Shown here: positions 1 through 64,000 of the stretch, piece by piece
Layout of the letters: each line of letters starts with the position of its first letter
Position numbering within the stretch: the stretch's first letter is position 1
NCBI RefSeq assembly: GCF_015244565.1
Contig: NZ_JABCQG010000003.1
Coordinates: forward strand, 1 to 64,000
DNA length: 64,000 nt
Source of the DNA: Gluconobacter vitians
GTDB lineage: Bacteria; Pseudomonadota; Alphaproteobacteria; Acetobacterales; Acetobacteraceae
Direction: 5' to 3'
Translations under genes and position numbers: made by a program
Notes under the pieces: model-generated
Database searches by the model: none
What the model was told of the DNA's origin: nothing
What the model saw: only the letters and a program-made list of their open reading frames with translations

Positions 1-1131
1 CGCTACGCCAAGATCGGCTTTCCAAATGGCGCTGTTCGCATTGGGATAGAGACAGGTATGCGCCTCGCCACCGGACTGCCAGACGTCTCCTGTCGCATAC
101 AGTTCGGCTGCGTCATCCAGGCATCCCGGCTGCCGTTTGGTGACAGGGGCAGGCGATGCATCAGCTGGGGCTGACAGCGGATCCAGTCGCAGCGGAAAGC
201 CTGCTTTGTCCAGCAGCTTCACCGTGGCATCCTGACTTTGCAGGAGCTGGAGACCGTTAGCGAAAATGCCGGCATCCGTCAGGCCGAAAGCTGGCTGGCT
301 GCTCTGATCAGATGCGTAGGATCCATCAGCCCCGATCTGCGCGACAAGAAAACCATAGCTGTCTGTCAGCATGAAAGCATGGCCGGCCTGTCCGGGCAGG
401 AGACGCGCTGTCCCGGCGCGGACTTCCCCCAGGGATGTAATCGTCTGGGCCACGGCTGCCCATCCGGCGCGGGCATAATACTGCCAGGCACCATTATGGA
501 ACCAGGCGGCATCTCCGACAGCCCAGACGGCATGTCCGTCGAGGGACGTCATGCCGGCCACGGAGACAACCCATAGATCCCCTTCTGCGCCTTGGCCGTT
601 TGCAAGCTGTGGCGTGTTGGTCGAGGCATTCCAGTAGCCCCGATAGGTCAGGGGGACGGTACCGGACAAAGCAGCCGTGAGCAGGACTTTTGCAGCACCC
701 GCATCTGCCGCGACACCAGCGACAGCATTCTGGGCGGACGCAGAAGTGGCCTCGACCTCCGTCTGTGTCTGCTTGACGCCTGTCAGGATCGTGGCAGCAT
801 CAGACGCCGACTGCGCGGCTGCCTGAGAGTGAACGGCCGCCGCCGCCTGAGATGCCTGCGACTGGTTGGCGCTTGTCTGGGACTGCTGCGCGCTGGCCTG
901 TGCCTGCGCAGTGTACTGACCGAGAGCCGCACCACTCAGGGCATCATCGAGGTCTTTGGTTTGAACGACGCTTTCCGGCAGCCCCGCCGCGACGAGATCA
1001 GCCACTGTCCCGTTCTGCACAGCGCCAGAGAAAACCCCGGTAACCTTGTCAGTCGGCTGAATTTCGCTTGCCACGCTAAGAGTCGTAAGAGACTGGCCAC
1101 CCGAGGCGCCCGTTGTTGTTGTTTCGCTCAT
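1..1131 (-). CDS. Phage tail fibre protein, 3' end outside window
   Basis: The frame is open from ATG 1131 to the left edge, giving at least 377 residues. The first ~75 residues look like a tail-fibre attachment region. Residues ~75-145 are rich in Ala, Gln and Ser with repeated AQ/SQ steps, as in trimeric coiled-coil fibre shafts. A mixed beta-rich segment with W/Y/G motifs follows (YRGYWNASTNTPQ near residue 165) and resembles fibre or peptidase-carrying tail proteins. It is the last visible gene of the leftward tail operon, 12 bp after its neighbour. It probably takes part in host recognition, but the distal domain is not visible, so receptor type cannot be judged. Confidence 0.75.
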   Translation of the reverse strand, partial: MSETTTTGASGGQSLTTLSVASEIQPTDKVTGVFSGAVQNGTVADLVAAGLPESVVQTKDLDDALSGAALGQYTAQAQASAQQSQTSANQSQASQAAAAVHSQAAAQSASDAATILTGVKQTQTEVEATSASAQNAVAGVAADAGAAKVLLTAALSGTVPLTYRGYWNASTNTPQLANGQGAEGDLWVVSVAGMTSLDGHAVWAVGDAAWFHNGAWQYYARAGWAAVAQTITSLGEVRAGTARLLPGQAGHAFMLTDSYGFLVAQIGADGSYASDQSSQPAFGLTDAGIFANGLQLLQSQDATVKLLDKAGFPLRLDPLSAPADASPAPVTKRQPGCLDDAAELYATGDVWQSGGEAHTCLYPNANSAIWKADLGVA

Positions 1132-1143
1132 GTGTGATCCAGT

Positions 1144-1605
1144 CTATTGCGCCAGCAGGTCGTTACCAGCAGCCGTGGTGATGCGCGTGCCATCCGGCAG
1201 CGTAAGAACATTCGGAGCCACGGCCTGATCCTGCCCCGCGAGAAGTGCATTCGAAGACAAGACAGTGATTTGAATGATTGCGGAGAGCGTACGGCCGCCG
1301 CTGGTTACTGCGGTGACTTCCACGGATTGTGGCCCCGCAGCGACCCAAGTGATCCATGCGGTCGCGATCGCTTCCGTAAAGGTGGGCTTTCCTGACCACC
1401 CGATGACCCCGCCCGATACGGCAAAGGCTGCGTTCGTTAGTGTCTCTTCGCAGCAGAGTTGCCCCGAAAAATCGACGCTGTAGTCTGCGGCGCTATTGAG
1501 GAAAGCCCCTGGCCAACAAAGCAGAACGGGGGCGGAAATACCCCGAACCCTGAAGGACGGTGGGACGTCAGCTTTCACGACCCGCTGGCATGGCGCCCAG
1601 GTCAT
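1144..1605 (-). CDS. Fibre-tail adaptor-like phage protein
   Basis: 153 residues in the tail operon, overlapping the upstream gene by 4 bp (ATGA), which suggests coupled translation. The middle (about residues 40-115) has the pattern of small Ig-like phage fibre-tail adaptor proteins: a YSVDFSG start, alternating hydrophobic strands, a TAWITWVAAG step and an ITVLSS end. The C-terminus adds a short Leu/Thr/Ala tail. The family assignment rests on pattern only. The position between two fibre genes supports a structural role at the tail tip. Confidence 0.6.
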   Translation of the reverse strand: MTWAPCQRVVKADVPPSFRVRGISAPVLLCWPGAFLNSAADYSVDFSGQLCCEETLTNAAFAVSGGVIGWSGKPTFTEAIATAWITWVAAGPQSVEVTAVTSGGRTLSAIIQITVLSSNALLAGQDQAVAPNVLTLPDGTRITTAAGNDLLAQ

Positions 1606-1787
1606 GATGCGCTGACCGCGTAAGTGCTTCCGATCGGATACTTCCGCTCCGCGTCTGCAACAGCAGCTTGCCCACCTGTAATGGTCGGCGCCGTGCCTGC
1701 AGGGCAGACGATATTGTTCACTACATATCCGACCGGCATGCCGCCCTGTGCGGAGGTCAGATAAATGGCATATATTTCAGAAGTCAT
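1602..1787 (-). CDS. Small phage tail-region protein, unknown function
   Basis: 61 residues, tightly packed: it overlaps the 3' end of the glycine-rich fibre gene by 11 bp and the next gene by 4 bp. No signal peptide, membrane helix or known motif is seen. It has a hydrophobic N-terminal strand-like segment and an Ala/Gly-rich middle. It may be an accessory fibre or chaperone protein, but function is not recognised. The main support is the tight packing of the operon. Confidence 0.5.
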   Translation of the reverse strand: MTSEIYAIYLTSAQGGMPVGYVVNNIVCPAGTAPTITGGQAAVADAERKYPIGSTYAVSAS

Positions 1788-2822
1788 AGATCACTTCTCC
1801 TGCCGTGCCAGCGCCACCATTACTGGTACCTGTGCCGCCCGAGCCACCGCCGCCAGATTGACCGGTTATGCCCGTCGTGTTCTGGCCTGTGACCTGAACG
1901 AAGGATTTACCAAACGATGGACCGCCTGTTCCGCCCCATCCCTGACTGACGCCGGCATAGATGCCGTAACCACCGCCGGCGCCATCCTCAGCGGCATATC
2001 CAACCGCAGTTGTCACCTTGGACGTTCCGCCGACACCGCCCGCACCAACGCTGCCTTCGGTCGCATTTGCTCCACCGCTACCGCCAGTGACGCGAGCCAC
2101 TTCAACGCCGGAGACATACAGGATCGTGTCGCCGCCAGATGTGCCAGATGTTCCGTTGTTGACGCCAGCAGAGCCGCCTGCGCCGACTACCCATGAAACG
2201 TTGTTGCCGGGCTGGACTGCAATGATGACTTCGATCCAGCCACCACCGCCGCCACCGCCGCCTGCCGAGACAGCGGAAGTAGAGTTTCCACCGCCAGCCC
2301 CGCCACCACCGCCCCCTGCACGCAGACGGAAACGCATCAGATAGACGCCGGCAGGAACAATCATATTCCCTGTATTTGACGTCTGGATCAGCGTGCTAGA
2401 CGTCGCTTTATAAAAGCCTGCCCTGACCCACGATGATCCAGATGCGCCTGGCGTTGTGGTGTTTGCGTCTGCTGTGGATTGCCAATAGATGCCAGCCGTC
2501 GTTGCGTCCTGCACAATGCATCCGTTTGGATAGCCACCAACAGCAGTCTGATAGGCTGCATCAAACTGAGGCACGTATCCGAGGCAATACTGCCGGAGAA
2601 GGCCCGTGACGATGCGCAGGATCGCAGGATGCCGTTGAAATCTTTTCCGTCAGGAGGCGTGCCGCCTGCGACCGTTGCTGTGAAGGTATCAGCCGGAAAG
2701 CCCTGATCAAAAGACGCAGCGGTCTGGTCTGTCGTTGTCTGGGGAATGTCCCTGACAAAGGAATTAGAGGCATTACCCGCGAAGGGAATGACAATTTTGG
2801 AAGGAAAATCAGATTGTTTCAT
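1777..2822 (-). pseudogene. Glycine-rich tail fibre gene split by an 8-bp tandem duplication
   Basis: The N-terminal part starts at ATG 2822 with a typical fibre start (MKQSDFPSKIVIPFAGNA) and runs to GKDFNGILR. The frame is then lost. The other part continues one frame over with QFDAAYQTAVGGYPNG, the standard continuation in this fibre family. At the junction the minus strand reads ATCCTGCG twice in a row (plus-strand 2615-2622 and 2623-2630). Removing one copy restores a single 345-residue protein. The distal half is extremely Gly-rich (runs such as GGGGGGAGGG), like poly-glycine phage adhesins. As it stands the upstream frame ends at 2388, and the distal frame could start only internally near 2574. 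This could be mutation, reversible slippage or an assembly error. Confidence 0.8.
2615..2630. repeat. Perfect 8-bp tandem repeat causing the fibre frameshift
   Basis: CGCAGGAT occurs twice head to tail on the plus strand. Eight bases is not a multiple of three, so gain or loss of one copy switches the fibre reading frame. The repeat sits exactly where the protein pattern passes from one frame to the other. Confidence 0.95.
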
Positions 2823-3421
2823 AGGATATCCCCACCGAAATCAGTGTCGACGTCGAGGTAAGGCGTGAAAATGTAACTTGTGCTCACACCGCAAGGTCGA
2901 GGAAGAATACCTGAACCAATGATCGAACGATCCACAGGTGTTGGCGTAAATCCAAATACATACGTGATCGTCATGTCTTGATTATCGGTGACGTAGCATT
3001 GGCCTTTGTCTCCGAAGAGTATCATCAGGATGGCATTCAGCCCTGTGATGGACCCGTTCCAAATATTGGCCGCAGCTTTGGCGAAGATCAGGCGCCGGAA
3101 GGCGTCATCTGTTAGGCTGAAATTTGAGCTTGCCCCGAACCCGCTATAAAAAACGCCTTCACCGAAGGTGAGGGAGTCAGGCACAGCCTCGGAGAAGCCA
3201 AAAAATCCGGTATTTGCGACTTGAAGAACGCGGCTGACACCGACAATACGGCCCCAGACGTCCAATCCCCAGCCCACTGCGGTCTGCGGATTCCAGACGC
3301 TGTCGTACCACGCATCTGTCAGCGCCCGCGGGTCTACGGCCTGGTTAAAGCCTTCGATAATCGTCCTGAGAGACGGGCTATTTGCGAATTGCGCAAGGAT
3401 CGTCTCTGATACATTGAGCAT
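2819..3421 (-). CDS. DUF2612 family phage baseplate/tail protein
   Basis: 200 residues starting MLNVSETILAQFANSP, with GLDVWGRIVGVSRVL near residue 53 and GILPRPCGV near the C-terminus. These are the conserved signatures of DUF2612 proteins, which follow the baseplate J-like gene in many contractile-tail phages and occupy the gpI-like position. It overlaps the downstream fibre gene by 4 bp and lies 1 bp after the J-like gene, so it should be co-translated. Inferred role: connecting the baseplate wedge to fibres. Confidence 0.85.
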   Translation of the reverse strand: MLNVSETILAQFANSPSLRTIIEGFNQAVDPRALTDAWYDSVWNPQTAVGWGLDVWGRIVGVSRVLQVANTGFFGFSEAVPDSLTFGEGVFYSGFGASSNFSLTDDAFRRLIFAKAAANIWNGSITGLNAILMILFGDKGQCYVTDNQDMTITYVFGFTPTPVDRSIIGSGILPRPCGVSTSYIFTPYLDVDTDFGGDIL

Positions 3422-3422
3422 G

Positions 3423-4385
3423 TCACACCAGTGTCAGAGTGATATTCGCAGCGGAGATCGAAGGTGCCTGATTGAGGTTCAGGTCGATCCGCTGCTCGCC
3501 AGCCGCAGATGTTGTGCCGATCGTGATGCCTTCGAGCTGAACCCAACTCGCGATATTCCCGACTGCGCAATAATACCGTGCGGCAAGGATGGTGGAGCCC
3601 TGCCGGGGCTGCGTTACCGTTCCGTCGGTGAAGGCGGCAATGAGCGCGTCCTGAATTTGCCCCAAAGCCGTTGACGGAACGGCGTTTGAATTGACGATCT
3701 GCACGTTGAAATAAATCGGCGTATCAATGGCAGTGTCGTACTTCACCGTATATTTTGGGCCATTGCCGTTATAGACGGCGGCCGGATCCTGAATGGTGAT
3801 GCTATTGGAGCCGGTGTAGCCGCAGCCAGGCGATTTCCGCTGGATGATCGCGAGAGCCACGGCAGCGGGATCGACGTTGTTCCCAGTGTAGCAGACATAG
3901 AGACTGTGTGGGTCCAGCGTTATGCCGCCAGTAAGAAGCGAGGTTCCGTTCGGATTGTCCGTGACGTAGGCGTCCGTCACACCTTCGATGCTGAGGATGG
4001 CGCCAAGAACTGAGGCATTGGCACCAACACTATACTGCGCCACGCTGTTCTGGCGGCGATATTCAAAAGCTGCCCGTGTCTCGCCCTCATTGCGCGTGAG
4101 GAAAGCGATATATCCGATCGCATCCTGCATCCGGCCTGAAGCCGTTCGCGGATCAATTCCGTTGAAGACGGCAAGGATCTGGTCAAGACAATCGCCGATG
4201 ATGGCCGTTTCGCTCATGGCGAGCTGGCCTTGCGGCGTCGTCAGCGCCTGATTGACGTTTCCGCCGAGAGCCGCAGTGATGTCAGCTTGGACACCCGCGA
4301 GAATGTCTGTCTCCGCAGGGGCGCTGAAACCAGCATCGGTCAGTGAGGCAGACGGGACAGACGTGGTGGCGTCAGAACTGGACAC
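3423..4385 (-). CDS. Baseplate J-like protein (wedge)
   Basis: 320 residues. The N-terminus carries the ETDILAGVQADI...GGNVNQ pattern and an IDPRTASGRMQDAIGYI segment typical of gpJ-like baseplate wedge proteins. The middle GVTDAYVTDNPNGT and the C-terminal beta-rich part also fit. In this family it forms the baseplate ring around the spike. It overlaps the gp25-like gene by 14 bp and is followed by DUF2612, the usual order. Confidence 0.88.
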   Translation of the reverse strand: MSSSDATTSVPSASLTDAGFSAPAETDILAGVQADITAALGGNVNQALTTPQGQLAMSETAIIGDCLDQILAVFNGIDPRTASGRMQDAIGYIAFLTRNEGETRAAFEYRRQNSVAQYSVGANASVLGAILSIEGVTDAYVTDNPNGTSLLTGGITLDPHSLYVCYTGNNVDPAAVALAIIQRKSPGCGYTGSNSITIQDPAAVYNGNGPKYTVKYDTAIDTPIYFNVQIVNSNAVPSTALGQIQDALIAAFTDGTVTQPRQGSTILAARYYCAVGNIASWVQLEGITIGTTSAAGEQRIDLNLNQAPSISAANITLTLV

Positions 4386-4725
4386 TCTGCGTCTCTCCTG
4401 TCGTGAGCGTTACGGCAATGACGCCGCCTATGGATCGGTCAGCCCGGGGGCCAATAAGTGCGCACTGCGCTGCAGACACGCCCGGCACGCCCATAGCGGC
4501 CTGTTCTGCCTGCGCCCGCAGGAGGGGGACGGAGGACAAACCGTTGAAAATGCCGCTGTCATAAGGAAGGCCAAGGCTGGTGTCGTACCAGCACTCACCG
4601 ATCCATGTTCTGATTGCCGTGGCCACGTCCTGAAGAACGGAATATGGCTCCGTACAGACGGCAAGATTTCTGTTCGCATCGACGGAGAGATCCCACGTCG
4701 TGCGGTCGAGAAGTAGCGATTTCAT
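4372..4725 (-). CDS. gp25/gpW-like baseplate wedge protein
   Basis: 117 residues. MKSLLLDRTTWDLSVDANRN, then DVATAIRTWIGECWYDTSLGLPY, is the pattern of small lysozyme-like gp25/gpW or gp46-type baseplate proteins: an N-terminal beta segment, then a conserved W-YDT motif. It precedes the J-like gene and overlaps it by 14 bp. The known role is joining baseplate wedge to sheath initiation. The 72 bp between its start and the spike gene holds no convincing gene. Confidence 0.75.
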   Translation of the reverse strand: MKSLLLDRTTWDLSVDANRNLAVCTEPYSVLQDVATAIRTWIGECWYDTSLGLPYDSGIFNGLSSVPLLRAQAEQAAMGVPGVSAAQCALIGPRADRSIGGVIAVTLTTGETQSVQF

Positions 4726-4797
4726 GGAATATCCCGAGCAAAACGTTCGTCTGGGGATTTATCTGGACAGTAGTTTGTTCTGGGCCCAGGTACAAGG

Positions 4798-5436
4798 CTA
4801 TTTTGGCGGGGTGGTATTGCTCGATCCGGACTGAACACCGCCGTGGACATGGCTTTCCAGCGAGACGGAGCCAGCCTGCACATCGCCGGTTGCCTTGATC
4901 GTGCCCGACACATTCAGATTGCAGTTCACGTCCATTTCGGACGCCTGCACCGTGACCTTGCCAGTCGTGACAATTCGGACGCCATCCGTGGTGATCTGGA
5001 CGTAGTGCGCAGGGGCCTCGTTCAGGAACCCGCCCACATAGACGCAGTCCGCCATGGAGTGCTGACGGAAGCTGCCGGGAAGGGCCGGGGCGCGGGTCGC
5101 CACGACGTTCGACTGATCGCGGCCGGAAATGATGATGTAGCCGATGTCGCCCGCCACCGGGTCAACGATGACAGCGCATGTCCCGCCCTGAATGCGAAGA
5201 TACGGCACACCATAGATTGTGCCATGAGGAACGGCAGTCCCATCGCTGGTCTGCTGATGGACCATCGGCGTGACATCCACCGTTCCGACGATACCGTTAC
5301 CGGCGTGCACGGCAGACACCTGAACGAGGACGTTTGTTCCAAGATCAGACAGGTTGCGTCGTACGGCCGCGTCGATCGCGCTACTGTCCGTGTTCCCCTG
5401 CGTGATTCCAACGAAGGAGGATGCTGTTCCCGACAT
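4798..5436 (-). CDS. Gp138-type baseplate spike (gpV-like)
   Basis: 212 residues. The N-terminal OB-fold-like region contains RIQGGTCAVIVDPVAGDIGY, the hallmark of the phage Gp138/gpV spike family. The C-terminal half has beta-helix-like repeats (VTVQASEMDVNCNLNVSG) and ends in SHVHGGVQSGSSNTTPP, a metal- or tip-associated ending common in these spikes. It should form the membrane-puncturing needle under the hub. It shares its start region with the stop of the hub gene. Confidence 0.85.
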   Translation of the reverse strand: MSGTASSFVGITQGNTDSSAIDAAVRRNLSDLGTNVLVQVSAVHAGNGIVGTVDVTPMVHQQTSDGTAVPHGTIYGVPYLRIQGGTCAVIVDPVAGDIGYIIISGRDQSNVVATRAPALPGSFRQHSMADCVYVGGFLNEAPAHYVQITTDGVRIVTTGKVTVQASEMDVNCNLNVSGTIKATGDVQAGSVSLESHVHGGVQSGSSNTTPPK

Positions 5437-6434
5437 CAGTATGCCTTTGCCTGAGGGACATCTGCCCGGATGGCCGCCATCTGCGTGAACCAGGGGCCGT
5501 TCGGTAACTCGGCGGCGATGTCATGGGTGATGAGTGTTGGTTTCCAGAGGCCAGATGATGGCATCTGCGGGATACTCTGCCCCATCTGATTGTTGACCCA
5601 GCCTTCCGGGAGATACTCGCTCACAAGCTGAAACGGGACCATGTATTGCAGAGCCGGATTGAAAAAGGCCGTCACACCAATGCCGTTCTGGTTGTAAGCG
5701 GCATATCCGACGAGACCGGTTGCCTTGCTGAGCTTGACCGTAGTCTTGCTCTGCGTGCCATCATCCGATCGGCCCCAGACATGAAGCATGCCCGTGACCG
5801 TATCGATCCGATAGACGGCGTGAATGCTGTGGGCAAGCTTGTCGATCTGCTTCATGAGGTCGCCCGCCTCATAGAACGAGTTGATCGTCTGCTTCACGCC
5901 ATGGTTTGCGAAAGTCAGGCCGGCCTTGGTCGCCAGTTCGCTGAAGATCGTCGCGGCTGGCGTTGGCTGGCTGTAGGACGTCGGGATCGCCGTTGTCACC
6001 TTGAGGCTCAGCGTGTCGTAAGCCAACACCTGAAAAGCCACGGATGGCGCTCCGGAAAAATCCACGAAGGCTTCCGCAATATCGCCGATGAACACGGTTG
6101 AGAGCGTCCCGCCAGCATCCCCCGCCTGCACCTGAACAGTTGCGCCAGAAAAACGCGTGTTCGTCTGGTTGTTGGCGTTCGTCATGGCCATGACCACCGA
6201 AAGCCGGTTCATCATGGCGAGCGTCATGCCCTCAACGCGGAGGGAGAGTTGTGACCCCGTGAACATCCCCGCGTTCGTTACGGTGGCCCGAACCCGCAAT
6301 CCTGAAAGCGTCACCTTGTCCGCCGAGCTACCCGGTCCGATGGCCCCGGTTGGGACGGTGAAAGACACGTCAATCTGCTTCTTGGTGAAGCTCGGCTTGC
6401 GGCGCGAGGCCGTGACCGTGGTTGTTCCGCTCAT
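5436..6434 (-). CDS. Baseplate hub protein
   Basis: 332 residues, beginning with a Ser/Thr-rich segment and RRKPSFTKKQIDVSFTV, which resembles hub proteins of small contractile tails. It lies directly before the Gp138-type spike it would hold. Its start is only 18 bp downstream of the strong terminator at 6453-6480. The usual neighbour, the plug protein, lies 4.1 kb upstream beyond the inserted cassette. Function comes from pattern and position. Confidence 0.75.
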   Translation of the reverse strand: MSGTTTVTASRRKPSFTKKQIDVSFTVPTGAIGPGSSADKVTLSGLRVRATVTNAGMFTGSQLSLRVEGMTLAMMNRLSVVMAMTNANNQTNTRFSGATVQVQAGDAGGTLSTVFIGDIAEAFVDFSGAPSVAFQVLAYDTLSLKVTTAIPTSYSQPTPAATIFSELATKAGLTFANHGVKQTINSFYEAGDLMKQIDKLAHSIHAVYRIDTVTGMLHVWGRSDDGTQSKTTVKLSKATGLVGYAAYNQNGIGVTAFFNPALQYMVPFQLVSEYLPEGWVNNQMGQSIPQMPSSGLWKPTLITHDIAAELPNGPWFTQMAAIRADVPQAKAY

Positions 6435-6452
6435 TCGGCGATCCTTTCAGGC

Positions 6453-6480
6453 AATAAAAAAGCCGCCCCGAAGGGCGGCT
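6453..6480 (-). terminator. Rho-independent terminator of the accessory cassette
   Basis: Plus-strand 6461-6480 is a perfect 8-bp stem (AGCCGCCC/GGGCGGCT) with a CGAA loop. Read on the minus strand it is followed by TTTTTTATTG. It lies just after the 80-residue gene and before the hub gene, so it ends leftward transcripts from the antirepressor cassette. Confidence 0.88.
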
Positions 6481-6486
6481 CCGTAG

Positions 6487-6729
6487 TCAGGCGGGTTCCA
6501 GCGCCCGTTGTGTTTCTTCTGACTGCCCGTATGCCTCATACAAGGCGACGAGCGCTTTCTGCGCGGCGGCTGATAAGTGCCGTTCCGGGTTGGGTGTCCC
6601 GCAGAGCTTGTCACCCCAGAAGTTGCGGATATCGTTCTCAAGCCGCTGCGACCAACGGGCCTGTCCTGTGACGAGCAGGCACATCTTGCGCTCGAAGTCT
6701 TGTCCGTCTGCTGTGGCCAGCGCGCTCAT
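6487..6729 (-). CDS. Hypothetical protein downstream of the antirepressor
   Basis: 80 residues, mostly helical and charged, with the segment RNFWGDKLCGTPNPERHLS. The start overlaps the antirepressor stop (ATGA), so the two are probably co-translated. The terminator follows 7 bp later. No known domain is recognised. It may act with the antirepressor, but the sequence gives no direct clue. Confidence 0.6.
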   Translation of the reverse strand: MSALATADGQDFERKMCLLVTGQARWSQRLENDIRNFWGDKLCGTPNPERHLSAAAQKALVALYEAYGQSEETQRALEPA

Positions 6730-7583
6730 GACATCGGCTCCGGCTTCTTGGCGAAAGGGGGCTTACCGACCTTTTCAGCCAGATTGCGAAGGCCGGTCTT
6801 GGCTTCGTTCTTGGCTTTCGTGGCCGCGATGATCTCCGCCAGTCTCCGCAGGCCTTTCTGTGTGATGCGAAATTCGTGCTTCACCATCTCTTCACCCGTG
6901 TACGGATGCTTGTAGGTCTCCGGCACGAGGCGAACGTAGCCCATCTTGAGCCCATAGTGAGCCGGGACGCGCTTCTTCCCCTGAAAGCATGACCAGCCGT
7001 GGCCATCGATATAGTCCGTCACCCATTTCTGGCCGACCTTCAGCTCCCTGCCTGCATCACGCACACCCTGCTCACCCGGAAGGCTGGCAAGGTAGTCGTG
7101 AGCTTCTGCCTTGGGGACGGCCTCACCGAGTGCCAGCTTGTGCCGCTCGACTTCCGACAGCGCTTCATCACGCTCCATCGCCATCTTCCCGGCCTCGATC
7201 AGTGCCTCGGCATAGGTCTGGGGGATGGAAGGTTTGGGGGCAGGGATCTCGCCACGCTCATAGGCGTCGAACTTCTCGATGATCTCAATTGTGATCTCCG
7301 TTGCCTCAGCCGTCTCGGACTTTGCTGTGATGAAGATCGCCTGCTTTTTGTTGAGGTAGGTTTCCGTTGCGGTTCCGCCATTAATGACCCGCTCCACTGT
7401 GAAGCGGGGTCCCATTTTGTCCAAATCTGCGCCGTAACGCTTGATCAGATTGCGGATGTTACGCGGACGGTCAAAACCCAACCGCGTCGCAAGATCTGTA
7501 TCGAGGATACGCAGTTCGCCGTCGTGCATGGCGGGAGCGATTACGTTTGAGCCTTCAACGGCTTTCGTGATAACATCTGTCAT
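6726..7583 (-). CDS. Phage antirepressor with KilAC domain
   Basis: 285 residues. The N-terminal half (~1-110) has a DTDLATRLGFDRPRNIRNLI motif and an YLNKKQAIFITAKSET segment seen in Bro/antirepressor-type proteins. The C-terminal ~100 residues carry the KilAC pattern, LKVGQKWVTDYIDGHGW to HEFRITQKGLRRLAEII. Such proteins bind DNA or repressors and relieve prophage repression. An AAGGA motif sits 8 bp before ATG 7583. It is downstream of a ribbon-helix-helix gene and probably under the operators at 7800-7868, which suggests Arc/Ant-type control as in P22. It is misplaced among tail genes. Confidence 0.85.
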   Translation of the reverse strand: MTDVITKAVEGSNVIAPAMHDGELRILDTDLATRLGFDRPRNIRNLIKRYGADLDKMGPRFTVERVINGGTATETYLNKKQAIFITAKSETAEATEITIEIIEKFDAYERGEIPAPKPSIPQTYAEALIEAGKMAMERDEALSEVERHKLALGEAVPKAEAHDYLASLPGEQGVRDAGRELKVGQKWVTDYIDGHGWSCFQGKKRVPAHYGLKMGYVRLVPETYKHPYTGEEMVKHEFRITQKGLRRLAEIIAATKAKNEAKTGLRNLAEKVGKPPFAKKPEPMS

Positions 7584-7601
7584 TGCAGTGTTCCTTCGAT
7601 C

Positions 7602-7787
7602 TCACTGTTGAGAGGCATCGGGGGTGGTCGCCAAACTGGCCCCTGATGCCTTTTCTGTTTTCAGAACTTCCTTCAAAATTGCCGAAAGCTCTTTGTTTGC
7701 AGAGCGATCATTCATTATCGCTCTAATTTTGAGCGCTCGAAGCAGATCGCTATCCAATCTCAGAGTTAGGGATGATGTTCGTTTCAT
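7602..7787 (-). CDS. Arc-like ribbon-helix-helix regulator (leftward)
   Basis: 61 residues from ATG 7787, chosen because AAAGGAG lies 5 bp upstream. The earlier ATG at 7808 falls within the operator repeats. MKRTSSLTLRLDSDLL followed by two helices is the Arc/MetJ ribbon-helix-helix fold: the strand SLTLRLD enters the DNA major groove. It lies 18 bp upstream of the antirepressor gene, as Arc does with Ant in P22. It probably represses its own promoter through the TGCACTCA sites. Confidence 0.8.
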   Translation of the reverse strand: MKRTSSLTLRLDSDLLRALKIRAIMNDRSANKELSAILKEVLKTEKASGASLATTPDASQQ

Positions 7788-7799
7788 AAAGACTCCTTT

Positions 7800-7868
7800 T
7801 GCACTCATGGGTGCATATAATGCTTATTATGAGTGCATATTTGAGTGCAAGACTTTTTTCTGCACTCA
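7800..7868. promoter_or_regulatory. Operator array TGCACTCA/TGAGTGCA between divergent RHH genes
   Basis: Four perfect 8-bp half sites occur: TGCACTCA at 7800-7807 and 7861-7868, TGAGTGCA at 7830-7837 and 7842-7849. An imperfect copy, TGGGTGCA at 7808-7815, forms a dyad with the first. A TATAAT box on the plus strand (7816-7821) is inside the array. Short, repeated half sites between two ribbon-helix-helix genes fit cooperative RHH operators. Confidence 0.8.
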
Positions 7869-7883
7869 TTCTATTTTTCTCGC

Positions 7884-8288
7884 ATGTCCGATTCATCCAC
7901 GCGCTCAATCACCATTCGGCTCGACGCAGATCTGTTCCAAGCGATCAAAGAGGTTGCCGCAGGGAACTCGCGATCAATGAACGCGGAGATTTCCGCCCGT
8001 CTTGCGACGAGCCTCAATCAAGATGCCTGGTGGATAAAAGACTCTGCGTGGCCGACGCAGGATAAGTCGGAGCAATCGCGCCCGTCTCACGCAGAACGCG
8101 TTGAACAATTGCATCAGCGGATGAGTATCATCATGAAGGAGTGGCGCGCTCTTTCGGATGGCCTTGCTGGACTGCCAGACGTGATGAAAGGAACGATCAT
8201 CCGCCGTTTGAGTGAGTTGGAGCAAGAGAGAGCCAAGCTAGACAGTGAGTTGCGGCTTATTGATCCAGACTACCAGGACAATCATTGA
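7884..8288 (+). CDS. Arc-like ribbon-helix-helix protein (rightward)
   Basis: 134 residues from ATG 7884. A GTG at 7845 is possible, but it lies in the operator array. SSTRSITIRLDADLFQAIK is the DNA-contacting strand and first helix, and SMNAEISARLATSL the second helix. The remaining ~85 residues are helical and charged, perhaps for oligomerisation. It is divergent from the other RHH gene, so the pair likely share the operators between them. It may control the AT-rich gene that follows. Confidence 0.78.
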   Translation: MSDSSTRSITIRLDADLFQAIKEVAAGNSRSMNAEISARLATSLNQDAWWIKDSAWPTQDKSEQSRPSHAERVEQLHQRMSIIMKEWRALSDGLAGLPDVMKGTIIRRLSELEQERAKLDSELRLIDPDYQDNH

Positions 8289-8338
8289 CACGACTCTTTC
8301 TGAACCCTCACGCTCATAAAATTGAGAGGGTGAAAGAG

Positions 8339-9277
8339 ATGAAGTGGCCGAGGTTTTTTAGAAAAGAAAATAAGGGGGTTTTCCAAGTAACTATATCTCA
8401 GTCAGATATAAAAAATTCCCCTGATTATCTCGCTATATCACCGGATGGTCGGTGGAAGTTAGATGCAGTCCACGCAAAAACTTCATCTAAGTATGTCTTA
8501 TCTCACAACAGTAAGTGCATTTTTTCTTACCCTCAAGATTCTTTCGGGCTGCTTTTTGAGGGGGTCTGTCTATCAAATTCTGGCGAATTTTGTTTTTTCT
8601 ATACTGATTTGGCCAAAAGAAATAAGGCGACTGACACATCTACGTTGTATCTTGTCTCTGGCGACCAGGTGCGCTGCCTAACTCTTTCGGGTTTTTTTAG
8701 AACCTGCGTTATTTCAGATGATGGAAAATTATGCGCCATCACGGGCACGAATGTTGACCATAAGCGTGAAACCGCTTTGTTCTCTATAGAGAATGGGAAA
8801 CAGATAGCATCCTTCATGACTGACGAATACAAGTTGCAGGATATTAAAAAAATACTCCCTGACCGAAAGAAAATAATTCTATCAGACAAGGATTTAGGCG
8901 AGTTCTGCTTTTCGTTTTCTGGTGAGATCGACGACGAAAAATTTTATATTGATGCTGAACTTCACAGAGGAAATCTCGACATTGTTTGCGCTCGTGTCGA
9001 TAAGATTCTTAAATTCAAGCCGGTCATCACCGATACTGACCTCCTAGAAGAACTGCTCGTCTGCATCGACAGCGCTCATCCGACACAATTCTCTGAAGAG
9101 AAATGGAACAAAAGAACTGCCTTAGGTGCAAAGATTGCAATATTCGAGAGATTGAAGCGCCCAAACGAAGCGTATCAATGCGCGGCTGAACTGGCGAACC
9201 TTTTCCCGACTGCTGCGAATAAAAAAAAAGTGGTCTCGCTTAAAAAACGCCTCAGTTCCTCACCTCCCCAAACTTGA
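8339..9277 (+). CDS. AT-rich accessory protein, possible beta-propeller
   Basis: 312 residues from ATG 8339, preceded by GAGAGGGTGAAAGAG; a TTG at 8285 is the alternative. Base composition is clearly more AT-rich than all neighbours, a sign of separate origin. Repeats such as YLAISPDGRWKL and TCVISDDGKLCAITG resemble blades of WD40/TolB-like propellers in the first ~200 residues. The last ~80 residues look like a TPR-type helical pair (RLKRPNEAYQCAAELANLFP). No enzyme motif or membrane segment is seen. Function unknown; a lysogen-expressed moron is plausible. Confidence 0.7.
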   Translation: MKWPRFFRKENKGVFQVTISQSDIKNSPDYLAISPDGRWKLDAVHAKTSSKYVLSHNSKCIFSYPQDSFGLLFEGVCLSNSGEFCFFYTDLAKRNKATDTSTLYLVSGDQVRCLTLSGFFRTCVISDDGKLCAITGTNVDHKRETALFSIENGKQIASFMTDEYKLQDIKKILPDRKKIILSDKDLGEFCFSFSGEIDDEKFYIDAELHRGNLDIVCARVDKILKFKPVITDTDLLEELLVCIDSAHPTQFSEEKWNKRTALGAKIAIFERLKRPNEAYQCAAELANLFPTAANKKKVVSLKKRLSSSPPQT

Positions 9278-9341
9278 CCCGACTCCGCTCTGCCGTGGGG
9301 TGGTGAAACGCCACCCCCTTTAAATCGTACATACAATCTGA

Positions 9342-9370
9342 TTGACTTCTTCAGTCTATCCGTATATACA
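9342..9370 (+). promoter_or_regulatory. Promoter of brnTA, with repeated CGTAYATACAAT motif
   Basis: TTGACT (9342-9347), 17 bp, then TATACA (9365-9370) fits a sigma70 promoter. The brnT ATG lies only 7 bp after the -10 box, so the message would be leaderless or nearly so. CGTACATACAAT (9327-9338) and CGTATATACAAT (9361-9372) are near-identical direct repeats and may bind the BrnTA complex. Confidence 0.55.
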
Positions 9371-9377
9371 ATAAGAC

Positions 9378-9641
9378 ATGAGATACGACTGGGACGAAAC
9401 CAAGCGCCTGAGCAACATTGAGAAGCATGGCGTTGATTTCGTGAGCGCCGAAGGCTTCGAATGGGACGCGGCGTTCATCAGGGCCAGCCAGTCTTCGAAC
9501 GAGCCGCGCCTTGTTGCGCTCGGCCCAATTGGCAACCGCCTTCATGTTCTGGTGTACAGCATCGAAACGCGGATCGTTCGGATCATCAGCCTGCGAAAGG
9601 CCAACAAACGGGAGGTATCGCTCTATGTCTCGCAAGACTAA
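9378..9641 (+). CDS. brnT: BrnT family toxin (type II toxin-antitoxin)
   Basis: 87 residues. YDWDETKRLSNIEKHGVDF at the start and ISLRKANKREVSLY near the end are BrnT hallmarks, and length is normal for the family. BrnT is a RelE-like ribosome-associated RNase neutralised by BrnA. No Shine-Dalgarno sequence precedes the ATG, which fits leaderless translation from the promoter just upstream. It overlaps brnA by 17 bp. In a prophage it may stabilise the element or limit infection. Confidence 0.9.
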   Translation: MRYDWDETKRLSNIEKHGVDFVSAEGFEWDAAFIRASQSSNEPRLVALGPIGNRLHVLVYSIETRIVRIISLRKANKREVSLYVSQD

Positions 9642-9918
9642 CATCATCATGCCGACTGACGAGGAAGACGCCCGGATCAATCAGGGCATTGCACTCGATA
9701 GCGATAACCCGGAACTGACCGAGGCGGACTTTCAGGCTATGAGACCGGCCGCAGAGGTCGCGCCCGCATTGGCGAAGGCGAGGCGCGTTCGTGGTCCTCA
9801 GAAGGCTGCCACGAAGCGCTCCGTCTCTCTGCGTCTAGATCAGGACGTGCTTGAGAAGTTCAAGAGCACCGGGCCCGGCTGGCAGACCCGCATCAATGAG
9901 GCTCTGCGTCGAGCCTGA
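9625..9918 (+). CDS. brnA: BrnA family antitoxin
   Basis: 97 residues from ATG 9625, with GGGAGG at 9610-9615 inside brnT. The toxin-binding N-terminal part (MPTDEEDARINQGIALDSD) is followed by a C-terminal ribbon-helix-helix, SVSLRLDQDVLEKFKSTGPG, then WQTRINEALRRA, the classic BrnA ending. BrnA binds BrnT and represses the shared promoter in known systems. Both genes appear intact. Confidence 0.92.
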   Translation: MSRKTNIIMPTDEEDARINQGIALDSDNPELTEADFQAMRPAAEVAPALAKARRVRGPQKAATKRSVSLRLDQDVLEKFKSTGPGWQTRINEALRRA

Positions 9919-9978
9919 GGCCGTTTGACCGGACTCCGGGGCGGCTGCTGAGGTGATCTGTCAGCAGGGGAACAAGAG

Positions 9979-10128
9979 ATGAGCAAAGAGCCGCCGAAGC
10001 CAAAGCCTACCCAGGCATCTCGCATGAGTGCTGTCGCCGCTGCGAGGCCGCAGAAGATCGCGCATGATAGCGCGTCTGGGTCGCGCAAACAGCCTTTACC
10101 GGCCAGCGCGCCAAAGCGCCCAAAATAG
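9979..10128 (+). CDS. Possible small basic Pro/Lys-rich protein
   Basis: A 49-residue frame from ATG 9979, with AGGGGAACAAGAG upstream. It reads MSKEPPKPKPTQASRM and ends in a basic Pro/Ala tail; it looks disordered. Its end overlaps the 3' end of the convergent membrane-protein gene by 33 bp. No family is recognised and coding status is uncertain. Confidence 0.35.
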   Translation: MSKEPPKPKPTQASRMSAVAAARPQKIAHDSASGSRKQPLPASAPKRPK

Positions 10129-10590
10129 CAGGACTGAAAAAGGCGTAGCGCATGCGACGATCCACGCGGCGCGAAGGTATTTCTGCACGCGGCTGATCAC
10201 GGTCTCATTGTGTACGATCACGTCTTCTGCATACTCGCTGAAGGCTTTCAAATAGCCTTCCTGTGACCGTTCATCGTCGTCATGCATGACCGCATCGAAC
10301 TGCGTGGGCGAGAGCATGAGTGGATGCAGGCGCGTTGAATAGAGGACGCGCGCGCAGAGGATGGCGGCCCCTATGAATCCGCACGCACCCAGAACAGAGG
10401 CTTCCTTCCGGAAACCTTTCTGAGAAAGCGCCCCAGCCACGCTGGCGGACGCGAGCGTCACCATAAAGCCAATCAGGGTGGTGGCGCGGCCTTTGGTGCG
10501 GTCGAGGCTGGCGCGCGCTTCTTTGTCTGAGGCTTCGGAGTGTCGTGCTTTTTCTTTGGCCAGCCAGAGTTCGAAATTCTCATCAGCCAT
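10096..10590 (-). CDS. Membrane protein with three predicted helices
   Basis: 164 residues from ATG 10590, preceded by GGAGACTGGAA; a GTG at 10605 is possible. A charged N-terminal helix (WLAKEKARHSEASDKEARAS) is followed by membrane segments at ~40-57, ~68-88 and ~139-158, with a soluble loop between the last two. It overlaps the baseplate plug gene by 8 bp on the same strand. It does not look like a typical holin. A superinfection-exclusion or other lysogen-expressed role is possible but unproven. Confidence 0.65.
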   Translation of the reverse strand: MADENFELWLAKEKARHSEASDKEARASLDRTKGRATTLIGFMVTLASASVAGALSQKGFRKEASVLGACGFIGAAILCARVLYSTRLHPLMLSPTQFDAVMHDDDERSQEGYLKAFSEYAEDVIVHNETVISRVQKYLRAAWIVACATPFSVLLFWALWRAGR

Positions 10591-10888
10591 TTCCAGTCTC
10601 CACAAAAGTCAGCACATATCGTGCCCCCAGTCCGTCATAGGCCGGATCGTCGCTCCCCTGCGTATCCACAAACATGAAGTCACCACCCAAGCCGAGATAG
10701 TCCGCATGCACCACCGGGTTCAGGTTCTGGCAGATGGCCCCCGCCACGACCTGCGCGTCGTTTATCCAGACATTCATGTAGAGCCCGGTTGACCGCTGAT
10801 AGACGTCGAGCCGGACAAGCTGCTGGTTCAGGATGACATTCAGGGTTTGACTGGCTGTCGCCGCTAAGGGGATCTGAACGGCAGTCAC
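10583..10888 (-). CDS. Baseplate plug protein (Pam3 gp18-like)
   Basis: 101 residues. MTAVQIPLAATASQTLNVIL, YQRSTGLYMNVWINDA and FMFVDTQGSDDPAYDGLGARY match the small plug protein described for the simple contractile baseplate of phage Pam3 and its relatives. It overlaps the Dit-like gene by 4 bp. In such phages the hub gene normally follows; here the accessory cassette lies between. Confidence 0.82.
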   Translation of the reverse strand: MTAVQIPLAATASQTLNVILNQQLVRLDVYQRSTGLYMNVWINDAQVVAGAICQNLNPVVHADYLGLGGDFMFVDTQGSDDPAYDGLGARYVLTFVETGNG

Positions 10889-11622
10889 AAGGCCACTCCC
10901 AGAAGAGAAGTCTGCACGGGCAGGGAAGGGGTTGTCGTCTGAACCGTTCCGTTCTGGACGGCTTCTTCGCCCTGAGGCTGGGCCGTGTTGGTATAGGCCG
11001 CCGTGCCGGTATTCCGGATCTGCTGGATCATGATCTCCGCCATGAGCATGGTCACGCCACTTCGGCTTTCGCGGCGCCAGCGGTACCCGAGGATATTGGC
11101 GTTCGTCGCCGTGAACTCAGGCGTCACCACGGAATAGAGGTTCGTGTCCGCGCAAAGACTTTCGAGCGTCGAGATGAAAGATGCCCGGACGTGCTGTCCG
11201 GTCTTGCCCGATAGATTGGGGATCAGCTTTGTGATGGCGGATAGGATCCCGTCCGATCCGGTCTCTGTTCCATCGCAGACCATGATGACCCGTGCCGAGT
11301 AGGGCATCTTCACCTTGTTGTAGGACGCGAAACCGCCTCCTACCTGATCGCTGGCCGCGATCGGAGCATCCGAGACCATGTAGCTGTTCTTGTACTCGAT
11401 CCCCATCACGCGCCCAGATGTGAGAAGCTGCGTGTTCGTGGAATCGAATATCCCCCACTGCTTTGCAGCCTGATTGGTGATGTAGCTCTCCACCACGCCA
11501 GCAAGAGCGGCCGAGGCGGAAGCATCTACCCCTGCGCCGATAGACTGCCCCAGAAGGGCGGGGACACCAACGGCGACCGGAATGTCCCAGACGGATGGGA
11601 GAGCAACGTCGGCGAACGCCAT
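10885..11622 (-). CDS. Dit-like baseplate protein
   Basis: 245 residues located between tape measure and plug, the position of the Dit-like baseplate/tail-hub protein in Pam3-type phages. The segment FDSTNTQLLTSGRVMGIEYKNS is characteristic of the N-terminal Dit-like domain. The C-terminal ~30 residues are low-complexity Thr/Gln. It overlaps the tape-measure gene by 1 bp. Assignment relies on pattern plus synteny. Confidence 0.75.
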   Translation of the reverse strand: MAFADVALPSVWDIPVAVGVPALLGQSIGAGVDASASAALAGVVESYITNQAAKQWGIFDSTNTQLLTSGRVMGIEYKNSYMVSDAPIAASDQVGGGFASYNKVKMPYSARVIMVCDGTETGSDGILSAITKLIPNLSGKTGQHVRASFISTLESLCADTNLYSVVTPEFTATNANILGYRWRRESRSGVTMLMAEIMIQQIRNTGTAAYTNTAQPQGEEAVQNGTVQTTTPSLPVQTSLLGVAL

Positions 11623-13442
11623 CAGGCCTGTCCTTGCGCGTTGATAAGGGGAAGCGTACGCCGGAGTTCCTGGTGGAAGTCTTGCGCAAGCTGCTGAGGG
11701 TTGTCCGTGTTCGCGTGGATGTGGACGTCCCCGACATGGACCTCAGTCGTGTGTGTGACACTCCCTGAAGCACCCTGCGCCGCGATGGCCGCAGTCGCCG
11801 CGTCCGAATAGCGCGTCCCGGCCGTGCCGAACGCATCATGCCCGACTTGCCCGGTCCGCATCCAGTTCAACGCGCCGCCCGCACCCTGATTGTGAGCATA
11901 GGCGAGGATGGCATACTGACGAGACAGGGAGGCGTTCCGGAAGTCCTCGCTCTTAGAACTAAGGGTGGCCGCATTCTGTTCTGTGTAAGCCTTGAAGAAC
12001 CGTTCCTGCATCGCGGGATCATGAAGGAACTGATCCTGTGTCGGAACTGCCTCATGCAGGCGTCGGGCCGCGTCCTGAATGGCACCGGCACCCATCTGAT
12101 ACTTCCCGGCGTACTTTCCACCCGCGCCGCCCATCTGGTCGTAGCGTGCGCCCTCAATCCCGGCCACGCTTTTGGCAAAGGCGCCGAAAGGATCAGGACC
12201 GAACGCGCCCCGCGCTCGCAGGCGATCAACAGCTGCGCTTTCGCCCTTGTTCAGACCTTCAGCATGGAGGGCAGCATAGCCGACCGCACCCCATCCGGTC
12301 AGGCGCGTGGCGAACGCCGCAAGGCGCCCAAGCGTCAAGCCGGTACCGGCCGCATCCGTCCCTTCTGCCAGATAGGGCGATAACTTGCCGCCGCCCATCC
12401 TCTCGGCTTCCGATGCCACGCCCGGCCGTTTGGCCGCGCCTTCTGATGCCGCGCCCGCACCGCCCTTGCACTCACAGCCACAAGCCGCGCTGTGAAGGGC
12501 TTCGATAGCTGCTCCGCCCATCAGCAGGGCCTTGATGCCGCGGATTGCCATAATGCCAGTTATCGCGGTCCCGACCGCACCGAGCGCCGTTCCAAGCCCG
12601 ACCACGCCCAGCGTGATTTCGCCAATATGGCGAGCAAGATCCGGGTTTTCCTTTTCCCATGCCGTCAGGCGCGTCACTATGCCGTCAATGGCCGGAGTCA
12701 GATCGCCAAGGATCGCTCTGCCGAGACCTTCCGTCGTCGTGGTCAGGTCCGTCCAGTCTTTCAAAAGCTGCTGGCTGTCACGGATCTGGTCGGCAGTTGG
12801 GCCAGTATTGCGGAACTGGTCCTGCAGCTTATCAAAGGCGGCCGTCGTCTGGTCGATCAGATTGATCTCGCCTGGGCCAATGCCGAGTTGAGAGAGGAGC
12901 GTGTTTTTGACGCCCTGATCCATCCCCTGTGTGGCGCGGTTGAGCTGCTGGAGAATGTCCTGCCGGATGTGTCCATGCTGGTCTGTATAGTTCTGGACGC
13001 CGAGCTGGCCCATGATGCGCTGGAGGTTCCCGGCCTGCGACGGATCAACCAACATGCCCTGCATCGCCTGGAAGGACGCGCCGACTTCCTGAGCCGAACC
13101 GCCCACGGCCATGACAGCACGCTGCATCTGATACAGTCGGCGCGGATCCAGATTGAGGCGCTGCGCCATATAGCCGAGTTCGGCATTGGACCGGGTGATC
13201 TCGGACGTGAATGCCTTGAGCGTCCGACCTCCGGTAAAGACAGCCAACAAGGCGAGGGCTTCCGTGCGGGCACGAGAAAACCCGTCCGCCGCAGCTTTTC
13301 CGCTGTCCGCCAATGCGCTTTGCGTTTTGGTGGCGCTGCGCTCGACCTGGCCCAGACTCTTGGACGCCTGCTGTGCGCCCTTGGCGACACCTCGACCATC
13401 AAGGCCAAGCTGAATGACCAGACTGTCAATGACGTTCGGCAT
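11622..13442 (-). CDS. Tail tape measure protein with lysozyme/SLT-like C-terminal region
   Basis: 606 residues. Residues 1-280 are helical (LAVFTGGRTLKAFTSEITRS, AMQGMLVDPSQAGNLQRIMG), as in tape measure proteins. A hydrophobic segment at ~275-310 may be membrane-active. Residues ~435-530 (FAKSVAGIEGARYDQMGGAG, GKYQMGAGAIQDAARRL, AYAHNQGAGGALNWM) match a transglycosylase-like fold that helps the tail cross peptidoglycan. The last ~50 residues include a His-rich VHVGDVHIHANTD. It is short for a tape measure, which implies a short tail. Confidence 0.88.
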   Translation of the reverse strand: MPNVIDSLVIQLGLDGRGVAKGAQQASKSLGQVERSATKTQSALADSGKAAADGFSRARTEALALLAVFTGGRTLKAFTSEITRSNAELGYMAQRLNLDPRRLYQMQRAVMAVGGSAQEVGASFQAMQGMLVDPSQAGNLQRIMGQLGVQNYTDQHGHIRQDILQQLNRATQGMDQGVKNTLLSQLGIGPGEINLIDQTTAAFDKLQDQFRNTGPTADQIRDSQQLLKDWTDLTTTTEGLGRAILGDLTPAIDGIVTRLTAWEKENPDLARHIGEITLGVVGLGTALGAVGTAITGIMAIRGIKALLMGGAAIEALHSAACGCECKGGAGAASEGAAKRPGVASEAERMGGGKLSPYLAEGTDAAGTGLTLGRLAAFATRLTGWGAVGYAALHAEGLNKGESAAVDRLRARGAFGPDPFGAFAKSVAGIEGARYDQMGGAGGKYAGKYQMGAGAIQDAARRLHEAVPTQDQFLHDPAMQERFFKAYTEQNAATLSSKSEDFRNASLSRQYAILAYAHNQGAGGALNWMRTGQVGHDAFGTAGTRYSDAATAAIAAQGASGSVTHTTEVHVGDVHIHANTDNPQQLAQDFHQELRRTLPLINAQGQA

Positions 13443-13449
13443 GCTGGCC

Positions 13450-13569
13450 CTAACTTTTGTTGTACGCCGTGACCATGGCTGCTTCCCACATCAGGAGCAT
13501 GTCTTCGCTATCGTAGACGGTCATCAGTTCGTGGAGCGTTGCCATTCTCTCCCCGATGACCGTTGCCAT
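13450..13569 (-). CDS. Small overlapping tail assembly chaperone, second frame (GpE-like)
   Basis: A 39-residue frame between the first chaperone gene and the tape measure, one frame back (-1) from the former. It reads MATVIGERMATLHELM and then DMLLMWEAAM, the D...W-A motif of small GpE-type chaperone extensions. The frame stays open upstream into the end of the first chaperone gene, so a -1 frameshift product is possible. I see no canonical slippery heptamer. The strong GGGGAG before the inner ATG at 13545 alternatively allows separate initiation. Confidence 0.6.
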   Translation of the reverse strand: MATVIGERMATLHELMTVYDSEDMLLMWEAAMVTAYNKS

Positions 13570-13583
13570 AATCCGCGAGAGGT

Positions 13584-14060
13584 TTACGGGGCTGGCGGAT
13601 TTTCGGGGCCGACTGCCCGGATCAGGGATGCCGCGAGCGGGGAACTCTGGAAGATCGCGGCCTTGAAAAAACCCACATGGAGATTGAACGCCTCCGACCG
13701 CAGGTCTGTCAGGGTCTGCGGATCCGAAATGTCCGCGTCAGTCAGATTGACGGGCATTGTCCCTTCCATTCGGACAATCTGAACGCAATTCAGAAGCCCC
13801 TCGAAAGCCTTGTCGCACGCCTCGTCGTCAATATTGGCGAAGATTGTCATGGACATGGAGGCGATACCGAGGATGCCTTCCTCCATCGCGCGCCGGACAG
13901 CCTGATCCAGCATCGCTTCCGACATCTTGTTCGTGCTCTGGATCACGGCCTTCGAAAGGTGCCGGGCCCACTTGTCCGCTGCGAAGGCAGACATGCGAGT
14001 GATGATGAACTTCTTGCCCGCGTCATCACCAGACGCGGGGCTCCATTCGACCTGCTTCAT
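13584..14060 (-). CDS. Tail assembly chaperone
   Basis: 158 residues from ATG 14060, overlapping the tail-tube stop. Located between tube and tape measure, the standard place of the gpE/gpG-type chaperone. DDAGKKFIITRMSAFAADKWARHL and the helical acid-rich middle fit phage tail chaperones acting on proteins such as the tape measure. The last residues before the stop are VGPENPPAP, where the -1 frame continues into the small second-frame protein. Confidence 0.75.
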   Translation of the reverse strand: MKQVEWSPASGDDAGKKFIITRMSAFAADKWARHLSKAVIQSTNKMSEAMLDQAVRRAMEEGILGIASMSMTIFANIDDEACDKAFEGLLNCVQIVRMEGTMPVNLTDADISDPQTLTDLRSEAFNLHVGFFKAAIFQSSPLAASLIRAVGPENPPAP

Positions 14061-14497
14061 CAGATACCTGCCGGGAAGACTTTCTCCCACTGGATGGTGA
14101 AGGCCCGAGCTTCAAGGACAGTGCCGCCATTTGGGGCGACACTGCCGGTCATAAGCGCACCATTCGAAAATGTGTACTTCCGCTTGGTTGCCGGGACAGT
14201 CAGTTCGCCGCCAAGGGAGATTGCCGTCAGCGTGGACTGTTGGGCAGCGATGATCGCCTCAAAATAAATCAGCGACGGAGAGGCAGCAGAAAAGGTGAGC
14301 GTCTGATTAACCGGGCGCGGAATATAGCCACGGTTCAGGACGCCATCAATCGACATCTGGGATTCCAGCATCTCCACGGCTTCCTGCTCCCATGCCCGGT
14401 CTGTACCCCAGTTCTGGAGCGTGATCGGCGCATTGAAAAGCGAGGCGATTGTCAGCGTCATGATGCCATTGGCTGACGTAATGAAGGTATCGGCCAT
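14060..14497 (-). CDS. Tail tube protein
   Basis: 145 residues directly after the sheath gene (1-bp overlap). It is beta-rich with TDRAWEQEAVEMLESQMSID and RPVNQTLTFSAASPS, patterns of tube proteins from contractile tails of this group. The tube polymerises inside the sheath along the tape measure. Function is assigned from the order sheath-tube-chaperone-tape measure. Confidence 0.82.
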   Translation of the reverse strand: MADTFITSANGIMTLTIASLFNAPITLQNWGTDRAWEQEAVEMLESQMSIDGVLNRGYIPRPVNQTLTFSAASPSLIYFEAIIAAQQSTLTAISLGGELTVPATKRKYTFSNGALMTGSVAPNGGTVLEARAFTIQWEKVFPAGI

Positions 14498-15639
14498 TAC
14501 TGAACCTCAACGGAAGCAAGGTTAATGGACTGCACGGACTGGCCGTCGGTGTACCAGAACTTGCAGGGGGGAGAGGTTCGGGCCACACGGTCCGACGCGG
14601 GGGCCGTCGAAGCATTGGGCTGGAAGTACCAGCCGCGCGTCTGGAGCGTGCTGGCGATGGGTAGCCCGGCCGCATTGTTGACCTCCTGCGCCTCGGCAGT
14701 CGTCAGTTCCACGCCAGCGCGGATTGCGCCGAACGCCAGCGCCTGATTGATCGTATCCTGTGCGGCAGCCGAGATCAGCGCATCGCCCTGTGTGTTGTAG
14801 GGAATGTTTCCCGCAGAGAGCAGCAGCGTGAGCATGTCGGACTGGAAGGAGGCATTCATCCAGATCTGGTTGATGTAGCTGTCAGCCCACTTGAATTGGC
14901 CCGAGACCATGCCGCCACGCAGGAAGGTGAAGCGGCCCAGCCCGTTGGCGTGCATGCCGTAGAACGAATAGCCGTTCGCCGCGAGGACGCTGGCCGTCGT
15001 TCCATCCGTAACGGTGGCTGCGACGCTGGAGAACTGGCAGCCGAACAGGTTCTTGCGGCCGTCCGTGGCGTCGAAGTCCAGCGATGCCATCCAGCCAAGC
15101 GCCCCGGCTGCAACAAGCGGATCTTTGTAGAACACGCTGGTGCCGTCGAGGCTCTGCGCTGTCAGCCAAACGCCGAACGCCTCGGTGCTGTTTTGCGTGG
15201 TCGCCTGCGCATCCGTGTCCCAAGCAGCGTACCAGAACCGGTCAGTCTGCTCGCTCACCCAGGCGGCAATCGCCTGCTTGTCCGACAGGACCGGTTCGAA
15301 AGCCGTTGTGAAGCCTGCGAAATCCTGCGTCGCGCCGATCAGCGTGGAAAGATAACCGGGGAAGGCTGTACCGGACGTGAAGCCCGCGAAGTAGAGCTTG
15401 CTCGGTGTTTCATTCGCCCCGGTATAGCCGCCGAAGTAAACGGCTGCCATCTGCGCTTCCGTCGATGTCGCACCGAATGCGGTCGAAACGGCTGCTGCCG
15501 TCGTGTATGCGACCACAGTCCCAGCCGGAATGACTGCATTCTCGGTGATGATCAGACCATTGATGAACGCCACGCCGCCAGCCGCAGTCAGCGCGCTCGG
15601 GGTGACAGAGACCACCTGTGAAATGGGGATACCAGCCAC
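14497..15639 (-). CDS. Tail sheath protein (DUF3383 family)
   Basis: 380 residues. MAGIPISQVVSVTPSALTAAG, the YFGGYTGANETPSKLYFAGF segment near residue 70, and NIPYNTQGDALISAAAQ near residue 275 are typical of DUF3383 sheath proteins of small myoviruses. It forms the contractile outer layer of the tail. The start is 6 bp downstream of the neck protein gene. No truncation is seen. Confidence 0.9.
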   Translation of the reverse strand: MAGIPISQVVSVTPSALTAAGGVAFINGLIITENAVIPAGTVVAYTTAAAVSTAFGATSTEAQMAAVYFGGYTGANETPSKLYFAGFTSGTAFPGYLSTLIGATQDFAGFTTAFEPVLSDKQAIAAWVSEQTDRFWYAAWDTDAQATTQNSTEAFGVWLTAQSLDGTSVFYKDPLVAAGALGWMASLDFDATDGRKNLFGCQFSSVAATVTDGTTASVLAANGYSFYGMHANGLGRFTFLRGGMVSGQFKWADSYINQIWMNASFQSDMLTLLLSAGNIPYNTQGDALISAAAQDTINQALAFGAIRAGVELTTAEAQEVNNAAGLPIASTLQTRGWYFQPNASTAPASDRVARTSPPCKFWYTDGQSVQSINLASVEVQ

Positions 15640-15645
15640 TGGCTG

Positions 15646-16209
15646 TTACTCCTGCGTTGTGAGTGTGTCGGCCTCGATCGTGGTCACAGTGACCTCGGAG
15701 GCGAATTGCTGCGGGATGGTGCGCTGGTAGTTGACCTGCATTTTCAGATCGACGGACCAGGCGTCTTCGTACTGGTTCTCCGAGTTGGAGAAGCCGAGCT
15801 GGCGGGGTTCGGCCGCCATCAGGGGGGACAGGATCGGGCCGTTCGCTCGAAACCAGTCGGTGGTGTAGAAATCACGCCATAGTCCGCAGACCTGTTTGAG
15901 CGCATCGCCTGCGCCGGAACCGAAAGCTGTGACCTGTACGGCTACTTCACGCATTTCCGTGACGACACGAGATGTGTCCGTGTAGGACCAGCCGTTCGTA
16001 GCCAGCAGGCGCGTAGTGATGAGCTGCATCACGCAATACGGCCCGAGCGGGGACGGCGTTCTGTTCTGCTGGCCTTGCCGGATACGGAAAGGCGAGGGGA
16101 GAACGGTCTTGAGGTACTCACCCAGAGCCAGATAGAGCGCGCTATCCGTGGGGGTGAACGTTATTCCTGAGCTGGCGGCGTCTGGCGCGTCACCACAAGT
16201 TTGGACCAT
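15646..16209 (-). CDS. Neck terminator protein (gp12-like)
   Basis: 187 residues from ATG 16209; an ATG at 16224 would add five. ALYLALGEYLKTVLP, VMQLITTRLLATNGWSYTD and the C-terminal ENQYEDAWSVDLKMQVNYQ match the phage neck/tail terminator family seen just before the sheath gene. It should cap the tail where it joins the head. It overlaps the upstream gene by ~50 bp in another frame. Confidence 0.72.
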   Translation of the reverse strand: MVQTCGDAPDAASSGITFTPTDSALYLALGEYLKTVLPSPFRIRQGQQNRTPSPLGPYCVMQLITTRLLATNGWSYTDTSRVVTEMREVAVQVTAFGSGAGDALKQVCGLWRDFYTTDWFRANGPILSPLMAAEPRQLGFSNSENQYEDAWSVDLKMQVNYQRTIPQQFASEVTVTTIEADTLTTQE

Positions 16210-16547
16210 CGTCCGTATCCCCATTCTTCAAGAACCTGCGTCACCAGCCAGTCCGAGCCGTAGAAGTTCAGCACGTCGCCGCCCGTCTGAAGCGCCCGGT
16301 TCAGCCCTTTGATGCCGCCCGCGATGTAGACGGCCCTCATATCGGACTGCTGGGTGATGTTCTGAATGCGCTGGAGGTCCGACGTGCTGAGCGCCTGGAC
16401 CTTGATCGTGCAGAGCAGGTCCGTCGTGCGGGGCGTGACGCTGAAGTCCGGATTGACTGTCTCCCCATCCGAGACCCGGAGGATGGCCTGAACGGGCGGG
16501 TTGACCACGTTCGTCGCGGCATTGGTGATGGCGAAGACGTTAATCAC
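16161..16547 (-). CDS. Neck/tail-completion region protein
   Basis: 128 residues, conserved-looking, with ILRVSDGETVNPDFSVTPRT and ALQTGGDVLNFYGSDWLVTQ followed by EEWGYGRWSKLVVTRQ. It lies between the gp10-like protein and the neck terminator, overlapping both. It is probably a head-tail joining protein, but I do not recognise a named family with certainty. Confidence 0.62.
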   Translation of the reverse strand: MINVFAITNAATNVVNPPVQAILRVSDGETVNPDFSVTPRTTDLLCTIKVQALSTSDLQRIQNITQQSDMRAVYIAGGIKGLNRALQTGGDVLNFYGSDWLVTQVLEEWGYGRWSKLVVTRQTPPAQE

Positions 16548-17226
16548 TGACGACCTCGTAGCCGACGCTGTTCAGCATGTGGCCGGTGTCGATCAGGGGC
16601 TTGTCGAAGCCCTTTGATCGGACGGTAGATGGAGCATTGGCAGGATCACCAAGATTCCGGATTTCCTCCTGGACCTGTCCGACGATCGCCTCAGCCGCTA
16701 TGTCGAGGGCCTTGTCTATGTCCCCTTTTGCCTGCTTGAGAGCCGCAGCCAACAGCGCAGGCCATTGATCCCGGTTATTGGCGATGGCGTTGCGCATGAA
16801 GGGCCGCGCAGGGATGGTGACGGTATGTGCTGGAACGGTGTGTGTTGTTTCGAAATTAGACGATTTGGCTTTGACGAATCTTCCATTTTTGCGGAAAGAG
16901 CCGTCAGCAGCGACTGAGCGGTAGATATTCTGCTCGTGTTCTGGGATTTCGATCTCACCACCGAATTCGTTCTGATAAGCGATGGCTGCTACTGGCAGGC
17001 CGTCAGCATATGCTGCTCCAGGTGCGAGGCCGCTCTTATCCCGATCGCCCGACTTCTTCTTGGGATAAGTCGCCCCCTCCAAGAAGCCGATATTCATCTG
17101 CATCTGAGCAGACCTGCGAAGAACTCGCTCCAGCAGCCGGGCCATCCAGTTCTTCTGCACGCCCTGAACCTTGCCGTTCAGCGTCGCCTGAAGCCGGGCC
17201 ATGCCTTTGATTGCGGTCTTTGCCAT
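16540..17226 (-). CDS. Virion morphogenesis / tail completion protein (gp10/gpG-like)
   Basis: 228 residues from ATG 17226, overlapping the upstream stop; the longer open frame upstream is not coding. MAKTAIKGMARLQATLNGKV and the NIGFLEGATYP...VAAIAYQNEFGG pattern with IPARPFMRNAIANN are typical of HK97 gp10 / Mu gpG-like proteins that complete the neck. The C-terminal PLIDTGHMLNSVGYEV is also standard for this family. Confidence 0.82.
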   Translation of the reverse strand: MAKTAIKGMARLQATLNGKVQGVQKNWMARLLERVLRRSAQMQMNIGFLEGATYPKKKSGDRDKSGLAPGAAYADGLPVAAIAYQNEFGGEIEIPEHEQNIYRSVAADGSFRKNGRFVKAKSSNFETTHTVPAHTVTIPARPFMRNAIANNRDQWPALLAAALKQAKGDIDKALDIAAEAIVGQVQEEIRNLGDPANAPSTVRSKGFDKPLIDTGHMLNSVGYEVVSD

Positions 17227-17672
17227 CAGGGCCAGATCCTTGCGCGTGGCGAGCGTCCGGGAACGAAGCGCATCTGCCGGAGATACGCCGTCGCCTGCCA
17301 GAACATCGCGCCGTATTGCGTCTGCATAAACCACGCCGCCGAGCCCGACTGCGCGCCCATGTCGAAGGAAACCGAGGTCGAGCCCTCGGAGGCTGAGGCA
17401 ATGCGACCGACTGTGCCAGCACCATTTCCCCCGGCAGAAGCCGGCAGGTTCAGTTGCGCGATATGAGCCGTCAGGAGATTGAGCAGGCGCGCCCGTCTTC
17501 CGAGGTTCTGGACCGGACTGCGAGGCGTGTTGTTGAGGGTATCTCCAGCCTGATCGAAAAAATCCGATGCCTGCGTCTGGTTGGTGCTCGACGCCAGCGC
17601 AGGATAGAGGGCCGACCACGTCTCATAATCGAACGTGACGACGCCCGGCTGTGACGTGGCCGACCCGCTCAT
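17226..17672 (-). CDS. DUF4054 head completion protein
   Basis: 148 residues. VVTFDYETWSALYPALAS at the start, a helical middle (ARLLNLLTAHIAQLNLP), then GRIASASEGSTSVSFDMG and the WFMQTQYGAMFWQATAYLR segment are the signature of DUF4054 connector proteins. It is probably the adaptor ring below the portal. It overlaps its neighbours by one to three bases. Confidence 0.85.
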   Translation of the reverse strand: MSGSATSQPGVVTFDYETWSALYPALASSTNQTQASDFFDQAGDTLNNTPRSPVQNLGRRARLLNLLTAHIAQLNLPASAGGNGAGTVGRIASASEGSTSVSFDMGAQSGSAAWFMQTQYGAMFWQATAYLRQMRFVPGRSPRARIWP

Positions 17673-18115
17673 CAGGCTGCTACCCGGGCGCGGGCCGCTT
17701 CTTCAGCCGCAGCGAGGCCCTTGCGCTTGATTTCCTCGGGGTCGAGGGGTTCAAAGCCGGTCTTCTCGGCCTTGAACTCGTCTGCCCTGGCATTCGCGCG
17801 GGCTTCCGTCTGCTCTGCGAACACGCACCGGTTCTTCACCAGATCGCTGTCGGCATTCTGCTTCAGCCACGCATCCCAGAACGTCTTGTCGACCGTGGTG
17901 CGGCCGACCCGACCGAGTAGCACGTTGTCCTTCGGGTGGTAATCCGGTGCACGGTTTGCACCCTTGATCTCGACTTCCTTGACGTAGCCGACCGGGCTCA
18001 GATCAGGACGCTTTTCCTCGCTCAGCTTGGCGCGGCGCTCTGCGTCTCCCTCAGGGGAGAGGCGCAGACGCAGGCCATGGGGCATACGGCAAAGTACAGT
18101 GACGGTATCAGCCAT
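17672..18115 (-). CDS. Phage head-region protein, unknown function
   Basis: 147 residues just after the capsid gene, 3 bp away. The N-terminal VTVLCRMPHGLRLRL and TTVDKTFWDAWLKQNADSD recur in phages with DUF2184 capsids. The C-terminal ~40 residues are a charged Ala/Glu/Arg helix. It may be a head-completion or capsid accessory protein; no enzymatic motif is visible. Confidence 0.6.
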   Translation of the reverse strand: MADTVTVLCRMPHGLRLRLSPEGDAERRAKLSEEKRPDLSPVGYVKEVEIKGANRAPDYHPKDNVLLGRVGRTTVDKTFWDAWLKQNADSDLVKNRCVFAEQTEARANARADEFKAEKTGFEPLDPEEIKRKGLAAAEEAARARVAA

Positions 18116-18118
18116 GTC

Positions 18119-19162
18119 TTAGATCCCCACCATCTGGGCAACAGCCATGGGACGCTTCCAGATCGTGCCCCAGCCGCCACGCGACATCTTCTGGCGCGCG
18201 TTGGTGGAATACTGCTCCAGGCGGTGCATGGTCAGGCGTTCGGTAAACGCCGTCGTGACGGTCTCGACACCATCGACCTCCGGCACAAACATCTGCATGA
18301 CGTTGGCACTGGTATAGCCGCCCGACATGGTGACGCCAGCTTCGGGCAGGAAGACGATCTCCATGTTCGGCCATGCCTTCTTCAGCATGTCCTCAAGGGT
18401 GATCCCAAACTGATTGGTGTAGGCCATCACCTGCGAAAGTTCAGACGGGAGGACCAACTTCAGGCGTGTCTGATTGGTGATGTTGCCCATCATCGCCTTG
18501 TTCAGCGCGGCGAACAGAGTCACGATGTCCGGATAAATCAGGTTCGGATCGCTGGTGCTGCTCCACGACGTTGCAGTTCCGGTCTTCACGGATGCCGTGA
18601 TCGCAGCCGGAAGTGCCGGATCGTTCAAGGCGCCATAGTTCTCGAGACCGCTGATGCCGAACAGGTTCAGCAGGTTCTGCTGCTTTTCGAGCACAGACGC
18701 GCCAGCCGTGCGCTGCTCGGCCACCCAGTCGATGCTGCCCATACCCATCATCTCAGATTCCAGATCGCCATACTTGGCCCAGGTCTGGAAGGTGAAGGAC
18801 TGGCGGTTGACCCAGTTGGCGTTTGCCGAGCTGTCGCCGGCCTGCTCGTAGTCGCCGTAGGCCACGGCATAGCCGGACGCCTCAATGACCGGGAACATGA
18901 CCGTCTTGATCGCGCGGTCGCCCTTCTTCTGGGAACCGTAGATCTCTTCGGACTTGGTCGGCGTGACAAGCTGACGGATCAGCTGCGGATCGACCATCGT
19001 GTTGATGACGGCCGGGATACCACTGTTCGGGGCCGTGACCGCGCCGAAGGCCGGCGCCGCGTCATATGCGTTCCCGCGCTCGCCAACGTAATGTGTCACG
19101 CCCGGGAGGTTGATGCCCCAGTCCTGCGCAAGGCGGGGCGCGTCTTTCTGAAACGAAGCCAT
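18119..19162 (-). CDS. Major capsid protein (DUF2184 family)
   Basis: 347 residues. MASFQKDAPRLAQDWGINLP, EIYGSQKKGDRAIKTVMFPV, YGDYEQAGDSSANANWVNRQ and the C-terminal RQKMSRGGWGTIWKRPMAVA are the signature of DUF2184 HK97-fold capsid proteins. It follows the cement protein and protease/scaffold genes by 0-12 bp, the usual order. Full length, no defects. Confidence 0.9.
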   Translation of the reverse strand: MASFQKDAPRLAQDWGINLPGVTHYVGERGNAYDAAPAFGAVTAPNSGIPAVINTMVDPQLIRQLVTPTKSEEIYGSQKKGDRAIKTVMFPVIEASGYAVAYGDYEQAGDSSANANWVNRQSFTFQTWAKYGDLESEMMGMGSIDWVAEQRTAGASVLEKQQNLLNLFGISGLENYGALNDPALPAAITASVKTGTATSWSSTSDPNLIYPDIVTLFAALNKAMMGNITNQTRLKLVLPSELSQVMAYTNQFGITLEDMLKKAWPNMEIVFLPEAGVTMSGGYTSANVMQMFVPEVDGVETVTTAFTERLTMHRLEQYSTNARQKMSRGGWGTIWKRPMAVAQMVGI

Positions 19163-19678
19163 TTATTCGTTGCTCCCGGCAATCGGCGCAACTGCACCGG
19201 AAATAATGATGGTGGAGCCAGTCGTGCCGCCCTGGGTCACGATGAAGCCAGTTGCGACATGCCCGTCAGGCACCGTCCCGCCCGCTGCGCCTGTCGCCAG
19301 AGTGCCGTCCGTCGTGGAGGCATAGACGGCCTGACCCGGCGTTGCAGTCGTGGTCGCGACGGCGAAGTAATCGCCGCCCGTCATGAGCTGAACATTGAAG
19401 CCGCTCGGCAGCAGCATCGTGCTCTCGGCAAGATAAGCGGTAATCAAGGCCGTCTGGTCGCGAAGAACGAAGCCGGTCGGGGCTTCGGAGGCGATCGGCT
19501 TGTTCAGGACGGTCATGCCGTCAGCCTGTACCCAGCCGAACGCGCCAACCGTGACGCCAGCACCACCGGCGATGAAGCCCATAGGCCCCGGGATGGCGGA
19601 GCGGCGCGGGTTTGCCGAAGCGATGCCGCCCGGAAAGCCCTTGGCCCAGGTGTAATTGATCTTGGAAGGGAAACCCAT
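19163..19678 (-). CDS. Capsid cement/decoration protein
   Basis: 171 residues, beta-rich with Gly/Ala/Thr-rich strands: PGPMGFIAGGAGVTVGAFGW and ATTTATPGQAVYASTTDG. Such proteins sit between protease/scaffold and capsid genes and stabilise the shell. The gene abuts the capsid gene directly. The family is inferred from composition and position. Confidence 0.72.
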   Translation of the reverse strand: MGFPSKINYTWAKGFPGGIASANPRRSAIPGPMGFIAGGAGVTVGAFGWVQADGMTVLNKPIASEAPTGFVLRDQTALITAYLAESTMLLPSGFNVQLMTGGDYFAVATTTATPGQAVYASTTDGTLATGAAGGTVPDGHVATGFIVTQGGTTGSTIIISGAVAPIAGSNE

Positions 19679-19690
19679 CGGGGCCGCTCC

Positions 19691-20854
19691 TTACGCTTTG
19701 CGGCGAGCAGAGGCGCCCGCCAGAGGGGAATCACTGTCGATGGCGCTGTCAGCCGCGAGACGGGCCGGACGCTCGGGACGCTTGGCGTTGATCGCCATGC
19801 TGACGAGAGCGGGCAGGGCGCTTTCGTGGACGCTGGCGGCGTCCTGTCCGATCTGCTTGAGTGCGTAGCGGTAGATGTCGCCTGCGCTGTCCATGCCGAT
19901 CACGTCACCGACGAGAGGCCGAACAGCCTCGCGCGCGTCCTGCGCCAACTTGTTGCGGCGGCGCTCCTTGGAGACGGCGGCCTCGATCAGGCGCGAGACA
20001 GAAGCAGCATCCATGCCCTTCTTCTCCTCGTCCTTTTTCTTGTCGTCATCGTCTTCGTCGGCGGCCTGATCGTCGTCATCGTCCTCATCGGAGGCCTTGG
20101 CGTCTTCCGCCTTCTTGGCGTCCTTGTCGTCGTCAGACTCGTCCTCGGCCTTCTTCTTGTCGTCGTCCTCGGTTTCGTCCTCATCCATGCACTTCTTGAC
20201 GTCTTCCTCGGACGCATCCATGGCGAGACGGCCGGACTTGAGAGCGGCTGCAACCTTCGCCGCAGCAGACATGGGCTTGTGGGCAGCCATGCTCGTTTCC
20301 TTCATGATGTTGGGGGGCGCGCTATCGCCGATAATGGCGGTTTTCACGCGGGGCTCTTCCACCAGGGCAAGGTGGTTGAAGCGGATATTGACCATTTTCA
20401 GCGTGTAGGGCTGACCGTTGATCTCACCGTTTTCAGGGACGGTTTCATAGGCGTATCCAGCAGAAACGCACCGCTTGGACCCATCCTGAATTCGTTTGAT
20501 GGCGTCGCCATCCCAGATCGCAAGCTCGCCAATCAGGTCAGGAGCCTGGAACGTGGCGTTGTTGACGCTGCCGACCGTGATCTCGCGCGGATGATCGTCC
20601 GCGCTGACGGGTTGGTGGATCTCGATCAGGGGCTTGCCGTTCATGCTCGATGCGGCTTCCCGCAAGGCATCGGCGTCCCGATACATCCAGTAGATCTCGT
20701 CCGGATTCAGTCCCAGACGCTCTGCACCATTGATCTCCCGCCCGTAATAGGGCGAGACTACAGCCGCACTGAGCACGCAACGCTCAACGTGCAGGTGCCC
20801 GTCCGCGTCGATGCGTCGCACCGACCGGTCCAGGGCCATGATTGTGTCTGTCAT
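19691..20854 (-). CDS. Prohead protease (DUF2213) fused to acidic scaffold
   Basis: 387 residues from ATG 20854; an in-frame TTG 12 bp upstream is possible. Residues ~1-165 carry the DUF2213 protease pattern: SPYYGREINGAERLGL, KPLIEIHQPVSADDHPRE and LVEEPRVKTAII. A long, almost pure Asp/Glu/Lys stretch (about residues 205-285) and a helical C-terminal scaffold part follow. In this family the protease matures the capsid and removes the scaffold. The acidic part causes a very long open frame on the opposite strand, which is not a gene. Confidence 0.85.
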   Translation of the reverse strand: MTDTIMALDRSVRRIDADGHLHVERCVLSAAVVSPYYGREINGAERLGLNPDEIYWMYRDADALREAASSMNGKPLIEIHQPVSADDHPREITVGSVNNATFQAPDLIGELAIWDGDAIKRIQDGSKRCVSAGYAYETVPENGEINGQPYTLKMVNIRFNHLALVEEPRVKTAIIGDSAPPNIMKETSMAAHKPMSAAAKVAAALKSGRLAMDASEEDVKKCMDEDETEDDDKKKAEDESDDDKDAKKAEDAKASDEDDDDDQAADEDDDDKKKDEEKKGMDAASVSRLIEAAVSKERRRNKLAQDAREAVRPLVGDVIGMDSAGDIYRYALKQIGQDAASVHESALPALVSMAINAKRPERPARLAADSAIDSDSPLAGASARRKA

Positions 20855-20855
20855 T

Positions 20856-21668
20856 TCAGGTATCAAACCCCGGAATAATCACCTGCGACGTGCAACGGCA
20901 GTTCGGTTCTTCCCCGGGGAAGATAAGTCTGCCGTCCCCATCCACGTCCGCGCCCTTGCGGATGTCATACCGAAGCCGTTTCCGGCCTGCCTCAACGTGC
21001 TTAGGGCGTGGATGCTTGCCGGCGCTTGAATGGCACCAGATCGCCTCGGTCAGCCCCAGATCAATCTGACGGGTCCGTGTGATGAAGGAAGTCGCCTTGT
21101 TGTTCTGGTCCCGTGCGATGAAGGCAGCGCGGCGTTGTGTGATGCCGTACCGCTCTTTGAGGTCTGCCGTCAGCGTGGATAGGTCGCGCCCGGCCATCGC
21201 TGATCGCTGGACCATCTGTGAGACTTCCGTCAGGTGGTGGTCCGCAATCGATTTGATAAGCGTGACGTTTTCGTTCACCGCCCCATTGATCGTGTTGGTC
21301 ATGGCTTTCGACGGCCGGAACCTCACCGCAAAACCGGCCTGCTTCAGCTTGTCCATCAGAGATGTATCAGCATAGCCCTGCCAACGCTTGGATTGACGTT
21401 TCGCAATGTCGAGCGCCCGGTCATCAAACAGCCCACGCCACCGTGCGGTCAGCTTGTTCATGACCTTCTGAAGCTCGTCCGCTACGCTGTCCTGTGCGAT
21501 GGTGGCTTCATGCTTCCGGTAGTTGGCCGTCAGCCAGTAGGTCAGACTGTCGTCCATTTCCCGGACGAGGCGCATCAGGTCCCGGTAATAGGCTGCCTCA
21601 AGCGCGGCACTGGCCCGGATAGGCTTGAGGGCCTTGCCGGTTGCAGATGTGCAACGGAGCTGGGTCAA
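20856..21668 (-). CDS. Minor head protein, Mu gpF / SPP1 gp7-like
   Basis: 270 residues. The start is a TTG at 21668, backed by GAGGAAAG 7 bp upstream and a 4-bp overlap with the portal stop. SAMAGRDLSTLTADLKERYG and RAAFIARDQNNKATS lead to a C-terminal WCHSSAGKHPRPKH...PNCRCTSQVI, the conserved Mu F domain with its CRC motif. These proteins sit in the prohead at the portal and may be ejected with the DNA. Confidence 0.85.
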   Translation of the reverse strand: MTQLRCTSATGKALKPIRASAALEAAYYRDLMRLVREMDDSLTYWLTANYRKHEATIAQDSVADELQKVMNKLTARWRGLFDDRALDIAKRQSKRWQGYADTSLMDKLKQAGFAVRFRPSKAMTNTINGAVNENVTLIKSIADHHLTEVSQMVQRSAMAGRDLSTLTADLKERYGITQRRAAFIARDQNNKATSFITRTRQIDLGLTEAIWCHSSAGKHPRPKHVEAGRKRLRYDIRKGADVDGDGRLIFPGEEPNCRCTSQVIIPGFDT

Positions 21669-23287
21669 TCGTCACTTTCCTCACCACGCTTCAGCAGGCT
21701 TTCCATGTCAGGCATCTGCTCGGGCTCGGGCGGCTCAGGCGGAGGACCGGTCAGATCCACACCCTTGAAGATGGAGTGATCGTCGGTCGCCTCACGCTCG
21801 CGGCACTCTTCCGGCGAGACAATGCCTGCCGTGGAAAGCACAGCCATGAGGTCGGCCTTGATCTTCTCGATCTCCGCGAGCTGCTTCTCGTCCATCTGCC
21901 AGAGCGGGACGAAGTTGAAGGACAAGCTTTCGTCTATTTCACCCCAGAGATGAATCTGGACTGCTTCGAAGATACGCTGGAGAGAAGGGCGGATGTTCGC
22001 TTCCTGAAAGGCGGAAATCTCGTCGTAGAAGACACGGATTTCGCCATCGGATGAGGCGTTCAGACCGGTCGGCTGGATGCCGAACAGCTTCACAAGCGGG
22101 ATGCCTGGAATGGCAGCCTGCGCTTCCATCGATTGCGCCTGCAGGGCATCCAGTCCAGATAATGGCGTGGCGATGATCGAAGCGTCCTCGCGCTCCTTGT
22201 CCACGACAATCGTGCCCTGACCTTCGGACACGTCCTGCATGTAGGCAGCACGGCCCTGCACCGAGGCCATATCCACATCGCCGTAAGGCATGGGCTGGGC
22301 GTCCATACCCGGCCCCATATCCGTCTGCATATTCCCCGTCATGTCCGTTTTCAGGACCAGCTTGGAGAAGTTGCGGACGATGGTGGCCGTGCTGTTGCGC
22401 GTGGCCAGATAGTTGTGGACGTAGGCGCGCAGCAGCTGTGTGAGCGACTGGCCTCCGAAGTTGAACGCCGGCGCCAGGATCTGGCTGACAGGGTAGGGGA
22501 TCGTGGTCAGCAGGCGGGAACTGTCCACCATCGTGCCGAGAACCCACCAGTTGTCCGGCTTGTAGAAGTTTGGTGCCAGCGGGTTGTTCGCGTTGTAGCT
22601 GTTCGGTGTGGTCCAGATCGGCTCGATATTAGCAAGGCGCTCCAGTGAGCCTTTTGCCATGCCATTCTTGCCGATCACGAGCGGCTTTGACTGCGCTTCC
22701 GTGGTGAGAGCCGCGCCTTTGATGCCGATCCAGATATGGCCGAGCCCAAACGTCAGGCCGTGCAGAACATGCCGCTGCATGACCCGTCGCACATTCAGAC
22801 GGTCGAACTCGCGCTCGACCTCTTGGATACGCTTCGCAGCTTCCTCGTTCTCTTCCGTGTCGCCGCCCTGCTTGTCGGATCGGAACTCGATCCATTCGCG
22901 AACGGCTTCACGCGCGATCACTTCGCACGGCTTGCGGAACTCGGCCCGCTGCGCCATCTGGGCCAGTTGAGGGTATCCGAGAAAGGCCAGACCGTCCTCG
23001 AAATAGTCACGCAGAACAGGAGCGGCGGTCGCAGCCCATCCACCCATGTCAGCGACCGCTTCGAGGCTGCCGCTGTCCATTGCGAGCGCATCAGGAGCAG
23101 AGCCGCGAACGCCTACAGGCGGCTTGTACGGGTCAAACGCCTCACGCGGATCAACCTGCATCCCTTCCGCGCCATGCCCGCGGAACGAGCGCAAGTTCAG
23201 GCGCCGATCGGAGCGTGACAGCACAGGCTCGCGCCGCTCGGGCAACGGCTTGCGCTCCCGGTTGCGGCTGAACCAGTGTTTCATCAA
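21665..23287 (-). CDS. Portal protein (DUF1073 family)
   Basis: 540 residues. DYFEDGLAFLGYPQLAQMAQ and KPCEVIAREAVREWIEF at ~100-135, NWWVLGTMVDSSRLLTTIPY in the middle and IPLVKLFGIQPTGLNASSDG at ~395 are classic DUF1073 portal motifs. The C-terminus ends in a Pro/Glu-rich tail. Unlike some relatives it has no fused Acb1-like nuclease domain visible. It forms the dodecameric DNA entry ring and overlaps terL by 4 bp. Confidence 0.92.
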   Translation of the reverse strand: MMKHWFSRNRERKPLPERREPVLSRSDRRLNLRSFRGHGAEGMQVDPREAFDPYKPPVGVRGSAPDALAMDSGSLEAVADMGGWAATAAPVLRDYFEDGLAFLGYPQLAQMAQRAEFRKPCEVIAREAVREWIEFRSDKQGGDTEENEEAAKRIQEVEREFDRLNVRRVMQRHVLHGLTFGLGHIWIGIKGAALTTEAQSKPLVIGKNGMAKGSLERLANIEPIWTTPNSYNANNPLAPNFYKPDNWWVLGTMVDSSRLLTTIPYPVSQILAPAFNFGGQSLTQLLRAYVHNYLATRNSTATIVRNFSKLVLKTDMTGNMQTDMGPGMDAQPMPYGDVDMASVQGRAAYMQDVSEGQGTIVVDKEREDASIIATPLSGLDALQAQSMEAQAAIPGIPLVKLFGIQPTGLNASSDGEIRVFYDEISAFQEANIRPSLQRIFEAVQIHLWGEIDESLSFNFVPLWQMDEKQLAEIEKIKADLMAVLSTAGIVSPEECREREATDDHSIFKGVDLTGPPPEPPEPEQMPDMESLLKRGEESDD

Positions 23288-24513
23288 CGTGTCCTTGATT
23301 TGTAGCCGGCGAAGGACGGCATAGATCTGCGGTTCTGGATGATGCCGTCCAGGGCGTAGCGCAGTGCATCGATCCAGTGATTCCAGGCATCCACAATGAC
23401 CGGCAGCACTTCCTCAGTCTTGGGATCGACCTTGAAGGCGTATTTCCGGAACTCTTCAGCGATGCGGGGGCAGCGACGGTGGACAATGATGCGCTTGAAC
23501 GCCTTCAGCCGGTCGATGCCATCTTCGACGCTTCCCGGCCACTTCTTGGCCGGCGTCATGTTGTAGCGGTAGCGGGTCGCCATGAAGCTGATGTTCTGGG
23601 GAGACGCGCAATCTGCCTTGATAGGCCAGCGCCGCGTTCCGGGGATCTCATCCAGCACGGCAGGCAGCTCATCCAGATGGATGCCCGTTCCACCTGCCTC
23701 GTAATCGACGTACAGCACCTCGTCACGGATGAAGCACCGGACAATCGCTGTTGGATCCTGCGAGAAGCCCCAGTCCAACCCGTAGAAAAACCGAGCATCC
23801 TCTGGCGTCTCGAAATCATCGATCGTGACCCGCTTACGGAAGATTACCGCGTCCGAGATGGTGACGTAATCACCCTCCCAGACGTGGTCATACTCGTCCG
23901 GTCGCGCCCTCTGATCTTCCTCACGCTCGGTTGGTAGCGTGCCATCACCGAACCACGGATTGTCCGACCAGTTGGCCCGCACAGCCGTTAGATCGGCGCG
24001 GTCAGAGCCTTCACCGCGGAAGAATTCGTCAATCGGATCATCAGAGGACGCAGGGTTCCATGATGCCCAGATTTCAGAGCCAGGCTTACGCAGTGTCGGT
24101 CGCAGCATTCGCCACGAGTAAGAGCTGATCGACTGGGCTTCCTCGATCCACGCGCGGTCAAAGCCTTCGAGTGACTTGATGCTGTCCGCTGTGTGGTTCT
24201 GCAAACCCTGAAAGACGATCAGGCCATCGCCCGGTGTCTTGATGACCTGGTCCTGAACATCGAAATGCCGGTTCAGGTTGAACTGGTTGATCTTGTCCAC
24301 GATCAACTGCTTGGATGATCGCGCAATCGATTTCTGGATTTCGCGGATGCAGACCGTTCGGTGGCCCGGTATCGCCAGATGCTCTTCGACGGTCAGGCCG
24401 CCAAAGAAGTGCGACTTGCCAGACCCTCGGCCGCCATATGCGCCTTTATACCGGTTCGGCTTCAGGAGAGGCAAGAAGACGCGCGCTGTGGGGATCTCCA
24501 GCGCTTTCGTCAT
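23284..24513 (-). CDS. terL: Terminase large subunit
   Basis: 409 residues from ATG 24513 (AAGAAGG 7 bp upstream; a TTG at 24519 is the alternative). Walker A is GGRGSGKS (27-34) and Walker B FDRAWIEEAQ (118-127), PBSX-type. The nuclease half starts with FFYGLDWGFSQDPTAIVRC near residue 240. It packages DNA with TerS, encoded just upstream with a 3-bp gap-free junction. Confidence 0.95.
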   Translation of the reverse strand: MTKALEIPTARVFLPLLKPNRYKGAYGGRGSGKSHFFGGLTVEEHLAIPGHRTVCIREIQKSIARSSKQLIVDKINQFNLNRHFDVQDQVIKTPGDGLIVFQGLQNHTADSIKSLEGFDRAWIEEAQSISSYSWRMLRPTLRKPGSEIWASWNPASSDDPIDEFFRGEGSDRADLTAVRANWSDNPWFGDGTLPTEREEDQRARPDEYDHVWEGDYVTISDAVIFRKRVTIDDFETPEDARFFYGLDWGFSQDPTAIVRCFIRDEVLYVDYEAGGTGIHLDELPAVLDEIPGTRRWPIKADCASPQNISFMATRYRYNMTPAKKWPGSVEDGIDRLKAFKRIIVHRRCPRIAEEFRKYAFKVDPKTEEVLPVIVDAWNHWIDALRYALDGIIQNRRSMPSFAGYKSRTR

Positions 24514-24515
24514 GC

Positions 24516-24965
24516 TCAATCCTTCTTGGGCACGTCCACGACTACCCGTCGAATTTCTGTAAACTCCAGCGGGCCGCCGTCAGCGCCGGTGTGTTCCTGC
24601 GTGATCTTGTCGCCGTATACCTTCGGGGCTCGCTTGCTCATCACCCATTTGAGAGCGTCAATTTTGACCCGGGCAGCAGCGGCCGTCACAGGATCTGCCG
24701 ATCGCGCTTCGCTCAGGATTTCTGCCTCATAAGCATCAGCAGCGACCTCGCGCGCGCGGGCGTATTGTGTGCTGTGTTCAACATCAGCCCTGATGTATCG
24801 CCGGATTGTCGTCCAGTCCGGCATGTGAGCCATGGCAGAGATGTCGCGGATCGTATGTCCCTGCTCGATCAGGTCCAGAACCTCATCCCAGACTTCAGGA
24901 GTGATGGGAGTAGGCGGCGCTCTTTTAGGACGAGCCGGAATAACTTCCGCCTTCTTCCTCGCCAT
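24516..24965 (-). CDS. terS: Terminase small subunit
   Basis: 149 residues. An N-terminal basic stretch is followed by a helix-turn-helix (PEVWDEVLDLIEQGHTIRDI, HMPDWTTIRRYIRAD) and the DALKWVMSKRAPKVYGDKI signature that ends many TerS proteins. It recognises the packaging site and feeds DNA to TerL. No defects are seen. Confidence 0.9.
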   Translation of the reverse strand: MARKKAEVIPARPKRAPPTPITPEVWDEVLDLIEQGHTIRDISAMAHMPDWTTIRRYIRADVEHSTQYARAREVAADAYEAEILSEARSADPVTAAAARVKIDALKWVMSKRAPKVYGDKITQEHTGADGGPLEFTEIRRVVVDVPKKD

Positions 24966-24967
24966 AA

Positions 24968-25312
24968 CTACCTCACCAGATACTTGGCCACGCCTGCTTC
25001 AACGCGCCTCGCATCCATTTCGCGTTCAATCGCGCGCCGCATGCGGCAAAGAAGGGCAGGGGAAAGCGAGCCGTCTTTCGTCAGCTTGCAGGCATTGTGG
25101 AACACGAAGGGTTTGCACCGGATTAGCGCGCCATCGACCAAGCCGAGATGCAGAGTGTCAGGAAATTCGATCAGGATATCCGCGCGATGCCGGACGGTCC
25201 GCGTCGAGAGAACGGGACACAGTGCTGCGTTGCCTGATTGTATTTCCGCAATCACATGCAGCGAACCACGCCACTTCACCACATCACCAGTTGTGAGTGT
25301 GGCTTGAGCCAT
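24968..25312 (-). CDS. Hypothetical phage protein, possible MazF/PemK-like fold
   Basis: 114 residues immediately upstream of terS (2-bp gap). The start, TLTTGDVVKWRGSLHVIAEI, and later VLSTRTVRHRADILIEFP and GALIRCKPFVFH recall the SH3-like barrel of MazF/PemK-type proteins. A partner antitoxin is not obvious and catalytic residues cannot be fixed. The C-terminal helix (RMRRAIEREMDARRVEAGV) is charged. The function is open. Confidence 0.55.
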   Translation of the reverse strand: MAQATLTTGDVVKWRGSLHVIAEIQSGNAALCPVLSTRTVRHRADILIEFPDTLHLGLVDGALIRCKPFVFHNACKLTKDGSLSPALLCRMRRAIEREMDARRVEAGVAKYLVR

Positions 25313-25374
25313 GGCTGATTGTCCGGGATGAAACTTGCGCTACAGGCGCAATTCTTCAGTGTTGTCCAACCGTA

Positions 25375-25995
25375 TCAGGCGCTGGGTCCAAGTACAAGCG
25401 CTTTATTCCGCTCGATCCTGTCACGGATTTCCTTGCGAACCCCCGAATAAGCCCCGCAAAGCTGCTCCAGAACCAGCGCGCACTGCCCGGAAACGATGCG
25501 CCGCCCATGTGCTGACTTGTCGGGGACAAGCGCTTCAGCCATCGCCGAGAAAGACAACTCACGCGCCAGCATCATTTCCAGCCGGATATGGGCACAAAGC
25601 CCAAGGCGATCACGGATCATGCCAATCCGCTCGGCAGCATTTCCACGCGAAATGGCGAACGTATGGACATCGCCCTTCACGTAATCGGAGGGCAGAACGT
25701 CACTCAGGATGTCCAGATATCCGTGATTTGCGAAGACATAGTCACAGATCCACCATTTCGCGGCCGTGACTGCATCACCGTCGATATCGCCAGCCATATG
25801 CAGGGCGTTTACGGTATTCAGCTTGATCCGCTTCTTGCCCTGCCATTCATAATCCCCCTTCGCCATCCGCTCGGGCGTTGGAGAATTATCCTCTGCCTTT
25901 GCTGGAATGAATGCCGTTTTTCGGACCGTCTTCGGTGTCGAAAACTGGCGGATCGTGTCGCCGAGTCCGACGCGGGATTTCAGGGCTTCTGGCAT
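25375..25995 (-). CDS. Phage protein of unknown function, possible late regulator
   Basis: 206 residues between the small early genes and the packaging genes, the place where many phages encode their late-gene regulator. DYEWQGKKRIKLNTVNALHM and a helical C-terminus, GLCAHIRLEMMLARELSFSA then a second helix pair, could form a helix-turn-helix of the DUF6456 type, but I cannot confirm this. No signal peptide or catalytic motif is visible. Confidence 0.55.
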   Translation of the reverse strand: MPEALKSRVGLGDTIRQFSTPKTVRKTAFIPAKAEDNSPTPERMAKGDYEWQGKKRIKLNTVNALHMAGDIDGDAVTAAKWWICDYVFANHGYLDILSDVLPSDYVKGDVHTFAISRGNAAERIGMIRDRLGLCAHIRLEMMLARELSFSAMAEALVPDKSAHGRRIVSGQCALVLEQLCGAYSGVRKEIRDRIERNKALVLGPSA

Positions 25996-26037
25996 TGCTC
26001 GATCATACCCGAACTATTGCTATCGGTACAAGCGATT

Positions 26038-26223
26038 TCAGAACGGCCATGGCTCATTCTCCAGTTCCCGGACCCGCTTCCTCAGATCAGCGACATCCCG
26101 CTCCCGCTCCTCCAACGTCGCCAGCGCATCGCACCAATTTCGGTTCAGAGCGAAACAGGATTCCCGCAACCGCTGCACTTCGGACCAAGGGTTCAGCCAC
26201 CACGCCCCTTGAAAAATACCCAT
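26038..26223 (-). CDS. Small coiled-coil protein
   Basis: 61 residues from ATG 26223, with GGAGG 7 bp upstream and an ATGA overlap with the preceding stop. MGIFQGAWWLNPWSEVQRLR is followed by a heptad-like stretch, LEERERDVADLRKRVREL. No family recognised; probably an early accessory protein. Confidence 0.5.
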   Translation of the reverse strand: MGIFQGAWWLNPWSEVQRLRESCFALNRNWCDALATLEERERDVADLRKRVRELENEPWPF

Positions 26224-26537
26224 CAAACAGCCTCCCACCGCCCATATCCTGCCTGAGAAACCAGAGACCGTTCGGCCATTCCGCGCAGGTATTGCCGCAA
26301 TACGGGAATGGTTCGAATATCCACGAGTGTCCGACGCATTAATCGCAGCAACGTCGCCTCAGTAACGTTCTCTCCGAATTGCTCGGCACTGAAGCGCATA
26401 GCGGTCAAGATGAACCCATCCGCCGCCTTCATGCCGCGCTCCGTCTCAGGCGACACAAGATCCTCTTGCGCGATAGTTTTCTCTGACTGGCGGAAAGCCC
26501 GCCAATCATCAGCAGTCCACACCTTGTTGCCGGTCAT
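26223..26537 (-). CDS. Hypothetical phage protein
   Basis: 104 residues from ATG 26537, with AGGG just upstream. Helical, with WTADDWRAFRQSEKTIAQED and a C-terminal RTIPVLRQYLRGMAERSLVS. No known domain. The compact early operon with overlapping ends supports it as coding. Confidence 0.55.
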   Translation of the reverse strand: MTGNKVWTADDWRAFRQSEKTIAQEDLVSPETERGMKAADGFILTAMRFSAEQFGENVTEATLLRLMRRTLVDIRTIPVLRQYLRGMAERSLVSQAGYGRWEAV

Positions 26538-26542
26538 CCCTA

Positions 26543-26857
26543 TCACTCCCCACTCAACCCGAGATCACCCTCGGTATTTATTGTTCCACAATTCTCGAAC
26601 AAAGCCGTAGAGGCATCGCCATTGCCTCCAGACATTTTCGCCCCATCATCTATCGTCTGACATTCCACACCGCACTCAGCGGCCAACGGTGGCACCTCTC
26701 CGCGCATGTCTGCGAGCAAGGCGCGACCGTGAGTGCCGATATCGCATCCATGGCGGGCCTGAGTGGCTGCACACGCCGCCGCCCAGTTCCTCGGCTTGGC
26801 CAGTCCGGCCGCGTGTTCGCCGATGCAGTCGGGCCAGGTGTTGGATTGTTCGGTCAT
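26543..26857 (-). CDS. Hypothetical phage protein, cysteine-containing
   Basis: 104 residues, overlapping the upstream stop by 4 bp. It has five cysteines after the first WPDC (ACAATQARHGC, CGVEC, ENCGT), but they do not form a clear zinc pattern. Low-complexity C-terminus. Function unknown. Confidence 0.5.
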   Translation of the reverse strand: MTEQSNTWPDCIGEHAAGLAKPRNWAAACAATQARHGCDIGTHGRALLADMRGEVPPLAAECGVECQTIDDGAKMSGGNGDASTALFENCGTINTEGDLGLSGE

Positions 26858-27456
26858 GGGTTAATCCCTTCACCCATTGCAGCCTTCAGCTCGCGGATCA
26901 CGGCATCGGCTAGAGCCCCAGCACGAGCCAGTTCCGAAGCATCGGGCCGCTTGCGTTCCGGCTCACTCGGCTTTTCGGCCATGGCGAGGATCTCCCGCAG
27001 GCCAGTGACCTCGGACCGGATCTGCTCGGCATAGGGCCGGAGATGCGCGTGCAGTTCGCCCGGTGCCGGCCAGCGGGAACCGACGGGATAGCCGTTGCGA
27101 TCAGACTGGCGTGTCCATGCAATCCGGGTTTCCGGCGTCCATGCGCCATCCGGGATGTCAGCGCAGACCTCGGCAAAAACCGCGCAGATTTCGCCAGACG
27201 GAACGGGAGCGTTCGACACCAACGTTGCGAGCTTGGCCAGCCAGGTCTTGATCCCCTCGAACGGCGGCGGGTTTGCTGCGGCTTCGGCCATGGCAAGCTG
27301 CCGACGGACCGCGGCAAGGCGATCAGGCGTCAGGTCGGACCGCCAGAGATACCCTTCGCGCTTTGCCGAGATCAGAGCCCTGAGGTCGCCGCTTGCAGGG
27401 ACGTAGCCGGCAGCCTTGGCGACCGTTCCCCGGTTGAGTTTTGCGATTTCTGCCAT
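26854..27456 (-). CDS. Replication-region protein of unknown function
   Basis: 200 residues from ATG 27456, 2 bp past the DnaD-like gene. MAEIAKLNRGTVAKAAGYVP suggests a small helix-turn-helix at the start. A helical middle is followed by WPAPGELHAHLRPYAEQIRS and a charged C-terminal helix. The position after an initiator-like protein suggests a helicase loader or other replication partner, but no Walker motif is seen. Confidence 0.55.
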   Translation of the reverse strand: MAEIAKLNRGTVAKAAGYVPASGDLRALISAKREGYLWRSDLTPDRLAAVRRQLAMAEAAANPPPFEGIKTWLAKLATLVSNAPVPSGEICAVFAEVCADIPDGAWTPETRIAWTRQSDRNGYPVGSRWPAPGELHAHLRPYAEQIRSEVTGLREILAMAEKPSEPERKRPDASELARAGALADAVIRELKAAMGEGINP

Positions 27457-27458
27457 GG

Positions 27459-28322
27459 TCAGTACCCCTCCAGCATCACGCCGGATTTCCATGCGGTCGC
27501 ATTGTCGGCCCGTTGCTGCGCCTTGCTCGGGACGGCTGGTGGCCGCATCCCGTCCTCACGCCGAACCCAGTTCCGCCACGTCGCGTCCCAGTCGGCCTTG
27601 CAGCCCTTGGCTCCAGGCACGCCGAGCCAGTAGTCGCGGAACACCTCGGCCGTTCGGACCGGATCGACCTGGTTGGCTTCGGCGAACTGGATTTGCTCGG
27701 GGGTCGGCTGCCAGTCGGCAGGAAGGCGGGAGGCCCGTTTCGGCTTTTCCGATTTCGGTGCGGGAGCGGGCGGCGCGTCCACGCGCTCTCCCTCTGAGCG
27801 AAGCGAAGAGGAATTACCTTCTTCCTTTCTTACCTTCCTACCTTCTTCCCTTCTGTTTTCGAAATCCTCTACCGGTACGATACCAGTACGCGACTGGTCG
27901 CTGTTCTCGACCGCTTCCGTGGCTTCTGATCCTGTAGCAGTATCGTTTTTCTTGCGTTCTTCCTTGCTCAGAACGTGTACCGTTCCTGCATATTCGCGTA
28001 CTTCCGGCGGCATGGGACAGAACCGATCCGGTTTCTGTGCTCGCTGCCATTTGCCGAAATTACGTACTGCTCCGAACCTTTTACCGTCCTCGTCGTATTC
28101 CAGTACGATATTGCTATTGGACAACTCTTCGAGCAGAGCGGACACATCGACATTATCAGCAGGAAAGATCCGCATCTTGAGGGTGAGGGGCTTCCACTCG
28201 AAACCGCCTCCGTCATCAGCGTGATTCCAGATCCCCATAATGAGGACACGAGCGGCCATGGACAGCGTGGCGAATGCTTCGTCCGTCCAAAGGCCTGGGT
28301 GAATGCTGCGAATGCGTGCCAT
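27459..28322 (-). CDS. DnaD-like phage replication initiator
   Basis: 287 residues. The start MARIRSIHPGLWTDEAFATL, then MGIWNHADDGGGFEW, is the common signature of phage replication-initiator proteins with a winged helix at ~1-110. A charged linker (120-200) leads to a C-terminal region with VRTAEVFRDYWLGVPGAKG and WDATWRNWVRR, typical of DnaD-like helicase loading domains. It likely recruits the host helicase at the phage origin. The AT-rich stretch around 27.8-28.1 kb in the linker may contain origin sites, which I cannot resolve. Confidence 0.75.
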   Translation of the reverse strand: MARIRSIHPGLWTDEAFATLSMAARVLIMGIWNHADDGGGFEWKPLTLKMRIFPADNVDVSALLEELSNSNIVLEYDEDGKRFGAVRNFGKWQRAQKPDRFCPMPPEVREYAGTVHVLSKEERKKNDTATGSEATEAVENSDQSRTGIVPVEDFENRREEGRKVRKEEGNSSSLRSEGERVDAPPAPAPKSEKPKRASRLPADWQPTPEQIQFAEANQVDPVRTAEVFRDYWLGVPGAKGCKADWDATWRNWVRREDGMRPPAVPSKAQQRADNATAWKSGVMLEGY

Positions 28323-28678
28323 CAGGCCATCACCTCCCCACGCAAAGAAATGCCCTCACGGGACAGGAAGCCGATCACGTCATCCAGACACCGGCAGACG
28401 GCGACAGGCGCACCTGTGGACTTGAGGCGCTTGTGCAGCGCCCGCTGTTCCTTTGAAACGCTGCCCGTAGGTGTCTTGATCTCGACGTAGAGCGTGCGGC
28501 CTGCGTGCGTGAACTGCATGTCCGGCACGCCAGCGATACATCCGCGTGCCTTCCGCCGCGCGCCTTCACGCTGCCCGTTGCGTCGGTTCTCATTGCTCCA
28601 TGCCACGACGTCGTCAGGTAGCAGGATCTGCAAGGCGCGCCAGATGTGGGTATGGAGCCTATCCTCTTCGTTGCTCAT
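28322..28678 (-). CDS. VRR-NUC domain nuclease
   Basis: 118 residues from ATG 28678. GVPDMQFTHAGRTLYVEIK carries the PD-(D/E)XK core: D53, E66, K68, followed by SKEQ. This is a stand-alone VRR-NUC protein as found in many phages, thought to process branched or single-stranded DNA in replication or recombination. It overlaps the initiator by 1 bp. Confidence 0.87.
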   Translation of the reverse strand: MSNEEDRLHTHIWRALQILLPDDVVAWSNENRRNGQREGARRKARGCIAGVPDMQFTHAGRTLYVEIKTPTGSVSKEQRALHKRLKSTGAPVAVCRCLDDVIGFLSREGISLRGEVMA

Positions 28679-28682
28679 GTCG

Positions 28683-28952
28683 TTACATCCCAAGCGCACG
28701 GCGGTAGACGTCGAGCAACGTTTCCTGCTCTTCCACGTCGGCGGGTTCCTGCTTCCGGATCCGGATGATCTGCTTGATGACCTTCACGTCGAAGCCCGCG
28801 GACTTGGCTTCGGAGAAGATATCCTTAATGTCGCCCTGCAGGGCCTTGCGCTCCTCTTCGAGGCGCTCCACCCGCTCGATGATAGAGCGCAGACGATCCG
28901 CGGCGATGCCGCCCACAGCGGCGTCAGAGTTGTGGCCTGTCATGTCTGTCAT
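28683..28952 (-). CDS. DUF2312 (GapR-like) DNA-binding protein
   Basis: 89 residues. A helical protein with DRLRSIIERVERLEEERKAL, DIFSEAKSAGFDVKVIKQII and a C-terminal DVYRRALGM, the DUF2312 pattern. Chromosomal GapR binds over-twisted AT-rich DNA in alphaproteobacteria. The phage copy may tune replication or host transcription. It overlaps the next upstream gene by 4 bp. Confidence 0.85.
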   Translation of the reverse strand: MTDMTGHNSDAAVGGIAADRLRSIIERVERLEEERKALQGDIKDIFSEAKSAGFDVKVIKQIIRIRKQEPADVEEQETLLDVYRRALGM

Positions 28953-29167
28953 CGGTTCTGGCCTTTCATCGGGCGGATCGTTTCAACCACGACATATCCG
29001 AGCGCATTCAGCACTCGGTTGCGTGAGTCTGTGCGACCGTTGTTCACGGCCTGGGAAATGTCGGACTGGCTGATGCGAAGCTCGCGGGCGAGGGCATGCT
29101 GGCCGCCAGCCAGTTCGACCGCATCACTGACGATTGATTGCGCATCTGAAATCGGGCGCTCGCTCAT
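28949..29167 (-). CDS. Small Cro/YdaS-like HTH regulator
   Basis: 72 residues. GGQHALARELRISQSDISQAVN is a helix-turn-helix: LARELRI as the first helix and QSDISQAVN as the recognition helix. A short C-terminal strand, YVVVETIRPMKG, may dimerise. Located in the early operon; target unknown. Confidence 0.72.
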   Translation of the reverse strand: MSERPISDAQSIVSDAVELAGGQHALARELRISQSDISQAVNNGRTDSRNRVLNALGYVVVETIRPMKGQNR

Positions 29168-29352
29168 TTCCGAAGCTCCTCACGGGCAGCATTGAGAGCC
29201 CGCTGATACCGAGCCATCTCGGCCTCCGCCCAGGCGGACCAGGAATCCCAGTCGCGCCAGAGAATGCGCAGCCACGCGAACCGGTATGACGGCGGCGGCC
29301 CCGCGTGATGGCCGAACCCAAACCGGCCTAGCTTAAGGGTGAACCAGGGCAT
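29164..29352 (-). CDS. Small aromatic-rich protein
   Basis: 62 residues, eight tryptophan or phenylalanine positions in the N-terminal half (WLRILWRDWDSWSAWAEAEM) and a charged C-terminal helix. It overlaps both neighbours in other frames (4 and 25 bp). No known domain. Coding is supported by the tight operon. Confidence 0.5.
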   Translation of the reverse strand: MPWFTLKLGRFGFGHHAGPPPSYRFAWLRILWRDWDSWSAWAEAEMARYQRALNAAREELRK

Positions 29353-29606
29353 TGTGTGTCCTCACGCGCCTTGCGGCGCTCTGCGACGAGGCGTTCAACC
29401 TCGTCCGCAATGGAGTTGCAGGAGGCCATCAGCTCAATCAGCGCCTCGATGTCGGGCGCGCTTGATCCTGAGAGCCAATTCTTCGCGGTCCGGGGCGTCT
29501 TGTTCGACGCGCGGGCCAGCATCTCTTGAGCAAACCGGTACGGCTTGAACTCGCGCGCAATGACGTCGAGCAAGGAAGCCCGTATCGGGCGGACGGCCGC
29601 GCTCAT
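29328..29606 (-). CDS. XRE-like HTH protein at the head of an early operon
   Basis: 92 residues from ATG 29606, preceded by AAGGAGGG. FAQEMLARASNKTPRTAKNW followed by LSGSSAPDIEALIELMA is a helix-turn-helix typical of small phage regulators. The palindrome at 29631-29646 lies 25 bp upstream of the start and is a likely target of this or another repressor. It diverges from a small plus-strand gene. Confidence 0.7.
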   Translation of the reverse strand: MSAAVRPIRASLLDVIAREFKPYRFAQEMLARASNKTPRTAKNWLSGSSAPDIEALIELMASCNSIADEVERLVAERRKAREDTQCPGSPLS

Positions 29607-29630
29607 CGTGGCCCTCCTTGTGTCTGAAAA

Positions 29631-29646
29631 GGACCAACGTTGGTCC
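29631..29646. promoter_or_regulatory. Perfect 16-bp palindrome, candidate operator
   Basis: GGACCAACGTTGGTCC reads the same on both strands. A second, shorter dyad, CTTGGGCCAAG, follows at 29649-29659. Both lie in the intergenic region between the HTH gene (minus) and the small plus-strand gene, the expected place for an operator. Confidence 0.65.
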
Positions 29647-29720
29647 GTCTTGGGCCAAGCATTACGCATCTGGTTTCTCCATTCTCTGCCGTGTCACCGA
29701 GCAGAGAAGGAGCAACAGCG

Positions 29721-29903
29721 ATGGAAGGAGACGCGCCCCAGACACCACAATTCGAGATCGATGCGGACAGGCCGCACCTTGCCGCAGACCTGTGCAGGGA
29801 CGCCCAGTTGTGGGGCGTTCTGCACAGCCGGCAGCCGCAGGAGGTCAAGGACCACCTGGCGCTCAAACTGGCGATGTTGATCGGGGCGGACATCTGGGGG
29901 TGA
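29721..29903 (+). CDS. Small acidic protein, divergent from the early operon
   Basis: 60 residues from ATG 29721, with AGAAGGAG at 29704-29711. EIDADRPHLAADLCRDAQLW is followed by HSRQPQEVKDHLALKLAMLI. It is the only rightward gene within the leftward early block and ends 3 bp before the convergent HTH-type gene. No family is recognised. Confidence 0.6.
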   Translation: MEGDAPQTPQFEIDADRPHLAADLCRDAQLWGVLHSRQPQEVKDHLALKLAMLIGADIWG

Positions 29904-29906
29904 GCC

Positions 29907-30416
29907 TCAGTGCATCCGACCGCCCCGACCGAACGCGAAGTCCGGAACGGGAGGAGGGTTGCCGCCGAACAGCGCACGCCACGACACATCCGAGAGCGGC
30001 GCCAGTGGCGGCCGCAGGATCGGCGGTGTGCGTTCAGCCTTCGGGTTCAGAGCGCGCTGACGTGCGGCTTTCCACTTGGAGCGAATATCCTTCGGGACCC
30101 GACGCTCCATGGCTGCAGACAGCGCCACCGTAGAGACACCCAGTCTTTCGGCGATGGCGGAAGCACTCTCTTCCCGCTCCATCATTTCAAGCAGGGTCGG
30201 CATCAGCGGCGCCCAGTCGATGCGGGTGCGAGAAGAAGCACCGCCTGTCGAGCTATCGTTTGGCGACAGACCGTTCAGGCCGTAACGACGGATGGCAGTG
30301 GCAAGGGAATTTTCAGACACACCAAAATGGTCCGCAAGTTGGGCGCGTGTCTTTCCTTCGCGGATCAGCCGTTCCAGTTCACGCAGGCGAGGCTTCCATT
30401 TGAAGCTTTCAGCCAT
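29907..30416 (-). CDS. Double helix-turn-helix phage protein
   Basis: 169 residues. Two HTH-like units are visible: REGKTRAQLADHFGVSENSL with ATAIRRYG (~20-46), and EESASAIAERLGVSTVALSA (~80-100). The C-terminus is basic and Pro-rich and ends in GRGGRMH. It probably binds DNA. Its position just after the Cro-like gene and its unknown partner suggests early regulation. Confidence 0.65.
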   Translation of the reverse strand: MAESFKWKPRLRELERLIREGKTRAQLADHFGVSENSLATAIRRYGLNGLSPNDSSTGGASSRTRIDWAPLMPTLLEMMEREESASAIAERLGVSTVALSAAMERRVPKDIRSKWKAARQRALNPKAERTPPILRPPLAPLSDVSWRALFGGNPPPVPDFAFGRGGRMH

Positions 30417-30491
30417 CAGACAGCCCTCCCGGCAAAATGCGTCCGGAGAAGCGCGGCGAAGGACAGGGAGCAGAAGGCAATAGAAGCGAAA

Positions 30492-31022
30492 TCAAGCATC
30501 GTCCCGGACTCCCTTCGCGGAAGTATCGGGCGTAGCGTCATTGCGGGGATCGGCGGCAACCGAGTCCCCGCTTGTGATCCTCTCTTGAAATGGAGAGAGC
30601 GAAATACCTATCGTGAAAGGATAGACCGTTGCCTTATCAGTCTTTCTATCTTGATGACCTAAAAATTCAGGTTGGCTCTGGCCAGGACAGTGAGATTTTT
30701 TTTGTTCATTTTTGCGCTCATTGGGAGCCAATGACGGATGTTCAGTCTCGACCTGAGTTTTCCGGCCCACCTCGGCCTGTCCCAGAGACGACATCCCGTC
30801 TTGAGCTAGTTGTGCCCATGAAAACCCTTGCAGCACAGACGCGAGATCAATGGCGCTCTTGGCTTCTGAACTACCTTCAGAACCCAGGCGGATCAGCGTC
30901 AGCAGAAGAACCCACTGACGAAAGCTGATCTGAACCGTCCTGTCCGCATCGAGGTTCTCGACGTCCGAGATGCGGGCAGTTGGGGTCCATCGGATACCGA
31001 GATACTGACGAAACTCCCCCAT
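30492..31022 (-). CDS. Hypothetical early protein after cro
   Basis: 176 residues from ATG 31022, overlapping the Cro-like stop. The first ~95 residues look folded: FRQYLGIRWTPTARISDVEN, SFRQWVLLLTLIRLGSEGSS. The rest is polar and low in structure, and the region carries a competing open frame on the plus strand (30629-30928). The N-terminal half is more convincing than the C-terminal half. Function unknown. Confidence 0.5.
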   Translation of the reverse strand: MGEFRQYLGIRWTPTARISDVENLDADRTVQISFRQWVLLLTLIRLGSEGSSEAKSAIDLASVLQGFSWAQLAQDGMSSLGQAEVGRKTQVETEHPSLAPNERKNEQKKSHCPGQSQPEFLGHQDRKTDKATVYPFTIGISLSPFQERITSGDSVAADPRNDATPDTSAKGVRDDA

Positions 31023-31228
31023 CACGCCACCTCCTTCCGCTTGGCGCGGGTGGAATAAATGGCATCCATCATGCGGTTGACGGTGGCGACAGTAGGGGAA
31101 GTCTTTCCGGCCTTCCATCGCTGGAACGTGCTGCGTGCCATGCCAGAGAGGGAACACACCTCTCGCATGGTCATCCCCTTGTCAGCGGCGCTTTGCTCAA
31201 TCTGCTGGGGCGTCGGTAGGTTGTTCAT
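31022..31228 (-). CDS. Cro-like HTH regulator
   Basis: 68 residues. QIEQSAADKGMTMREVCSLS followed by GMARSTFQRWKAGKTSPTVA is a helix-turn-helix of the Cro/C1 type. It is divergent from the CI-like gene across the operators at 31241-31313, the standard lytic-lysogenic layout. It starts the leftward early operon, which implies that Cro-type control is leftward in this phage. Confidence 0.82.
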   Translation of the reverse strand: MNNLPTPQQIEQSAADKGMTMREVCSLSGMARSTFQRWKAGKTSPTVATVNRMMDAIYSTRAKRKEVA

Positions 31229-31240
31229 ATGAGCATGTTA

Positions 31241-31313
31241 TGCGCATTATTGCGCAGTAGGCAAGCGCAAAAGTGCGCAGAGACGCAATACGCCTTATGT
31301 GCGAAAATGCGCA
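31241..31313. promoter_or_regulatory. CI/Cro operator cluster, three sites
   Basis: Three sites fit TGCGCA-N4-TGCGCA: 31241-31256 (both arms perfect, centre TTAT), 31264-31279 (one mismatch, centre AAAG) and 31298-31313 (centre AAAA, left arm TGTGCG). The first two centres are 23 bp apart, the second and third 34 bp. They fill the region between cro and cI. Confidence 0.85.
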
Positions 31314-31314
31314 T

Positions 31315-32034
31315 ATGGTGAAGAAGCCCCAAATCCCGGACGTCCGAGAAAATCAGCGGGCGTGGATTAACCAGATCCGAAAAGATACTGGAGACTCATA
31401 CGCTGCGATTGCTCGAAAAAGTCAGGTAGCACCATCAACTATCGTTCGCTTCATGAACGACGAAACAGCCACGCATAGCCTGTCGGCTACGACGGAAGCT
31501 AAGATATCGGCCGCCTACAATGGTGCCCCTGCCGCCAAGGCCCTCCTGTCACCGATCCACACAACGCAAATCGAAGTCCGGGGCGACGTGCAGGCCGGCG
31601 TATGGCGCGAGGCCATCGAATGGCCGGCCGTGGATTGGTACGCCATCACGGTACCGATCGACACGGCCTATCAGGGCTTTCACCGCTACGGACTGAAGGT
31701 CTGTGGCCAGTCCATGAACAAGGTGTTCCCGGAAGGCTCCGTGGTCGTGGTTATCAATTTCGGCGACCTGGGCCGCCTGCCTAAGACGGGTGACTTCGTG
31801 GTAGCCGTACAGCGGTGCAGCAAGACGGACCAATACGAGGCCACGGTCAAAGCTGTGCAGATCAGGGATGACGGAACAGTGATCTTATGGCCGCAGAGTT
31901 GGGACCCGGCCTTTCAGACGCCTGTGGTCCTGCCACCGCAGAATGGTGGCGATAGTGCAGGCACGCCAGACGTGATGATCCAGGCGCTTGTCGTGGGTAG
32001 CTATCAGCCGAACCCGAAGGCTTCGTTTTCGTGA
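31315..32034 (+). CDS. CI-like prophage repressor with S24/LexA-type protease domain
   Basis: 239 residues from ATG 31315; an ATG at 31297 is possible. The HTH is at ~22-50 (DSYAAIARKSQVAPSTIVRF). The autoprotease domain follows: cleavage pair Ala94-Gly95 in GDVQAGVW, nucleophile Ser133 in GQSMNK and base Lys179. This is the pattern of RecA-induced self-cleaving repressors, so induction by DNA damage is expected. The start lies 1 bp after the third operator and has no Shine-Dalgarno, so a leaderless transcript, like lambda cI from PRM, is likely. Confidence 0.9.
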   Translation: MVKKPQIPDVRENQRAWINQIRKDTGDSYAAIARKSQVAPSTIVRFMNDETATHSLSATTEAKISAAYNGAPAAKALLSPIHTTQIEVRGDVQAGVWREAIEWPAVDWYAITVPIDTAYQGFHRYGLKVCGQSMNKVFPEGSVVVVINFGDLGRLPKTGDFVVAVQRCSKTDQYEATVKAVQIRDDGTVILWPQSWDPAFQTPVVLPPQNGGDSAGTPDVMIQALVVGSYQPNPKASFS

Positions 32035-32098
32035 ACTATGTCGTTGGGAAGTGGACTTGGAAGTGAGGGTAAAAGATAATATGGCGAATGCTGAGTAG

Positions 32099-32620
32099 AT
32101 GAAACTGACCAAGGCGCAGTTCTCAGATCTTGATATTCGAATGAATACTGACAAGCGTGTTGAGCTCATCAGTGACTGGGAAGAAGTACCTTCTTCTGCT
32201 GGGGAATGTCATAGGTCACTCTCCATTTCGTCAGGAGGAATTATTCTAACTGATAGGATTGTCCTTACCGCCTATCCCGGCAGAGGCGAGGAGGGTGCAA
32301 AGGCACACTACGCCACAGCATCAAATTATCAGGCGGCCCGCTTGGAAATCGGACGTCCCGGGCTTTATCATACGAACAAGGGCACCCGACCTACGGGGCT
32401 TCCTATTCGAGTTGCATCTCCCCATGCTCATTTATGGAGAGACAACAGGCTACGGCTACAAAATGGTAGCAACACCGCAGATCTTCCATTAGCTAACAAT
32501 CTTCCAGCGACCGTCACGAATTGGGAGGAGGCTGTACGATGGTTTTTAACAGAATGCAGGGTTCTCGTCCCGGATCGGATAGCAGCTTTCGGCTTGCCCA
32601 GGGCGACAACTCTATTATGA
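32099..32620 (+). CDS. DUF6978-like protein of the accessory island
   Basis: 173 residues. MKLTKAQFSDLDIRM, SLSISSGGIILTDRIVLTAY, ARLEIGRPGLYHTNKGT, a HAHLW motif and a C-terminal WEEAVRWFLTECRVLVPD follow the order of DUF6978 proteins, small proteins often found next to DUF1828 proteins. A five-codon frame (ATG at 32081) ends at the TAG touching this ATG, so coupled initiation is possible. It overlaps the next gene by ATGA. The pair sits next to the repressor, where phages keep exclusion or defence genes. Confidence 0.6.
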   Translation: MKLTKAQFSDLDIRMNTDKRVELISDWEEVPSSAGECHRSLSISSGGIILTDRIVLTAYPGRGEEGAKAHYATASNYQAARLEIGRPGLYHTNKGTRPTGLPIRVASPHAHLWRDNRLRLQNGSNTADLPLANNLPATVTNWEEAVRWFLTECRVLVPDRIAAFGLPRATTLL

Positions 32621-33357
32621 GTACCATACTGGAGACGGTGGCGGCCGAACGTGCTCCTGTGCGCGCTGGCGACGATTATGTTTTCGCCACTGATTGTCTT
32701 TATTTTGACGCCTCGTCCGTTGCTATTCGGGTTGCGGTTAGCCCGCGCGGGGAGCGTCTTACCGTGTCCGATGATGGCAATGCCATTGATCGAGTGATCG
32801 CCATGGAGCGTCGGGTCCCGGGATATGAAAGAACAGCCAAGGCTGTTGCAGCGCGAAACGGTATTCAGGCAAATGCAGGTGTGCTTTTTGCGAATCCAAG
32901 CTGCGCGGAAGAAATTGCGGTTTATATTTCGATAGTTGCAAATGCCAGCAAGGAACTTGCAGACAGATTGAAAGACGCTTCAATAGCCAGGTCTTATCGA
33001 GACCTTACTAACGAAATGATAGGTCGCCTCGATAATTGGTTTCCAGGCATAGCAACAAGAAGAAACGCAAATATTCTCGGTGTTAGCAATAAGGTTCACT
33101 CGTTTGATCTTGAAGCTATTTTAGAAAATCAGAAAACAATTCTCATTGATGAAATTCGCCCTCGGAATGTAAATACAATTTTGGCCGCGAGTTTTGATGT
33201 AGGACGGCGTTCAGATATCGATCTATCTATGTGGGCTGTCTACGACCCCGCCATCGCCAATGATATTGGAGGCCCTAACTTGACGCTGTTAGCTTCCGTG
33301 GCGCGCACAATCTCGATTGACGAATTAACCCCAGACTTGCTTTTGAGGCGCGCCTAA
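32617..33357 (+). CDS. DUF1828-like protein of the accessory island
   Basis: 246 residues from ATG 32617, ATGA overlap with the preceding gene. DDYVFATDCLYFDASSVAIR and SPRGERLTVSDDGNAIDRVI are typical of the DUF1828 N-terminal domain (~10-60). The C-terminal half (~140-246) is predicted mixed alpha/beta with a conserved-looking DVGRRSDIDLSMWAVYDPA. The last 80 codons are more AT-rich than the neighbours. Biochemical function of DUF1828 is not known to me. A strong terminator follows. Confidence 0.62.
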   Translation: MSTILETVAAERAPVRAGDDYVFATDCLYFDASSVAIRVAVSPRGERLTVSDDGNAIDRVIAMERRVPGYERTAKAVAARNGIQANAGVLFANPSCAEEIAVYISIVANASKELADRLKDASIARSYRDLTNEMIGRLDNWFPGIATRRNANILGVSNKVHSFDLEAILENQKTILIDEIRPRNVNTILAASFDVGRRSDIDLSMWAVYDPAIANDIGGPNLTLLASVARTISIDELTPDLLLRRA

Positions 33358-33376
33358 TCTGGGGCATTTCTTTTCC

Positions 33377-33402
33377 ACCCGGCTCCGGCCGGGTTTCTTT
33401 TT
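33377..33402 (+). terminator. Rho-independent terminator after the DUF1828-like gene
   Basis: Stem ACCCGGC/GCCGGGT (33377-33383 and 33388-33394) with TCCG loop, then TTCTTTTT. Its right half (GCCGGGTTTCTTTTT) is identical to that of the terminator at 34207-34232. Confidence 0.88.
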
Positions 33403-33428
33403 GCTCATTGAAGAGAAAGCTGAACGTC

Positions 33429-33977
33429 ATGGATTTCAGTCAGAAGATCGCCGATATTGGCACTGAAGCCTTGAAGGCCTATCGCTACATGTCTGGCATC
33501 AGACATGATAATGAGATCCCGGAGATTTTTCTGGGTTGCCAGATTGCCATTGGTCTTCATAAGCAATGCGGCGTCCATGCTCACGTTGAGCGCCCTTACC
33601 TGGATATTCTTCGCGAACTTGGCGGCTTGGTCGGAAGTGACGAAATTAACACCTTCGGTGGCTTACGTGCGGATGTTGCCATTTACAAAGACAGCATGCC
33701 GATTGCGATCATTGAGCTGAAAATATGCGATGAAGGCGATCGCCGAGGGGGTAAGGTTCTCGCTGATCTCGAGAAAATGAAGACGCTCTCAGAAGGACGG
33801 AAGCTCGATACCTATCTCGGTATTCTCCTAACCGACATGGATAAAGGTTTGCTCTGCGACAAGAGGCGTTCCCAGATCGAAACACTTCTTGAAGGACGCT
33901 TCAGTGGTGAAGGTGCCTTGGAAGCAGCATCAAGCAACGCTGGCTGGAACTGGCAGTTCCTCGCCGGAAAATTCTGA
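33429..33977 (+). CDS. PD-(D/E)XK nuclease-like protein
   Basis: 182 residues from ATG 33429; a TTG at 33408 is possible. FGGLRADVAIYKDSMPIAII followed by ELKIC gives the restriction-type core D82, E96, K98. The earlier helix region with HVERPYLDILRELGG resembles small PD-(D/E)XK families seen in defence islands. It stands alone between two terminators, so it probably has its own promoter in the 50-bp gap, which I cannot define. It could be a defence nuclease of the lysogen; no methylase partner is present. Confidence 0.65.
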   Translation: MDFSQKIADIGTEALKAYRYMSGIRHDNEIPEIFLGCQIAIGLHKQCGVHAHVERPYLDILRELGGLVGSDEINTFGGLRADVAIYKDSMPIAIIELKICDEGDRRGGKVLADLEKMKTLSEGRKLDTYLGILLTDMDKGLLCDKRRSQIETLLEGRFSGEGALEAASSNAGWNWQFLAGKF

Positions 33978-34063
33978 CCCGCAGGCCATCAGAAGCAGTT
34001 TCCTTTAGCAACCAGCACCCCAGACAGGCATTGAATAATCGTCACCCGCCAATGGAGACGATT

Positions 34064-34201
34064 ATGCCTGACGCTCGAACTGCCTGCGGTCAGCCACCAG
34101 CGCCGCCGCCAAGCCCTCCCGGACCACCGCACCCCAATCCATACCCGCCGCCAGGAGAGGGGCCGCCACCTATGCAGGAGCCGCCCCAGCCAGTCAGTTG
34201 A
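34064..34201 (+). CDS. Proline-rich 45-residue peptide
   Basis: From ATG 34064 with GGAG 6 bp upstream. About half of the residues are proline (QPPAPPPSPPGPPHPNPY). A terminator begins 6 bp after the stop, as expected of a short transcription unit. There is no signal peptide, so it would be cytosolic, perhaps a binding peptide for SH3-like or WW-like partners. Function unknown. Confidence 0.55.
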   Translation: MPDARTACGQPPAPPPSPPGPPHPNPYPPPGEGPPPMQEPPQPVS

Positions 34202-34206
34202 CAGAG

Positions 34207-34232
34207 ACCCGGTGAGAGCCGGGTTTCTTTTT
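34207..34232 (+). terminator. Rho-independent terminator after the proline-rich gene
   Basis: Stem ACCCGG/CCGGGT (34207-34212, 34219-34224) with a TGAGAG loop, then TTCTTTTT. It isolates the accessory island from the operator-controlled operon that follows. Confidence 0.85.
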
Positions 34233-34242
34233 ATCGTGAAAT

Positions 34243-34287
34243 TGCGCATTTTTGCGCTTGCGTTATGCGCAATAGTGCGCATATAGT
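34243..34287 (+). promoter_or_regulatory. Second CI-type operator pair with promoter of the rightward operon
   Basis: Two further TGCGCA-N4-TGCGCA sites: 34243-34258 (right arm TGCGCT) and 34266-34281 (both arms perfect). Their centres are 23 bp apart, as at 31.25 kb. A promoter TTGCGT (34258-34263), 18 bp, TATAGT (34282-34287) overlaps them, so repressor binding should block the operon starting at 34325. Confidence 0.82.
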
Positions 34288-34324
34288 CTCCCCACACCGC
34301 ACGAAGCGGCGAGGGAGAACCACA

Positions 34325-34675
34325 ATGGCGAACCTGCCTGACAATTTTCCACAGAACACATTTGAGCGCGCGCCGCCGCTACTGACCGATCCCAGTTGGC
34401 CACGCTTTCATGTCGTGACTGAAGATGATCTGCGGGAAATCCAGTCAAGGTTTCCGGGGCCTCAGCTCACAAAGCGTACGCTGTTTGAGACCTCGAATTA
34501 CGTGCTGGCCGAGGCTGAGGTTGGGCTTGAGATTTATCGCAAGCGGCGGGATGGATCTTGGGTTCGTGGCGTTGAATATTCGGATACCGACTCAGACTGG
34601 AAAGCCGTTCAGCGGTGCAAAGAGTGGATGATCCGCCGCGATGACAGCGTGCTTCACAACATGGAGCCTGCATGA
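34325..34675 (+). CDS. First gene of the rightward early operon, unknown function
   Basis: 116 residues from ATG 34325, with GGGAG upstream; a longer frame would start inside the operators. TKRTLFETSNYVLAEAEVGL and YRKRRDGSWVRGVEYSDTDS suggest a mixed alpha/beta fold. It overlaps the next gene by 4 bp. No known family. Confidence 0.62.
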   Translation: MANLPDNFPQNTFERAPPLLTDPSWPRFHVVTEDDLREIQSRFPGPQLTKRTLFETSNYVLAEAEVGLEIYRKRRDGSWVRGVEYSDTDSDWKAVQRCKEWMIRRDDSVLHNMEPA

Positions 34676-34872
34676 TGTCCTGCGAGCTGAAAGAGCTGGA
34701 AGCAGCGCGATCAGAAATGCGGGAAGTCCGGGATTTCCTTAAGCGTGCGGATGTGAAGGAGGCTCTGTCCGGCCTGAACTCGGACGCTCTCTTTGAGGTC
34801 ACGTTCAAAGCGGCCCGCGCCACCGTGCGCATCAACAATGTAATCGAGCACCAACTTCTCGAAACTGCCTGA
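34672..34872 (+). CDS. Small helical protein
   Basis: 66 residues, almost entirely helical: CELKELEAARSEMREVRDFL then ALFEVTFKAARATVRINNVI. It overlaps the previous gene by 4 bp and precedes the recT unit. Function unknown. Confidence 0.55.
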   Translation: MMSCELKELEAARSEMREVRDFLKRADVKEALSGLNSDALFEVTFKAARATVRINNVIEHQLLETA

Positions 34873-34901
34873 CCGGCAAGTAAACCACAGGAATTTCTGA
34901 A

Positions 34902-35189
34902 ATGCGTGAAACAGCAAACGCCCGAAGTGTGTCCAAATCTCATGTTCCGTATCTGGAGATGAAGCGTCGTCAGTTCCGCAAGGCCGCTTGTGTGAGCCTG
35001 AATGCCGCGGGCCGGGCCGATATGGCAGGCGACCAGGCAGAGCATGATCTGCACTGGCAGCGCTATCTCGATGCCGCGAACCTTGCGCTCGATACCGACC
35101 GGCAGATCAAGAGCCAGACCGTTGCGGGCCTGTCCCGGATTGTGGCGCGCGTCCTGCGCAGCCCAACCATTATTGCAGGAAGGGCTTGA
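34902..35189 (+). CDS. Hypothetical protein upstream of recT
   Basis: 95 residues with a basic N-terminus (VPYLEMKRRQFRKAACVSLN) and a charged helical middle. It ends 4 bp before recT and probably belongs to the same recombination unit. No motif recognised. Confidence 0.55.
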   Translation: MRETANARSVSKSHVPYLEMKRRQFRKAACVSLNAAGRADMAGDQAEHDLHWQRYLDAANLALDTDRQIKSQTVAGLSRIVARVLRSPTIIAGRA

Positions 35190-35193
35190 GACG

Positions 35194-36027
35194 ATGAACG
35201 CAGTTACGACGACACCATCCGGCGGCTTCGCAATCGAAGGAATGCAGGGCGCCATGAAGCTGGCTCAGGCTATGGCATCGGCCAAGATGGTACCAAACCA
35301 TCTGCAAGGCAGCCCAGGCGATTGCCTGATGGTGATCGAGCAGGCGATGCGCTGGCAGATGTCGCCTTTCGCCGTGGCACAGGCGACGGCGGTGGTCCGC
35401 GGCAAGATGTGCTTCGAGGGCAAGCTAGTCGCGGCGGCCATCCAGACGAGCGGCGTTCTTGATGGCCGTCTGAACTATGACTTCGAAGGAGACGGGCAGG
35501 GACGCAAGGTCATCTGTTCCGGCCTGATCCGCGGCGAGAAGAAGTCGCGCACAGTCGAGGTCCTGCTCAAGGACGCCAAGACGGACAACCAGTGGTGGAC
35601 GAAAACACCAGATCAGATGCTGTCCTATCACTCAGCCCGGGTTTGGGCTCGTCGCCATACGCCTGAGGTCATGCTTGGCGTTTACGCGCCGGAAGAGTTT
35701 GACGCGCCGTCTGGCCATGTCGTGGACGTAACGCCTGATACGCAGCAGGAGCCGCGCCAGCAGATCCAGGAAGAGCGCCCGGTGGATTACGTCGCGTTCT
35801 TCACCAGTCGCCTCAAGGCCTGCTCAGACACCGGCTGCATTCTCGCCCTCGAAAAGAAGTGGGAGCAGACGCAGGCCAAGGCGCGCGATGCAGGACGCCC
35901 GATTTCTGAGGAAGTTCTGGCAGACGTCACAGACCTGTTTGCCGATCGCTATGGCGTTCTGCACGAGCAGGAGCGCCAGCAGGCCGACGCCAACGCAGAA
36001 GTTCCGGCCGAGGAGATGCCCGCATGA
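35194..36027 (+). CDS. recT: RecT-family single-strand annealing protein
   Basis: 277 residues from ATG 35194, with AGGAAGGG upstream; the longer upstream frame is not coding. MKLAQAMASAKMVPNHLQGS and CLMVIEQAMRWQMSPFAVAQ then KMCFEGKLVAAAIQTSGVL, WTKTPDQMLSYHSARVWAR are RecT/Bet hallmarks. The C-terminal ~90 residues are a charged linker and helix. It anneals single strands during phage recombination, here with the nuclease encoded next. Overlaps that gene by 4 bp. Confidence 0.88.
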   Translation: MNAVTTTPSGGFAIEGMQGAMKLAQAMASAKMVPNHLQGSPGDCLMVIEQAMRWQMSPFAVAQATAVVRGKMCFEGKLVAAAIQTSGVLDGRLNYDFEGDGQGRKVICSGLIRGEKKSRTVEVLLKDAKTDNQWWTKTPDQMLSYHSARVWARRHTPEVMLGVYAPEEFDAPSGHVVDVTPDTQQEPRQQIQEERPVDYVAFFTSRLKACSDTGCILALEKKWEQTQAKARDAGRPISEEVLADVTDLFADRYGVLHEQERQQADANAEVPAEEMPA

Positions 36028-36617
36028 GCATCTTGTTCTTTGATACAGAGACAAGTGGCCTTGCGAAGCCCGGACTTCCGACCGGCCATGAAGATCAGCC
36101 GCATTGCGTCCAGCTCGCGGCCATCCTGACAGACGACCAGGGGCGGGAAGAGGCGTGCGTGAACGTCATCATCCGCCCGGATGGCTGGACGGTGCCGGAA
36201 AGTGCCGCAGCCGTCCACGGCATCACGACGGAAAAGGCTGCGCGCTACGGCATCCGCGAGCAGGTTGCGGCTGTTCTTTTCTATGACCTGACGAGCCGCG
36301 CCGACCTGCTGGTAGCGCACAACATCCAGTTTGACCGGCAGATCGTGGCGACGATGTATGCCCGCGCCAAGCGTGCAGAGTGGAAGCTGCCGGAAGCGCA
36401 GTTCTGCACGATGGAAGCCGCCGCGCCGCTGGTGAACCTGCCGCCGACGCCTCGCATGCGTGCGGCCGGGATCATCAAGCCCAAAGCGCCGAAGCTCGAA
36501 GAGTGCATCCAGCACTTCTACGGCGAGACGCTTGAGGGTGCGCATGACGCCCTGGTCGATGTCCGGGCCTGCGCTCGGATCTACTTCGAGATGAAGCGCA
36601 TGGGAGAGGCGGCATGA
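36024..36617 (+). CDS. DnaQ-like 3'-5' exonuclease (DEDDh)
   Basis: 197 residues. ILFFDTETSG gives Exo I with D7 and E9, VAHNIQFDRQIV is Exo II near residue 93-104, and GAHDALVDVRACARIY is Exo III with the DEDDh histidine and aspartate. This resembles ExoX/DnaQ-type nucleases that make single strands. Paired with RecT it probably replaces the usual RecE or lambda Exo partner. Confidence 0.88.
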   Translation: MSILFFDTETSGLAKPGLPTGHEDQPHCVQLAAILTDDQGREEACVNVIIRPDGWTVPESAAAVHGITTEKAARYGIREQVAAVLFYDLTSRADLLVAHNIQFDRQIVATMYARAKRAEWKLPEAQFCTMEAAAPLVNLPPTPRMRAAGIIKPKAPKLEECIQHFYGETLEGAHDALVDVRACARIYFEMKRMGEAA

Positions 36618-36721
36618 CCCCGCACCCAATCCTAACAGCCATCGATGGAGCCCTGCGCGCGCTGTCCGTGTGGTTTCACGACGGGATCACCGGTCATGGC
36701 TGGAGGATGCGGCGTGACTGA
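36614..36721 (+). CDS. 35-residue peptide overlapping the exonuclease stop
   Basis: ATG 36614 overlaps the exonuclease stop by ATGA, and the product reads MTPHPILTAIDGALRALSVW then a basic end. It seems translated by coupling, but no homology can be claimed. Confidence 0.4.
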   Translation: MTPHPILTAIDGALRALSVWFHDGITGHGWRMRRD

Positions 36722-36803
36722 CCTGCTTCCGAAATTCTGCGAGGCCCTGGCCCTCGTGATCCTGTTCCACCTTGCGGCCGGTTCGCGGCCGGGGAGTGTT
36801 TGA
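36714..36803 (+). CDS. 29-residue hydrophobic peptide, possible membrane peptide
   Basis: GTG start at 36714 with GGAGG about 6 bp upstream. MTDLLPKFCEALALVILFHL contains a short hydrophobic helix, followed by a polar end. The next gene starts 1 bp after its stop. Small membrane peptides are common in early phage operons, but proof is lacking. Confidence 0.35.
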   Translation: MTDLLPKFCEALALVILFHLAAGSRPGSV

Positions 36804-36804
36804 G

Positions 36805-37035
36805 ATGAGTGATATGAGCCCGGTCGCTTGGGTTGATCCCACCGATATCGACCATCCATTTACCCCGTCAGGCTTTGCAATCATCGAAATCCGGAGGGAG
36901 AACGAACACAATTTCACAACCCCCCTCTATACAGCCGACCAGCTTGCCGAGGCTGTAGCAGAACGAGACCTTCTGATCCGCGACCTGCGGAAAGAATTGA
37001 ATGAACGCCGATATGGCCGGAGCGCAGCGAAATGA
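36805..37035 (+). CDS. Hypothetical early protein
   Basis: 76 residues from ATG 36805. SPVAWVDPTDIDHPFTPSGF and a C-terminal charged helix (AEAVAERDLLIRDLRKELNE) resemble small phage proteins with a start like 'PVAW' found in many early operons. Function unknown. Overlaps the next gene by 4 bp. Confidence 0.55.
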   Translation: MSDMSPVAWVDPTDIDHPFTPSGFAIIEIRRENEHNFTTPLYTADQLAEAVAERDLLIRDLRKELNERRYGRSAAK

Positions 37036-37544
37036 CCCAGAACACGGAACAGAAGGTGCGGACGCGGCACGAGCAGATCGCGGATCTTGTCGAAGCTCTA
37101 AGCGATGAAGTCTGGCTCCCAGATCACAAGTCTTATTGCGAAAGGATGCTTATGGAAGCCGAATCCCGAGGCACAGCGGAACAGCGCCGGAAGGATGCAG
37201 AGGGGTATTTATTCTACAATCGAGACACCGGGACAGAATATCTACCCTACCATCCTGTCGAAAGCGGAGAGTGCACGGACGCAGAAAACATTCGGGAAGC
37301 TACAAGATCCGAATTGCTTTCTGAACTTCAGGGCGCATGGGTAAGCTGGAAAGAGGATCGCGCCGAAAAGGATAAGATCGCCGCCAACGTCGCCGCGCTG
37401 GAAGCTAGGGTGAAGGAGTTGGAAGAAGCCCTAGGGAAGATTGAGTACGCATCCCGGAAAGATAGTCTGTCAGAAACAGAGCGGCTTGAAAGCGTTCGAG
37501 CCGTCGTCCGCGCCGCGCTCAAGCGCGAGGGAGACAAGGCATGA
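37032..37544 (+). CDS. Coiled-coil protein of unknown function
   Basis: 170 residues. The C-terminal half is a long coiled coil (KIAANVAALEARVKELEEAL), the N-terminal half contains RTRHEQIADLVEALSDEVWL and a Tyr-rich stretch. It overlaps both neighbours by 4 bp. No known domain. Confidence 0.6.
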   Translation: MTQNTEQKVRTRHEQIADLVEALSDEVWLPDHKSYCERMLMEAESRGTAEQRRKDAEGYLFYNRDTGTEYLPYHPVESGECTDAENIREATRSELLSELQGAWVSWKEDRAEKDKIAANVAALEARVKELEEALGKIEYASRKDSLSETERLESVRAVVRAALKREGDKA

Positions 37545-37723
37545 GCGGGCGGACGGATACGGAGCGACTGGATTGGCTTGAGTGTAACGGCCGGGATATT
37601 TGGCGGTATACTTCCGGCTTTCTGGTCATGACCAAAAAGGACATCAAGCCGTCAGATGGCATGAGTGGAGAAACTCTGCGCGCGGCCATCGACGCAGCCA
37701 TGGACGCGGAGGAACGGGGATGA
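37541..37723 (+). CDS. Small hypothetical protein
   Basis: 60 residues: TDTERLDWLECNGRDIWRYT followed by GETLRAAIDAAMDAEERG. The 'TDTERLDWLE' start is a frequent pattern in small early phage proteins of unknown function. Translationally coupled to both neighbours. Confidence 0.6.
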   Translation: MSGRTDTERLDWLECNGRDIWRYTSGFLVMTKKDIKPSDGMSGETLRAAIDAAMDAEERG

Positions 37724-37959
37724 GTGAGCGCAGACTGTTCAGCACCGAGGCTGCCGCACAGTACCTGAGCCTGTCCACATCGAGCTTTCGTACTGCTGTT
37801 GCACCACACTGTCGCAAACTTCACCCAGTGCCTGGGCGGGTAGTCTGGGACCGGTTGGATCTGGATGCCTGGGCAGATGGACTGAGCGGCCGCAAACCGC
37901 AGCTTGAAACCGTGGCTCAGGGCACTACACCTAATCCGTTGGATCGCTTCCTGACTTGA
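37720..37959 (+). CDS. xis: Excisionase / AlpA-like HTH protein
   Basis: 79 residues from ATG 37720. FSTEAAAQYLSLSTSSFRTA is a MerR/AlpA-type winged helix N-terminus, followed by GRVVWDRLDLDAWADGL, the usual wing segment of excisionase-like proteins. It overlaps the integrase start by 4 bp, fitting a directionality factor or integrase regulator. Confidence 0.72.
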   Translation: MSERRLFSTEAAAQYLSLSTSSFRTAVAPHCRKLHPVPGRVVWDRLDLDAWADGLSGRKPQLETVAQGTTPNPLDRFLT

Positions 37960-38981
37960 CCATCATCCGCCTCAAATACATCCAGAAGGTCCGGGACCGT
38001 TACGGCAGATACAGGCTGTATTTCCGTCGTCCCGGCTTTCAGTCGATCCGCCTTCCAGATCCTACGACGCCGGAGTTCTTCCAAGCCTATCAGGAAGCCC
38101 TTGCCCGCACGACCGTGCAACAGGCAGCTCCCGTTCCAAAGACATTGGCGCATCTAATCGACGCATGGATGCAGTCCGGGCGTTTCAAGGCCCTGGGCTC
38201 CAGCACCCAGACAAACTATCGTCGCCTTTTGCTTTCAATCCAGAAAGCGCCGTATGCTGACGACTATGTGGACCAGTTCCAGACAGTTCATTTACGCCGC
38301 TTCGTGGAAGAATTCGCAGACCGGCCAGCAGCTGCGAATCATCGAATCAAACTATTCCGGATGCTGTTCGAGCATGCCATCGATGATGGCTGGCGGACGG
38401 ATAATCCCGCCACGCCTCTCAAGCGTCTGAAGGAAAAGCAGGATGGTGCCGAATCGTGGAGCGACGAGCACATCCGACAGTTCGAGGATCGGTGGCCTTC
38501 TGGATCCGTCCCTCGTCTGGCTCTGGCGCTCCTGCTCTATACTGGCCAGCGTCGCAGCGACGTGGTGCGCATGGGGCCACGTCATATCCGTGGCGACCTG
38601 ATCGAGGTGACGCAGCAGAAGACAGGCGCGGCCTTGCTGATCCCCATTCACGCCGCGCTTCAGGTTGAGCTGTACAGGCACATGGCGACGCCCACGTTTC
38701 TGGCACGCCAGAACGGAGAGGCATTCACGGCCAATGGTTTCTATATGCGGTTCAAGGCTTGGCGGTCAGAAGCCGGACTGCCTGATGGATTGAGCCCTCA
38801 TGGCCTGCGCAAGGCTGCTGCACGTCGGCTGGCAGAAGCCGGATGCTCTGCGCATCAGATCGCAGCGATCACTGGCCATGCGACACTGGCCGAGGTTCAG
38901 AGATATACCCGCGCCGTCGACCAAGAGAAGCTGGCCAGAGAGGCGATGGCGCGGATCGCTGCTGTAAAACGCATCTCCTAA
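37956..38981 (+). CDS. int: Tyrosine recombinase, prophage integrase
   Basis: 341 residues. The core-binding domain spans ~60-150, the catalytic domain ~165-325 with Arg199 in YTGQRRSD, Lys222, His282 and Arg285 in PHGLRKAAAR, His308 in TGHAT and the nucleophile Tyr317 in QRYTRA. All catalytic residues are present, so integration and excision should be possible. It is convergent with the tRNA-Arg gene, 52 bp from its 3' end, which marks the attachment site. Confidence 0.95.
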   Translation: MTIIRLKYIQKVRDRYGRYRLYFRRPGFQSIRLPDPTTPEFFQAYQEALARTTVQQAAPVPKTLAHLIDAWMQSGRFKALGSSTQTNYRRLLLSIQKAPYADDYVDQFQTVHLRRFVEEFADRPAAANHRIKLFRMLFEHAIDDGWRTDNPATPLKRLKEKQDGAESWSDEHIRQFEDRWPSGSVPRLALALLLYTGQRRSDVVRMGPRHIRGDLIEVTQQKTGAALLIPIHAALQVELYRHMATPTFLARQNGEAFTANGFYMRFKAWRSEAGLPDGLSPHGLRKAAARRLAEAGCSAHQIAAITGHATLAEVQRYTRAVDQEKLAREAMARIAAVKRIS

Positions 38982-39033
38982 AGTGTAAAACATTAGGGGA
39001 AAACGGCAGTTTTGTGCGGGTGTTTTGTTCGTA

Positions 39034-39073
39034 TGGTGTCCGCGAGAGGATTCGAACCTCCGGCCCCAGGATT
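39034..39073. other. Attachment site region (3' exon of tRNA-Arg)
   Basis: The 3' exon of the tRNA, including the T arm, acceptor strand CGCGGAC and encoded CCA, is next to the integrase. Tyrosine recombinases commonly use tRNA 3' ends, so the prophage-chromosome junction must lie within this stretch. The second att copy should be at the other prophage end, outside the window, so the core length cannot be read here. Confidence 0.65.
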
Positions 39074-39309
39074 CTTACCACTTCGGTTTTCACCGCCATG
39101 CCTGAAGGCATGTTCGTGGTCTGGACTGTCTCTTCACCACAACCTCCGAGAAGGGAAGCCAAGGTGTCACCCGTACAGTCTCTACACCTTCTTTCCAGCG
39201 CGCCGGAAAGCTTGGCTCGGGATTGGCACGATCAAGACGATCAGAGCGTTCCCCGAATTTGAGCGAATCCACCATGCGGTTTCCCATCATGGCGCCCAAT
39301 TCAAACCTT
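39074..39309 (-). ncRNA. Group I intron in tRNA-Arg(CCU), IC3-like
   Basis: 236 nt without an ORF. Core elements in 5'-3' order on the minus strand: P-like AAATTCGGGGAACGC (39260-39246); Q-like AATCCCGAGCCAAGC (39224-39210), whose CCCGA pairs with TCGGG of P to form P4; R-like GTAGAGACTGTACGG; and S-like GACAGTCC. P7 pairs GACTGT (39180-39175) with ACAGTC (39129-39124). The 5' exon ends in U and the intron ends in G, as group I splicing requires. A P9-like hairpin CATGCC-TTCA-GGCATG is near the end. It resembles known proteobacterial tRNA introns (Agrobacterium tRNA-Arg, Azoarcus tRNA-Ile). Confidence 0.9.
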
Positions 39310-39356
39310 AGGAATCCTGTGCTCTATCCTGCTGAGCTACGCGGACGAACAGCTTA

Positions 39357-39385
39357 ATGATATTCCGGTTACGGTAATTCTGCAA
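39357..39385 (-). promoter_or_regulatory. Candidate promoter of the tRNA-Arg gene
   Basis: On the minus strand TTGCAG (39385-39380), a 17-bp spacer and TATCAT (39362-39357) lie 10 bp upstream of the tRNA 5' end. Confidence 0.5.
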
Positions 39386-39776
39386 CCATGCCGGTTTCCC
39401 GTGCACAGACTATGGACCATCGTCATTTGCGATGATGGCAGGATAAGGGGCCTGTAAAACAGCAGGGGCATCAGGAATAGAAAAGATGGCATGACGTGTT
39501 TATGCTATCTAAACCTTTTTCTGGTTACTCTTTCGGATGAGGCTTCTGTTGCAGCCTTGCAAGGCACCTCTTTTCCATCAAAAAGGTGATCTGTTTTCTG
39601 GTAGTACCAAATCCTGAGTAGGATCGATCGCATTCGCGCCTGGCATCCTACACAAGACCTCTTTGCAGAGGTGTTGCAGGTTTGACTGGGTTGAGAATTG
39701 CCATGATCTGCATTGCTTACGACGATACACTGAAGCGGCCCGAAGTTTCTGCCCATCTCAGGGAAAGGCGCTGAGC
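39386..39776. other. Intergenic region without recognised gene
   Basis: About 390 bp between the tRNA promoter and the BTAD-type regulator. All frames here are short or lack gene-like composition. It probably contains the promoter of the downstream regulator, but I see no convincing boxes or repeats. Confidence 0.5.
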
Positions 39777-41900
39777 ATGGGGGCGGCAAAGATGATGGAG
39801 AGCGCATCCCGTCACGTCCGCGAGACTGACCCCACGCTCCTGCGCCTGAAGTTAATAGGTCAGATGGAGGCGAGAACCCTTACGGGTGAGAGCGTCCTTC
39901 CGGTCGGCGGTAAAACGCGGGCCCTTCTGGCCATTCTTGCCCTTTCGGATCGAAAACCGGTCCTGCGTTCCCGTCTTGCCGAACTACTATGGAGCCAGCG
40001 TCCCGAGGATATGGCCCGCGCATCGCTCAGGCAGGAAATCCATCGCCTGCTGGATGCGCTGAGTCCACTGGGCGTGGATGTCATCGATGTCCAGCGGCAT
40101 TCCCTTGCCCTGAAGCCGGCCCTGACCTCTGTCGATGCTGAAAGACTGCTGACCGCCAGCGTTCGTACAATTGACAGTATCACCCTGCCTGACGAGCAGT
40201 TGCTTGGCGAACTGGCTGGCGTGGACCCCGCACTGGATGAATGGCTCATTCAGCAAAGAGAACGGCTGTCAGCGCATCTTCAGCTCGTTTATGAAAATGC
40301 CGTTCGGGAACTGACCGATCCGGATCAGGTCGAAAACATGGCCGAGCGCCTGCTGAAGTTTGACAACCTGAACGAGATTGCCTGGCGCGCAAGGATACAG
40401 ACGGCACTCCATCGTGGAGACCAGGGACGGGCAGTCGCACTGGCCGACCAGATGACCCATCTGTTTGGCGACGTTGAAGGACACGCTCTGGCTCCTGCAA
40501 CCCAGGCCCTGATTGCAAGTATTTCGACGGACGGTCACGGCAGGGAAGCGGCGAACGATGTCTCCCAGGCGGCTCTGCCAGCCGGGGGGACTGATTTGCC
40601 CTACAGCGCGCCCATGCCGCGACCGGATCCAATGCTGGCCCTGCCGTTGCACTATGCCTCACGGGATCCGTCATCTGCAGAGCCGCGAAGAATTTCGCTG
40701 GTTTTTCTGTCACCATCATATTCTGACCAAACGCTCGCGGAGCAGGGGCAGGACCTGCGGGATCAGCTGGAACTCATTTTCGTTCATATGGGAACGTTTG
40801 ACGTTCTCTCTGTCCCTAAGGCCTCTGAGCCTGATCCGGTTAATGCAGCGGCGGTCTATCGGGCCTGGGGTACGGATTACATCATTTCCGGGAGCCTGCG
40901 CGGAGGGGAGGGCGGTACGGACAACCGGCTCATCGTCCGCGTCCTGGATGCGCGGCGTGGTGGTGTCATCATCTGGGGAACACATTACGATTTCCCGTCC
41001 ACTGGTCCGGATGCAGGAACAAACAGCCTGCTTGCACCCGCACAGGCGATGCAGTGGAGCATTTTTGTTGCTGAAGCCCGACGGATTGCCGCGCGCCCGG
41101 ATTCCGAACTTTCTGCTCTGGGAATGGCGCTGAGGGCGTTCATGCTCCTCCTGCGGCACGACAGTTCTTTTTTTGGCAGGATCGGAGTTCTGCTGGAACA
41201 CGCTACCGATCTTGAGGAAGAAGACGGAGCCATTGCTCTCATTGACGCGCTGCACTGCTATGTCCGCTTTCTGAACGACTGGAGTGCAGACGCGGAGGCG
41301 GTGTTTGCCCATGGTCTTCGCAGGATCCGGGCCTCAGTCTCGCTGCTGCCGGATCTTCATGCTGTCGAGGTCCTGCTTGCCGCATACCTCATGTATGATC
41401 CCGACATGCACAGCACGGCGCTCTCGGTCGCCCAGATGGCGGCTGAAGGCATCTCCCGGAACGACCGGCATTACAGGGATTCTCCTGACTATCTGATGGC
41501 TGTCATTGTGCTGGAACTGTTGCGGGGTAATGCAACGTCGGCGGCTGGCACCGTGAAGAAACTTCTTGAAAACGGCTGCCGGTCCCAGTTGCTGGAGCTG
41601 TTGCGACCGGTTTTCATGATGATCCTGCTGCTGGGCGATGACTATCAGGAAGTAATTTCCATGGGCAGGTTAATGTCCGGTCTGTACCCGGTCTGTCCGA
41701 GTTCGCTGGTTTACTATCTCATTGCGCTGGTCGAGATCGGTGATTTTCCTGACGAGGCTCAGCAGGTTCATCGACACCTGCTGCGTCTGGTCCCGGAGCT
41801 GACAATTTCAAAAATTGTCAGCAAGTTTCCCTTCGTACCAAAAGCACATCAGAAGAGGCTGGCGGATGCATTGGGCAAGGTCGGGCTCGCCAGGGGATAA
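39777..41900 (+). CDS. BTAD/TPR-type transcriptional regulator
   Basis: 707 residues from ATG 39777, after AGGGAAAGG; the frame is open further upstream but not gene-like. Residues ~20-105 are a winged-helix domain (LPVGGKTRALLAILALSDRK, SRLAELLWSQRPEDMARASL), ~110-240 a BTAD helical domain. A mixed domain follows at ~300-420 (GTDYIISGSLRG), resembling the TolB/FlgO-like part of adenylate-cyclase-like regulators, and TPR-like helices fill the rest. Such proteins act as activators with an internal sensory part. It is the first chromosomal gene beyond the tRNA; targets are unknown. Confidence 0.75.
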   Translation: MGAAKMMESASRHVRETDPTLLRLKLIGQMEARTLTGESVLPVGGKTRALLAILALSDRKPVLRSRLAELLWSQRPEDMARASLRQEIHRLLDALSPLGVDVIDVQRHSLALKPALTSVDAERLLTASVRTIDSITLPDEQLLGELAGVDPALDEWLIQQRERLSAHLQLVYENAVRELTDPDQVENMAERLLKFDNLNEIAWRARIQTALHRGDQGRAVALADQMTHLFGDVEGHALAPATQALIASISTDGHGREAANDVSQAALPAGGTDLPYSAPMPRPDPMLALPLHYASRDPSSAEPRRISLVFLSPSYSDQTLAEQGQDLRDQLELIFVHMGTFDVLSVPKASEPDPVNAAAVYRAWGTDYIISGSLRGGEGGTDNRLIVRVLDARRGGVIIWGTHYDFPSTGPDAGTNSLLAPAQAMQWSIFVAEARRIAARPDSELSALGMALRAFMLLLRHDSSFFGRIGVLLEHATDLEEEDGAIALIDALHCYVRFLNDWSADAEAVFAHGLRRIRASVSLLPDLHAVEVLLAAYLMYDPDMHSTALSVAQMAAEGISRNDRHYRDSPDYLMAVIVLELLRGNATSAAGTVKKLLENGCRSQLLELLRPVFMMILLLGDDYQEVISMGRLMSGLYPVCPSSLVYYLIALVEIGDFPDEAQQVHRHLLRLVPELTISKIVSKFPFVPKAHQKRLADALGKVGLARG

Positions 41901-42034
41901 GAACATCTTCCACAGGTGCTTGGCCTTGTGCCGCCGGCACGATATGAACACACAAACAGAAGTTGCCGGCTGCAGGCCTCGCCAGTCTGCATCCTTGCTT
42001 GTGACCGGCCCTGGCGCGGCCCGCAGGACCACAC

Positions 42035-42553
42035 ATGATGTCTCGCATCCAGTTGACCGTTCTTCGACCCTTTCACCGACCGACAACCCGTCTTGCTCTG
42101 GGATTTCTGGCGCTTGGCGCTCTTGCCGCCTGTGGTGGCGGACGTGATCCCAGCACCCTGACAGCGCCCCGCAATCATCTTCTGGGCGTGGATCGTGGTG
42201 CCGAAGGCGGTGCTGACGAGCTTCGTGGTGGCGTGAATGCCTATCTGTGGCGCGGGGCGATCGACACCCTGTCCTTCATGCCACTGGCCTCGGCCGATGC
42301 TGTCGGCGGCGTCATCCTGACCGACTGGTACCAGCCCTCGGCCAGCCAGAATGAGCGTTTCAAGATTGCAGCCTACGTGCTGGACCGTCGGCTGCGTTCC
42401 GATGCCCTGCGGGTTTCTGTGTTCCGTCAGGTTCTTCAGGACGGGCAGTGGGAAGACACCCCGGTCTCGGCAACCACTACCTCCGATATCACCACCCGCA
42501 TCCTGACACGTGCGCGCCAACTGCGTGCTGAAAATGGCGAGCGGGACAACTGA
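42035..42553 (+). CDS. DUF3576 lipoprotein
   Basis: 172 residues. The signal peptide has a hydrophobic stretch ending in lipobox LAAC (Cys ~33), so it is lipid-anchored. [20 protein letters not shown] and [20 protein letters not shown] are DUF3576 signatures. In alphaproteobacteria this gene commonly precedes leuS, lptE and holA, as here, which suggests an envelope role tied to LPS export. It ends 7 bp before leuS. Confidence 0.88.
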
Positions 42554-42560
42554 GTCAGAC

Positions 42561-45158
42561 ATGAGCGATACCACAGCCCCCGCATTCGACTTTCAAAATC
42601 GCGAACCGTTCTGGCAGGAAGAGTGGAAGCAGCGGAACATTTTCGCAGTTCCGGATGTTCCTCCTGCCGATCGTCTGAAATACTACGTGCTGGAGATGTT
42701 CCCATATCCGTCGGGTCAGCTTCATGTCGGACACGTCCGGAACTATACGCTCGGGGATGTGGTCGCGCGGTACAAGCGGGCCCGTGGTTTCGCCGTCATG
42801 CATCCCATGGGCTGGGATGCCTTCGGTCTGCCGGCCGAAAATGCCGCCCGGGAGCGGAATGTCCATCCTGGCAAATGGACGATGGACAACATCGCCACGA
42901 TGCGCGGCACGCTCCAGCGTCTCGGGTTCTCTCTGGACTGGGATCGTGAAATCGCGACCTGCCTGCCGGAATATTATGGCAAGCAGCAGAAGCTGTTCAC
43001 TGACATGCTGGCGGCCGGGCTGGTCGAGCGACGGGACTCTCTCGTCAACTGGGATCCGGTCGATGAGACGGTTCTGGCAAACGAACAGGTCGTGGACGGC
43101 CGTGGCTGGCGGTCCGGAGCGCTGATCGAGAAAAAGAAGCTCTCCCAGTGGTTCCTGAAAATCACGAAATTCGCCCAGCCTCTGCTTGATGACCTCAAGA
43201 CGCTGGACCGCTGGCCTGAGCGCGTCCGGACAATGCAGGAGCGCTGGATCGGGCGTTCGGAAGGCGCGCGGGTTCGTTTCGCCCTGCACCAGCCGCCCGC
43301 AGGCTATGATGAAGATCTGGACAGCGTTGAAGTCTTCACGACACGTCCGGACACGCTTTTCGGGCTGAGCTTTATTGGGATTTCGGCAGAACATCCTCTG
43401 GCGCGCAAGGTTGCGGAAACCAATCCGCAGGCCGCTGCCTTCATTGAGGAATGTCGCCGCCTCGGAACCTCGGAAGAAGCCATCGAAGCTGCCGAAAAGC
43501 GTGGTTTCGATACCGGTCTGCGTGTCGCCAATCCGCTGGATCCGGAAAAAACTGCTCCTGTCTGGATCGCCAATTTCGTCCTGATGGATTACGGCACTGG
43601 CGCCGTCTTTGGCTGCCCATGCGGTGACCAGCGCGATCTGGATTTCGCGCGCAAATATGACCTTCCAGTTCCGCAGGTCCTGCTGCCCGCCGGTCAGGAT
43701 GCCGAAACCTTTACGCTGGGCAAGAAGGCCGTCTCCGGAGACGCCACTCTCTTCAATTCCGGCTTTCTGGACGGACTGGATCCCGCAACGGCCCGGACGA
43801 AAGTCATTGAGCGCCTTGAAGGTCTGGGAGCCGGCAAGGGCGTCGTGAACTGGCGCCTGCGCGACTGGGGGATTTCCCGTCAGCGGTACTGGGGTTGCCC
43901 GATCCCCATTATTCATTGCGAAACCTGTGGCCCGGTTCCTGTTCCGGATGACCAGCTGCCGGTCATTCTGCCCGAGGACGTGACATTCGACCGACCCGGC
44001 AATCCGCTGGATCATCATCCCACATGGAAGCATGTGGCCTGCCCCTGCTGTGGCAAGCCTGCCGTTCGCGAGACGGACACGTTCGACACTTTCGTTGACA
44101 GTTCCTGGTATTTCGCCCGCTTCACCAGCCCCCATGCCGAGACGCCGACGGTCCCGGCCGCGGCCAATGGCTGGCTCCCGGTCGATCAGTATATTGGCGG
44201 CATTGAGCACGCGATCCTGCATCTGCTCTATGCGCGTTTCTTCACCCGGGCGATGCACGAAACCGGGCATCTGGATGTGGACGAGCCATTCGCCGGTCTG
44301 TTTACGCAGGGCATGGTGACGCATGAGAGCTACCGGGACGACAGCGGCTGGCTGTATCCCGAAGAAGTCGAACGTCAGGGCGATCAGGTCGTACGTCGTG
44401 AGACGGGAACGCCGGTTCAGGTTGGCCGCTCGGAAAAGATGTCCAAGTCCAAACGCAACACGGTGTCTCCGGTCGACATCATCGAGCGTTATGGCGCGGA
44501 TACGGCCCGCTGGTTCGTGCTGTCCGACAGCCCGCCTGAGAGGGACATGGAGTGGACGGCGTCAGGGGTCGCAGCGGCCGCCCGTTTCGGTCAGCGCCTG
44601 CACCGCCTTGTCTCGGCCGTGGCTGCCCGGGATGCGGCCGATAGCGTACATGGAGCTGCCGGGGATGACCTGCGGCGTGTGACGCACCGGACCATTGTGG
44701 CAGTCGGCGAAGCGCTTGAAGCTTTCACACCGAATGTTGCCGTGGCACGTCTGCATGAGCTGACATCGGCACTGGCTGAGGCTGAACGCATCGAAGGCGC
44801 TGGCATTGCCGCCGCCCGTCGTGAGGCGGCACGTGTGCTGTGTCTGCTGACCGCGCCGATGATGCCCCATCTTGCGGAAGACATGATGGCGGTTCTGGAG
44901 CCGGGCAGTGCGCTGGTCGTGGAACGTCCTTGGCCGGAAGCCGAAGAAAAATGGCTGGCCGTGCAGAGTGTGACGATCGGTGTGCAGATCCTCGGCAAGC
45001 TGCGCGGGACCATCGAGGTTCTGCCCAATGCGCCCAAGGAAGACGTGCTGGCCGCAGCGAAGAGCGAGCCAAACGTAGCCCGTCTGCTGGAAGGAAAGCG
45101 GCTGGTAAAGGAAATCCATGTTCCGAACCGGATCGTCAATTTCGTGGTGGCCGGCTGA
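42561..45158 (+). CDS. leuS: Leucyl-tRNA synthetase
   Basis: 865 residues from ATG 42561; a longer frame upstream overlaps the DUF3576 gene. Class I signatures: HVGH at 55-58 in [15 protein letters not shown] and KMSKS near 626-630 in [10 protein letters not shown]. The editing domain ([16 protein letters not shown] near residue 260, [15 protein letters not shown]) is present, and a Cys-rich zinc-type segment CETCG...CPCCG is at ~450-500. Full length and intact. It charges tRNA-Leu. Confidence 0.97.
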
Positions 45159-45829
45159 TGTCTGACCGGCGCAGCATCTTTCTTCTCACGGCCTGTCTTT
45201 TTCTGGGAGGGTGCGGTTTTTCCCCCCTCTACGGGAAGCTGACGCCGAAAACCGACATGTCGGAAGAGTTGGCCCAGATCTATGTGGACAACATTCCAGG
45301 CCGGTATGGTCAGCTGCTGCGTCTGGCTCTTCAGAAGGATCTGGCAGGCGCCGGGCCGGAGGATCCTCATAAATACATGCTGAAAGTCTCTTCCGGCATG
45401 AATGAGGAAGCGGTCGATATCCATGAGGATAACACCTCCGGTCGTACGCGAAGCACGGGCTCGGCCCACTGGGTTCTTATTACGGTAGAGCAGAATCCCC
45501 GCATGCTGGCGCAGGGCGATGCAACGACGCTGGATGGTTTCAACACCACGTTCGAGCAGTATTTCGCCCAGACCCTGAATGATGAAACCCTTCAGGCGCG
45601 TGTCTCGGATACCCTGGCCCAGACGGTAACCCAGCAGGTCGCAATCTGGTTCCGCAACCACAACATGCCCGAGAAGGCCGCGCCTGACGAACTGCCGCGT
45701 TATCTGAATACGGATCGCATGCCCGATGATAACGGGAATGCAGCGACCGATCGGACTGGTGTGGACGGCTTCCCGGCTTCCGCAACGGGCCGTCTGTCCC
45801 GGGGTACGTCCAGCGCGACCCCGCAGTAA
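45158..45829 (+). CDS. lptE: LPS assembly lipoprotein LptE
   Basis: 223 residues; ATG overlaps the leuS stop (TGATG). The signal peptide ends in lipobox LGGC, followed by GFSPLYG, the hallmark of LptE. LptE is the outer-membrane plug of LptD and is essential for LPS insertion. The region after ~170 is a low-complexity tail longer than in Escherichia coli LptE. The leuS-lptE-holA order is typical for the class. Confidence 0.9.
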   Translation: MSDRRSIFLLTACLFLGGCGFSPLYGKLTPKTDMSEELAQIYVDNIPGRYGQLLRLALQKDLAGAGPEDPHKYMLKVSSGMNEEAVDIHEDNTSGRTRSTGSAHWVLITVEQNPRMLAQGDATTLDGFNTTFEQYFAQTLNDETLQARVSDTLAQTVTQQVAIWFRNHNMPEKAAPDELPRYLNTDRMPDDNGNAATDRTGVDGFPASATGRLSRGTSSATPQ

Positions 45830-45843
45830 GTGAAGTCTGCCAC

Positions 45844-46845
45844 GTGAAGATTGACGCACGGAGTATCGGGCGCACTCTGGCCGATGCCGGTTCCTGGCGG
45901 GCAATCGTGCTTCACGGCGATGACACCGGTCTTATCCGTGAACGGGCCGCACAAGCCGTCAGGCTGGTGGCTGGAACGCTCGATGATCCGTTTCAGGTCG
46001 CACAACTTGACCGGGAAACGCAGGACCGGCTTGAAGAGGAAGCTACGGCGCTCTCCCTGATTGGCGGGCGACGCGTCGTCTGGGTGCGGGATGGACAGGA
46101 CAGCATAGCGCCACTGTTCAAGCGGGTGCTGGAGACCGCAACAGACGCTCTGATCGTTATCGAAGCACCGGGAATTACGGCGCGTTCGAAGCTGCGTGCG
46201 CTGGCCGAAGCCCACAAACAGGTCGCATCCATTGCCTGCTATCCCGAAGAGGGGCGGGCATTATCCCAGACCGTGACGGATGCACTCGGTCAGGCTGGTG
46301 TGACAATCGATCGTGATGCGCTGGTCTGGCTGCTGGGTGTGCTCGGCGCTGATCGCAGTGGTGTGCGGGGCGAAATCGAAAAGCTTGTCCTCTATGCGGG
46401 TGAGGGCGGTCGTCTTGATCTGCAGGCGGTTCAGGACTGCGTGGGAGATGCCGGTGGCAATTCCCTGGAAGATGCTGCCTTTTCCGCCCTGTGCGGAAAT
46501 CGCATGATGGCCGATCAGGCGCTTGAACGTGCTTTGGCCGATGGAGCCAATCCCGTGGCTGTCGCACGGACGGTTCTGGGCGTTCTGGTCCGGCTCCAGA
46601 AAGTCGCGCAGAGCGTGCAGGAGGGCCACGGGCGGGCTGAAGCCATGAAAGCTCTGAAGCCGCCCGTGTTCTTCAAACGCACGGCTGCTTTTGGTCAGGC
46701 ATTAGACCGCTGGTCTCCTGCCGCACTGGCCATGGCAGCGCAGGAAACGCAGGCTTTTGAACTGGCCTGCAAGCAGAGCGCATCGCCGGATATGGCGTTG
46801 TGCAGACGTCACATCGCGTCCCTCTGTACGGTCAGGAAAGTCTGA
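45844..46845 (+). CDS. holA: DNA polymerase III delta subunit
   Basis: 333 residues from GTG 45844. IVLHGDDTGLIRERAAQAVR at the start, then VVWVRDGQDSIAPLFKRVLE and LLGVLGADRSGVRGEIEKLV, and the C-terminal WSPAALAMAAQETQAFELAC are the HolA pattern. It opens the sliding clamp as part of the clamp loader. It follows lptE by 14 bp in the conserved cluster. Confidence 0.93.
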   Translation: MKIDARSIGRTLADAGSWRAIVLHGDDTGLIRERAAQAVRLVAGTLDDPFQVAQLDRETQDRLEEEATALSLIGGRRVVWVRDGQDSIAPLFKRVLETATDALIVIEAPGITARSKLRALAEAHKQVASIACYPEEGRALSQTVTDALGQAGVTIDRDALVWLLGVLGADRSGVRGEIEKLVLYAGEGGRLDLQAVQDCVGDAGGNSLEDAAFSALCGNRMMADQALERALADGANPVAVARTVLGVLVRLQKVAQSVQEGHGRAEAMKALKPPVFFKRTAAFGQALDRWSPAALAMAAQETQAFELACKQSASPDMALCRRHIASLCTVRKV

Positions 46846-46986
46846 TCAGACCGATGCCTGGCTGCGAAGCCGAGTTTTTATGGCAACTTCCTGTTCCGCG
46901 AGACTGTTTCCTTTCCGTCAGAAATCAATGATCCGCAGCGCTGGCCCGGATGGACCGGTTTGCGGAGAACGGAAAAGGACAGGTCC

Positions 46987-48003
46987 ATGACTGAACGGAA
47001 TTCCGATGATTCCCGTCGCAATGTTATGAAAGGCGCTGCTCTGGGGCTGGCAGCCGCCGTGGCAGCGGGAAGCAGGGCCAGAGCTGCCGATTCCTCCATG
47101 TCTGCCGAGAACGGAGCGCCTCCGCTCTCTGATCCTGCCAAGCGCTACACCGACGGCCCCTTTCAGGCCCAGCCGCAGCCATGGCCCGGTCTTGCTTCCA
47201 GAATGTCCCCGCGCCCCGATCACGGTGAAACCTCCTACCGGGGCTCCGGTCGCATGGCGGGCCGCAAGGCGCTTGTGACCGGGGGCGATTCCGGTCTGGG
47301 ACGTGCCGCGGCCATCGCCATTGCCCGCGAAGGGGCGGATGTCGCCATCTCCTATCTTCCGGCCGAGGAAGAGGATGCGAAGGAAGTCATGGATCTCATC
47401 CGGAGCGCCGGCCGCAAGGCGGTGGCATTGCCCGGCGATATCCGCTCGGAGAAATTCTGTCAGAAGCTGGTGGCCAATGCGGCGCGCGAACTGGGCGGTC
47501 TGGACTGTCTGATCAACTGCGCAGGCCGGCAGCATTACCACGAGAGCATCCTCGATCTGACGACAGAGGATTTCGACTGGACGCTGAAAACCAATCTCTA
47601 TGCGCTTTTCTGGATCATCAAGGCAGCCATTCCGCACATGCCGCCGGGCAGTTCGATCGTGAATACGAGTTCGACCAATGCTTATAATCCTTCCGAAATC
47701 CTGGTGGATTACAGCATCACCAAGGCAGGCATTGCAGATCTGACGAAGAGCCTCGCCAAGCAGCTTGTCCCTAAGGGCATCCGCGTCAATGCGGTCGCAC
47801 CCGGACCGTTCTGGACGGCCCTGCAGGTCAGCGGTGGCCAGCCCATGTCCGCGGTCGAGAAGTTCGGCTCGACCGTCCCGCTCAAGCGCCCTGGCCAGCC
47901 TGCCGAGATCGCACCGCTCTATGTGCAGCTTGCCAGCACGGACGGCAGCTACCTGACCGGACAGATCTTCGGAGCCACCGGCGGAACCGGCATTCCGGGC
48001 TAA
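46987..48003 (+). CDS. Tat-exported short-chain dehydrogenase/reductase
   Basis: 338 residues from ATG 46987, with AAAGGACAGG upstream. The N-terminus has a twin-arginine signal (SRRNVMKGAALGLAAAVAAG). The SDR core follows: GGDSGLGRAAAIAIAREG (dinucleotide-binding), NCAG, NTSSTNAY and the catalytic YSITKAG. It is close to YghA / glucose-ribitol dehydrogenase type. An oxidoreductase with NAD(P) in the periplasm is unusual, but Tat signals recur in this group. Substrate unknown. Confidence 0.85.
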   Translation: MTERNSDDSRRNVMKGAALGLAAAVAAGSRARAADSSMSAENGAPPLSDPAKRYTDGPFQAQPQPWPGLASRMSPRPDHGETSYRGSGRMAGRKALVTGGDSGLGRAAAIAIAREGADVAISYLPAEEEDAKEVMDLIRSAGRKAVALPGDIRSEKFCQKLVANAARELGGLDCLINCAGRQHYHESILDLTTEDFDWTLKTNLYALFWIIKAAIPHMPPGSSIVNTSSTNAYNPSEILVDYSITKAGIADLTKSLAKQLVPKGIRVNAVAPGPFWTALQVSGGQPMSAVEKFGSTVPLKRPGQPAEIAPLYVQLASTDGSYLTGQIFGATGGTGIPG

Positions 48004-48016
48004 CAGTCATCGAGAA

Positions 48017-48057
48017 CACAAAAAAAGCGGAGGGCCGAAGCCTTCCGCTTTTTTGTG
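48017..48057. terminator. Bidirectional terminator between SDR and TonB receptor genes
   Basis: An A-rich/T-rich flanked hairpin: AAAAAAGCGGA pairs with TCCGCTTTTTT around a GGGCCGAAGCCT loop region. It can end transcripts from both convergent genes. Confidence 0.85.
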
Positions 48058-48062
48058 GCTGA

Positions 48063-50576
48063 TCAGAAACGTGCCGAGACGTCCAGATAGTAATACCCGC
48101 CATTCATGCCGAGCTGTGATGTGCTCATGTAGTACTTGGGAACGCCAAGATAGCGGTTCCCTTCAGGCACGACTGACGGGAACTTGGCGAAGATGTTGTT
48201 GCCACCAATCGTGGCGCTCCATTTCGGCGTGATGTTGTACGTAACGGACGCATTCGTGGTCCATTTCGGCACATTCTGGAACTGGAGAAAGTGGCTCGTG
48301 GAGTAGGTATACGGCCCCGTATAATAGGTCAGCTGGGACGTCGTCTCGCCGTAACGGATTTCGTGCACGGAGACGGCCCACTTGTTATGGGCCGAACGCC
48401 AGGTTCCACCGAAGATGATCTTGCTGCGTGGATAGGCCGTGGTGATGTAGGCGATATTCTGGGCATTCAGCAGGGGGGCGCCGGTCATGCTGTTGGTCTG
48501 ATGGCGCAGGCGCGTGCGGTTCAGGTTGATGGCGACATCCCAGTCCGCATGACCATAACGGCCGAAATCGGTCGGGTAGTTCGCCGTCAGGTCGAGGCCC
48601 TGCGTCCGGGTATTGGCGACATTGGCAAACCAGTGCGTGGCAAGCTGGCTGCCTGTCCAGTTTCCAGAACCAGGGGGCAGATTGTAATTGTCAGCCTGAA
48701 GCGCCTGGTAAGCCTGTGATCCATAGATCGTTCCACCCGGCATGATGCGGTCGCGCAGATCGATCTGATACACGTCGACGGTGACGTGCAGTTTCTTGAT
48801 CGGCTCCACGATGATGCCGCCTTCAGCACTCGTGGAAGATTCCGGCTTCAGGGCCGAGGCACCATTGGCGAGAGCGCCAGCAGAGCTTGCAGCGATGATG
48901 CCGCTTGCAGCCGTCGGAGAGACGGACAGGGCAGAATAATGTTCCTGCGCCAGCGTCGGCGCATGGAAGCCGTTGCTGAACGTACCGCGGATGGCAAAGC
49001 GTGGGCTGAAATCGTAACGGGTCGAGACCTTGCCGGTCTTGGTATTGCCGACATCCGTATAATGCTCGACACGCCCGGCCAGATCGAGCTGCCAGTGCTT
49101 CATCAGATTCGTGGAAATATCGAGATAGCCTGCCGCAACATCACGGGACCACTTGCCGGCATTGGCCGGGTTGGTGCCGGGGAAGCCGTCCGAGCTGGAA
49201 TAGGTGTAACTGGCCGGAGAGCCGGTGCCGATTGCATAGGCCTCATAGCGATAGGATGCACCGCCCGCGACGTTGATGGCGTAGGGCCAGAAGGACGTGC
49301 GGAACTTGCGGCTGAGGTCGACGCTGTTTGTCCACTGCGTATCGTTATAGGCCTGTGCGGCGAAGGATGTCGGGGTCTGACCCGTAGCCGCATAGAGACC
49401 CACATTCGTCGTGCTCTGGGCGTTGACGGCGTCGTAGTCCCGGCCAAAGACCGACGACACGTCCCAGTGCCAGCCCGCCAGCGTTCCCCTGAAGCCTGCG
49501 GTCAGCTCGTAATCGTTCTCGTTCAGCTCTTCGATCGGCGCGTAGCCATAAGGATAGATTGCTGAATAGCCGGGATATTTCGCGAGCGAGGAGGGCAGTC
49601 GGTAGTTCTGGTACGATTCCGCGTGCCGATGCGCATAGGTCGCGCTGGCATAGGCCTGCACGTTGTCGGTGATGTCATAGCCCGCGTTGATGGCAACACT
49701 CTCACGCGTCTGCTCCGGCTGGCCCAGAAGCTGGTTGACATAAGTATTGGTCCGGTTGTCGGCACCAGAACGGACCGTGTGATCCTGATGCACGAAATCG
49801 CCACCGATATGCACGAAGCCACGATTGTTCAGGTTCGCGCCACCGTCGATGAACACGCCCTGCTGGAAACCGTCGCCTTCGCTCGTAATACCGGTGTTCG
49901 AGCGCATGGTCAGACCATGATTCTGTTTTTTCAGGATGATGTTGACCACGCCCGCAATAGCGTCCGAACCGTACTGGGCCGAAGCGCCATCTCGCAGGAC
50001 TTCGATATGGTCGATCATGGACATGGGGATCATGTCGATATCGACAGGCGTCGAACCCTGTGACGGGCCGGCATCGGCATAGATGTTGGCCGTGGTATGA
50101 CGGCGCTTGCCATCCACGAGCACCAGCGTCTCGTTGGGATTGAGGCCGCGGAGCGAAATGCTGTCGGTCAGGGCGCCTGCATCGAAACCGCCAGTCGGTA
50201 CGGTCAGGGACGGGAGCAGCAGTGCCAGAGAATCCCGGAGGGTAGGCTGGCCAGTCCCTGTCAGCTGGCGATTTGTGACGATATCAACCGGAGCGATCGA
50301 ATCACGGGCCTTCTTGCCGAATTCGCGCGTTCCCGTCACAACCACAGCCTCGCTGCCCCCCGAAACCTCGAGTGTGGGCCTTGCGACCTGTCTGGGTGCC
50401 GCTTTCGTCGTCTTCTTGGCAACCGGTGTTGTATGGGCCTGTTTGTGCTGAACCGGAACGGACTGCGTGGTCGCAGCCCGGCTTTCGTCCGTCATCAGGA
50501 CAAACGCAGAGCCAAGGAGAGAAGTCCCCAGAAGGGTCAGGTGACGAAGAGAAAGCTGGGTCAGCACTTTTACCAC
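48063..50576 (-). CDS. TonB-dependent outer-membrane receptor
   Basis: 837 residues. A signal peptide (~1-35) is followed by a Lys/Pro-rich stretch and EAVVVTGTREFGKKARDSIA (TonB box region). The plug domain has SISLRGLNPNETLVLVDGKR and IEVLRDGASAQYGSDAIAGV. The remainder is a 22-strand barrel ending in the aromatic YYLDVSARF. It imports an unknown ligand, perhaps a siderophore or a sugar derivative. It diverges from an MRJP-like gene, with an inverted repeat upstream. Confidence 0.93.
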   Translation of the reverse strand: MVKVLTQLSLRHLTLLGTSLLGSAFVLMTDESRAATTQSVPVQHKQAHTTPVAKKTTKAAPRQVARPTLEVSGGSEAVVVTGTREFGKKARDSIAPVDIVTNRQLTGTGQPTLRDSLALLLPSLTVPTGGFDAGALTDSISLRGLNPNETLVLVDGKRRHTTANIYADAGPSQGSTPVDIDMIPMSMIDHIEVLRDGASAQYGSDAIAGVVNIILKKQNHGLTMRSNTGITSEGDGFQQGVFIDGGANLNNRGFVHIGGDFVHQDHTVRSGADNRTNTYVNQLLGQPEQTRESVAINAGYDITDNVQAYASATYAHRHAESYQNYRLPSSLAKYPGYSAIYPYGYAPIEELNENDYELTAGFRGTLAGWHWDVSSVFGRDYDAVNAQSTTNVGLYAATGQTPTSFAAQAYNDTQWTNSVDLSRKFRTSFWPYAINVAGGASYRYEAYAIGTGSPASYTYSSSDGFPGTNPANAGKWSRDVAAGYLDISTNLMKHWQLDLAGRVEHYTDVGNTKTGKVSTRYDFSPRFAIRGTFSNGFHAPTLAQEHYSALSVSPTAASGIIAASSAGALANGASALKPESSTSAEGGIIVEPIKKLHVTVDVYQIDLRDRIMPGGTIYGSQAYQALQADNYNLPPGSGNWTGSQLATHWFANVANTRTQGLDLTANYPTDFGRYGHADWDVAINLNRTRLRHQTNSMTGAPLLNAQNIAYITTAYPRSKIIFGGTWRSAHNKWAVSVHEIRYGETTSQLTYYTGPYTYSTSHFLQFQNVPKWTTNASVTYNITPKWSATIGGNNIFAKFPSVVPEGNRYLGVPKYYMSTSQLGMNGGYYYLDVSARF

Positions 50577-50594
50577 GCGATAAGTTAGTAGTTT

Positions 50595-50620
50595 ATACGA
50601 AATACAAAATTGTTTCGTAT
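50595..50620. promoter_or_regulatory. Inverted repeat upstream of the TonB receptor gene
   Basis: ATACGAAA (50595-50602) and TTTCGTAT (50613-50620) are perfect 8-bp inverted arms with a 10-bp AT-rich spacer. It lies 19-44 bp upstream of the receptor start in an AT-rich promoter region, so a regulator could bind here. Confidence 0.55.
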
Positions 50621-50753
50621 TTGCGGAAGGTCAACACAATTTTCCGCTTCCGGAAAGATTTCGATCACATTTTGTCAGGGCTGTGGCGTTCCTTACACGG
50701 ATCGGGCGTTATGGAAACGGTTTGTCTTGTAAATGGATTACGGGAGCTTGTGC

Positions 50754-51950
50754 ATGAAGCGACGTCATTTCCTGCGGGCCGCTTCGGCAGCCCCAGCCTC
50801 TCTTGCCGTTTCGGCAGCCCTGCCAGCCGCTCAGGCGCATGCCGCCGGAAATGAAGACAATGGAACAGGCCCTCTGGGAGACCTCGACATTGTTGCCGAG
50901 TTCGACGGTCCGGGCCCCTCGGGGATCGTGGTGCTTCCGGATGGCAGAACGTTTGTCGGTTTTCCCCGTCATGCTGTCGATCACAAGGGGGCCACGCTTG
51001 GGGAGCTCGTGGATGGAAAGGTCGTACCTTATCCCTCCGCTGCCATGAGCCTGCCTGCAAACGTTCCGGCAGACTGTCTTGTCTCTGTTCATGGGATGAC
51101 GATGGATCGTCAGGGCCGTCTCTGGGTCATTGATGACGGTAAGCGGGCCGGACATCCTCTGCAGCCGGGCGCGGCGAAAATCGTCTGTATCGACCCGGCG
51201 ACGAACCGGGTCGCCCACAAGATCATTCTCAAGGCGCCCGTGCTTCTGCCGGACAGTCACATGAACGACCTGCGGGTTTCCCTCTCGCATGGCGCGCAGG
51301 GAACGGTCTTCGTAACGGACTCATCCTTCGGGACGAAACCCGGGCTTGTGATCGTCGATGTGGCCACCCAGCAGGCGCGCCGGGTTCTGACAACGCATCC
51401 CGCCATCCTGCCGGAGACCGGCTTTCTGGCGATCGTGGAAGGGGAACCGCGCCGCTACATCCCCGCTCACCCGCAACTCGTATCCGGCGGGGTCGACGGC
51501 ATTGCCCTGACAAAAGACGAAAAGCGTCTGTATTTCGCACCCCTGACCAGTCGGCGGCTCTACAGCCTGCCGGTGGATCTTCTGGCGGATCCGGCATCAG
51601 ACGATGCGGTTCTGGCCCCCGCGATCCGCGACGAGGGCGAGAAGGGGGTCGCGGACGGTCTGGCTCTGGATGATCAGGACCGGCTTTATACGACGAATTA
51701 CGAACATGACTGCATCCTGCGGCGCGATCAGGACGGCTCGTTCAAAATGATGCTCCGTGATCCCCGGGCTCTGTCTCCGGACGGGATCTTTGCGACAGCG
51801 GATCATGTCTATTGCACGTTCGGGCAGTGGAACCGCCTCGCATCATTCAACGAGGGGACCGATCGCAGGGTCACACCCTATCTTCTGATCCGCTTTCCGA
51901 TCGAACGGCCGCAGCCTTACAACGCCCTGCCGCAGGGGCAGAAAACCTGA
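50754..51950 (+). CDS. Tat-exported MRJP/yellow-like beta-propeller protein
   Basis: 398 residues from ATG 50754, with GGGAG upstream; a longer start at 50733 is less likely. The signal is Tat-like (MKRRHFLRAASAAPASLAVS). GDLDIVAEFDGPGPSGIVVL, GMTMDRQGRLWVIDDG, HMNDLRVSLSHGAQGTVFVT and GGVDGIALTKDEKRLYFAPL are typical of the major royal jelly / yellow family. The role in bacteria is uncertain, possibly a lactonase or ligand-binding propeller. It is divergent from the TonB receptor. Confidence 0.82.
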   Translation: MKRRHFLRAASAAPASLAVSAALPAAQAHAAGNEDNGTGPLGDLDIVAEFDGPGPSGIVVLPDGRTFVGFPRHAVDHKGATLGELVDGKVVPYPSAAMSLPANVPADCLVSVHGMTMDRQGRLWVIDDGKRAGHPLQPGAAKIVCIDPATNRVAHKIILKAPVLLPDSHMNDLRVSLSHGAQGTVFVTDSSFGTKPGLVIVDVATQQARRVLTTHPAILPETGFLAIVEGEPRRYIPAHPQLVSGGVDGIALTKDEKRLYFAPLTSRRLYSLPVDLLADPASDDAVLAPAIRDEGEKGVADGLALDDQDRLYTTNYEHDCILRRDQDGSFKMMLRDPRALSPDGIFATADHVYCTFGQWNRLASFNEGTDRRVTPYLLIRFPIERPQPYNALPQGQKT

Positions 51951-51961
51951 CCCCGGATACG

Positions 51962-51997
51962 AAAAAGCCCCGATGGAGTCATCCACCGGGGCTTTCT
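51962..51997. terminator. Bidirectional terminator between MRJP-like and yidB genes
   Basis: AAAGCCCCG-A-TGGA / TCCA-C-CGGGGCTTT around a GTCA loop, with A-run on the left (T-run for minus transcripts) and TTTC on the right. It separates two convergent genes. Confidence 0.85.
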
Positions 51998-52022
51998 GCA
52001 GCTTCTTTGTAGAAGTTTTGCT

Positions 52023-52382
52023 TCAGGCCGTCGTAGAGGGCGCCTGACCGTCCGGCGTGTGCTTATCCACGGCGGCGGGAAGAAGCTGTGCCAGTGCCGG
52101 CAGGATCGTGTTGGCGGGCAGACCCGTCTTGCTGACGATCATCTGGATCTGCTGATCCGTCAGGAGGCTGCGCAGTTCATCCGCCGTGATGGGCAGGTTC
52201 TCGCCATTACCGATCCAGGAATGGATCTTGTCCGTCAGGCCAGCGCTCTGGGCCTGACTGATGAGCATGTTCAGGCCATCTCCCTTGAGGAAATCGCCAA
52301 TGCTGCCGCCAAACTTTTCGCCCAGCTGTCCACCAATGGCGCCGACAGCCTGGTTCATGAGGTTTCCGAGAAAGCCGCTCAT
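52023..52382 (-). CDS. yidB: YidB family protein (DUF937)
   Basis: 119 residues. MNQAVGAIGGQLGEKFGGSI then ITADELRSLLTDQQIQMIVS and LPANTILPALAQLLPAAVDK are YidB signatures. No signal peptide. Function is poorly known. It follows minE by 84 bp in the same direction and may share its transcript. Confidence 0.9.
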   Translation of the reverse strand: MSGFLGNLMNQAVGAIGGQLGEKFGGSIGDFLKGDGLNMLISQAQSAGLTDKIHSWIGNGENLPITADELRSLLTDQQIQMIVSKTGLPANTILPALAQLLPAAVDKHTPDGQAPSTTA

Positions 52383-52466
52383 CCGTATTGTTCCGTCTCT
52401 TGCAGATGCGGCATCAGGGCCGCAGCCGGTATCTCTAAAACTGGGTTGTGTCCGGAAGGCTCCGGA

Positions 52467-52745
52467 TCACGAACCCCGCTTGCCGCTGAGTTCCTGTGGA
52501 ACCTCGACGTCGATTTCGAGCATGGAGCAGCCGCTGCCACGGTCGACCTTGATCTGGACCTTGTCCTGATCAACGGCGACATGGCGGGCGATCACTTCCA
52601 TGATCTCCTTGTGAAGCTGGCGGATCAGATCGGACTCACCGGCCTCACCCGCACCGCGCTCATGCGCAAGCAGGATCTGCAGACGGTCCTTGGCGACGCT
52701 GCTGGACTGCTGTCGCCGGGCGAAGATGTTTGAGAGAAAACTCAT
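52467..52745 (-). CDS. minE: Cell division topological specificity factor MinE
   Basis: 92 residues from ATG 52745 (a longer frame lacks support). MSFLSNIF starts the membrane-binding part, [14 protein letters not shown] is the MinD-activating helix and the C-terminal part ([20 protein letters not shown]) the topological domain. It stimulates MinD ATPase and drives the oscillation. Starts 4 bp after minD. Confidence 0.95.
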
Positions 52746-52749
52746 GAAC

Positions 52750-53562
52750 TCATGCGTCCCTCTTGAAGAGCCAGTCAAAGAAACCGCGTTTCTCGACTGG
52801 AACCGAGACCTCGAGCTTCTCGCCGCTCAGGCGACGGGCGGCTTCGAAATAGGCGCGGGCAGGAAGGCTCGTAGGCGCGGCAAGCGTCACGGGAGCGCCG
52901 ACATTGGAGGATTTCAGCACATCCTCGCTTTCCGGAACGATGCCGAGCAGCGGAATGGAGAGGATCTCAAGGACGTCCTCAACGCTCAGCATTTCCTTGC
53001 GGGCAGCGCGAGCCGGGTCGTAACGGGTCAGAAGCAGATGCTTGTCGACCTTCTCCCCCCGTTCGGCCTTCTGGGTCTTGCTGTCGAGCAGGCCGATGAT
53101 CCGGTCGGAGTCACGCACCGAGCTGACTTCGGGATTGGTCACGATCACGGCCATGTCGGCGTGATACATGGCGAGCTGTGCGCCACGCTCGATGCCAGCC
53201 GGGCTGTCGCAGATGACCCAGTCGAACTTCTCGCGAAGCTCGTCCATGACGCGGGCAACGCCCTCGGATGTCAGGGCATCTTTATCGCGGGTCTGGGATG
53301 CCGGGAGGATGGACAGCGTTTCACAGCGCTTGTCGCGGATCAGGGCCTGTGACAGGCGGGCATCGCCCTGCACGACATTGATCAGATCGAACACGACCCG
53401 GCGCTCGGCGCCCATGACCAGGTCAAGGTTCCGAAGACCGACATCGAAATCAACCACCACCACATTCTGCCCGCTCTGAGCGAGAGCGGCGCCGAGCGCG
53501 GCGGTCGATGTCGTCTTGCCGACGCCACCCTTGCCGGAAGTGACAACCAGAACCTTGGCCAT
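52750..53562 (-). CDS. minD: Septum site-determining ATPase MinD
   Basis: 270 residues from ATG 53562, with GGAG upstream. Deviant Walker [13 protein letters not shown] (9-20), [13 protein letters not shown] and [15 protein letters not shown] follow. The C-terminal [14 protein letters not shown] is the amphipathic membrane-targeting helix. It recruits MinC to the poles. The 150-bp gap to minC may have its own promoter. Confidence 0.96.
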
Positions 53563-53711
53563 GAATACTCCAAAATAACGTCTTTGCGGTCTGCGGTTGC
53601 CTGTAACGAAGGACCGCAACCGGTTTTCTCATTCTATGAAAGTTTTATACCCCGCGGCAACCGGCGAATAGGGGTGCTTTCATGGCAGCGGCACTCAATT
53701 TACAGTTCCCG

Positions 53712-54440
53712 TTATGCCAGCAGGGGCAGGACACGGACCCGGTCTTCGTCCAGGGCTGCCTGTGCGGCCTGACCCAGGATGGCAGGATCGATGTCTTCCG
53801 TGACGGCGTAATACCCGTCGAGCGCCAGCAGTTCGGCCAGCATCCGGCTGGCAAAAATGCGGCTCTGGGATTGTCCCCCGACCCCGGCGATCGCCCGGCC
53901 GCGTAACGTTCCGTACACATGGATGGAGCCAGCAGCCACGATTTCCGCGCCAGACGAGACGGATCCAAGAATAATTACATCGCCCTGCATGTGCTGGATG
54001 CTCTGACCGGAACGGACATGCTGGTCGATGATCAGCGTCCCGCCCCCCGAGACCGGGCCCGCTGCACTGACAGCAGGGTCTTCCGGAATCTCGACTTCTC
54101 CCGCCGGACGGCCGCCATCCAGCGTTTCCGGCCAGTCCCAGTGCGCAACCACCGGCCAGTGACGGCTCCCGCCCTCAATACCGATGATCCGGACACCACG
54201 GCCGCGGATATCATCCAGCAGCGTTGCCAGACCCGGCGTGGTTTCGTTGAGGAGACCGAGGTCCAGGATGACTGGTTTTCCTGTGAAGAGGCCGCCCGAG
54301 CGGGCGATCTGATAGTCGAGGCCTTCCAGCCAGAGGGGGAGGGGGGCCTCTGGAGACAGGACGAGCGCCAGGAAGGAGCGGCCGCGCGCACGGATGCGCA
54401 TGGGGGTGTGCGAAGAGGTAGTGGAAACGGGATCGGGCAT
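53712..54440 (-). CDS. minC: Septum site-determining protein MinC
   Basis: 242 residues from ATG 54440; a longer open frame would overlap fzlA. RARGRSFLALVLSPEAPLPL and the middle are the N-terminal FtsZ-inhibiting domain. RSGQSIQHMQGDVIILGSVS, EIVAAGSIHVYGTLRGRAIA and RIFASRMLAELLALDGYYAV are the C-terminal beta-helix that binds MinD. Inhibits Z-ring formation away from midcell. Confidence 0.93.
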   Translation of the reverse strand: MPDPVSTTSSHTPMRIRARGRSFLALVLSPEAPLPLWLEGLDYQIARSGGLFTGKPVILDLGLLNETTPGLATLLDDIRGRGVRIIGIEGGSRHWPVVAHWDWPETLDGGRPAGEVEIPEDPAVSAAGPVSGGGTLIIDQHVRSGQSIQHMQGDVIILGSVSSGAEIVAAGSIHVYGTLRGRAIAGVGGQSQSRIFASRMLAELLALDGYYAVTEDIDPAILGQAAQAALDEDRVRVLPLLA

Positions 54441-54517
54441 CGTGAAAATCGTCGGACCTGTGTCGGGCAGTCGGTGAGGCTCTTGTGAGCGGGTATCGGC
54501 TGACTTAGAAAGTGGCA

Positions 54518-55186
54518 ATGCGTATCCTGCATCACCTTCCACTTTCTCCGCAATGCCGTCTTGTGAGGCTCGCCCTCAGCGAGAAGCGACTCCCGTTTGA
54601 ACTCGTCGTCGAGCGGGTCTGGGAACAGCGCGAGGAATTCCTGCATCTCAATCCCGCGGGCGAGGTTCCCGTTCTGGTTGAGGAAAATGGTCTGGCCGTA
54701 CCAGGCGGGCGTGTCATCTGCGAATATCTCGAAGACGCCTATCCTGACACGCCGCTTCTGGGGCGCACCTTCGCCGACCGCGTCGAGACGCGACGGCTCG
54801 TGGACTGGTTCGAGACCCGGTTCGCACAGGAGGTCACTCGCAACCTGCTCGGCGAAAAGGTGGACAAGCGCCAGTTCGGGCGCGGTCACCCTGACGGCAA
54901 TGCGCTGCGGGCCGGCTATGCGAACATGCGCTTTCACCTCGATTATATCGGCTGGCTGGCAGAAACGCGGTCCTGGCTGGCGGGGCCTGCACTGTCGCTC
55001 GCGGATTTCGCGGCTGCGGCCCATCTTTCGGCGCTGGATTTCATTGGAGACGTGAACTGGTCCAAGGCACCTGCCGCGAAGGACTGGTATGCGCGGGTGA
55101 AGTCGCGGCCCTGTTTCCGAGGGCTGCTGTCTGACAAGGTCAGTGGCATCACGCCGCCGGCGCATTACGCCAATCTGGATTTCTGA
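54518..55186 (+). CDS. fzlA: FzlA, GST-like FtsZ-binding division protein
   Basis: 222 residues from ATG 54518; a GTG at 54512 is possible. MRILHHLPLSPQCRLVRLAL is the thioredoxin-like half of a GST, LADFAAAAHLSALDFIGDVN the helical half. The C-terminus GITPPAHYANLDF matches the conserved tail of alphaproteobacterial FzlA, which curves FtsZ filaments and permits constriction. Its place next to minCDE, divergent from minC by 77 bp, supports the assignment. Glutathione catalysis is not expected. Confidence 0.85.
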   Translation: MRILHHLPLSPQCRLVRLALSEKRLPFELVVERVWEQREEFLHLNPAGEVPVLVEENGLAVPGGRVICEYLEDAYPDTPLLGRTFADRVETRRLVDWFETRFAQEVTRNLLGEKVDKRQFGRGHPDGNALRAGYANMRFHLDYIGWLAETRSWLAGPALSLADFAAAAHLSALDFIGDVNWSKAPAAKDWYARVKSRPCFRGLLSDKVSGITPPAHYANLDF

Positions 55187-55194
55187 GAACCGCC

Positions 55195-56373
55195 ATGATG
55201 AACCCCGATGTGATTGTGCTCGGAGCTGGTGCAGCGGGGCTGATGGCTGCGGCGACGGCCGGTCAGAACGGGGCGCGGGTCCTTGTTCTGGATCACGGGC
55301 CGGAGCCGGGGCGCAAGATCCTGATTTCGGGCGGCGGCCGGTGTAATTTCACGCATCTCGAGACCGGCCCCAACTGCTTCATCTCGCAGAACCGCCATTT
55401 CGCGCGCTCCGCACTGGCGCGATACACGCCGCAGGATTTTCTCAAGCTGGTGAACCGTTACGGCATTGCCTGGCATGAGAAGGCGCGGGGGCAGCTCTTC
55501 TGCGATGGCTCGGCCGGGCAGATCGTGGACATGCTGGTGTCGGAGTGCCGGACCGCCGGATGTGAGCTTCGGATGCAGACCCGCATTCTGGATGTACGGC
55601 AGGCGGAGCACGGCTTCATCGTCGTCACGGATGGGGGCGAGATCCGGACCGGGGCAGTGATCCTCGCGACGGGCGGCCTGTCCATTCCCAAGCTCGGAGC
55701 GTCCGACCTGTCGCTGCGGCTGGCGCGGAAATTCGGTCTGCGGATTGTGCCGCCGGCCCCGTCGCTCGTACCGCTGGTTCTGGCGGATGCCGATCCGGAG
55801 CTTGCTGGCGTGTCATTGCCGATCGTGGCGCGCGTGGGCAAGAAGGGCCCGCGGTTTGAAGACGGAATGGTCTTCACCCATCGTGGCGTGTCCGGCCCGG
55901 CGATCCTGCAGATTTCGTCCTATCTTGAAGCCGGGGATGCGGCGCAGATTGATCTGCTGCCGGGGCAGAATGCGCTGAATGTGTTGCTGAAGGTCAAGAA
56001 AGACCGTCCGAAAGCCCTGCCGCCGAGTCTGCTGGAAGCACTGCCCCAGCGACTGGCCCGTGTTCTGGCGGCCGGGCTCGGGGACACGATGCTGGCGAAC
56101 CAGCCGGACCGGGCGATCAAGGCACTGGCCGAGCGCGTGTCGAACTGGCAGCTTCGCCCCGCCGGGACGGAAGGTTACGCCAAGGCGGAAGTCATGCGCG
56201 GTGGCATCGATACGCGGGACCTGTCGTCCCAGACGCTGGAGGGCCGTGATATTCCGGGGCTTTATGCGATCGGGGAAGCCGTGGATGTAACGGGCTGGCT
56301 GGGCGGGCACAATTTCCAGTGGGCCTGGGCAAGTGGCGTTGCGGCGGGGCAGGCTGCTGCCGGGCATCGCTAG
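55195..56373 (+). CDS. NAD(P)/FAD-dependent oxidoreductase, BaiN/HI0933 family
   Basis: 392 residues. DVIVLGAGAAGLMAAATAGQ is the FAD Rossmann motif, GRKILISGGGRCNFTHLE the family signature. ILATGGLSIPKLGASDLSLR and the C-terminal VIGEAVDVTGWLGGHNFQW fit HI0933/YhiN proteins. A reduction of flavin-bound substrates or bile-acid-like compounds is known for BaiN; the host role is unknown. It lies 8 bp after fzlA and may be co-transcribed. Confidence 0.92.
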   Translation: MMNPDVIVLGAGAAGLMAAATAGQNGARVLVLDHGPEPGRKILISGGGRCNFTHLETGPNCFISQNRHFARSALARYTPQDFLKLVNRYGIAWHEKARGQLFCDGSAGQIVDMLVSECRTAGCELRMQTRILDVRQAEHGFIVVTDGGEIRTGAVILATGGLSIPKLGASDLSLRLARKFGLRIVPPAPSLVPLVLADADPELAGVSLPIVARVGKKGPRFEDGMVFTHRGVSGPAILQISSYLEAGDAAQIDLLPGQNALNVLLKVKKDRPKALPPSLLEALPQRLARVLAAGLGDTMLANQPDRAIKALAERVSNWQLRPAGTEGYAKAEVMRGGIDTRDLSSQTLEGRDIPGLYAIGEAVDVTGWLGGHNFQWAWASGVAAGQAAAGHR

Positions 56374-56496
56374 ACGCTCTTTGCCACAGGATTGCCATTC
56401 TCGCATCCGATCACGTGGCAACCGGTGAGGCGGCGATCCGTTTCCGCTTCTCCGAACCCTGGTTTTCTGCAACTGGCCCACAAGGACACAACCAAG

Positions 56497-56742
56497 ATGC
56501 CTCGTTCCGTTTTTCGTCATGCTCTGCGTGCTGCTGCCGGCCTGTCCCTGCTGGGGCTGGGGGCCTGTGTCGGGACAGCGGCGTCCGGTCCGGTTGCGCC
56601 GGGAACGCCCATCGCGGGGTATGGCTATACCTGCAAGGCCGGGATCTACACCTGCAAAATGCCGACGCAGGTTCCGCTGGGGGCACCGTGCTCCTGTCCG
56701 GGACTGGGAGCTGCGTCTTACGGCAATATCCATCAGCCGTAA
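56497..56742 (+). CDS. Small cysteine-rich lipoprotein
   Basis: 81 residues from ATG 56497, with AAGGA upstream. The signal peptide AGLSLLGLGAC ends in a lipobox. The mature part contains five more cysteines in YTCKAGIYTCKMPTQVP and PCSCPGLGAASYGNI. A periplasmic or outer-membrane anchored protein; no family with known function. Longer upstream frames are not supported. Confidence 0.7.
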   Translation: MPRSVFRHALRAAAGLSLLGLGACVGTAASGPVAPGTPIAGYGYTCKAGIYTCKMPTQVPLGAPCSCPGLGAASYGNIHQP

Positions 56743-56788
56743 GCGGTACGGCATTGGCCGTATTGCGCTGAGCGGGTAGGACTGCGCC

Positions 56789-58021
56789 ATGCAGGAGGGT
56801 TTTTCCGGAATGGCGCAGTTTCTTCCCTGGATCGTGGCGGCGGTGGGGCTGCTGGTTGCGCTTGTGGCCGTCCTGCGGGGCGGCAATGGCAGCGGCCGTT
56901 TCGAGCGTCTGCTTGAGCGTGAGGCGCAGGAACGGGCGCAGGATGTCGAATATCACCGGGCGCATCTGTCGGAAGTCGAACGTGTCCTGTCCGGGCGGCT
57001 GGATCAGTTCCGGCTGGAGACCAGCGAGCGTCTGAGCACGCTGGCGCGAAATCTGGGGCAGGATCAGGCGGAAGGGCGGCTCCTGCTGTCCGATGCGCTG
57101 CGGGAGATGGCGCAGAGCCAGAACGAGCAGATCGAGCGGATCCGCGCGACCGTAAACGAACAGCTCCATGGCGCGGTCGAAAAGCAGATGCAGACCAGCT
57201 TCCAGCGCGTGGTCGAACAGTTCAGCGCCATGCAGAAAGCCTTGGGCGAGGTCACGAGTGTGACGGCGCAGATTGGCGATCTGAAGCGGCTGTTTTCGAA
57301 TGTGAAGACACGCGGTGGCTGGGGCGAAGCGCAGTGCCGGGCCATTCTGGACGATATTCTCCCCGAAGGCAGTTACGACACGAATTTCCGCCTCGGGACA
57401 GCAGGCGAGAATGTGGAATTCGCGGTGAAGATGCCGGTGCGCGGAACGGAAACGCCGCCGCGCCTTGCGATCGACAGCAAGTTCCCGACCGAAGCCTATG
57501 AACGGCTGCTGAATGCCGCGGAAGCGGGAGACGCGCTGGCCGAACGTCAGGCCCGGCGGGAGCTTGAAAACGTTATCCGGTTCGAAGCGAAGAAAATCGC
57601 GTCCAAATACATCCTGCCGCCGGTGACGGTCGAATTTGCCGTGCTGTATCTGCCGACGGACGGGCTTTATGCCGAAATCGCCCGGATGCCCGGCGTGATT
57701 GACGAGATCGGCCGGCTGTACCGGGTCATGGTGATGGGACCGTCGCTTCTGCCAGCCATGCTGCGGACCGTGCATCTGGGATATGTCACGCTGACGCTCG
57801 AAGAGCGGACAGAGGCGATTGCCGGGCTTCTCGGGGCGACGCGGCAGGAAATGCTGCGGATGGATCAGGTTCTGGAAAAGCTGCATCGCAATGCGGGTAC
57901 GATGGGGAATACGATCGAGGAAGCCCGGCGTCGCACCCGTGTGCTTGGACGCAGGTTGCGGGCGCTGGACGGCACGGCGGACGAGATGGAAGAGGCGCTG
58001 GACGAGACGTCCCTGTCCTGA
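56789..58021 (+). CDS. rmuC: DNA recombination protein RmuC
   Basis: 410 residues. An N-terminal membrane helix (FLPWIVAAVGLLVALVAVL) is followed by a coiled coil and the RmuC domain: LFSNVKTRGGWGEAQCRAIL, LAIDSKFPTEAYERLLNAAE, VTVEFAVLYLPTDGLYAEIA. RmuC limits DNA inversions; the domain is of the PD-(D/E)XK type. A start at 56810 (AGGAGGG upstream) is also possible. Confidence 0.92.
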   Translation: MQEGFSGMAQFLPWIVAAVGLLVALVAVLRGGNGSGRFERLLEREAQERAQDVEYHRAHLSEVERVLSGRLDQFRLETSERLSTLARNLGQDQAEGRLLLSDALREMAQSQNEQIERIRATVNEQLHGAVEKQMQTSFQRVVEQFSAMQKALGEVTSVTAQIGDLKRLFSNVKTRGGWGEAQCRAILDDILPEGSYDTNFRLGTAGENVEFAVKMPVRGTETPPRLAIDSKFPTEAYERLLNAAEAGDALAERQARRELENVIRFEAKKIASKYILPPVTVEFAVLYLPTDGLYAEIARMPGVIDEIGRLYRVMVMGPSLLPAMLRTVHLGYVTLTLEERTEAIAGLLGATRQEMLRMDQVLEKLHRNAGTMGNTIEEARRRTRVLGRRLRALDGTADEMEEALDETSLS

Positions 58022-58084
58022 GGCACGGCACCTTTAAGACCGATTTTAATTGGATGACATGGGACGCTGCCCCATGTGAAGATC

Positions 58085-58816
58085 ATGAGCATGACGTCCG
58101 CACATGAATCCGGGGCGCCTGAGCGCCTTCCCGAACCTTCCCCCCGGCTTCTGCTGATCGAGGATGACGACAGCATTGCGGCCGAGGTCGCGGAGGAACT
58201 GACGACGCGCGGCTATGACGTAACGCGCGCTGCAACAGGCGTTGAGGGGCTGGACCATGCCTGTGCCGGGCAGTTCGATCTCATGATCGTGGACCGCATG
58301 TTGCCGGAGCTGGACGGGCTGACCGTTATTGAAAGCGTCCGGGCCCAGCGGATCAACATTCCCGTTCTTGTGCTCTCCGCGCTTTCGGCGGTGGATGATC
58401 GTGTGAGTGGCCTCAAGGCGGGCGGAGACGATTATCTGACCAAGCCCTTTGCCATGGAAGAACTGGCGGCCCGTCTGGAAGCGCTTCTGCGCCGTCCGAC
58501 GGACAGTCGCGTGACGATGCTTAGGGTCGGGCCACTTGAAATGGATCTGATCGAGCGCCGGGTGTTCCGCAACGGGCAGGAGATTGATCTGCTCCCGCGT
58601 GAGTTCCGCCTGCTGGAATACATGATGCGCCGCCCCGACACCGTGCTGACGCGTACCATGCTGCTTGAAGATGTGTGGAACTACCGGTTCGTTCCGCAAA
58701 CGAACCTGGTGGACGTCCATATCGGGAAGCTGCGTCGCAAGATCGACGTGCCCGGCGAGCCGCTGCTCATTCACAGCATTCGCGGTGCCGGGTTCAGTCT
58801 GCGTGTCCCGGGCTGA
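58085..58816 (+). CDS. OmpR-family response regulator
   Basis: 243 residues from ATG 58085; a GTG at 58076 is an alternative. The receiver domain (~20-135) has acidic EDDD, phosphoacceptor D70 in IVDRMLP and GDDYLTKPF. The winged helix (~150-243) includes EFRLLEYMMRRPDTVLTRTM and LVDVHIGKLRRKID. It overlaps the sensor kinase gene by 14 bp, a coupled pair. Confidence 0.93.
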   Translation: MSMTSAHESGAPERLPEPSPRLLLIEDDDSIAAEVAEELTTRGYDVTRAATGVEGLDHACAGQFDLMIVDRMLPELDGLTVIESVRAQRINIPVLVLSALSAVDDRVSGLKAGGDDYLTKPFAMEELAARLEALLRRPTDSRVTMLRVGPLEMDLIERRVFRNGQEIDLLPREFRLLEYMMRRPDTVLTRTMLLEDVWNYRFVPQTNLVDVHIGKLRRKIDVPGEPLLIHSIRGAGFSLRVPG

Positions 58817-60233
58817 CCTGCGCCTTTCCGGACTCTTCCGGGCTGATCTTTTCCGAACGGCCACGTTCCGGCTGACACTGGCCTTTGTCGTGGCGATCAT
58901 CGCGGGGATGGCGCTGCAGTTCGGGCTCGTTTACGGCCAGATGAGCGGATACGAGCAACAGCGCTCGACCGATCTGCTCCAGCGTGAGGCGGCGCTGCTG
59001 GTTCACGAAACACCGGCCCAGCTTGAATATGAAGTCCGCGAGCGCAGCAAGACCGATCTGCGCGTGATCCTCAACGGGGCGGCCCTGTTCGACATGAGCC
59101 GCAACCGGATTGCGGGTGACATCAAGAAATGGCCGGTCGGGCTTGAGGTCTCTCCCAGGACGCAGCGTCTGTGGGATGCCCCGCCGGGAGATACGCCCTA
59201 CGAAATGCGGTATCTGGCCGTCGAGGTCGAGGGGACGAACGGCAACCGCGACCGCATTCTCGTTCTGGCCCGCTCGCTGCATATGGCGAACGAACTGCGT
59301 TACATCACCAAGCGTGCAGCGCTGATGTCTGTCGTCCCGGTTGTGGCATTTGCCCTGATGGCCGGGATTTTCCTGAGCCATCGTGCGCTGGGACGGATCA
59401 AGGACATGCATGAGGCGATCGACCGCATCATGGATGGTGATCTGCACGAACGTCTGCCGACCGGTCGCGAGCGCGACGACATCGAGCGGCTGGCGGTTTC
59501 GGTCAACCGCATGCTGGACCGGCTGGAGCATCTGCTTGATGAGATCCGGGATGTGGGCAATGACATCGCCCATGATCTGCGGACCCCTCTGGCGCGGGTG
59601 AAGGCCCGGCTGGAGCGTGTTTCGGCCATCACGAATGATCCGGCTGCGCTTCAGGGTGCGATCGAGCGGGCGGCTTTGGATCTGGAACAGTGTTTTTCCG
59701 TCATTACGGCCCTGCTGCGGATTGGCGAAATCGAGAACGGTCGCCGCCGGGCGGGATTTGCCATGCTGGATCTGCGTGAACTGCTGGCGGGCGTGGTGGA
59801 TCTGTACGAACCCATCGCCGAGACCGAAGGTGTGACGCTTCGGGTGGTGGATTCGGTGGAATCGGTTCCGTTGTTCGGAGACAAGGATCTGCTGAACGAG
59901 GTTCTCGCCAATCTTGTGGACAACGCAATCAAGTTTACGCCCGCTCCCGGAACGGTCGAACTGAGCGCGGGGCAGGGGGCTGGTGGCGCATGCTGGCTTC
60001 GTGTCGCGGATACGGGGATCGGCATTGCGGAGGATGAGCGCAAGGCCGTCATGGGGCGGTTCTACCGCTCGGACAAAAGCCGCCATGTTCCGGGAAGCGG
60101 GCTGGGACTGAGCCTGGTATCGGCCATTCTGCGACTGCACGGGGCGTCCGTGGATATCGTGGCAGCCCGGCCTGGCAACGCATTACCTGGAGCAGTTTTC
60201 ACCATTCATTTCGCGGCGCCTGCGTCCGTCTGA
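58803..60233 (+). CDS. Sensor histidine kinase
   Basis: 476 residues from GTG 58803, overlapping the regulator stop. Membrane helices at ~24-46 and ~172-192 enclose a ~125-residue periplasmic sensor. HAMP ~193-245, His257 in DIAHDLRTPLARV, N box NLVDNAIKFTPAPG, G1 DTGIGIAEDERK and GSGLGLSLVSAIL. Typical QseC/TctE-like kinase. It likely controls the efflux genes downstream, 169 bp away. Confidence 0.93.
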   Translation: MSRADLRLSGLFRADLFRTATFRLTLAFVVAIIAGMALQFGLVYGQMSGYEQQRSTDLLQREAALLVHETPAQLEYEVRERSKTDLRVILNGAALFDMSRNRIAGDIKKWPVGLEVSPRTQRLWDAPPGDTPYEMRYLAVEVEGTNGNRDRILVLARSLHMANELRYITKRAALMSVVPVVAFALMAGIFLSHRALGRIKDMHEAIDRIMDGDLHERLPTGRERDDIERLAVSVNRMLDRLEHLLDEIRDVGNDIAHDLRTPLARVKARLERVSAITNDPAALQGAIERAALDLEQCFSVITALLRIGEIENGRRRAGFAMLDLRELLAGVVDLYEPIAETEGVTLRVVDSVESVPLFGDKDLLNEVLANLVDNAIKFTPAPGTVELSAGQGAGGACWLRVADTGIGIAEDERKAVMGRFYRSDKSRHVPGSGLGLSLVSAILRLHGASVDIVAARPGNALPGAVFTIHFAAPASV

Positions 60234-60402
60234 GGACGGTGCAATGTGTCTTACTGTGTCAAAGTTTGCCGTGTGTCTTGATATTTAAACAGAATTTTCC
60301 TTGTCGTCTGAGTCCCGATGGATATGACTCGGATCAATTTGCAAGGGGACACCCGTTGAGAATGACCGGACCAGGAAGAGCCCGCAGGGGTAGTCTGACC
60401 GC

Positions 60403-63400
60403 ATGAATGCCATCGTCGTTACCGCGCTGAAGCGGCCTTATACTTTCGTTGTTCTGTCAATCATGATCCTGATCTTCGGGGTCAGGGCCATTGTTTCTAC
60501 GCCGACGGACGTCTTTCCCTCGATCAAAATTCCGATTGTGGCTGTCATCTGGTCCTATACGGGCCTGATGCCTGAGGACATGTCCGGGCGTATTGTCTAT
60601 TATTACGAGCGTGCTCTGACAGCGACTGTCAGCAATGTCGAGCACATTGAAAGTTCGTCCTATTACGGGCGCGGCATCGTGAAGATATTCTTCCAGCCCG
60701 GAACCAATACCGCCGTTGCGCAAACGCAGATTACGTCCGTCTCCCAGACAGTTATCAAGCAGTTGCCAACGGGTTCGACGCCGCCGCTAATTCTGGCCAT
60801 GGACGCATCTTCTGTTCCAGTTCTGACGCTTCAGGTCAATAATCCGAAGATGTCAGGGTCGGAAATCTATAATATGGCTTCGAACCTGATCCGGCCGGAA
60901 CTGATTTCTGTTCCGGGGGCCGCGATCCCTAACCCCTATGGTGGTCTGGCTCCGGACATCATGGTGGATATCGATCCGATCAAGCTTCTGGCGCATAGAC
61001 TGTCGCCGGAAGATGTTGCAGCGGCGCTTAACCGTCAGAATATCGTGCTTCCTGCGGGCGATCAGCGGATCGGTCAGCTGGACTGGATGGTGAAGACGAA
61101 CTCGACCCCCCTTGATCTCTCGGTTTTCAACAGGATGCCGATCAAGCAGGTTGGTAATTCCGTGATCTATCTCCGGGATGTCGCCTGGGTGCATCGTGGT
61201 GGTCCACCACAAATGAACGCCGTGCTTGTGAAAGGGCAGCAGGCGGTGCTGATCGTCATCCTCAAGAGTGGCGATGCGTCCACGCTGTCTGTCGTGAGCG
61301 GGATCAAGAAGCTCCTGCCGCAGGTCGGGACGACGCTGCCAGCCGGGACGACGATGAATGTCCTGACCGATGCGTCGAGCTTCGTGAAGGAATCGGTCGT
61401 GGACGTGGTGCGTGAAATGATCACCGCCGCCATCCTGACCAGTCTGACGGTCATGCTGTTCCTGGGCTCGTGGCGCTCGACCGTGATCGTGGCGACGTCC
61501 ATTCCACTGGCCATGTTGTGCTCGATCATCGGGCTGAGCATTGCAGGGCAGTCCATCAACGTGATGACGCTGGGCGGTCTGGCGCTGGCCGTTGGTATTC
61601 TCGTGGATGACGCGACCGTCATGATCGAGAACATCGATGCGCATCTCGAGACCGGCAAGGAACTCGAAGACGCCATCATCGATGCAGCGAACCAGATCGT
61701 CATTCCAACCTTTGTGTCCACGACCTGTATCTGCATCGTGTGGCTGCCGCTGTTCGAACTGACGGGCATTTCCGGCTGGCTGTTCATGCCGATGGCCGAA
61801 GCCATCATCTTTGCCATGATCGCATCCTTCATCCTGTCGCGGACACTGGTGCCGACCATGGCGAACTGGATGCTGGCAGCACAGGTGCGGATGCATCGCG
61901 ATCCCGAATGGCACAATCGCAAGCTCAGCATTTTCGGGCGTTTCCAGCGGGGCTTCGAGGCACGTTTCACCAGCTTCCGTGAGCATTACAAGACGATCCT
62001 CGAGACCCTGATCTCGATCCGCGGGCGCTTCGTGACACTGTTCCTGCTGGCAGCCATCTCATCCATGGCGCTGCTGCTGTTCATCGGGCAGGACTTCTTT
62101 CCCGAGATCAAGTCGGGGACGCTGCAGATGCACATGCGCGCGCCCATCGGCAGCCGGCTGGAAGAAACCGGCAAGATCGCCGGGCTGGCAGAGCGCCGGA
62201 TCCGCAGTCTGCTGCCGGGGCAGGTGGTCAATGTCGTGCATAACTGCGGCCTGCCGTTCAGTCAGCTGAACCAGGCGATGATTCCGTCTCCGACCGTCGG
62301 CTCGCAGGATTGCGACATCACCATCCAGCTGCGCAATTCCGAAAGCCCGATCCCGGAATATCGCCGCACGCTCCGCAAGGGACTGACGAACGACTTCCCG
62401 GGCACGGTCTTTACGTTCCAGCCGGGTGATCTGACAGCCAAGATCCTGAACTTCGGTCTGCCGTCACCGATCGACGTACAGGTTGTCGGGCGTGATCTGA
62501 GCGGAAACTTCAAATTTGCCACACGGCTGGCCAAGAAGCTCCGTCACATCCCGGGCATTGCCGATGTCTCCATTCAGGAGCCGATGACGCAGCCGACCAT
62601 CATGGTCAACAACCGCCGAAGCTTTGCACTGGGAACGGGCATCACCGAACGTGACGTGGCCCTGAACGCGCTTGTCACGCTCTCCGGCAGTGGTCAGGTG
62701 GGGCAGACCTATTATCTGAATGCCCAGGGCACGTCACAGCTGATCGATGTGCAGACACCGGCGAACTATCTGCAGACCATGAACGATCTGGAAATCCTCC
62801 CGATCGACAAGGGAGACGGCAATCCGACCAATCAGACGCCGCAGCTTCTGGGTGGACTGAGTGAGCTGGTCCAGACTGGGACGCCGGCGGAGGTTGCGCA
62901 TTACAACATCATGCCGGTCTTCGACATCTATGCTGCGCCGGAAGACATGGATCTGGGGACCGTCTCGCGGGCGGTGAACCGGATTGTCGATCAGGAGCGC
63001 AAGCTTCTGCCGCATGGTTCGAGCCTTGTGGTCCGCGGTCAGGCCGTGACGATGAACGATGCGTATGTGCAGCTGGTCGGCGGGCTCGCGCTGTCGATCG
63101 TGCTGGTTTACCTGATCATCGTCGTGAACTTTCAGTCCTGGCTTGATCCGTTCGTCATCATCACGGCCCTGCCGGGCGCGCTGGGTGGCATCTCGTGGAG
63201 CCTGTTCCTGACGCATACCTCAATGTCAGTGCCGGCGCTGACGGGTGCGATCATGTGCATGGGTACGGCCACGGCCAACGCCATCCTTGTGGTGTCCTTC
63301 GCCCGTGAACGAATGGACCATCATGGCGATGCCATCACAGCGGCACTGGAAGCGGGTTACGAACGTATCCGCCCGGTTCTGATGACGGCGCTGGCCATGA

Positions 63401-63570
63401 TGATCGGCATGATTCCGATGTCCATCAGCAATTCCGACAATGCCCCGCTGGGCAAGGCGGTAATCGGTGGCCTGCTGGTTGCGACCGTTGCCACACTGCT
63501 GTTCGTCCCCTGCGTATTTGCCCTTATTCATTACAGGCGTCCTGCTGAGCCTGAAGGAGACCACGCGTGA
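60403..63570 (+). CDS. RND efflux permease
   Basis: 1055 residues. An N-terminal helix (KRPYTFVVLSIMILIFGVRA) and two groups of transmembrane helices flank large periplasmic loops. The proton relay motif is GLALAVGILVDDATVMIENI (DD near residue 407), and AVIGGLLVATVATLLFVPCV ends the last helices. It is AcrB/MdtB-like, drug or metabolite:H+ antiporter. The adaptor gene follows with a 4-bp overlap, so order is permease then adaptor. Confidence 0.93.
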   Translation: MNAIVVTALKRPYTFVVLSIMILIFGVRAIVSTPTDVFPSIKIPIVAVIWSYTGLMPEDMSGRIVYYYERALTATVSNVEHIESSSYYGRGIVKIFFQPGTNTAVAQTQITSVSQTVIKQLPTGSTPPLILAMDASSVPVLTLQVNNPKMSGSEIYNMASNLIRPELISVPGAAIPNPYGGLAPDIMVDIDPIKLLAHRLSPEDVAAALNRQNIVLPAGDQRIGQLDWMVKTNSTPLDLSVFNRMPIKQVGNSVIYLRDVAWVHRGGPPQMNAVLVKGQQAVLIVILKSGDASTLSVVSGIKKLLPQVGTTLPAGTTMNVLTDASSFVKESVVDVVREMITAAILTSLTVMLFLGSWRSTVIVATSIPLAMLCSIIGLSIAGQSINVMTLGGLALAVGILVDDATVMIENIDAHLETGKELEDAIIDAANQIVIPTFVSTTCICIVWLPLFELTGISGWLFMPMAEAIIFAMIASFILSRTLVPTMANWMLAAQVRMHRDPEWHNRKLSIFGRFQRGFEARFTSFREHYKTILETLISIRGRFVTLFLLAAISSMALLLFIGQDFFPEIKSGTLQMHMRAPIGSRLEETGKIAGLAERRIRSLLPGQVVNVVHNCGLPFSQLNQAMIPSPTVGSQDCDITIQLRNSESPIPEYRRTLRKGLTNDFPGTVFTFQPGDLTAKILNFGLPSPIDVQVVGRDLSGNFKFATRLAKKLRHIPGIADVSIQEPMTQPTIMVNNRRSFALGTGITERDVALNALVTLSGSGQVGQTYYLNAQGTSQLIDVQTPANYLQTMNDLEILPIDKGDGNPTNQTPQLLGGLSELVQTGTPAEVAHYNIMPVFDIYAAPEDMDLGTVSRAVNRIVDQERKLLPHGSSLVVRGQAVTMNDAYVQLVGGLALSIVLVYLIIVVNFQSWLDPFVIITALPGALGGISWSLFLTHTSMSVPALTGAIMCMGTATANAILVVSFARERMDHHGDAITAALEAGYERIRPVLMTALAMMIGMIPMSISNSDNAPLGKAVIGGLLVATVATLLFVPCVFALIHYRRPAEPEGDHA

Positions 63571-64000
63571 GCCATTCTACGGATCAGGGGCACGTGCCTC
63601 CGACAAACCATCCGGCACGCACGGGGTCCGGAGCGCGGGGCAAGATCATCCTGCTGGTGGTGGTCCTGCTGGCAATCGCGCTGGCCGCCTGGGGCATCGT
63701 ACAGCGGGGAACGCATTATCATTCCCTGACGGGTGCGACGGAAGATGCGGCCATTCCGCCCGTCACCCTGATTACACCGCAGCCGGGTCCGAAGACTCGG
63801 CAGGTGGATCTGCCGGCTAATCTTGCCGCCTGGTACGAGGCGCCGATCTACGCGCAGGTCTCGGGCTATGTGAAGATGTGGTACAAGGACTACGGCGCGC
63901 ATGTGAAGCGCGGTGACGTGCTGGCGGAAATCAGCACGCCAAGCATTGATGCCCAGTTCGAAGCCGCCAAGGCGCATTACAACGTCATTCTGGCGCGCTA
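63567..64000 (+). CDS. RND periplasmic adaptor (MFP), 3' end outside window
   Basis: Starts at GTG 63567, overlapping the permease stop. Visible 144 residues: a polar N-terminus, membrane anchor (KIILLVVVLLAIALAAWGIV), then DLPANLAAWYEAPIYAQVSG and YVKMWYKDYGAHVKRGDVLA, the lipoyl/barrel start of HlyD-type adaptors, and the beginning of the hairpin (EAAKAHYNVIL). It links the permease to an outer-membrane channel. Confidence 0.9.
   Translation, partial: MSHSTDQGHVPPTNHPARTGSGARGKIILLVVVLLAIALAAWGIVQRGTHYHSLTGATEDAAIPPVTLITPQPGPKTRQVDLPANLAAWYEAPIYAQVSGYVKMWYKDYGAHVKRGDVLAEISTPSIDAQFEAAKAHYNVILAR

Follow-up and report, generated by a model that had tools for sequence, protein, structure and literature searches.

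A tRNA-Arg(CCU) gene of Gluconobacter vitians appears to be split after its anticodon by a group I intron

We find that a tRNA-Arg(CCU) gene in a 64-kb stretch of Gluconobacter vitians DNA, here called the window, is very probably split after U36 by a group I intron and spliced to a working 77-nt tRNA; we put the probability of this reading at about 0.96. Judging from its sequence, the element is almost certainly a self-splicing group I intron of the alphaproteobacterial tRNA-Arg(CCU) family. An intron of this kind had been proposed for the locus in an earlier note on this DNA, and the RF00028 match, the ARAGORN prediction, the presence in all 26 genus genomes searched, the helices and their covariation all agree with that proposal.

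The gene was located using ARAGORN. With introns allowed, the program reported a single tRNA in the window, a tRNA-Arg(cct) at c[39034,39346] on the minus strand, with an intron of 236 nt and a spliced length of 77 nt. Without introns it found no tRNA in the 64 kb, and the gene is indeed one that a plain tRNA scan misses, as had been predicted. The 5′ exon (39310–39346, minus strand, 37 nt) ends with U36, the last base of the anticodon, and the 3′ exon (39034–39073, minus strand, 40 nt) encodes the CCA end; both are placed by ARAGORN with introns and by the sequence. Between them lies the putative group I intron (39074–39309, minus strand, 236 nt, final base G), which is defined by ARAGORN, the RF00028 match, the drawn helices and covariation. 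The insertion point is thus between nt 36 and nt 37, with the junction ttcct-intron-aatcc. Joining the two exons gives a complete cloverleaf with one G-U pair in the T stem, and the spliced tRNA-Arg(CCU) would contain ...TTCCTAATCC.... The earlier note had described this layout correctly: its coordinates are exact to the base, and the two-segment cloverleaf with the anticodon CCU, the 236-nt insert directly after the anticodon, the exon-final U and the intron-final G were all recovered, while the strand, which is the minus strand, was absent from it.

Insertion after nt 36 was seen in all 81 resolved tRNA-Arg(CCU) introns, which all come from Acetobacteraceae. An exon-final U and an intron-final G were also present in 81 of 81, with the placement script's score favouring these bases. 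At 236 nt, the intron is too short for a homing endonuclease. No sigma-70-like promoter was found in 38900–39700, which says little for this bacterial group.

The Rfam model RF00028 matches the minus strand at 39314–39096 over model positions 1–253, with 46.0 bits and an E value of 1.5e-10, and is the only Rfam family to do so. As the gathering cut-off of the model is 50, a default Rfam scan of the window, which applies the curated cut-off, reported no match. The covariance-model search that had been suggested as a check on the group I assignment therefore has two sides: it gave a match with a low E value, and this match scores 4 bits below the gathering cut-off.

Helices were drawn for the intron in the window and transferred to 36 aligned intron-bearing tRNA-Arg(CCU) genes. 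Over 72 pairs, standard pairs were found in 96.0% of the cells (84.7% in shuffled and 32–41% in slid controls), changes on both sides in 40 pairs (shuffled 30.5, slid at most 22) and a covariation score of 0.386 (shuffled 0.170, slid at most 0.086), a comparison that somewhat favours the real structure over the slid controls because the structure was drawn on one of the 36 aligned sequences. No variation occurs in the anticodon arm or in most of the catalytic core of the 36 genes.

All helices are read from the minus strand. P1 (39295–39312) pairs CCU|AA (39312–39308) with UUGGG (39299–39295) and has a U-G wobble at the 5′ splice site; its exon pairs CG, CG and UG are identical in 36 of 36 sequences. 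A different guide, GGGAA further inside the intron, was considered and rejected, as the alignment puts GGGAA in the P2 loop and P1 at the pairing given here. P2 (39270–39294), which has a GAAA loop, is paired in 100% of the cells with four of seven pairs changed on both sides, and P3 (39167–39266; 39266–39261 with 39172–39167) is likewise 100% paired with three of six pairs changed on both sides. P4 (39217–39256; 39256–39251 with 39222–39217) encloses P5, which together with its extension is 94.0% paired and has five of seven pairs changed on both sides. In P6 and P6a (39186–39216), P6 is invariant and P6a is 91.9% paired, with all six pairs changed on both sides. P7 (39124–39180; 39180–39175 with 39129–39124) forms a pseudoknot with P3 and is the expected guanosine-binding helix. 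The P4 and P7 pairings had been claimed before, and the alignment upholds them: P4 is invariant, as are five of the six P7 pairs, the sixth being unpaired in 5 of the 36 sequences. P8 (39135–39166) is 85.1% paired, with 10 of 11 pairs changed on both sides; its outer four pairs are 100% paired and its inner seven 74.9%. Finally, P9, P9a and P9b, the last with a GAAA loop (39077–39120), are 97–100% paired.

The P2 loop is GAAA in 35 of the 36 sequences and CAAA in the other, and the P9b loop is GAAA in all of them. GNRA loops in P2 and P9 are a trait of subgroup IC3, known from the Azoarcus intron, in which P2 and P9 carry GAAA loops. We also calculated folding energies. The intron has a z score of −2.11, with 8 of 200 shuffles folding as well, and the whole gene a z score of −2.17, with 2 of 100 shuffles as good. 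Free-energy folding by itself is weak evidence for the intron.

In the splicing pathway that we propose, the precursor RNA would fold into the group I core, and a guanosine bound in P7 would attack after U36. The freed 5′ exon, held by its anticodon CCU on the GGG of the guide, would attack after the last G of the intron at 39074, by which U36 would be joined to A37 and the intron released, leaving a tRNA of 77 nt for AGG codons. Alternatively, the first AA of the 3′ exon could bind the UU of UUGGG and so take over the place of the intron AA on the guide in a P10-like pairing.

We searched other genomes of the genus, the family and the class for the split gene. An RF00028 match was present in 26 of 26 genus genomes, the window's own included; it scored above the cut-off in 8 of them, and 18 had none above it. 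The best matches in all 26 were called by ARAGORN as tRNA-Arg(cct) with an intron of 223–240 nt. In 21 of the 26 loci, a homologue of the gene that precedes the tRNA in the window (39663–41900) is encoded upstream at a distance of up to ∼1.5 kb, which indicates that the locus is orthologous in most genus genomes. We propose that the intron has been inherited vertically within the genus, and its presence in all genus genomes searched fits this. One genus intron (L057) stands beside introns of other genera in the tree described below, at a place where the branches are long, and simple vertical descent does not predict this placement.

The 299 family genomes searched comprise 62 in which the split gene was found, 141 with the unsplit pattern, none with both and 96 with neither. 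The figure of 141 comes from an exact-match pattern and is an upper one: among 12 unsplit-pattern matches that we examined, 11 were tRNA-Arg(CCU) and one was a tRNA-Gly (L135, the only match in its genome). The 96 genomes with neither form may reflect the strict filters of the intron search together with the exact matching of the unsplit pattern. That split and unsplit genes never occur together is what would be expected if the split gene takes over the role of its unsplit counterpart; a Fisher test gives 1e-20, a value that is descriptive only, because the genomes are related.

We also searched a public genome collection with the exon-intron junction pattern, which yielded at least 118 stretches. 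ARAGORN called 107 of the 118 listed as tRNA-Arg(cct) with an intron of 213–297 nt, found no intron gene in 8 and called 3 otherwise. The 107 listed include 57 from Acetobacteraceae, 23 from Bartonellaceae, 8 from Paracoccaceae, 6 from Aurantimonadaceae and 3 each from Phyllobacteriaceae and Azospirillaceae. The nearest named introns among 80 listed loci compared were those of an uncultured Gluconobacter (91.6%) and of G. albidus (91.1%). A class-wide search with RF00028 gave a match in 31 of 385 genomes, which is a lower bound, since its filters were stricter and passed over genera recovered with the junction pattern. Only four of its matches, all in Acetobacteraceae, were tRNA-Arg(CCU), and none of the other resolvable ones was. 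Separately, one locus (L096, 1417–1807, minus strand) has a 314-nt tRNA-Arg(CCU) intron in which a long stretch is inserted ahead of the guide sequence.

If the gene were a dead split copy that has lost splicing, AGG would have to be read by tRNA-Arg(UCU) or by another tRNA-Arg(CCU). In the genome, the Rfam tRNA model finds 45 tRNAs. ARAGORN, run on all 45 places and on the intron locus, gave one CCU tRNA, which is the split one, and an intact tRNA-Arg(UCU). The latter might read AGG by wobble, so that the split gene need not be essential. The spliced anticodon arm, used as a 13-base pattern, had no exact copy in the genome; of its three one-mismatch copies, one lies in a tRNA-Ser(GCU) and two lie in no tRNA found by ARAGORN. 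Thus, no second tRNA-Arg(CCU) was found in this draft of 93 contigs, whose inventory lacks tRNA-Ile(GAU) and tRNA-Ala(UGC). These are tRNAs that must exist, so the draft is incomplete for RNA genes and a second CCU gene could be missed. The earlier note had named another intact tRNA-Arg(CCU) gene as something that would speak against it, and neither the inventory nor the arm pattern revealed one in this assembly. A dead copy is nevertheless very unlikely, because it would by now show decay: neither the anticodon arm nor the greater part of the catalytic core varies in the 36 aligned genes, compensatory changes run throughout the intron in the same genes, the gene is kept in all 26 genus genomes, and the unsplit pattern is absent from all 62 genomes that have the split gene.

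Less probable still, and in our view close to negligible, is that the insert is removed by protein enzymes, or that it is of unrelated origin and has just the look of a group I intron. A site near the anticodon is also canonical for the enzyme-spliced tRNA introns of archaea and eukaryotes (PMC4033280), but these are described in the same source as relatively short, below 100 nt, whereas the insert in the window has the full group I architecture, including the P3/P7 pseudoknot, and an Rfam match over all 253 positions. We thus favour the reading of a group I intron that is removed from a functional tRNA-Arg(CCU) precursor.

We built a quick tree without bootstrap, which holds 122 of 133 loci and whose 81 tRNA-Arg(CCU) introns are all from Acetobacteraceae, with Bartonella and others absent. 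Within this scope, the 81 Acetobacteraceae tRNA-Arg(CCU) introns are of common descent: a branch with support 99 has all of them on the same side, together with one long-branch tRNA-Leu row (L105). A supported branch separates 21 of the 22 alphaproteobacterial tRNA-Leu(UAA) introns from them, and the remaining one is a long-branch row. Hosts other than tRNA-Arg(CCU) are clustered, although among hosts with several rows only tRNA-Arg(UCU) forms a single group, and the long branches on this side of the tree make the placements unsure. The host changes that the tree needs are 5 for Leu(UAA), 3 for Lys(UUU), 3 for Leu(CAA), 2 for Thr(GGU) and 1 for Arg(UCU), with 12 host changes in all against a shuffled mean of 38.9.

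These other hosts came from the RF00028 searches of the family and class genomes, in which matches also fell in tRNA-Leu(UAA), Lys(UUU), Lys(CUU), Thr(GGU), Arg(UCU), Leu(CAA) and Asn(GUU), with insertion sites from nt 33/34 to nt 36/37. Hosts were assigned by reading anticodon loops, as several were misnamed by ARAGORN, and six loci (L122, L123, L162, L167, L178 and L193) have an equally scored second host choice. The loci with other hosts are within L077, L089, L091, L098, L103–L127, L151, L157, L162, L167, L168 and L175–L196, ranges that also hold some tRNA-Arg(CCU) loci and some without a resolved host.

One such intron is found in the genus itself. In one genus genome (L076, 1436–1723, minus strand) a tRNA-Lys(UUU) is interrupted between U35 and U36 by a group I intron of 212 nt, and the genome of the window has an intronless tRNA-Lys(UUU) (L002, 1498–1573, minus strand) that is letter for letter equal to the L076 exons. 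In a genome from a different genus, a tRNA-Lys(UUU) with slightly different exons (L150, host assigned by hand) is interrupted by an intron at the position seen in L076. We considered that the L076 intron might be a recent copy of the tRNA-Arg intron of its own genome, and the tree rejects this: L076 groups with the tRNA-Lys intron of another genus at 85% identity (support 83, not starred) and lies across the support-99 branch from the tRNA-Arg(CCU) introns. We give about even odds to the broader view that the tRNA-Arg(CCU) intron is one of several alphaproteobacterial anticodon-loop lineages, with a guide that looks as if it had been retargeted several times. Going by titles and the beginnings of abstracts in the open-licence literature, we found no paper on these other alphaproteobacterial hosts. 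Introns of 22–49 nt called group I are described in cyanobacterial tRNA-Arg, Gly and Lys (PMC5733544), and these are far shorter than the alphaproteobacterial introns in other hosts reported here.

The region past the 3′ end of the tRNA looks like a prophage, which by its sequence would span window positions 1–38981. A prophage tyrosine recombinase (integrase; PHROG 1, E 2.3e-42) is encoded at 37956–38981 on the plus strand, 52 bases beyond the tRNA 3′ end. Ten proteins were scanned in the 39 kb past this end, of which eight match phage-type families (tail, tail sheath, connector, portal, terminase, RecT-like, exonuclease and integrase), one belongs to a family of unknown function and one is without a match. 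We looked for the other attachment site of this prophage without success: a second copy of a 20-base piece of the tRNA 3′ end, allowing up to two mismatches, was not found in the genome, and the piece is not among the listed direct repeats of at least 20 bases in window 1–40000; the contig begins at window base 1, and the far end of the prophage lies outside the sequence. A related integrase sequence adjoins the same tRNA in 2 of 25 other genus loci, L071 (in two pieces) and L058 (70 residues), so that the 3′ end of this intron-bearing tRNA may well be a place where phages have integrated more than once.

Taken together, the results describe a tRNA gene, present in all 26 genus genomes searched, that is missed by an intron-less tRNA finder and by a default Rfam scan, with the effect that genomes can seem to be without tRNA-Arg(CCU). 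They also allow an intron fixed in one tRNA to be compared with its relatives in other tRNAs of these bacteria, where the distribution is patchy; for tRNA-Lys, a filled and an empty site can be compared inside a single genus.

Like the Azoarcus intron, the element is a small group I intron in a tRNA anticodon loop, and the host tRNA is a different one. The suggestion that its presence in this organism would extend the group of known introns does not hold, since the element is already recorded, probably in Gluconobacter itself. A footnote to Table 1 of PMC4596401 lists Gluconobacter oxydans 621H, Acetobacter pasteurianus, Komagataeibacter medellinensis, Gluconacetobacter diazotrophicus and Asaia bogorensis as having a tRNA-Arg that is interrupted by a group I intron-like sequence. 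These belong to the same bacterial family, and the footnote very probably concerns the same genus and the same gene as in the window; unlike the description of the window locus, the footnote gives no anticodon, structure or splice sites. The alphaproteobacterial family of tRNA-Arg(CCU) introns is described in PMC7717549, which cites Paquin et al. (1999) and reports that the tRNA-Arg(CCU) group I intron of Bartonella bacilliformis, BbgpI, splices in vivo and in vitro. Among the junction-pattern matches listed, 22 loci of other Bartonella have a tRNA-Arg(cct) intron. Splicing has been shown for BbgpI, which is outside our alignment, whereas the Gluconobacter vitians intron is known here as a sequence. 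The two are alike in being group I ribozymes in the same host tRNA, and the tRNA of BbgpI also went unannotated before its intron was recognised (PMC7717549).
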